Shown piece by piece: positions 1-32,902 of a stretch of 32,902 bases of DNA. Each line of letters begins with the position of its first letter. The first letter of the stretch is position 1. This DNA is from an uncultured Rubrobacteraceae bacterium (lineage in GTDB: Bacteria > Actinomycetota > Rubrobacteria > Rubrobacterales > Rubrobacteraceae). The notes beneath the pieces were generated by a model. The model did no database searches. It was given only the letters and a program-made list of their open reading frames with translations, and was not told where the DNA came from. The stretch spans positions 1 to 32,902 of the forward strand of contig CADCVD010000089.1 in the NCBI GenBank assembly GCA_902806055.1, given 5' to 3'. Position numbers and translations under genes: made by a program.

Positions 1-668
1 TGGGGTTTCGCAACCATCTCTTGGAGGGCAGGCGCAAGCGCTTCACCGTCTACCGTAAGGACGCGGCGGTTCGGCGCTTCCTCGAGTGGGTTCGCGCCTC
101 GACCGACGCGGAGTTTGATCTCGACCCCATCGAACCGATGCATCAGCCTTTGGACCAGCAGATAACCTTTCTGGAGGACGAGGAGGCTGAGCAGCTTCTC
201 TCCTTCCCGCAGAACAGCCTCGACTCCTTGCGTGACGCCGTGATGATCCGGCTGATGCTCGACACAGGCGTTACGGTAAGCGAGATCCGGGGCCTGCTAA
301 AGAGCGACCTCGACCTTGAAGCCGCCCAGGTCCAGCTCGGCGGCCCCGGCTCACACCTCGCCCCTCGTGTTCGCCGTCTTACGGACGAGACCGTGGAGTT
401 GCTGCGCCGCTACCTCGCCGCGCGCAGGGACGAGACCCCAGAGTTGATAGTAGGCCGGGCCGCCCGTCCGGTAGCGACCTCCAAGTCGCTTCAGAACGTC
501 CTGTGGAAGCGGTGCGAGCAGGTCGGCCTGCCGCGCGTCTCTCCGATGATCCTGCGACACACCTTCGCCATCCGTCTACTGAGGCGCGGCGCGACCCTGG
601 GCGAGCTAAAAGACGCTCTGGGCGTGCGCGACACCACGAACATCGGGGTATACAAGAAGTTCGTATAG
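1..668 (+). CDS. Tyrosine recombinase/integrase-family protein, 5' end outside window (frame is open to base 3)
   Basis: Frame is open upstream of the listed TTG at 21 (GFRNHLLEGRRKRFTVYRKDAAVRRFLEWVRAS, core-binding-like). The C-terminal part aligns by eye to the phage integrase fold (MLDTGVTVSEIRGLLKSDLD ... SPMILRHTFAIRLLRRGATLGELKDALG ... GVYKKFV). Confidence 0.8.
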   Translation, partial: GFRNHLLEGRRKRFTVYRKDAAVRRFLEWVRASTDAEFDLDPIEPMHQPLDQQITFLEDEEAEQLLSFPQNSLDSLRDAVMIRLMLDTGVTVSEIRGLLKSDLDLEAAQVQLGGPGSHLAPRVRRLTDETVELLRRYLAARRDETPELIVGRAARPVATSKSLQNVLWKRCEQVGLPRVSPMILRHTFAIRLLRRGATLGELKDALGVRDTTNIGVYKKFV

Positions 669-683
669 AAGAGGAGCTGTAGA

Positions 684-1019
684 ATGGCTGACGAAAAGAA
701 CAAAGATCTCAAGAACACCTCCGCGGAGATCATCGCGGATCTCCTCTCCGACCCACGGGTGCGGCGGGGCCTGAATTACCTGGGAGGCGAGGAGTTCAAG
801 TCCGACCGAGAGCGTATCCGGCGCGGGGCTAGCGAACGGCTGAAGGGCATCCGCGAGCGCTACCGCCCGAAGAGGCGTACCCCCGAGACGGCCGCTCGCG
901 AGAGGGAGCTCACCCTCCGGCTGGCCGAGGTCGAGGCGGAGTCGGCGGAGTTACGGCTGCGCCTTTCGGAGCTGCTCGAGGAGGAGGAGAGGCTCCGGAG
1001 CGACCTGGAGCGCTTGTAG
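684..1019 (+). CDS. Small highly charged coiled-coil protein, unknown function
   Basis: 111-aa ORF 15 nt after the recombinase stop, RBS-like GAGGAGCTG. The C-terminal half is heptad-like Glu/Arg/Leu-rich. Confidence 0.7.
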   Translation: MADEKNKDLKNTSAEIIADLLSDPRVRRGLNYLGGEEFKSDRERIRRGASERLKGIRERYRPKRRTPETAARERELTLRLAEVEAESAELRLRLSELLEEEERLRSDLERL

Positions 1020-1151
1020 CCCTGGAGGGTTATGCCCGGTTCCGCTGATGGTCGGACCGCTGGTTTGTAATTTCTTTCTTATACGAGCGGCCAGACTTTG
1101 ATACCTCCCTTGTGCTTTAGGATCGGGTCGTGTAAAACGTAAGCTTGTCTT

Positions 1152-4100
1152 GTGGCGCCCTATTATCCTTTAGGAGGCGGTTTGGCAACTCCCAACACAG
1201 GTCTTTACAACCCGACGTTTGAGCACGATGCTTGCGGTGTCGGGTTCGTCGCGCGCATAGACGGGCGGCGTACCAGAGAGACTGTCGAGGAGGGGTTGGA
1301 GGTTCTTCACAACCTCGAGCACCGGGGCGCGAGCGGGAGCGACCCGGAGACCGGCGACGGGGCGGGGATACTGCTCCAGGTCCCGGATGCCTTTCTGCGC
1401 CGGGAGTGCGCCTCTGAGGGGATGGACCTGCCAAACCTCGGGGGATACGGGGTCGGGATGCTCTTCGAGTTCGATGAGGATATCTCGTGCGAGGACACGC
1501 TGGAGCGCATCGTCACCGAGGAGGGGCAACGGTTTATCGGCTGGAGGGACGTGCCGATAGAGCCGAGTGCCGCCGGGAAGCTCGCGCGGAGCGTCATGCC
1601 GCGAATCAAGCAGTTCTTTATAGAGAACCGGGCTGGGGACGAGGCGGCCTTCGAGCGGAAGCTGTATGTGATCCGGCGCAGGCTTCACAAAGCGGTCGAG
1701 ATGGAGAACAGCTGCTACGTGGTGAGCCTCTCGGCCAGGACCATCGTATACAAGGGGCTCCTCAAGGGCGAGCAACTCCCCAGGTTCTACCCGGACCTGA
1801 AGGATCCGAACATGTCGAGCGCGCTGGCGCTGGTCCACGAGCGATTCTCCACTAACACCTTGGGGACCTGGGACCTCGCGCACCCGTACCGCTACGTGGC
1901 GCACAACGGCGAGATCAACACGCTGCGCGGGAACATCAACTGGATGCGGGCGCGAGAGAGCCGCCTCGAGTCGCCGCTCTTCGGCGAGGATATAGAGAAG
2001 CTCTCCCCGATCATCCAGTCCGGCCAGAGCGACTCAGCCTCCTTCGACAACGCTCTGGAGCTCTTGCACCTCGCGGGACGCAGCCTCCCGCACGCGGTGG
2101 CGATGATGATCCCCGAGGCCTACGAAAACGACGAGCTGATGGACGAGGATCGCCGGGCCTTTTACTCGTACCACAGCGCCCTCATGGAGCCGTGGGATGG
2201 ACCTGCGGCGGTAGCCTTCACCGACGGCAAGGTCATAGGCGCTACGCTCGACCGGAACGGTCTGCGTCCCGCCCGCTACTCCGTCACCCGCGACGGTCGG
2301 GTGGTCATGGCCTCCGAGGACGGGGCGTTGAGGCTGTCCGCCGACGAGGTCGTCGAGCGGTGGAGGTTGCAGCCGGGCAAGATGCTCCTCGTGGACACCG
2401 AGAGGCACGAGCTGCTGCACGACGAGGACATCAAGAGGCCGTTAATAGGACGCAAGCCGTACAAGGAGTGGGTCGAGCAGGGTGAGATTCACCTCGACGA
2501 GCTGCCCGAGGCCGGGCCGGACGGGAACCGGCCTGAGCCCGCTTCGCTCTTCGAGCGCCAGCTTGCATTCGGGTACACCAACGAGGATCTGCGCATAATC
2601 CTCTCCCCGATGGCCCGAGGCGGCAAAGAGGCCGACGGTTCGATGGGGACCGATACCCCGCTCGCCGTCCTCTCCGAGAGGCCGCAGCTTCTCTTCTCGT
2701 ACTTCAAGCAGCTCTTCGCCCAGGTCACCAACCCGCCGATAGACCCGCTGCGCGAAGAGCTCGTGATGTCGCTCAGGATGTCTCTAGGCCCCGAGCAGAA
2801 CCTCTTCGACGAGACGCCCGAGCATGCCCGTAGGGTGTTGTTGGACGGACCGGTTCTGACCAGCGCGGAGCTCGAGAAGATTCGGGAGCTACGCTCCGAG
2901 CCGTTCTCATCGTCCACGCTCTCGATGCATTTCTCTGCCTCTGAGGGAGAGAAGAGGCTGGAGACGGCGCTTAATGGGATGTGCGAGAGAGCCGAGAGGG
3001 CGGTTAGGGGCGGCTCGACCGTTCTGGTCCTGAGCGACAAGGGCATTACCCGCGAGCAGGCCCCGATACCGAGCCTGCTCGCCACCGCCGCCGTTCACCA
3101 CCACCTCGTGCGCGCGGGCATTCGCACCCGCACGACCCTTATCGTCGAGACGGCGGAGGCCCGTGAGGGGCACCACTTCGCCCTCTTGGTGGGCTACGGG
3201 GCGACCGCCGTCAACCCGTACCTCGCCTTCGAGACTATAGAGGATATGGCGGCGAACGACCTTTTGGGTGAGGATACGAGCCCGGAGGAGGCGGCGAGGA
3301 ACTTCGTCAAGGCGATCGAGAAGGCGCTCTTAAAGGTTATCTCCAAGATGGGCATCTCGACGTTGTTCTCGTACTGCGGAGCCCAGATCTTCGAGGCCGT
3401 CGGCCTTAACGAGGAGCTTATCGAGAGGTGTTTCGCCCGCACGCCTTCGCGCATCGGGGGCATCGGCCTTGAGGAGATCGCGCGTGAGGTTCTTATGCGC
3501 CACCACCGGGCGTTCTCGGAGATAGAGGACGGACCCGAGGAGCTAGAGGTCGGGGGCGAGTACCAGTACCGGGTGCAGGGCGCGCCGCATCAGTGGGACC
3601 AACACACTATCGTCCCGCTGCAGCGTGCCGTGGAGACGAACTCTTTTGAGACCTTCAAGCAGTTCTCGGAGCACTTCAACGAGAAGAGCGCGCGCCTGTT
3701 CACCCTGCGCGGCCTCTTAGACTTCAAGCGCGACCCCATCCCGCTGGAGGAGGTCGAGCCGGCGAAGGAGATTGTCAAGCGCTTCTCCACGGGTGCGATC
3801 TCCTTCGGCTCCATCTCGAAGGAGACGCACGAGACCCTTGCCATCGCGATGAACCGCATCGGCGGCAAGTCGAACACGGGAGAGGGCGGCGAGGACCCCG
3901 AGCGATTCAACCCGGACCCGAACGGCGACTCCCGGCGCAGCTCCATAAAGCAGGTGGCCTCTGGCCGCTTCGGGGTGACGACGGAGTACCTGGTCAACTC
4001 CGACTCGTTGCAGATAAAGATGGCGCAGGGCTCCAAGCCCGGCGAGGGCGGCCAACTGCCCGGCCAAAAGATCTCCGAGGACATAGCGAAGGTGCGCTAC

Positions 4101-5668
4101 TCTACACCGGGGGTGGGCCTCATCTCCCCGCCGCCGCACCACGACATCTACTCCATCGAGGACTTGGCGCAACTCATCCACGATCTCAGGAACGCCAATC
4201 CCCGCGCCCGGGTGAGCGTGAAGCTCGTCTCGGCTGCTGGGGTCGGTACCATCGCGGCGGGCGTGGCGAAGGCGAAGGCGGACCACATAACCGTCTCCGG
4301 CCACGACGGCGGTACCGGGGCTTCGCCGCTCTCCTCCATAAAGCATGCGGGGCTCCCGTGGGAACTCGGCATCGCCGAGACCCAGCAGGTTCTCGTCGAG
4401 AACGACCTGCGCGGACGCGTGATCCTACAGACCGACGGTCAGCTCAAGACGGGGCGTGACGTGGTGGTGGCGGCGCTCCTGGGGGCGGAGGACTTCGCGT
4501 TCTCGACGGCGCCGCTGGTGGCTACGGGCTGCATCATGATGCGGGTGTGCCACCTGAACACCTGCCCGGTCGGAATCGCCACGCAGGACCTGGAGCTTAG
4601 GAAGAGGTTCACGGGTAAGCCAGAGCACGTTATCAACTACTTTTTCTTCGTGGCCGAGGAGATCCGGCAGCTCATGTCGGAACTCGGTTTCCGCACCTTC
4701 CAGGAGATGGTCGGCCGGACGGACAGGCTTGAGGCTCGCGAGGCGGTCGAGCACTGGAAGGCGAAGGGGGTCGACCTCTCGTCAATGTTGTACCGTCCCG
4801 AGAGGGCGGAGGACGTCGCTACCTACAACGTCGAGGAGCAGAACCACCACCTCGACGAGGCTCTGGACAACGAGTTGATCGAACGCTGCATGCCCGCCCT
4901 CGAGGACGGGGAGCAGATCGAGTTCTCAAGGGAGATCATCAACGTCAACCGCACGGTTGGCGGTATGCTCTCTGGTGAGGTCGCACGCCGCTACGGGGGT
5001 GAGGGTCTGCCGGAGGGCACGATACAGATCCACTTCGAGGGCGTGGCCGGACAGTCCTTCGGAGCTTGGTTGACCAAGGGGATCACCTTCGACCTCAAGG
5101 GTACGACTAACGACTACGTGGGCAAGGGCCTCTCCGGCGGGCGCATTGTCGTCCATCCGCACGAAGATGCCGCCTACGACCCGGCCCAAAGCATCGCGGT
5201 CGGCAACGTGGCGCTCTACGGGGCGACCAGCGGCGAGGCGCACTTCCGGGGCTTCGCCGGGGAGCGCTTCGCGGTGCGCAACTCGGGCGCGGAGGCGGTC
5301 GTCGAGGGCGTAGGAGACCACGGCTGCGAGTACATGACCGGGGGCGTCGTGGTCGTGCTCGGTCCCATTGGCCGCAACTTTGCGGCCGGTATGAGCGGCG
5401 GTATAGCGTACGTTCTGGATGAGGAGGACCGTTTCGAGAGGCTCTACAACCCGGAGATGGTCGGGTTGGAGGCGGTGGAGTCCGAGGAGGATGTCTCGTA
5501 CCTGCGGCGCATGATCGAGCGCCATCGGGATCTCACGGGGAGCACTGTCGCGGAGCGAGTGCTGGAGAGCTGGGAGGATATGCTCCCGAAGTTTATCAAG
5601 GTTATGCCGACGGACCTCAAGCGCGTGTTGCAGGAGCGCCAGGAGTCGGAGTTGGAGGTGGTGAAGTA

Positions 5669-5669
<1 letters not shown>
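1152..5669 (+). CDS. gltB: Glutamate synthase large subunit (GltB); true start may be TTG at 1182 behind AGGAGG
   Basis: 1505 aa; class II amidotransferase N-terminus [81 protein letters not shown] and a C-terminal GXGXG domain. Confidence 0.97.
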
Positions 5670-7132
<1,463 letters not shown>

Positions 7133-7340
7133 CCCTCTCCCTACATAAGTTCTAAACTTTTGCTAGGGGCTTGCGACAACTCTGCTTCTTGGCATGAGTC
7201 TTCGCAGGCCCACTTCCTTGAAGAGAAAGGCCGGGGGATTCAACCTTACGGCAAACGCAGCGTACTTCACGTCTTTGAGTAGTAGAAGACCGGAGGTAAG
7301 CTGCCTAGTACTCAGAGGGCTTTGAGGAGATGTTGGGGGG

Positions 7341-7346
7341 TATAAT
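7341..7346 (+). promoter_or_regulatory. Perfect -10 element (TATAAT) upstream of the thiolase; no convincing -35
   Basis: TATAAT in the gltD-thiolase intergenic region, about 75 nt upstream of the ATG. Confidence 0.4.
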
Positions 7347-7421
7347 GTGCCTAACCTCACCTCTACGCCGCTTGACGGGGTGTTGGTGACGGCACGGTAG
7401 AGGAGACGCAGGAGGCGGATT

Positions 7422-8603
7422 ATGACCGACGTGTTCGTTGTTAACGGAGCCCGAACTGCCTTTGGCTCCTTCGGGGGCGGCTTGAAAGATGCGACGGCTC
7501 ACCACCTCGGGGTGGCGACGGCGAAGGGGGCGTTAGAGCGTTCGGGGCTGGACGCGAGCAAGGTGGACAACGTGGTGATGGGTAACGTCATACAGGCCCA
7601 CGAAGGCGCTCCTTATCTCGCCCGTCATGTGGCGCTGGACGCCGGCGTTCCGATTGAGGCCCCGGCCCTTACCCTGAACCGGCTCTGTGGATCGGGGCTT
7701 CAGGCCGTTATCTCCGCGACGCAGTCCATAAAGCTCGGCGAGTCGGAGATCGGCCTGGCTGGCGGGGCGGAGAACATGAGCCAGGCCCCCTACGTCTCGC
7801 GCAAGGCTCGCTTCGGCATCAGGATGGGGAACGACGTGCTCGTCGATACCTTGAGCGAGGCCCTCACTGACAACCGCGCGGGTTGCGGCATGGGCACGAC
7901 CGCCGAGAACCTTGCCGAGAGATACGGCATAACCCGTGAGGACCAGGATGCCTTTGCCGCCAGGAGCCACCAGAGCGCCACCCGTGCCACCGAGAGCGGA
8001 CGTCTGGCTGAGGAGATCGTCCCGGTGACGGTAAAGAGTCGCAAGGGCCCGGTAGAGATAACCAGGGACGAGCACATCCGGGAGGGCGTGGACCAGGAGG
8101 CTCTCTCAAACCTCAGGCCTGCCTTCAAGAGGGACGGCGGCACCGTGACGGCGGGGAACTCATCGGGCATCAACGACGGCGCCGCAATGCTGTTAGTCGC
8201 CTCCGAGAACGCGGTGAGCGAGGAGAGCCTGGAACCGATGGGCCGTGTCGTGAGTTGGGCCGTGGCGGGCGTTGACCCGAACATCATGGGCATAGGACCC
8301 GTACCGGCCTCACGTCTCGCCCTCAAGCGGGCGGGTCTCTCTCTTGACGACATGGACCTCATCGAGATCAACGAAGCCTTCGCCGCCCAGTACCTAGCCT
8401 GTGAGGAGGAACTCGGCCTCGACCGCGAGAAGGTGAATGTAAACGGGGGAGCGGTAGCCTTCGGCCATCCGGTAGGGGCTAGCGGGGCTCGCGTGCTTCT
8501 TACCCTTCTCTACGAGCTGAAGCGACGGGAGAAGAAGTACGGCCTCGCCTCCCTGTGCATCGGTGGAGGTCAGGGCATAGCGATGGTCGTCGAGGCGGTC
8601 TAG
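7422..8603 (+). CDS. Acetyl-CoA acetyltransferase (thiolase), candidate PhaA/AtoB
   Basis: Thiolase catalytic motifs NRLCGSGLQAV, GGAVAFGHPVGASGARV and CIGGGQGIAM; RBS-like AGGAGG upstream. Confidence 0.95.
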   Translation: MTDVFVVNGARTAFGSFGGGLKDATAHHLGVATAKGALERSGLDASKVDNVVMGNVIQAHEGAPYLARHVALDAGVPIEAPALTLNRLCGSGLQAVISATQSIKLGESEIGLAGGAENMSQAPYVSRKARFGIRMGNDVLVDTLSEALTDNRAGCGMGTTAENLAERYGITREDQDAFAARSHQSATRATESGRLAEEIVPVTVKSRKGPVEITRDEHIREGVDQEALSNLRPAFKRDGGTVTAGNSSGINDGAAMLLVASENAVSEESLEPMGRVVSWAVAGVDPNIMGIGPVPASRLALKRAGLSLDDMDLIEINEAFAAQYLACEEELGLDREKVNVNGGAVAFGHPVGASGARVLLTLLYELKRREKKYGLASLCIGGGQGIAMVVEAV

Positions 8604-8927
8604 AGTACTCGCTGGTAGCTCCTTCGCGCAGCTTCTCTGCAACCGTCAGGCGCGGTGGTGAGCTAGTCGTTGGCCGACAGCTAGCCGCAACACAGCAAGA
8701 GCAAGCGGGAGGGGCGCGCCCCTACAGACGACGCGGCGCGCTTCTAAGGGAGCTCGTAGCATCGTAACGGCAGGCTGTGACCGTGTGAGCGATGCGAGAG
8801 CCTTTTGGAGAGAGAAGCCGTGAGTTTTACGTTCCGCTTCTCCGTGCCGGCCCCTAGATGAGCGCGGAAGTACTGGGTGCGATCGTGCCGGCGAGTCGGT
8901 GCTACCTGCTGTAAGTGGCTCTACCAG

Positions 8928-9107
8928 CTACGGGGTTCCAACAGGGACGAAGACCTTCCCAGAGCCTCCGCAGTTCGTGCACTCCTCGTCTCTATAGCGA
9001 CCGGTCCCGTTACATTGGGGGCAGAGATCCTCACCCGCGTTCTCCGCATCGGGCTGCGCTTTGTCACCAGCGGTGAGCGGTTCACGCTCTTCTTGGCTCT
9101 CGCTCAT
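8928..9107 (-). CDS. 59-aa DnaJ-type CxxCxGxG zinc-finger protein (start trimmed from the 99-aa ORF)
   Basis: CPQCNGTGRYRDEECTNCGGSGKVFV contains two CxxCxGxG units. ATG at 9107 is preceded by GAGGAGG. Confidence 0.75.
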   Translation of the reverse strand: MSESQEEREPLTAGDKAQPDAENAGEDLCPQCNGTGRYRDEECTNCGGSGKVFVPVGTP

Positions 9108-9319
9108 CTCTTCCTCCTCAGAATCGGGCTGCTCTCGGATCCCAGTACCCGGTCGCAGAGGACACAAAACGATCGCCGGACCGGCAGGTACCAAGCTCTT
9201 GCTTGAGGGCCGTGCGTCGCTGATCATCTTCTGTGCGTAACCGGCGTGCCGCGTACCCGGCAGACTGCGCCCGCTTCGAGAACAGGCACCGTGGATCGGG
9301 ACGTGTTTCGCGTCACTTC

Positions 9320-10639
9320 CTAAGCTTTCTTCGCCCCTTGTTCGGGTTGGTATGGCGATCCCCGTTGCAGGGAAGAGATCTGCTCCTCTAGCTCATCGCA
9401 AGACTCGCGGACGAGGCGCAAGCCTTCGTCCGTGGAGAGAGGGGATATAGGAGGAAATGATGCGAGTATCTCCGCCTCCGTAACCCTGTACGAACCATCC
9501 GGATGCCTCAAGCCGGAGAGGAGGTTCGTTTTCGCGCCGCCGGTTACGGCGAACTCAAAGACGGAGTCGAGATAGGCGGAGACTTCGGGCATCTCTAGCC
9601 CTCCCGTCGCGGCGGCGTAAGAGAGTCTCCCGCCGAGGTAACCAAATTCCGGAACAAGGAGCTTGTCTCCTCGTACCTCCATCACGCGGGTCTCCTTGTA
9701 CGGCTCAACGGTCAGGCCTTCGTCTCTTATCCTCTCGGCGGCCGCATGGACGAGCGCGGTGACGGTCAGGACGATCTGTGGGTAGTTGCTGTCTACCCCG
9801 CGTAGCTCGACCGTACCGTGCCCGTTGATCCGTACCGGGTTCCAGGAGGCCTTCAGGACGTTCCCGCCTGTCTCAAAGAAGAGACGCCTCTCTACGCCCG
9901 CCCGGTCCATCGCCGCGAGCCACGCCTCGTAGCTGGAGAGCTGGCGTTCTATCAACTCCTCTATACTCCTGGCGTACGGCCGCAGGTTGCCTACCTCCGG
10001 CAGGTCCTTGTAGAGCCCCTCCCAGCCGAAGACGGGGTTACCCCTGTAGAAGACGGTTCGAACTGCGAGGCCCGGCGCGATCCCCTCGTAGAACGGGCAG
10101 GAGCGGGTAAGGGCGACCAGGGCGGGGTCCAGCGCCGTTCCCAGGTTGTAGAGGTTCAGCAACTCCTCCCGGTCGTCTTCGCGCGCGTCGTGGGAGACGA
10201 TGGTGTCGAGGTTTATGGTTCCTTCCGGGGCCTCCAGGTGCAGGTGGACGCCGGTACATCGCGCGGCGTTGAGGAACCGACTGCGTCCCAGCGTAAGCGC
10301 CTGAAGCTCGTAGTTGAGATCCTCGCGAAGGGACGGCGTTATCGGCAATGGATACGTCGCCAGAGGGTAGAGCCTGACGCCGAGCTCCCGTCCGGCACGC
10401 AGGGCCAGGTTCAGGCGCTCCAGGTAGGATTCGGTCAGTTCTTGGACGGAGTAGGCTGGAGGGGTGTTGATCTCTACCATCCCCCTAGCGCATTCGCTCG
10501 CGAGGTCTTCCGGGGACAGTCCCGCCTCCTGAGTCATCTCCTGGCAACGGGCTAGAAAGTCATCCGCCCGGTCGGAGAGCGCGCCGGTCTTGTCTACCAG
10601 GAAGAACTCCTGCTCAAGCCCTACTCGTCGCTCCGCCAA
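9320..10639 (-). CDS. Glutamate-cysteine ligase family (GCS2/YbdK-type carboxylate-amine ligase); possible EgtA role
   Basis: VGLEQEFFLVD, VEINTPP, CTGVHLHLEAPEG, NPVRINGHGTVELRGVDSNYPQI are typical of GCS2 proteins. Confidence 0.85.
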   Translation of the reverse strand: MAERRVGLEQEFFLVDKTGALSDRADDFLARCQEMTQEAGLSPEDLASECARGMVEINTPPAYSVQELTESYLERLNLALRAGRELGVRLYPLATYPLPITPSLREDLNYELQALTLGRSRFLNAARCTGVHLHLEAPEGTINLDTIVSHDAREDDREELLNLYNLGTALDPALVALTRSCPFYEGIAPGLAVRTVFYRGNPVFGWEGLYKDLPEVGNLRPYARSIEELIERQLSSYEAWLAAMDRAGVERRLFFETGGNVLKASWNPVRINGHGTVELRGVDSNYPQIVLTVTALVHAAAERIRDEGLTVEPYKETRVMEVRGDKLLVPEFGYLGGRLSYAAATGGLEMPEVSAYLDSVFEFAVTGGAKTNLLSGLRHPDGSYRVTEAEILASFPPISPLSTDEGLRLVRESCDELEEQISSLQRGSPYQPEQGAKKA

Positions 10640-10783
10640 AGGTTCACCGACCCTTACCCTAGCCTATCCGTCCAGTATGACCGTAGAGAAGAAAGTCCGC
10701 AAATAGCCCGAGGGAGAGAGTGACGGACAGGTTTTGCGGTCATGTTTGGACGTACGTAAGGGAGGACGGCACCCGATAATGGG

Positions 10784-11539
10784 CTAGCGTCGGCGGGCGA
10801 GCGCGACTAAGTGATCACTCCCGGCGGTGAAAGGCTCCCCTTCGAACCCTCCGTAGATAGCTTCGACCTCAAACCCCGCGAGCCGCAACATTAACTCTAA
10901 TTCGCTCCGCCCTACGACGCGGATGGCCAGCTTGTGCTGCCGCTTGCTCTCCAGATTGCCCTGTCGTCCGTATGTTTCGTAGAAGAGCTGTATCGCCATT
11001 ACCTGTGAGGCTGTGTCGTAGCGTGAGACGCTGAACCGCTCCAGCCTTCCCCGCGGTAAATCGCGGGTGAAGTCGTGTCGCAGTCCGAGGCTGCTTTCAT
11101 CACGCACCTCCTCCGGCCCGAAAGCGGAGACCTCTATACCGAGCAGCCCGCCTGGTGCGAGATGCTTCCTCGCGTTATGCAGGAAGGTAAGCGCGTCATC
11201 CAGGCTCAGGAGGCAGAGAAAGGAGTTGAAGGCGCAGATAGCGAGGTCATAGCGCTTTTCGAGCTCCACACGGCACATATTCCCCCGTACCCACTCGACC
11301 GTACTGCTCTTGGCGCGGCCTCTCTCCACCATCCCCTCTGAGACCTCGACCGCCGTTACGCTAAGATCCGCCTCTGCGAGCGGAATCGCCAGGCGACCGC
11401 TCCCCGCGCCCCACTCGACCAGGGAGTCTCCCTCGCGTTCGGCCAGGGCGAGCCAGAAGGGCAGGTCGTAGTCGTGACCGTACTCCAGGTCGTAGAGGTC
11501 GGCCAAAGAGTCGTACTCGGGCAAGGGTTTCTCCTTCAT
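10784..11539 (-). CDS. Class I SAM-dependent methyltransferase (not EgtD-like by length or motif)
   Basis: Motif I SLVEWGAGSGRLAIPLAEADLSVTAVEVSEGMVERGR; YDLAICAFNSFLCLLS; HLAPGGLLGIEV. Confidence 0.88.
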   Translation of the reverse strand: MKEKPLPEYDSLADLYDLEYGHDYDLPFWLALAEREGDSLVEWGAGSGRLAIPLAEADLSVTAVEVSEGMVERGRAKSSTVEWVRGNMCRVELEKRYDLAICAFNSFLCLLSLDDALTFLHNARKHLAPGGLLGIEVSAFGPEEVRDESSLGLRHDFTRDLPRGRLERFSVSRYDTASQVMAIQLFYETYGRQGNLESKRQHKLAIRVVGRSELELMLRLAGFEVEAIYGGFEGEPFTAGSDHLVALARRR

Positions 11540-11646
11540 CGTCTGATGCGAAGAAGATTATGCACCACGGCCTGCTGCTTCACCGCTTCGACTCTCCCGG
11601 AGACTCGACGCCGGCGCCGATAGAGGGTAGAATACTCGCCGAATAT

Positions 11647-11717
11647 TGCCGAATGGTGTAACGGCAGCACGAGTGACTCTGAATCACTTAGTCCTGGTTC
11701 GAATCCAGGTTCGGCAG
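11647..11717 (+). tRNA. tRNA-Gln (anticodon CTG)
   Basis: Acceptor TGCCGAA/TTCGGCA, anticodon arm AGTGA-CTCTGAA-TCACT, T-loop GGTTCGAATCC, discriminator G; no encoded CCA. Confidence 0.93.
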
Positions 11718-12200
11718 CTTTCGAGGTGGTTGCAAGACCGCGACCAAGGCTACGCTCGCCAGGGCTGAGACCGCACGCTTGACAATGGCGCAGTGGCGGA
11801 CTGCTCTGAGGCTCTGCCGCTTCTTTCTACGATCTCGTACTCGACGTGGTTGAAGAACCTGCTTATCTCTCTAACGCCACGTCTTGCATCGTCCGGCGCC
11901 CGAACCGAGCTGCCCTCCCAGTAACCTAGATGTCGGTCGCCATGTGTATCCGCGTAGCACTATTCTCCTCGTTCATTGTGGAAGTTACAGGGCCCGATCC
12001 CTATCCTCGGGTCTCCTTGCCGTTAGCCTTAACGTCCGGGAGCGCTTTGGGCTTCGAAACAGGATGCCACGGATAAGACCGAGGAGGCGGGACCGGTTTT
12101 TTGGGCCGTTGCGAGCAGCGAGTGATGAAACCACGACAGATACATGTCAATATAGTTTCTGAGGTGGCGAAGGAAGCGGCGTCTCCAAGCAAGAAAGGGA

Positions 12201-13028
12201 GTGAAGGTGACAGAAGGGTCTGAGTACCGGGCAAGCATGGATCCGACGGGGCTTTGGAGGCAGTGGTACGAGACGAGCTCTAAGATGTGGTCGAACATGC
12301 TGGGGGGTGATAAAGAGGCTTACATGGACCCTTTTGGTCTTTACCGGCAATGGTTCGGCAACCTGCAGGGGGCTCAGAAGCCGTCTGAGGGATCTGTGAA
12401 CTCCCAGGAGATCTGGCGTCAGTGGACGGAGGCGACGACCGAGGCCTGGCGCAGAGCCTTCGGTATGGGGACGGTCCTGGCGGGGCTCGTCCCGCATTGG
12501 GCGGAGATGTCCGAAGAGGTTCGGAAGCAAATGTTCCAGGGGGGCAAACTCCCCACCGACCCGCTGGACTTCTATCTGAGGTTGTACAACGCCACGAGCG
12601 GGCCTCTCTCGAAGATGATCCGGGAGGTCCTTGAAGACGAGTCGTTCCTGGAGAATTCGCGCCGCTTTCTTGAGGGCTACGCGAGCCTTGAGAAGACTTT
12701 CCAGGAGGCTGCCGAGGAGTACTTCGGTTACCTTCAGCTCTCCACCCGCTCCGACAGCACCCGGTTGGCGGGGCTCGTCGTCGGTCTGGACGCCAAGGTC
12801 GACCGCGTGGAGGAGGCGTTCGAGGAGTTCGAGCATGGTTACTCCAGACCGGCTACGGCCGAGAGCGTGGAAGCACTCGGGGATCGGATGGAGGAGTTGG
12901 AGAGGAAGCTGGAGGAGAACCGCTCCGGTCTCGAACGAGTAGAGGGTAAGCTGGATCGGCTGCTCTCGGCTCTCGGCGCCGCTGCCGATGGCGGCTCCGA
13001 AGCGGCCGGCTCGCAGGAGGAGATCTAG
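12201..13028 (+). CDS. phaE: PhaE-like subunit of class III polyhydroxyalkanoate synthase / phasin-like protein (start probably GTG 12207)
   Basis: Immediately upstream of PhaC. Repeated DPxGL[W/Y]RQW motifs, helical amphipathic body and C-terminal coiled coil. Confidence 0.72.
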   Translation: MKVTEGSEYRASMDPTGLWRQWYETSSKMWSNMLGGDKEAYMDPFGLYRQWFGNLQGAQKPSEGSVNSQEIWRQWTEATTEAWRRAFGMGTVLAGLVPHWAEMSEEVRKQMFQGGKLPTDPLDFYLRLYNATSGPLSKMIREVLEDESFLENSRRFLEGYASLEKTFQEAAEEYFGYLQLSTRSDSTRLAGLVVGLDAKVDRVEEAFEEFEHGYSRPATAESVEALGDRMEELERKLEENRSGLERVEGKLDRLLSALGAAADGGSEAAGSQEEI

Positions 13029-13146
13029 GCAATCTACGCGGCCCGGCGTAAGGCCGAGGAGTTGGGGGTAGACCTCCAGGAGGTTTGGGGAAACTGCTGA
13101 AGGCCGGGCTACGCGGTGAAAGACGTGCGCAGGAAAGGGGAACCAC

Positions 13147-14211
13147 ATGACCGAGAGAAGCGTCACACCCTCGGGCGGCGAGGACCTGTTTGACAAGTAC
13201 GCCAAAGGGATCAGGATAATCGCCGAGGGAGCTCAGATCGACACTGGCCAGACCCCCAAAGAGGTCGTCTGGACCAGGAATAAGGCCAAGCTCTACCACT
13301 ACGAGACCGATGTTGAGAAGAAGCACCCGGTTCCTATCCTCTTCATCTACGCGCTGCTTAATCGTCCGTACTGCCTCGACCTGATACCGGGCAACAGCTT
13401 TATCGAGTTTCTGGTAAACGAGGGCTTCGACGTGTACCTGCTCGACTGGGGCATCCCGGGTCCCGAGGACAAGGACATGTCCTTTGAGGACTATGTCCTC
13501 GATTACATGCCCCGGGCGGTGCGCAAGGTCCTGAGAATCTCTGGCACCGAGGAGTTGACCCTCTTCGGATACTGCCAGGGCGGCGTGATGGCCGCCATGT
13601 ATGCTTCTCTCCTCCCCGAAGGGCTGAAGAACCTGATCCTGCTAGCCACGCCCATCGATTGCTCGCCGGAGAACTCGGGACTCTACGGGCAGTGGTTCAG
13701 CGAGAAGAACCACGATCCAGACACCATCACGAACGCCTACGGGAACCTGCCTTCGAGGTTCGCCTACGCGGGAACAGCCATGCTAAACCCGGTAACCAAC
13801 TACATCGGCACCCACGTAACCATGTGGGACCTTCTCGTGCGAGACGGCCTCTCGGATTCCTGGCTGGCGATGAACAAGTGGGCCGACGATCCTATACCGA
13901 TGCCCGGGGCTGCTTACAAGCAGTGGGTTCAGGACTTCTACCAGAACAACAAGCTCGTCAAGGGGGAGATCAAGCTGCGCGGCCGCCGCGTAGACCTCTC
14001 CAACATCAAGATGCCGATGCTGAACCTCGCCGGAAAGAAGGACCACCTTGTCTTCTTGCCTCAGGCCGAGGCCGCGATGAACCTCATAGGCAGCGAGGAC
14101 AAAGAGTTTATCGTCCTGGATGCCGGGCATGTAGGGCTGCTGACCGGCCGGGGGGCGAGAAAAAACCTGTGGCCGCAAGTAAGAGATTGGCTAGAGCCTC
14201 GCTCAAAGTAA
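13147..14211 (+). CDS. phaC: Class III poly(R)-hydroxyalkanoate synthase subunit PhaC
   Basis: Lipase-like box GYCQGG; NRPYCLDLIPGNSFIEFLVNEGFDVYLLDWG; LDAGHVGLLTG; 354 aa, class III size. Confidence 0.95.
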   Translation: MTERSVTPSGGEDLFDKYAKGIRIIAEGAQIDTGQTPKEVVWTRNKAKLYHYETDVEKKHPVPILFIYALLNRPYCLDLIPGNSFIEFLVNEGFDVYLLDWGIPGPEDKDMSFEDYVLDYMPRAVRKVLRISGTEELTLFGYCQGGVMAAMYASLLPEGLKNLILLATPIDCSPENSGLYGQWFSEKNHDPDTITNAYGNLPSRFAYAGTAMLNPVTNYIGTHVTMWDLLVRDGLSDSWLAMNKWADDPIPMPGAAYKQWVQDFYQNNKLVKGEIKLRGRRVDLSNIKMPMLNLAGKKDHLVFLPQAEAAMNLIGSEDKEFIVLDAGHVGLLTGRGARKNLWPQVRDWLEPRSK

Positions 14212-14516
14212 TCGAAAATGTCAGAGAACGTCCTCGTTGACGCGATAGACGAACGGATACCTTTCCGAGCGAATCAGGGTGTCTACCTCTGCTCCTGCAA
14301 GAAGTAGCCCGTGAGGTACTCAAGTAGATCCAGGAGAAAAGGCACTGGGCTCTTCCTGCGGCCTGCCGAAGGCTCACCGTTGAAGCTCATCTTCTGCTCA
14401 CCGGACCGACGATCACGGTAGACAAGGCGTGAGGCGCGTGTAGCCTGGTCCGAAAGTTTGGACTACAAAGGTTCCGGCTAAGAATATGTCGCAGGTTAAG
14501 GGGAAGGAGTTGCTTT

Positions 14517-16103
14517 ATGCAAGAACACCAGGAAAAGGTGTACCGGGACGAGCTTACACCGGTAAGCTTTCTCAGGCGTAGCGCCCACGTGTTCCCGGAG
14601 AAGGTCGCCGTGGTGCATGGAGACCGGCGTTATACTTACAGGGAGTTCGAGGAAAGGGTCAATCGCCTGGCCTCCAGGCTGCGCGACGCGGGGCTTCAAA
14701 AAGGAGATAGGGTAGCCTTTCTCGCCCCCAACATCCCCCCGCTGCTGGAGGCGCACTTCGCGGTGCCCGCCTCCGGGTGCGTACTGGTGCCTATCAATAC
14801 GCGCCTGGGCTCCGAGGAGGTCGGACACATCCTCGAGCATTCGGGCTCGAAGATGCTCTTCGTGGACGCGGAGCTGGAGAAGCTCGTGGAGCCGCTGGAC
14901 ACCTCGGGGATAGAGATCGTACGCATCGACGATACCGGGGAGCCCGGTGACCCCTACGAGGACTACCTGGCCGACGGCTCGCCCGAGACGCTACCCAGCG
15001 TACTGGAGGATGAGGAAGAGACCATCGCCATCAACTACACTTCGGGCACCACGGGGAAGCCCAAGGGCGCGATGTACAGCCACCGCGGCGCATACCTCAA
15101 CGCTCTGGGCGTGGCGACGGGGATAGAGATGAACTCCCGTTCGGTCTATCTTTGGATCCTTCCAATGTTCCACTGCGACGGTTGGTGCTTCCCCTGGGGC
15201 GTCACGTCGATGGCGGCGACGCACGTCTGTCTGCGCAAGGTCGAGCCGGATAAGATCTGGGATCTCCTGGAGGCCGAGGGGGTCACCCACTACTGCGCCG
15301 CGCCCACCGTGCAGATCGGTATGGTGAACCACGAGAAGGCGCACCGGATGCAATGGGAGGTGGCCACCGCCATCGGAGGAGCGCCCCCTTCGCCCACGCT
15401 TCTCGGGCAGTTTCAGGACTTGAACATTCGCCCCATTCACCTCTACGGGCTCACCGAGACCTACGGTCCGGCCACCATCTGCGCCTGGCACGAGGATTGG
15501 GACGAGTTGTCTGTCGAGGAGCAGGCCGGCATGCTCGCCCGCCAGGGACAGGCCCACGTGATATCCCACCTCGCGCGAGTGGTAGACGAGGAGATGAACG
15601 ACGTCCCCCGCGACGGCGAGACCCTCGGAGAGATCGTAACCCGCGGCAACACCGTGATGAAGGGCTACCTCAACAATGAGGAGGCCACGCAAGAGGCGTT
15701 CAAGGGCGGCTGGTATCACTCCGGCGATGTAGCCGTCTGGCACCCGGACGGGTACGTCGAGATACGGGACAGGAGCAAGGACGTGATCATCTCTGGCGGC
15801 GAGAACATCTCCTCTATAGAGATAGAGCAGGTAGTAGACAAGCACCCGGCCGTCCTGGAGTGCGCCGTCGTCGCCATACCGGACGAGAAGTGGGGCGAGC
15901 GGCCGAAGGCGTTCGTTGCTCTAAAGGAAGGAAAGGAAGCAACCGAGCAAGAGATCATAGACTTCTGCAAGGAGCGCATGGCGCGCTTCAAGGCCCCGGC
16001 CGCCGTGGAGTTCGGGGATCTGCCCAAGACCTCCACCGGCAAAGTGCAGAAGTTCGTGCTGCGCGATAAGGAGTGGGCGGGGCAGGCGAAGCGCGTCGGG
16101 TAG
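14517..16103 (+). CDS. AMP-dependent acyl-CoA synthetase/ligase (long- or medium-chain fatty acid type)
   Basis: INYTSGTTGKPKGAMYSHRG, LYGLTETYGPATIC, YHSGDVAVWHPDGYVEIRDRSKDVIISGGENISSIEIE, PKTSTGKVQKFVLR. Confidence 0.95.
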   Translation: MQEHQEKVYRDELTPVSFLRRSAHVFPEKVAVVHGDRRYTYREFEERVNRLASRLRDAGLQKGDRVAFLAPNIPPLLEAHFAVPASGCVLVPINTRLGSEEVGHILEHSGSKMLFVDAELEKLVEPLDTSGIEIVRIDDTGEPGDPYEDYLADGSPETLPSVLEDEEETIAINYTSGTTGKPKGAMYSHRGAYLNALGVATGIEMNSRSVYLWILPMFHCDGWCFPWGVTSMAATHVCLRKVEPDKIWDLLEAEGVTHYCAAPTVQIGMVNHEKAHRMQWEVATAIGGAPPSPTLLGQFQDLNIRPIHLYGLTETYGPATICAWHEDWDELSVEEQAGMLARQGQAHVISHLARVVDEEMNDVPRDGETLGEIVTRGNTVMKGYLNNEEATQEAFKGGWYHSGDVAVWHPDGYVEIRDRSKDVIISGGENISSIEIEQVVDKHPAVLECAVVAIPDEKWGERPKAFVALKEGKEATEQEIIDFCKERMARFKAPAAVEFGDLPKTSTGKVQKFVLRDKEWAGQAKRVG

Positions 16104-16247
16104 ATTCTCGCTCGTCGAGGAGCTATAGAGGAAGGTGCTGGCCGAAGGTCCCGTATGTGAGGATCTGCGGGAAAGCCGTAAGTTGATCCCAAGTGGCTGC
16201 GTAAAGCCCGGGGTGTCTTAGAGCATGACGAACATCTGGCGCGGGGA

Positions 16248-17027
16248 GTGAGGGTGAGAATGAGCATAGCCAACGTACAGGGGAAAGCCGTGCTAGTAGT
16301 GGGCGGCACCCGCGGGATCGGTCGGGCGATCGGCGAACGTTTTGCGGAGCTGGGAGCCGAGGTCGGTTTGACGGGCCGGGATGCTGACAAGGTTTCAGAA
16401 GCCGCATCGAAGATCGCAGAGACCTACGGGCAGCCGGTCAGTGGGCACGCTCTAGATGTCACGGATCGCGCCCAGATACGCGAGGCCGTGCAGGAGTTTA
16501 AATCTCAGCGGGGTACTCTAGATGTCTTGATCTACAACGCCGGCGTCAGCCCGGTGTACGCGTCGGCCGAAAAGATCGATGAGGAAGCCTGGGATTCCAT
16601 CATCGCCACCAACCTTACCGGGGCGTTCTTGGCGGCGCAGGCTTTCGCCCGCCAGCTCATTGACGAGAGCAAGTCTGGCTCGATCGTTTTTATAGGGTCG
16701 CTCAACAGCATCGTGGGCGACCCGCGTCTGGCGGCTTACACGGCGTCTAAGGCGGGATTGGCCGGGATGGCCAAGACCATGGCGCTAGACTGGGCCCGGT
16801 ACGACATCCGGGTCAATACCGTGGCGCCCGGGTACGTAACAACCGACCTTACGGCAGGTCTCCAACAGAACGAGAAACTCCGGCAAGCTCTCACCGACCG
16901 CACCCCTCTAAATCGGATGGCGGAGCCTGCCGAGATCGCGGATCTAGTAGTGTTTCTGGCTTCGGATAGCTCCAGTTTTATTACCGGAGGTGTTTACCCC
17001 GTTGACGGAGGGTGGACCGCCTGGTAA
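16248..17027 (+). CDS. Short-chain dehydrogenase/reductase (FabG-like; candidate acetoacetyl-CoA reductase); start probably ATG 16260
   Basis: VVGGTRGIGRAIGERF, YNAGVSP, YTASKAG, VNTVAPGYVTTDLT, PVDGGWTAW. Confidence 0.9.
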   Translation: MRVRMSIANVQGKAVLVVGGTRGIGRAIGERFAELGAEVGLTGRDADKVSEAASKIAETYGQPVSGHALDVTDRAQIREAVQEFKSQRGTLDVLIYNAGVSPVYASAEKIDEEAWDSIIATNLTGAFLAAQAFARQLIDESKSGSIVFIGSLNSIVGDPRLAAYTASKAGLAGMAKTMALDWARYDIRVNTVAPGYVTTDLTAGLQQNEKLRQALTDRTPLNRMAEPAEIADLVVFLASDSSSFITGGVYPVDGGWTAW

Positions 17028-17034
17028 TGGAACG

Positions 17035-17625
17035 TTACTTGCTCTTCTTCGGGTAGAGCCAGAAGGAGAAGAGCCGTGTCATGCGGGGCATCACCACGTA
17101 GGTCATGAGCGAGACCATCGCCAGGGTAAAGACCAGCGTGCGTAGTACCACGGGGAACCCGCCGAGCAGGGGATCGAGCAACATAAACACCACGGTAGCG
17201 AGCGGAAATACCGCGATCCAGGTGACGACCGCCATCTTATAGCGTGGAGGGGGAGGGGCGCCCTCTTTGGAGGGGAGCGTGAACCAGGTCTCGAGGCCGG
17301 TAAGGATTCGTATTCTCGGCTCTTCCTTAATAAGGTCTCGTGATTCGTCGAGCCAGAGGCGGCGCTCCTCGGAGCTCTCCCAGTATTTGAGGTTGCTCGC
17401 GTGGTCGAACTTGAAGACGATCTGGTACTCGTCGTCTTCGGGACCGCTCGGCCGGATGACGTTGGAGCCGAGATAACCGGGGAACTCGTTCGCCGCGTCG
17501 AGGATGCCGGAGATCCAGACCTCGAACTCCTTCTCACGGCCCGGCTTGACGCGACGCGACGCTACCGCCGTGATAGGCGGATCGTCACCGTCTCTGTGGC
17601 TATGGTGTTCAGTCAATTCGTCCAA
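17035..17625 (-). CDS. Antibiotic biosynthesis monooxygenase (ABM)-domain protein with C-terminal transmembrane segments
   Basis: VASRRVKPGREKEFEVWISGILDAANEFPGYLGSNVIRP with a YQIVFKFDHASNLKYWESSEERRLWL core, followed by about two hydrophobic helices. Confidence 0.8.
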   Translation of the reverse strand: MDELTEHHSHRDGDDPPITAVASRRVKPGREKEFEVWISGILDAANEFPGYLGSNVIRPSGPEDDEYQIVFKFDHASNLKYWESSEERRLWLDESRDLIKEEPRIRILTGLETWFTLPSKEGAPPPPRYKMAVVTWIAVFPLATVVFMLLDPLLGGFPVVLRTLVFTLAMVSLMTYVVMPRMTRLFSFWLYPKKSK

Positions 17626-18098
17626 AAGAGAAGCCGACGGATCTCACTACAACTCTTCCCTATTAAATCCTAAGTTCTCGTGAGAAACCACCTAACACGT
17701 AACCTTGAGCAGTATCTAACCTGCTACTTCGACAGCTCCGTAAAGCCGCTCCAGACGTTTCTTGGCCGCCTGCCGGGTGGAGAGTTCTAGGGACGCCACT
17801 GCTTTAACTGGCAGAGAGCCTTAAGGCGTTGCCCGTCACGCTAAAGCCGTTGAAAGAATGGTAGAGACCGCCTGGTAACCTGCAAAGTGAACACGATGCT
17901 TGCAGCCGCGTATCTGTGCGTGAGGTTCTGGACCGGATGCAAATTGACGGACCTTCATCGTCGACATGTATCGTTTGTTGCCTTTGAGAGAGTTCGTAGG
18001 CTTCATCGGGCTGCTGGAGCTCCGTAAGCTCGACGAGCGTTAATCCTCTTCGTCGTGAAACTCTCGTGGCGAGGCTTTCTAGGTTATCCGGCGGGCCT

Positions 18099-18883
18099 TC
18101 AGGGGAGGGAACTCGGGGGGCGTCTCTCGGCGAACGCGGTGAGGCCGGCCTGGTAGTCCTCTGAGGCGAGCGTGGCCCGTATGGCGGCCGTCTCGAACCG
18201 CAAGCCCTGTTCAAGGGAAGTTTCGATCGAGATGTCCACCGCCGCCTTGGCGTAAGCGAGGGCGAGCGGGCTGTTTTTAGCCGTCTCCTCGGCGAGAGAC
18301 CGTGCCTCTCCGAGTAGCTCATCCTTAGGGGTTACCTTATTTACGATGCTCATTTCGAGCGCGGTAGCGGCGTCTATCCTGCGCGCGGTCAGTATCAGTT
18401 CTTTGGCCTTGCTCGGGCCTATGAGGCGAGGGAGGCGCTGGGTGCCCCCCCGCTCCGGGGACTATGCCGAGACCGACCTCCGGGAGGGCGAACGTAGCGT
18501 GGTCGGCGGCGACGCGAAAATCGCAGGCGAGTGAGATCTCGAACCCCCCGCCCAAAGCGAGGCCGTTGATGGCGGCAACGGTCGGTATTTGCAGCCGGGC
18601 GAGGCTTTCGGCGAAGGAGTTCAGGGCGCGGTTGTGCGCCCACCTCTCGTCGGCCTCCATCGCGCGCCGCTCTTTCAGGTCCGCCCCCGAGCAGAACGCC
18701 TTCTCCCCGGCGCCGGTCAATATGAGCGCTCTCACGTCTCCGGCGCCCTCTATCTCTACAAGCGCGCGCGAGCTCCTCGACGATTCTGACGCCAAGTGCG
18801 TTGGAGCGATCGGGCCGGTTGAGCGTTACCGTCGCCACCCGGTTCTCGATAGAGACCTCTATCTCCTCGAATTTACCAAACAC
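18099..18883 (-). pseudogene. Enoyl-CoA hydratase/isomerase, reading frame broken twice
   Basis: Three frames together give one crotonase: VFGKFEEIEVSIENRVATVTLNRPDRSNALGVRIVEELARA / LVEIEGAGDVRALILTGAGEKAFCSGADLKE...INGLALGGGFEISLACDFRVAADHATFALPEVGLGIVPGAGG / MSIVNKVTPKDELL...GLTAFAERRPP. GTG start at 18883 behind GGGGAGGAG. Confidence 0.88.
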
Positions 18884-18978
18884 TTCGCTCCTCCCCAGAC
18901 TCGCCGACCCGGAACCCGTCTGCAATTCTCCATCACTCCGGGCAGCCGCACAAACCGATCAAATTTTCCGCAGAGCCC

Positions 18979-19009
18979 TTGATCCTCACGCTGCGTAAGG
19001 TTGTACGCT
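18979..19009 (+). promoter_or_regulatory. MerR-type promoter: -35 TTGATC, 19-bp spacer with dyad, -10 TACGCT
   Basis: TTGATC(18979-18984)-CTCACGCTGCGTAAGGTTG(19 bp)-TACGCT(19004-19009). Dyad CCTCACGC-T-GCGTAAGG at 18984-19000, 7 of 8 pairs. Confidence 0.7.
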
Positions 19010-19022
19010 GTGTTTGTAGGCG

Positions 19023-19799
19023 ATGAAGAGGAGAGGAGGGAGCGTTTTGCGGCGTACAAGCTGGAAGGTGGGTGAGTTGGCGCGGGAGACCGGGCTCTCT
19101 GTTCGCGCCCTCCACTACTACGACGAGATCGGTCTGCTCTCGCCGCTTCGCCGGACGGAGGCGGGGCACCGTCTGTACGACGTCGGCGATGTCGCACGCC
19201 TGCAGCAGATCAAATCGCTCCGCGCTTTAGGCTTCGGGCTGGCGGAGGTACGGGACTGTCTGGACCGGCCAGGCTTCTCCTTACGTCGGGTGATCGATCT
19301 GCACCTCGCACGGTTGAGGGAGCAGATCAAACTGCAGCAGAAGCTGTGTAACAGCCTGGAGGCGGTAGCGGCGCGGCTTGGTCCGGCGGGGGAGGTCTCC
19401 GTCGAAGAGTGTGTAGAAACGATCATGGAGGTGATCAGCATGTCAGAGAGGTTGGAGAAGTACTATGCCCCTGAGCAGCTAGAGGAGCTGGATCAGAGGA
19501 GACGTAACCTGGGTGAGGAGAGGATCCAACGAGCAGAGGCCGAGTGGACGGAGCTCATGGAGCAGGTGCGGGTCGAGATGGAGAAGGGTACCGATCCGTC
19601 TGACGATCGGGTTCAACTCCTCGCCGGACGCTGGATGGAGCTTGTTCAGGAGTTTACCGATGGCAACACCGGTATCGAACGCTCTGTCGGCAACATGTGG
19701 CAGCAGGAAGGGACCATCTACGGTATAGATACTCGTCGGATGCGAGAGATGATGGAGTACGTCTCGAAGGCAACCGCGGCTGCTTCGAAGCCGCAGTAG
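19023..19799 (+). CDS. MerR-family transcriptional regulator with TipAS-like effector domain (start possibly TTG 19047 behind AGGAGG)
   Basis: WKVGELARETGLSVRALHYYDEIGLLSPLRRTEAGHRLYDVGDVARLQQIKSLRALGFGLAEV HTH. C-terminal helical ...RWMELVQEFTDGNTGIERSVGNMWQQEG resembles TipAS. Confidence 0.92.
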   Translation: MKRRGGSVLRRTSWKVGELARETGLSVRALHYYDEIGLLSPLRRTEAGHRLYDVGDVARLQQIKSLRALGFGLAEVRDCLDRPGFSLRRVIDLHLARLREQIKLQQKLCNSLEAVAARLGPAGEVSVEECVETIMEVISMSERLEKYYAPEQLEELDQRRRNLGEERIQRAEAEWTELMEQVRVEMEKGTDPSDDRVQLLAGRWMELVQEFTDGNTGIERSVGNMWQQEGTIYGIDTRRMREMMEYVSKATAAASKPQ

Positions 19800-19810
19800 A
19801 CGCGTCCGGA

Positions 19811-19849
19811 GACGAGACGCCCGGGAGAGCCTTTCTCGGGCGTCTCGTC
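19811..19849. terminator. Strong stem-loop between convergent MerR and egtC genes (probable bidirectional terminator, no T-tract)
   Basis: GACGAGACGCCCG (19811-19823) pairs perfectly with CGGGCGTCTCGTC (19837-19849). Confidence 0.65.
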
Positions 19850-19952
19850 GGCCATCGAACTTAGGTCATCCTGTATGGGCCTCTCATGGAGAGCGTCCTC
19901 ATCCATATAACGCTGTACCGGAACCTGGACTCTGTCTTTCGGCCCTTGCCCT

Positions 19953-20762
19953 CTACAGCGAACTCATAGTTACTACGCCTCCGGGGCCGACCGCGAGGAC
20001 GCTCCGGTCGGGGACCGGGCGCCAGCCAGGGTCTCCGTCGAGGCGCTCGGAGGCTATTATGAGGGCATCCGGGGAGGCTCCTCCGTCCTCGATCAGGTAC
20101 AGCGAGTTACCCGGTCCCTCTGTAGAGTAGCGAGTAAAGACCATCGCCCGTCCGTCGGTAACCCCGATGTTCAGGGAGGCATAGACTCCTAGCTTTGTGC
20201 AGAGGGTCGAGACGCGGCGCACGGTCTCGGCGGTCGCTTCGGCGAGGGTCTCCGCGTCTCCCGGGAGCACCTTTCCCCCGCGTAGCCCGTCGAGGAGGAG
20301 GGCGAAGACCGTCTCAGAGTCCGCGACGCCGAGAAGGCCGGAGTACGACTCATCGCTCAAAAGGTCGCGCAGGGGACGCATGGCGGTCGCGCGGAAATCC
20401 TTTATCGCGCCGTTGTGCGCGAAGAGGAAAGGGCCGGATGAGAAAGGAGGGACGCCGCTCTCCTCGGCTGGAAGGCCCGGTGTCGCGCTGCGTATGGCGG
20501 CGAGGACTATGGCGGAGGACACTTTAGGTGCGATGCTGGCGAAGCTTCTGTCGGCCCAGATCGGTGCGTTCGACCGGTAAACGGCAGGCTCGCCATCCAC
20601 CTCGGGGACGTACCAGCCGGCCCCGAACCCGTCCGCGTTCACTACCCCGCTCATCATCTCCTCGGGAGCGTAGCTCTGAACGAGCAGGGAGTGTTTAGGC
20701 TCCAAAACGACAGAAGAGAGTGGTATCTCTCGCTCACCAAGATACGCCACGATGCGGCACAT
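19953..20762 (-). CDS. egtC: Ergothioneine biosynthesis protein EgtC (class II glutamine amidotransferase-like)
   Basis: MCRIVAYLG N-terminal Cys nucleophile; NADGFGAGWY; FLFAHNGAIKDFR; directly downstream of egtB. Confidence 0.92.
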   Translation of the reverse strand: MCRIVAYLGEREIPLSSVVLEPKHSLLVQSYAPEEMMSGVVNADGFGAGWYVPEVDGEPAVYRSNAPIWADRSFASIAPKVSSAIVLAAIRSATPGLPAEESGVPPFSSGPFLFAHNGAIKDFRATAMRPLRDLLSDESYSGLLGVADSETVFALLLDGLRGGKVLPGDAETLAEATAETVRRVSTLCTKLGVYASLNIGVTDGRAMVFTRYSTEGPGNSLYLIEDGGASPDALIIASERLDGDPGWRPVPDRSVLAVGPGGVVTMSSL

Positions 20763-20897
20763 CTCTAGTGGTCAGCTTCCGGACGAATCGTCAGTTGTGT
20801 GATGAAAACATCTCGTTTCACTAGTAGAGACTCTTCCAGAGCGTACCGCGCACCGCGGTCTTTAAGGGAACACGCCTCCGGTTTACCTTCTGCTTCC

Positions 20898-22205
20898 TTA
20901 GTTATCTCTCGCGCAACGAAACCCGACGAAGAGCTGACGCCTTATCGGGTAGTCCCAGTTGCGGAAGGTGTTGCGTATAGCGGCTGGACGGGTAGCCCAG
21001 GAGCCGCCGCGCAGAACCTTGAAATCCGGACCGAAGAAGACCTCGGAGTACTCCCTGTACGGGAAGGACTCGAAGCCGGGGTAGGCGTAGAAGTCGCTTG
21101 CGGTCCACTCCCAGACGTCGCCGACCATACCTAGAACGCCGTAGGCGCTCGCTCCCTTGGGGTATGCCCCAACCTCCGCCGCCCGGAAGGCGAGCTGGTC
21201 GAGGTTGGCGTGCTCGGGCATGGGCTCTCCGTCACCCCAAGGATAAAGCCTCTTGCTACCCTTCTCGGGGTCCCAAGAGGCTGCTTTCTCCCACTCTTCC
21301 TCCGTTGGGAGGCGCTTGCCGGCCCACCGGGCGTATGCATCCGCCTCATACCAGGAGACGTGCATGACCGGAGCCGAGAGGTTGAGAGCTTCGTCAAAGC
21401 CGAAGCGCTCCGTCCACCAGCTGTGCGGCTCGGGCTGGTACCAGTGCTTCGGTGCGGCTATCTCTTCTTTCTTGATATACTCCCAGCCCTTCTCGCTCCA
21501 GAGTTCCCGCCTCTCATACCCTCCGTCCTCGACAAACCGGAGATAGGCCCCGTTGGTGACGGGGGTCGCGTCCATGTAGAAGCCGGGCAGGTCTACGACG
21601 TGCGCGCCCCGCTCGTTGTCCAGGGCCTGCGAGCGGTCATCGGTCCCCATGACGAACTCGCCGCCCGGGACGTGGACCATCTCTTCAACCGTCGCTCCAC
21701 CGGACGGGAGCTCGACGCTAGATTCGGGCTTGTAGCCGCCATTCATCAGCTGTAGGGTCTGGAGCATGGTCTCGTTATGCTGGGCCTCGTGCTGAAGGAT
21801 CATGTTGTAGACGAACCCCTCCGCTAGAAGCGGGTCGTCGCCCGCGAGGTCTGCGCCTCTCAGGGTGTCGAGAACCGCTCTGCGAACGGCGTCGAGGTAA
21901 AGGGTCGCGTCGTTGCGGTCAAGCAGGTTCAGAGATGGACGCTCCTCACGGGGGTAGAGAGAGGCGTCGTACATGTCGTAGAGCTCCCGATCCGAGAGCC
22001 TCTTGCCGTGGGCTTTCTGCAACAGCCACAGCTCCTCATAGTTGCCGATATGGCCGTAATCCCAGATCAGGGGGCTCATTATGGGATCGTGTTGTACGGC
22101 CAAATCCTCATCGCTTACCGGCCCCAACAAGAGCCGCGTCCTCTCCCTGGCTTCCTCAAGCTTTCCGGCAAGAACGTCCCTTGATACTGCGCCACGAGTT
22201 TTCAT
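20898..22205 (-). CDS. egtB: Ergothioneine biosynthesis protein EgtB (sulfoxide synthase; DinB_2 + FGE-sulfatase), trimmed start MKTRGAVSRDVL
   Basis: HEAQHNETMLQTLQLMNGG (HxxxHxE); VPGGEFVMGTDD; PVMHVSWYEADAYARWAGKRLPTEEEWEKAA; VLRGGSWATRPAAIRNTFRNWDYPIRRQLFVGFRCAR. Confidence 0.93.
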   Translation of the reverse strand: MKTRGAVSRDVLAGKLEEARERTRLLLGPVSDEDLAVQHDPIMSPLIWDYGHIGNYEELWLLQKAHGKRLSDRELYDMYDASLYPREERPSLNLLDRNDATLYLDAVRRAVLDTLRGADLAGDDPLLAEGFVYNMILQHEAQHNETMLQTLQLMNGGYKPESSVELPSGGATVEEMVHVPGGEFVMGTDDRSQALDNERGAHVVDLPGFYMDATPVTNGAYLRFVEDGGYERRELWSEKGWEYIKKEEIAAPKHWYQPEPHSWWTERFGFDEALNLSAPVMHVSWYEADAYARWAGKRLPTEEEWEKAASWDPEKGSKRLYPWGDGEPMPEHANLDQLAFRAAEVGAYPKGASAYGVLGMVGDVWEWTASDFYAYPGFESFPYREYSEVFFGPDFKVLRGGSWATRPAAIRNTFRNWDYPIRRQLFVGFRCARDN

Positions 22206-22241
22206 ACTAATAAATAGTATTTCTCTCTCTGCTACTGTCAA
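22206..22241 (-). promoter_or_regulatory. Sigma70-type promoter of egtB: TTGACA - 16 bp - TACTAT, with ATG 8 nt below the -10
   Basis: Minus strand reads TTGACA GTAGCAGAGAGAGAAA TACTAT TTATTAGT ATG (-35 at 22236-22241, -10 at 22214-22219). Confidence 0.7.
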
Positions 22242-22350
22242 GGAGTGCCCGGGTGCGCGGCTAGAGGAAGCGCTGTTTCCTTCTCCTGGCCGGACGCAGA
22301 CCGCCAGCAGGGAGAGGTTTACTAGGGAGCCGGTGGTTCTCCGGGCTGTT

Positions 22351-23310
22351 CTAACTTTCCGCCACTCGTAGCACGACCTTGCCACGCCCGTGCCCGGAGT
22401 CGAGCCGCTCGTGCGCCTTGCCGACCTCGCTTAGATCTAGCGTCTCCTCTACCAGCGGCTTTATCTGGCCGCGCTCGAAGAGGCGGGTCATCTCGTCGAG
22501 CCTGGCCCGCTCTCGCAGGAGCAGGACGCCGTAGAGCGTCTGGTTGTTTACGTAGAGCGGCGTCAGGTCTCCTTGCGCGCCCAGAATGGTCGCGTGACGG
22601 GCGAAGGTGCTGGCGGCCGGGATGCTGTTGACTACGGTGGCGCCTCCGACGGCGTCCAAGACGGCGTCTACGCCCGCTCCCGCGGTCTCGTCGAGGGCTA
22701 TCTGCACGAAGTCGCCCTGAGTATAGTCTATGGCTACGTCGGCGCCGAGCTGCTCCAGGGTCTGCTGATTGTCGGTCCCGGCGGTTGCGAGGATGCGGGC
22801 GCCTGCTGCGCGGGCGATCTGAATGGCAAAGGAGCCTACGCCGCCCGCTCCGCCGTGTATCAGCACCGTCTCTCCGACCTTCAGGGAGATCCGTCTTACA
22901 AGCGCTTCGTAGGCGGTGCCGCCGGCGAGAGGGACGGCGGCGGCCTCCTCGTGAGTTAGGGAGGCGGGCTTCCTGGCGACTATTTCAGCGGCGGCGACGT
23001 TGTACTCGGCATAAGCTTGGTTGGAGCCGGGACCGAAGATCTCCGGGGTGTAGTAGACCTCGTCCCCGGGGGAGAGATCGGTCACGCCGGGGCCGATCTC
23101 CTCGATCACGCCGGAGACGTCGCACCCGAGGATGATCGGCGTCTCAAAGCCCATCGAAGAGCCGTTGGCTCGAAATTTAGCGTCTATAGGGTTGGTCCCG
23201 GCGACTATTACCCTTACTAGTACCTGCCCGTGGCCGGGCGACGGCCTCTCGACGTCACGCTCCTCGAAGAGATCAGGCCCTCCGAATTCCGGCATTACCA
23301 TGGCTCTCAT
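22351..23310 (-). CDS. NADPH:quinone oxidoreductase-like zinc-free MDR protein (trimmed start)
   Basis: MRAMVMPEFGGPDLFEERDVERPSPGHGQVLVRV; VLIHGGAGGVGSFAIQIARAAGARILAT; AAAGG RBS-like sequence just upstream. Confidence 0.92.
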   Translation of the reverse strand: MRAMVMPEFGGPDLFEERDVERPSPGHGQVLVRVIVAGTNPIDAKFRANGSSMGFETPIILGCDVSGVIEEIGPGVTDLSPGDEVYYTPEIFGPGSNQAYAEYNVAAAEIVARKPASLTHEEAAAVPLAGGTAYEALVRRISLKVGETVLIHGGAGGVGSFAIQIARAAGARILATAGTDNQQTLEQLGADVAIDYTQGDFVQIALDETAGAGVDAVLDAVGGATVVNSIPAASTFARHATILGAQGDLTPLYVNNQTLYGVLLLRERARLDEMTRLFERGQIKPLVEETLDLSEVGKAHERLDSGHGRGKVVLRVAES

Positions 23311-23461
23311 ATTCATTTCCTTTCTAGGGAAATCTCGTCCACCCTCTCTATGCCACGCGTGACGCCAATACAAACGGTTGCGAGCTGGAGCCGATGGTAT
23401 GCTGTGAACCATACCGGCTGGGGAGACCGGAGAGTTTGAGCGGGCGGAGGAGGTTGAGCTG

Positions 23462-24976
23462 ATGCAGGAGACCAGGGAAAAGGGCCTGGAGGTCAGGAAC
23501 CTGATCGGAGGAACCTGGGAGGAGGGTGGCGGACGCGCCACCGAGCCGGTCTACGACCCGGCGACGGGCGAGATCGTGGCCGAAACCCCTCTGAGTACCA
23601 CGGAGGACCTCGACAGGGCGGTGAAGGAGGCTACGGAGGCTTTTCCGGGATGGGCGGCGACGCCGGTGGTGGAGCGGGCTCGCGTGTTGTTCCGTTTCAA
23701 GATGTTGCTGGAGGAGCATTTCGGGGAGCTGCAAGAGCTGGTTACCCTGGAGAACGGCAAGGACGCGAAGGACGCCGGCGGGGAGGTGCGGCGCGGCATC
23801 GAGGTCGTCGAGTTCGCCTGCGGGATGCCTACCCTGATGATGGGCGAGACGGTGCGCGACGTGGCCCGCGGCGTGGATAACGTCTCCTATCGCTATCCCC
23901 TGGGGGTTGTAGCGGCGATCACGCCGTTCAACTTTCCGTGCATGGTGCCGCTCTGGACGCTGCCCGTAGCTATCGGCGCGGGGAACGCATATATCCTGAA
24001 ACCCTCGGAGCGGACGCCTCTCTCCGCCGTGCGGCTCGGGGAGCTCTTGCAGGAGGCGGGGCTGCCGGAGGGGGTCTTCAGCATCGTCAACGGGGCCCGG
24101 GAGGCGGTGGACGCTATCCTCGAGCATCCCGGCATAGAGGCCGTCTCGTTCGTCGGCTCGAAGCCCGTCGCCGAGCACGTCTACAGGGTCGGCGCGGCGC
24201 ACGGCAAAAGGGTGCAGGCGCTTGCGGGGGCGAAGAACTCCATGATCGTGATGCCTGACGTCGTCATGGACAAGGCGGTGGACAACATAGTCGCCTCGGC
24301 CTACGGTAACGCTGGGGAACGGTGTCTCGCGGGCAGCGTCCTCATCGCGGTCGGAGAGGTAGCTGACCCGCTCGTCGAGGCGCTCAAGGAGAAGGCCCGG
24401 GCGATGAAGGTCGGGCCGGGCAAGGAGGAGGGGAGCGAGCTTACGCCCGTCATCCGGGACTCACACCGCGAGAAGGTCAGGGAGTATATAGGCATCGGCG
24501 AGGAGGAGGGAGCCGAGGTCGTCCTCGATGGACGCGAGCCGCCGCGAGAAGAGGGTTTCTTCATGGGGGCCACGATCCTCGACCGGGTGACCGGCGAGAT
24601 GCGGGTGGGGCGCGAGGAGATCTTCGGCCCCGTGCTCTCGGTTGTTCGTGTGGATACCCTCGACGAGGCCATAGAGTTCACCAACGGCTCCCCGTTCGGT
24701 AACGCCTGCTCTATCTACACTGAGAACGGCGCCGCCGTGAGACACTGGCGCGAGAGGGTTGAGGCCGGGATGCTAGGGGTGAACGTAGGAGTGGCGGCGC
24801 CCATGGCGTTCTTCCCTTTTAACGGCATAAAAGACTCGTTCTACGGCGACCTGCACGCCACCGGCAAGGACGGGGTCAGGTTCTACACCGAGAACAAGGT
24901 GGAGATCGTACGCTACTACTCAGATCCAAACTACCCTGGCTCTGCAGTGGAGAGTAACATTGAAGCCGGTGGCTAG
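23462..24976 (+). CDS. mmsA: CoA-acylating methylmalonate-semialdehyde dehydrogenase
   Basis: NLIGGTWEEGGG; PFNFPCMVPLWTLPVAIGAGNAYILKPSERTPLSA; AGAKNSMIVMPD; GNAGERCLAGS. Confidence 0.93.
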   Translation: MQETREKGLEVRNLIGGTWEEGGGRATEPVYDPATGEIVAETPLSTTEDLDRAVKEATEAFPGWAATPVVERARVLFRFKMLLEEHFGELQELVTLENGKDAKDAGGEVRRGIEVVEFACGMPTLMMGETVRDVARGVDNVSYRYPLGVVAAITPFNFPCMVPLWTLPVAIGAGNAYILKPSERTPLSAVRLGELLQEAGLPEGVFSIVNGAREAVDAILEHPGIEAVSFVGSKPVAEHVYRVGAAHGKRVQALAGAKNSMIVMPDVVMDKAVDNIVASAYGNAGERCLAGSVLIAVGEVADPLVEALKEKARAMKVGPGKEEGSELTPVIRDSHREKVREYIGIGEEEGAEVVLDGREPPREEGFFMGATILDRVTGEMRVGREEIFGPVLSVVRVDTLDEAIEFTNGSPFGNACSIYTENGAAVRHWRERVEAGMLGVNVGVAAPMAFFPFNGIKDSFYGDLHATGKDGVRFYTENKVEIVRYYSDPNYPGSAVESNIEAGG

Positions 24977-25256
24977 AACCGAAGGATTGGGCTAGGCTGC
25001 CTCGACGGGGATGGTGGCGAACGCGACCGGAGTATACTCCCGGCCGATCTCATAATCGGTGGATGCATCGACGATACCCGGGACAAGTTCGCCCAGCATA
25101 TCGCTGGTACCGTCATGCTCGCTCTAGGTGTGCCCGCTCTCTTAGCCTGCTACTCGTTCTCCGAAAGGGCTCTCTATAAGACGCCTGCGTAGGACATCCT
25201 GCGCGCTACAGGCCGATGGTGGATGCGGTTGGCATAAAGAAAGGTAGTGATCCGCG

Positions 25257-26368
25257 GTGGCAGACGGCCTGATGCGGGCGGCGATTTTGGAAACCCCCGG
25301 GACTGCCCTAAAGATCGAGGAAATTCCTATCCCTGATCCCAAGCCGGGGGAGGTTCTGGTTAGGATAACGGCTTGCGGGGTGTGTCACACGGACCTGCAC
25401 GTGATCAAGAATGAGGTTGCCTTCCCGACGCCGGCGGTTCTTGGTCACGAGATCTCGGGGACCGTGGAAGCTTTGGGCCCTGGAGTCGAGTGGCCAGCGG
25501 CGGGCACCCCGGTGGTAGCGAGCTTCATCATGCCTTGCGGGGCTTGCGAGTACTGTGCTCGGGGCAGAGACGACGTGTGCGAGCGCTTCTTCGCGCTCAA
25601 TCGCTTCAAGGGCGTGCTATACGACGGCAACACCCGTCTCTTCAGGAGAGACGGTAGCCCGCTCTGGATGTACTCGATGGCAGAACTCGCGGAGTACGCG
25701 GTGGTGCCGGCCACCGACGTCTTCCCCTTACCCGAGAGCCTCCCTCCGGAGGAATCACCGATCCTAGGGTGTGCCGTGTTCACCGCCTATGGCGCCGTAC
25801 GCCATGCAGCGGACTTGCGCGCCGGAGAACGGGTTGCGGTGGTGGCGTTGGGAGGGGTCGGGTCGAACATCGTCCAGATCGCGAACGGGTTCGGCGCCTC
25901 ACAGATCATTGCCGTTGACATCGTGCCGGAGAAACTGGATGCTGCCCAACGGTTCGGGGCCACCGACATTGTGACAGCGCCGAGGGGGACCCCGTAGCCC
26001 GGGTGAGAGAGCTTACTGGAGGTGACGGAGTGGATGTGGCGTTCGAGGCGCTGGGCCTGCCGCAGACCTTCGTGCAGGCCGCGGAGATGCTGCGGGACGC
26101 GGGAAGGATGGTAGCCGTGGGCATCGCCCCAGGCAAGACCACCGCTCCAGTCGAGATCACCCGCCTAGTGCGTAGGAGCCAGCGCATCATAGGTTCCTAC
26201 GGGGCCCGGACCCGCGCCGACATGCCCCAGCTTCTCTCGCTGGTCGCCCGGGGATTCATGAACCCGGAACAGATGGTCACGGAGAAGCTCCCCCTGGAGG
26301 AGGCAGACTCAGCCTACCAAGCGCTGGACCGGGGCGAGATCGTAGGACGGGCCGTGATCGTACTGTAA
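25257..26368 (+). pseudogene. Zinc-dependent alcohol dehydrogenase, split by one frameshift near 25978-25984
   Basis: First half GVCHTDLHVIKNEVAFPTPAVLGHEISG, CGACEYCARGRDDVCERF, VVALGGVGSNIVQIANGFGASQIIAVDI. Second half continues in another frame (EGDPVARVRELTGGDGVDVAFEALGLPQTF...). Confidence 0.88.
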
Positions 26369-26437
26369 TAAGGGTTGCGCGAAAGTGGACCTTGATGAGA
26401 ATATTCAGGGGGGAAATTATGGAGAAAGGAGGCGGTA

Positions 26438-27823
26438 ATGGCTAATAACGATGACCAACACGGGGCCGTCGACAGGCTCGGGGGAGAGGATGTAGGGGAA
26501 CAGGCTTCGATTGGGAAGGTAGCCTTCGCGAGCATGATAGGTACCACCGTTGAGTGGTACGACTTCTTCCTCTATGGGACCGCGGCTGCGCTGGTCTTCA
26601 ATCAGCTGTTCTTCCCCAGCTACGAGCCGCTCACGGGAACGCTGCTCGCTTTTGGTACGTACGCTGTTGGCTTCTTCGCCCGGCCGGTCGGGGGTATAGT
26701 CGCCGGCCACTACGGCGACAAGATCGGCCGCAAGGCGATGCTGGTCCTCACGCTACTGATAATGGGGGGCGCAACGTTTGCTATAGGTCTCTTGCCGACA
26801 TACGAAAGCATTGGGATCTGGGCGCCGATCCTGCTCCTCGCGATGCGCCTTCTCCAGGGCTTCGGTATCGGGGGAGAATGGGGCGGCGCTGTGCTGATGG
26901 CGGTGGAGCACTCGCCTCCCAACAGACGAGGCTTCTATGGTAGCTGGCCCCAGATAGGAGTTCCGGCGGGACTTCTGAGCGCGAACCTGGTCTTTCTACT
27001 CGTCAACCAGAGCATGTCGGAAGAGGCGTGGCTGGCCTGGGGTTGGCGGATACCGTTCCTGCTGAGCATCATCCTGATAGGGGTGGGGCTGTTCATCCGG
27101 CTAAGAATCTCGGAGACGCCGGCCTTTAACCAGGTGAGAGAGAGCCACACCGAAGCCGGGATGCCTATAGTAGATGTGGTGCGCAATTTTCCCAAGCAGA
27201 TCCTTCAGGCCATGGGTATGCGCATCGCCGAGAACGGAGCCTTCTACATCTTTAGCATCTTTGTGCTCACCTACGTAACCACAGGACTGGGACTGGAGAG
27301 TGGTGTCGCTCAGACCGGCGTCTTGATCGCTGCCGGCCTCGGGCTCGTCAGCCTCCCGTTTTGGGGTTGGCTCTCCGATCGTGTCGGCCGGCGGCCGGTA
27401 TACCTCTTTGGCGCGGTGTTCTCGCTGCTGTTCGCCTTCCCCTTCTTCTGGCTCATGAACACCGAGTCGGCCACCCTGATCTGGCTTGCCATCATACTGT
27501 CACTGGTCCTTGGCCACGATGCGATGTATGGCCCGCAGGCGGCCTACTTCTGCGAGATGTTTAGCACGCGCGTCCGCTACAGTGGAGCATCTCTAGGCTA
27601 CCAGCTGGCGTCGGTGCTCGCGGGCGGACTCTCGCCGCTCATCGCTACCGCGCTGCTTGGATATTACGGTTATACGGCGGTTGCTTGGTACTTAGCCGGG
27701 ATGGCACTTATAACCATCATAGCGGTCGTTACGGCGGCGGAGACATACCGAGGAGATATCATCGAGGAGCAGCCGGACAAGGATCCGGCTGCTCCGAGCG
27801 GAACCCGAGGCGCGCTAGGTTAG
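26438..27823 (+). CDS. MFS transporter, metabolite:H+ symporter (MHS) family
   Basis: GTTVEWYDFFLYGTAAALVFNQLFF; FARPVGGIVAGHYGDKIGRK; RLLQGFGIGGEWGGAVLMAVEHSP; about 12 hydrophobic segments. Confidence 0.93.
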   Translation: MANNDDQHGAVDRLGGEDVGEQASIGKVAFASMIGTTVEWYDFFLYGTAAALVFNQLFFPSYEPLTGTLLAFGTYAVGFFARPVGGIVAGHYGDKIGRKAMLVLTLLIMGGATFAIGLLPTYESIGIWAPILLLAMRLLQGFGIGGEWGGAVLMAVEHSPPNRRGFYGSWPQIGVPAGLLSANLVFLLVNQSMSEEAWLAWGWRIPFLLSIILIGVGLFIRLRISETPAFNQVRESHTEAGMPIVDVVRNFPKQILQAMGMRIAENGAFYIFSIFVLTYVTTGLGLESGVAQTGVLIAAGLGLVSLPFWGWLSDRVGRRPVYLFGAVFSLLFAFPFFWLMNTESATLIWLAIILSLVLGHDAMYGPQAAYFCEMFSTRVRYSGASLGYQLASVLAGGLSPLIATALLGYYGYTAVAWYLAGMALITIIAVVTAAETYRGDIIEEQPDKDPAAPSGTRGALG

Positions 27824-27836
27824 CTGAGAGCGTTCG

Positions 27837-27876
27837 GGCCATGCGCTAGGTACGTTTCCGCACCTAGCGCATGGCC
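27837..27876. terminator. 15-bp perfect stem-loop after the MFS gene
   Basis: GGCCATGCGCTAGGT (27837-27851) / ACCTAGCGCATGGCC (27862-27876), 10-nt loop, no T-tract. Confidence 0.65.
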
Positions 27877-27891
27877 TAGAGGAGAGCCCTC

Positions 27892-28016
27892 ATGAGCGAG
27901 ACCGAATCATCCGGTGCCCGCGGCTGGCCACGCAGCACCGCCATTATCGGTGCCGGAACGATGGGTCTGGGTGTGGCCGAGAGCTTCGCCGTTGCTGGCA
28001 CGGCTGTGCGGCTCAC
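27892..28016 (+). pseudogene. N-terminal fragment of a 3-hydroxyacyl-CoA dehydrogenase-like Rossmann protein
   Basis: RSTAIIGAGTMGLGVAESFAVAGTAVRLTG matches the family N-terminus; homology is lost after about 40 codons. RBS-like GAGGAG upstream. Confidence 0.6.
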
Positions 28017-28379
28017 CGGGGCGGCCACGGTTATCCCGGTACGCCCCCGCGGCAGCCGTGGGTCTCCCCGGCCTACCCTCCGGGCTAGGGAGACACCGCC
28101 ACTGCTACGATATCGCCACCTGTGCTCTCCAGGCTACCGAGCACGGCGCGCAAGGCTGGCGGGGCGTTGTCGTACCTTGCACTGATCGAGCCCTACTGCA
28201 ACCGCACTGCAATCCGCCTTTGCCAGGCCATCTCCACACCCCTAACAGCTCTGTCAGAACCACACTAGCTGGCATCTTTGCGGACTTCTAATTCGCGGGT
28301 CGCATGGGCAGTTCGCGAACAAGTGTCGAAAGGGGCACAGACGCGGTCCAACCACGAGTCCTTAGGAAGCACCCAGGAG

Positions 28380-28673
28380 TCAATATTCCTCTACCTCTAC
28401 CGCCTCGACGATGCACGTCTGCGGCTCGCCGCGCAGGGCTGGCGCTGCCTCCCGCGATGACCAAACGTTACGCTGTAGGGCGGCTAGAAAAGACTCCGCC
28501 TCGCTTGAGCTGTCAAACTCAAGTTCGATAATAACGTAGTTCGGATCGTCAGTGGGTTGGAGGACTCGGTAGCGGCGCACGCCTGAGTGCTGTCTGAAGT
28601 CGGCAAAGCTGTCGAAGGCCCCCTTCCAAGTGTCGAAGTCGCTGACTGGATGTTCGATCTGTAGGTGATGCAT
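28380..28673 (-). CDS. 97-aa dimeric alpha-beta barrel (ABM-like/cyclase-like) protein, trimmed start
   Basis: MHHLQIEHPVSDFDTWKGAFDSFADFRQHSGVRRYRVLQPTDDPNYVIIELEFDSSSEAESFLAAL; ATG preceded by GGAGGAGAAG. Confidence 0.75.
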   Translation of the reverse strand: MHHLQIEHPVSDFDTWKGAFDSFADFRQHSGVRRYRVLQPTDDPNYVIIELEFDSSSEAESFLAALQRNVWSSREAAPALRGEPQTCIVEAVEVEEY

Positions 28674-28851
28674 CTCTTCTCCTCCTTCCTCCCGCTTCCT
28701 GAAGGCGGGTAGTAACCTTTTCCACCATACGCACGGTACTAGTGAGACCTGCGTCGCAAGGTAATCGCAGGGAGATCGAGGTCCTCGCGCGGCGATGTCC
28801 ATCGCTCCGGGTGCCTGTCTGTTCGGTATGAGTCTCTCCTCCGCCACTCGC

Positions 28852-29334
28852 TTATCTCACTGATTTCCGCTTTTCGTCCCTCTCCCGTAATAAAGAGAAG
28901 AAGCAGTAGGCCACAACGAGAGCAGCGATCATCGAAGGCAAGTGGAAGAGGTAGTCGATGTAGATCATCCCTTGCAGGTTATTCGGGCCGTTGTGGACGT
29001 GCATGTTGATGTGCGGCCACCAGGAGACCATCAGGTAGGCGATAGAGAGGTACATAGCCCACGCCCTCACCCTCGAGTCTGGGGAGATTCTACGCATCAC
29101 GGACAGCCCGAAGGCGAGGAAGGAAACCCCCAACCCCAGGACCGTGGCCTGCACCAGATTGAGGAAGAGCAGGAAGGGGATCTGGGTGGCGCTGGGTGAT
29201 GGGTTCCCCTCGGCGGGGGGCCAGATGATGGGGCCCATCATAAAGGCCGCAATCCCGACGAGGACGGTAACCAACAACACCTTGACCCACGAAGTCGTTC
29301 GAGTATGTATTTCGTTTATCGCTTTGGCCGACAT
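28852..29334 (-). CDS. Small integral membrane protein (about 4 TM) with a His-rich segment, unknown function
   Basis: Four hydrophobic stretches; WWPHINMHVHNGPNN between TM3 and TM4; RBS AAAGGAGAA upstream of ATG. Confidence 0.78.
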   Translation of the reverse strand: MSAKAINEIHTRTTSWVKVLLVTVLVGIAAFMMGPIIWPPAEGNPSPSATQIPFLLFLNLVQATVLGLGVSFLAFGLSVMRRISPDSRVRAWAMYLSIAYLMVSWWPHINMHVHNGPNNLQGMIYIDYLFHLPSMIAALVVAYCFFSLLRERDEKRKSVR

Positions 29335-29422
29335 ATGTATTCTCCTTTCTCCCGACTGCTCTGCTCTTACGTTAGCTTCGTTTTTGGGAGTTGCATATTC
29401 CAGAAATCTGTAATTCTCGCGT

Positions 29423-29451
29423 TTGAGCGGATCGCAAAAGCGATGTACGAT
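29423..29451 (+). promoter_or_regulatory. Candidate promoter of the LuxR regulator: TTGAGC - 17 bp - TACGAT with a dyad in the spacer
   Basis: -35 at 29423-29428, -10 at 29446-29451; ATCGC-AAAA-GCGAT at 29431-29444. Confidence 0.5.
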
Positions 29452-29491
29452 ACAAAATCAGGAGTGCTAACCCCAATGGAAGCGTAGAGCC

Positions 29492-30598
29492 ATGAGTCCA
29501 AGCGCTGTTGTTGAGGAGCGGGTCTTCAGCGAGATCAAGCGTCTGTGCCTCTCTGGTCTCGACGAAACGACTCTGCTCAGGGAGGTGGTCGCGCGTCTAC
29601 GGCACGCGGTGCCAATCGATACCTATCGGGCTCTAAGGATTGATCCCTTGAGTGGACTGCCCACGGGCTCGTTCACCGAAGAGCCGGACCAGCCGGTCAG
29701 GGCGCACTTCTTCCTCGAGCACATCTACTTTGAGGACGACGTGCTCGAATTCAACTGGATGGCGCGAAACCGGCATCCGGTAGCCCTGCTCTCAGAAGCC
29801 ACCGGGGGCCACCTCGAGCGCTCCCTGCATTGGCGGGAGTTCCTGGGCCCCGAGGGCTTTGGGCATGAGGCGCGCGGCGTTTTCACCGTAAGCCAGGAGC
29901 TTTGGGGCGCCATCTGCGCGATACGGGAGAGAGGCCGCCCCGACTTTAGCCCACGCGAGGTCACCTTCATGCGTCGAATCGCTCCACACCTGGGCGCCGG
30001 GTTCAAAGCAGCGGCGCTTCGCTCTCAGGCTTCTCCTGAGGACAATGGCGGAGGAGCCCCTGGAGTACTGGTCCTCCACCAGCGGGGTCGGGTCTTGCAC
30101 TACACAGAAGCCGCCGAACGCTGGCTAAGAGACTTAGGAGACCTTGGTCCTGGGTGGCGGGAAGGCGACGGCCTCCCGACGGTAATATGGTCGGCGGTAG
30201 GGGCGTTGCGCCGAGCACTAAGACCGCAGACGGAGCGAGATCGAGCCAGCGTCCCACGCGTCTGCGTGCGGGCGCGATCCGGCCGGTGGCTAACGCTGCA
30301 CGCTTCCTTGAGCGAGTCGCAGCATCTCAGCAGCCCGGGCGAGACGGTGATCGTCATCGAGCCGGCCGGGTTTAAAGAGATGGCGTGGCTGCACACGACC
30401 GCCTACGGTCTGAGCCCCAGGGAAGAGGAGATGGTCGGGTTCGTGGTGCGTGGCGCTTCGACCCGGCAGATCTCGCAAGCCCTCTACGTTACCGAGGACA
30501 CCGTCCAAAAACACCTCCAGAACGTCTTCGAGAAGGTCGGCGTGCGTAGCCGCCAGGCGCTCGTCAAGCGGCTCTATCTCAATACCATCTTCCCGTAG
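29492..30598 (+). CDS. LuxR-family transcriptional regulator (C-terminal HTH)
   Basis: YGLSPREEEMVGFVVRGASTRQISQALYVTEDTVQKHLQNVFEKVGVRSRQALVKRLY. Confidence 0.92.
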   Translation: MSPSAVVEERVFSEIKRLCLSGLDETTLLREVVARLRHAVPIDTYRALRIDPLSGLPTGSFTEEPDQPVRAHFFLEHIYFEDDVLEFNWMARNRHPVALLSEATGGHLERSLHWREFLGPEGFGHEARGVFTVSQELWGAICAIRERGRPDFSPREVTFMRRIAPHLGAGFKAAALRSQASPEDNGGGAPGVLVLHQRGRVLHYTEAAERWLRDLGDLGPGWREGDGLPTVIWSAVGALRRALRPQTERDRASVPRVCVRARSGRWLTLHASLSESQHLSSPGETVIVIEPAGFKEMAWLHTTAYGLSPREEEMVGFVVRGASTRQISQALYVTEDTVQKHLQNVFEKVGVRSRQALVKRLYLNTIFP

Positions 30599-30840
30599 TC
30601 CTTCGATAAACGCCGCCAGAGAGGTTCTCGTTGCCGGGGTCGCCCAACCGGTCCTAAGTAGGTCCTGCGGCAGCCGGTTGCACTGCTACTGGCTCCCGAC
30701 GCTCCCCAGGTGCCCAGAAGCTTCTTCGGTACGTGGCTCTGAGCCTCTACCTGCTTATATAGCCAGAAAACCTACCAAGCTTGTATGCTCTGGCGCATCC
30801 CCCATATGGCGTATTCTTGCTGCCGCACTGGGGACGCAGG

Positions 30841-30872
30841 CGGATAACGAACTTTGGAGAGTTCGTTATCCG
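30841..30872. repeat. 13-bp perfect inverted repeat, 6-nt loop
   Basis: CGGATAACGAACT-TTGGAG-AGTTCGTTATCCG. Confidence 0.8.
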
Positions 30873-31238
30873 AGACTGTCTGAAGGAATATCGAGAGGGC
30901 TTCTCGACTGTGCGTTGTGGGCGGTGCACAATGTCTCGGCGAGGTACGGGAACACCGTAGAGCAAACAAGCGTGCGGCTGCCAATACCGGAGTACCGGGC
31001 GGAGCAGCTACGGCTATCCCGGGGGTGCGAAGAGCCCCCCGCTAGCCCACCGCCTCGAACCGCAAGCGCTCACCTCTCTCAGACTCAAGCGTGGCGCGGA
31101 CGACGAGCCCAGGCGCTCGCGCGCTTTGCATATCCATCCGTCGACGCTACATCTTGTGGGCGAGGTCTGGTTTCGTAGGGTGCCGCTCACGACAAATTAG
31201 CTACACCGAGGCGAGTTGTATGCGCCCTTCTGAATATA

Positions 31239-31281
31239 GGTTTCGGAGAAAACGTCTTCGCGGCAACCTAGTGAACAGAGG
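31239..31281 (+). repeat. 43-bp dispersed repeat, copy 1
   Basis: GGTTTCGGAGAAAACGTCTTCGCGGCAACCTAGTGAACAGAGG; 36/43 identical to the copy at 32043-32085. Confidence 0.8.
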
Positions 31282-31284
31282 GCG

Positions 31285-31419
31285 CTAGTATCCGCCGCCG
31301 CCTCCTCCGGTGTCCTCGCCACCCTCACCGCCACCACCACCACAGGCGGTGAGGAGCAACGCCAAGGCGGTCGCTACCCCATAGGCGGCGCCCAGCTTCA
31401 GGAACTTCTTTCGACTCAT
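31285..31419 (-). CDS. 44-aa predicted lipoprotein/lipopeptide
   Basis: Below the ORF-track cutoff. MSRKKFLKLGAAYGVATALALLLTACGGGGGEGGEDTGGGGGGY*: basic n-region, hydrophobic h-region, lipobox LTAC; RBS-like GGGGGAA upstream. Confidence 0.65.
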   Translation of the reverse strand: MSRKKFLKLGAAYGVATALALLLTACGGGGGEGGEDTGGGGGGY

Positions 31420-31433
31420 CAGTTCCCCCTCTC

Positions 31434-31610
31434 TTATTCCACTCCGAACCACCTACGCCGCCACCAACCCCGACGCTCTACGCCCTCCTGAGCCTCTCCA
31501 ACGTCCGCGGGGGTGTCTCTCTCTGGCCACTCTGCATCTTCGTTGGCGCTCTCCGGGGCTTGTGGGGTCTCTGTGAGGGCCTCAAGTTGCCTACTCAGCT
31601 CGTCGCTGGA
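31434..31610 (-). other. In-frame coding-like tail after the stop of the 74-aa protein (58 codons, no canonical start)
   Basis: Minus-strand frame continues after TAA (31611-31613): SSDELSRQLEALTETPQAPESANEDAEWPERDTPADVGEAQEGVERRGWWRRRWFGVE*. Confidence 0.5.
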
Positions 31611-31835
31611 TTAGAGCGGCTCGACCTCCGCCGGTCTGATCCAGTTGACGATCTGCCAAGGGTAGAACACGGTGCGCCGGTAGTCCTTGTCGTCCCTTTT
31701 GACGATGAACGCAACGACGATGCCAGCGTCGTTCACCTCCTTGAGTTTCCCCGCAGCCTCTTCCGGGATGTCGGTACGGATGCTTACCTCTACTTCGTCC
31801 CCGATCCACTTCTGGGGTATCTCTTTCTTCGCCAC
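31611..31835 (-). CDS. 74-aa small protein, likely SH3/Sm-like beta-barrel, unknown function (GTG start 31835)
   Basis: VAKKEIPQKWIGDEVEVSIRTDIPEEAAGKLKEVNDAGIVVAFIVKRDDKDYRRTVFYPWQIVNWIRPAEVEPL; GGAGGA 4 nt before GTG. Confidence 0.65.
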   Translation of the reverse strand: MAKKEIPQKWIGDEVEVSIRTDIPEEAAGKLKEVNDAGIVVAFIVKRDDKDYRRTVFYPWQIVNWIRPAEVEPL

Positions 31836-32042
31836 GCTCTCCTCCGTAGTTCGCCTGAATCCTTGGGGCATCGTACCCACGCTCGCGGACTTCCCACCCC
31901 GTAGACTCGTTTACCTACCGACCGGCTCCGCGCCCGTCCTGGGTAATCCTCGCGCCGCTGCGGGCAAGAAAACAGGCCGGAGAAGCGGGGGAGTGGGAAA
32001 GCAGTCGCCGGCCTCAATGGGGGCCGGAGATATCAACAACTG

Positions 32043-32085
32043 GGTTTCCGAGAAAACGTCTTAGCGGCAATCCGCTGAATAGAGG
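32043..32085 (+). repeat. 43-bp dispersed repeat, copy 2
   Basis: GGTTTCCGAGAAAACGTCTTAGCGGCAATCCGCTGAATAGAGG. Confidence 0.8.
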
Positions 32086-32248
32086 CAACCCAGCCCTAAC
32101 TTAAAACTCTATGCGTAGCGTCTTTGGACTTTTGTTGTTAACCACTTCACGTAGCCGATGTTTTGGCTACATCTAGATGCGGTATGAACATAGCGTACGA
32201 AGCAAGTGCTTATTAACTAAGACAGCGAAGAGGAGACGAGCTACTACT

Positions 32249-32863
32249 ATGGATCAGCAGCAGGTACAGAACATAAACCAGGCCAGCGAAGAGCTAACCG
32301 ATTCGGCCAAGCGGGCGTTTCAGACAGCCGCCGATAGGACTGTTTCTCTGCAGGAGAGCAACCTACGGCTCACTCAGAACTTCTTCCAGAACTGGATCCA
32401 GACCCTCCACAGCCAGACCGAGGGTAACCGCCAGGCGGCCCAGACGGTTCAGGAGCAGAGCGATCGCCAGCAGCAGGCTCTGCAGACCCTTACCCAGGAG
32501 TCCACGAACGTCTACTCTGAGTTCTTGAACTCTGCGTTGTCTTTTTACCAGGAGACGTTGAGGTCTGCGACTCAGGTAGCGCAGAACAACATGCAGGCTG
32601 CGAGCCAGGCGACCCAGCAGGGAGTGCAGGCAGTGGGGCAGGCGGCCCAGCAGAGCGTGCAGGCGATGAGCCAGGCTGCAAGCCAGAACGGACAGGCTAC
32701 CGGAGAGGCTGCGCAGCAGGCTGCCCAGACGGCTAACCAGACCGCCCAGCAGAACCAGGAGGAGGCCAACCAGGCTGCTCAGGAGGGCGCTGAAACCGCC
32801 AAGCGGACGGGCAGAAGGTCCTCCACTGCGGACGAGATAATCGAGGTCAAGGAAGGTTCATAA
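32249..32863 (+). CDS. A/Q-rich hendecad-repeat protein, phasin-like/LEA-like (trimmed start MDQQQVQNINQ)
   Basis: 204 aa; helical NFFQNWIQTLHSQ...YSEFLNSALSFYQETL segment, then 11-residue repeats rich in Ala/Gln. Confidence 0.78.
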   Translation: MDQQQVQNINQASEELTDSAKRAFQTAADRTVSLQESNLRLTQNFFQNWIQTLHSQTEGNRQAAQTVQEQSDRQQQALQTLTQESTNVYSEFLNSALSFYQETLRSATQVAQNNMQAASQATQQGVQAVGQAAQQSVQAMSQAASQNGQATGEAAQQAAQTANQTAQQNQEEANQAAQEGAETAKRTGRRSSTADEIIEVKEGS

Positions 32864-32902
32864 GTAAAGGCCAGGGCTTCCGAGAATACTCAACACCGGA
32901 GG

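Follow-up and report, generated by a model that had tools for sequence, protein, structure and literature searches.

A phasin-like gene at the end of the contig

The last gene on the contig, and of the window (the whole 32,902-nt stretch of Rubrobacteraceae DNA analyzed here), encodes a protein of 204 amino acids whose reading frame and translation are exactly those given in the initial annotation. By alignment the protein is 78%-88% identical to its orthologs, and it is made up of a core, a tail of 11-residue repeats (hendecads), and a short C-terminal end (Table 1). The core, the sole region common to the window protein and to its short paralogs in alignments, consists of two long, Gln-rich, amphipathic helices (residues 3-57 and 61-113). 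AF2 models of the full-length protein and of the core contain helices only, at low confidence (pLDDT 66 and 57). To judge from the aligned DNA, the partly conserved region immediately upstream is likely to hold the promoter and the ribosome-binding site.

Table 1. Coordinates of the window features discussed in the text
Feature	Position	Strand	Basis or remark
PhaA-like beta-ketothiolase	7422..8603	+	TIGR01930, 494.8 bits, over cut-off
PhaE/PhaR-like PHA synthase subunit	12201..13028	+	TIGR02132, E = 4e-10, under cut-off
PhaC, class III-type PHA synthase	13147..14211	+	TIGR01836, 354.5 bits, cut-off 365.3
Second copy of dispersed-repeat core	31242..31266	+	
Dispersed-repeat core TTCCGAGAAAACGTCTTAGCGGCAA, upstream of gene	32046..32070	+	Homology to L008, an ortholog locus, has its left limit here
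5' region with TCTAGATGCGGTATGAATATAG and an AGGAG box, in part shared by orthologs	32170..32248	+	DNA alignment
Phasin-like protein with hendecad tail, 204 aa	32249..32863	+	Start ATG at 32249, kept in orthologs (MDQQQ...)
Phasin-like core, residues 1-109	32249..32575	+	Alignments, low-confidence AF2
FYQETLRSATQ, closing stretch of core helix 2, sharing the hendecad register	32543..32575	+	
Seven hendecads, residues 110-186	32576..32806	+	Consensus A-[AT]-Q-Q-x-[AVM]-Q-A-A-x-Q; Gln stripe c, g, k, d
C-terminal end TGRRSSTADEIIEVKEGS and stop	32807..32863	+	

Periodicity and helix geometry of the tail

The initial annotation had divided the second half of the protein into eight 11-mers with a 33-nt DNA period, and had named a period test without a significant 11-residue signal as one result that would refute it. 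Over the 88 residues concerned (99-186; 32543-32806) we find a significant 11-residue signal: identity is 0.429 at lag 11 (Z = 7.0) and 0.424 at lag 22 (Z = 6.5), and the lag-11 value was matched by none of 5,000 shuffles at any lag from 2 to 44. The N-terminal part, residues 1-98, gives no signal at lag 11 (Z = -0.3). Tandem Repeats Finder independently reports the 33-nt period, at 32592-32676. All 88 residues are in register, but the true hendecads number seven rather than eight, since the first unit, FYQETLRSATQ, closes core helix 2 and is conserved in tail-less paralogs; the hendecads run on from the core without any break of register.

A Fourier scan of the window protein (0.5 degree step) places the hydrophobicity peak at 98.5 degrees, compared with 98.2 for an 11/3 helix. 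Among 11 homologs the peak lies between 98.5 and 99.5 degrees, with P < 0.005 in ten and P = 0.076 in one that is truncated by its contig. The tail thus has the 3-11 geometry of the 11-mers of perilipins and apolipoproteins. On an 11/3 wheel, positions c, g, k, and d (196-295 degrees) form a single stripe in which about 45 of 64 units carry Gln, while a, i, b, and f are Ala, Val, Met, or Thr, and small residues or Asn occupy e and j. The apolar face takes up six of the eleven positions (h-a-e-i-b-f) and is mostly Ala, Gly, and Ser; Gln fills the opposite face.

A modular family in the Rubrobacteraceae

Homologs are present in all 40 Rubrobacteraceae genomes searched, with up to 17 per genome. 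The core consensus has near-invariant residues at Q35, N38, Q43, L53, Q56, Q74, A77, L81, Y89, and Y100. Many members consist of the core alone (108-145 aa, without any 11-mer), and the longer ones carry 4 to 11 hendecads. We rejected the idea that the tail is confined to this genus: related hendecads, with more charged residues but an unchanged register, occur in several other genera (for example, ATQQGLEATEQ VARQGLRATEQ ATKQGLRVAEE in genome G025, against ATQQGVQAVGQ in the window).

Some of the longer members end in a domain of about 55 residues (YDxLNVxEV..RLDxLSxxEL..VRxYExxNKNRxTLIxQIDR) that matches the NCBIfam model NF033649, LipDrop_Rv1109c. This domain occurs in several paralogs (L007, L012, L028, L169, and L174); E-values range from 2e-8 to 5e-6 in the first three and from 3e-7 to 4e-3 in four proteins of other genera, and paralog scores of 17-34 bits lie far under the cut-off of 110. 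Other members end in an E3_binding domain (PF02817, 2e-9). The window protein has no match to NF033649, and its C-terminal TGRRSSTADEIIEVKEGS takes the place of the Rv1109c-like or E3_binding domain found in some paralogs.

Within the same genus, domains of the E3_binding (peripheral subunit-binding) type are also fused to PhaE (L008:4248-5432) as well as to phasin paralogs (L057:3535-4431 and L166), possibly as a docking module on the granule. One paralog in the genome of the window (L051; contig C163, 207-926) is missing its first 15 residues and is joined to an HTH protein. A TAG stop interrupts it at the first hendecad, past which the frame is open through the tail and C-terminal domain; this is either a pseudogene or an assembly error.

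Linkage to PHA biosynthesis genes

One mark of a phasin is a gene in or beside those of PHA biosynthesis, and this is where homologs of the window gene lie. In 21 genomes (G000, which is that of the window, G001, G003, G005, G007, G010-G016, G018, G022, G024-G027, G032, G037, and G038), short paralogs are located 46-703 bp from phaA/phaB. They are paired and directly adjoin phaA, with just one of the two on the contig in some drafts; acetoacetyl-CoA reductase-type genes are on the other side, and several genomes have phaE and phaC next, at a distance of 5-8 kb or less. In five genomes of the genus to which the window DNA belongs (G030, G031, G036, G037, and G038), hendecad-tailed members, or contig-truncated cores of that subtype, are found 0.04-1.4 kb from phaE/phaC, in many cases with divergent transcription.

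The initial annotation had suggested a granule-coating protein and pointed to the PHA synthase in the same window. The suggestion is well supported by the homologs beside phaA/phaB and phaE/phaC in many genomes, but not by the synthase itself, as the window phaEC genes are 18 kb away. Since the window gene lies at the contig end at that distance, its own linkage to pha genes is by homology only; the paralogs in its own genome (contig C47) sit within the pha cluster.

Searches against known families

We scanned 53 family members against 24,736 Pfam models. The commonest weak match is Phasin_2, in 17 of the 53 (best E = 9e-4, under cut-off), followed by PhaP_Bmeg in six and PHA_gran_rgn in three. 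The window protein matches none of Phasin_2, Phasin, PhaP_Bmeg, and PHA_gran_rgn, and no phasin model of Pfam or NCBIfam exceeds its cut-off in any protein scanned. Profile-profile comparison with hhalign gave null results against six Phasin_2 proteins from plasmids (probability 1.4%), against a haloarchaeal hypothetical protein encoded beside phaE, and against PhaE; a PDB sequence search and a Foldseek search with the full-length model found nothing. A distant kinship of the family with Phasin_2 is possible. The weak Phasin_2 matches and the null profile-profile result lead us to call the protein a phasin by context and physics.

The HMM comparison proposed in the initial annotation did not place the protein, which has no Phasin_2 hit in Pfam and no LEA_4 or apolipoprotein match there even at E-values up to 10. 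We likewise rejected membership of the LEA, perilipin, or apolipoprotein families, as there is no such match in Pfam (E up to 10) or NCBIfam. The window protein belongs to a family for which neither Pfam nor NCBIfam has a model.

Comparison with known coat proteins

Phasins are helical, often form coiled-coil tetramers, and have amphipathic helices presumed to rest on the polymer (PMC5658603, PMC4117528). Like the phasins (PhaP; PF09361 Phasin_2, PF09602 PhaP_Bmeg, PF05597, and PF09650), the family to which the window protein belongs is Ala/Gln-rich and found in pha clusters, with many weak, sub-threshold matches to Phasin_2 and PhaP_Bmeg. The window protein itself is small, all-helical in the low-confidence AF2 models, and amphipathic in its periodicity. 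It differs in that the core is followed by in-register hendecads, with optional C-terminal domains in the family, and in that no phasin model passes its curated cut-off. The PhaF-type phasins of Pseudomonas similarly join a granule-binding N-terminal part to a repetitive C-terminal tail (PMC3574117), but the tail of PhaF is rich in Lys and binds DNA in histone-like fashion, whereas that of the window protein is made of uncharged Ala/Gln hendecads.

The tail is close in build to perilipin 4, which has 11-residue repeats in 3-11 geometry, near-zero aromatics, and a low hydrophobic moment. The hydrophobic fraction is 0.36 in the window tail (28/77) and 0.35 in perilipin 4, the aromatic fraction 0 and 0.002, the charged fraction 0.09 (7/77) and 0.15, and the moment 0.19-0.23 and 0.257, respectively (perilipin 4 values from PMC5889406, Table 1). 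The differences are in length (77 residues vs. about 968), in the polar side (Gln vs. Thr/Lys/Asp), and in the surface, since PHA is not triglyceride; the resemblance is convergence, not homology. Perilipin 4 relies on length-dependent weak contacts to coat droplets, and its stable packing needs polar-face residues that include a conserved Asn/Gln pair (PMC5889406, PMC8064757). A fragment of 66 perilipin 4 residues does not bind droplets, and 132 are needed (PMC5889406).

Predicted role at the granule and alternatives

Rubrobacter accumulates PHA to 50% of dry mass and has class I and III synthases; the genome study that reports this names no phasin gene (PMC8146576). In view of the genomic context of its family, the window gene most likely encodes a PHA-granule coat protein. 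We further infer, as the probable arrangement, that the core binds PHA and that the tail lies on the granule as an 11/3 helix in the fashion of perilipin 4; that the tail is perilipin-4-like in role as well as in build seems to us about evenly balanced. The core of about 110 residues, with its two long amphipathic helices, would bind the PHA surface and oligomerize in the manner of phasins. We propose the core as the main anchor because 66 perilipin 4 residues alone are insufficient, so that a tail of 77 residues may be too weak by itself. The tail would turn its Ala, Val, and Met residues to the polymer and the Gln stripe toward water and neighboring helices. It would thereby widen and stabilize the coat through weak contacts in large number, much as perilipin 4 uses its 11-mer helix on lipid droplets.

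The protein could also be a phasin whose tail serves oligomerization instead of lying on the surface, as a coiled coil of Ala/Gln hendecads or as a rod holding the core at a distance from the cytoplasm. Coiled-coil tetramers are common among phasins (PMC4117528), the hendecad is a classical coiled-coil period, and in related proteins 11-mers join the core to a C-terminal domain. An apolar face of six positions in eleven is, however, wider than a coiled-coil stripe and mostly Ala, Gly, and Ser, and Gln covers the whole opposite face; neither point is decisive, and we consider such a tail unlikely, though a serious alternative.

A coat for neutral-lipid droplets (triacylglycerol or wax ester) instead of PHA granules is improbable. 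The C-terminal domain of several paralogs does match mycobacterial LipDrop_Rv1109c, but the window protein has no such domain and the linkage is to phaA, phaB, phaE, and phaC. The desiccation role that the initial annotation had entertained fares worse. In its favor, repeats of 11 residues are a feature of LEA group 3 proteins, and Rubrobacter resists stress. Yet there is no LEA_4 match even at E-values up to 10, few tail residues are charged, and the polar face is Gln rather than the Lys/Glu of LEA group 3; moreover, genes of the family are linked to pha genes, and short proteins without any 11-mer are found among its other members, which leaves a LEA-type stress protein very improbable.

No more probable is a neutral low-complexity expansion without function, in spite of the variation in hendecad number among homologs (about 5 to 11): Comparison of the window gene with four homologs gives the tail a dN/dS of 0.06-0.11, on a par with the 0.06-0.08 of the core, and neither the register nor the Gln stripe has been lost. 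Selection on both parts is strongly purifying, and the repeat is therefore kept as protein, not as a DNA repeat.

A PHA-granule coat of the kind preferred here gives the PHA-rich Rubrobacter a candidate phasin family that is present in every genome examined. We suggest tentatively, as an idea somewhat short of an even chance, that bacteria, independently of the perilipins, came to coat storage granules with a long amphipathic helix of 11-mers, with repeat number tuning a weak, length-dependent binding to PHA. The family would then be modular, with a phasin-like core, 4 to 11 hendecads, and then nothing, an Rv1109c-type domain, or E3_binding. A literature search for work uniting phasins, perilipins, and amphipathic character turned up a single, unrelated paper. 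If the tail works like perilipin 4, the length-dependent "Velcro" model of coating becomes testable in bacteria and on a different material, and hendecads could serve as short, uncharged, tunable tags for bioplastic particles.

A dispersed repeat beside the gene

The repeat whose core lies upstream of the gene is intergenic and partly palindromic (consensus GGTTTCCGAGAAGACCTCTTAGCGGCAATCTGGTGAATAG). It has about 40 copies in the genome of the window and up to 20 in four congeners, against none with a reversed-pattern control. Copies form same-strand series with a spacing of 0.4-2.5 kb (located on contigs C63, C62, C145, C101, C114, and others of the window's genome, and on C57, C79, and C96 of G038). 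The stretch from one window copy to the other (31246-32082) has a 93% identical counterpart in contig C63 (L118:5674-6515), both ends being exactly at repeat cores, and its flanks are unrelated (identity 0.56 and 0.52, vs. 0.55 at random). This pattern suggests that the repeat bounds cassette-like units with integron-like behavior. A canonical integron was rejected as the explanation, as there is no integron integrase over cut-off and no GTTRRRY core, and no recombinase that would explain the repeat was found. In Rfam, the sole match within 28000-32902 is a weak c-di-GMP-II riboswitch on the reverse strand at 30664-30757 (27.5 bits vs. a gathering threshold of 53.5).

A second, GCATATCTATCCA-like motif occurs exactly 113-114 nt before the repeat core at five loci (L095, L096, L098, L102, and L111). 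It looks complementary to the 3' end of the repeat core, GGTGAATAG, and the two may possibly form a larger structured element. The contig itself closes (32876-32902) with a further half site resembling the repeat, GCTTCCGAGAATACTCAACACCGGAGG, some 12 nt past the stop codon, and the assemblies of several relatives also break in or beside phasin-like genes.
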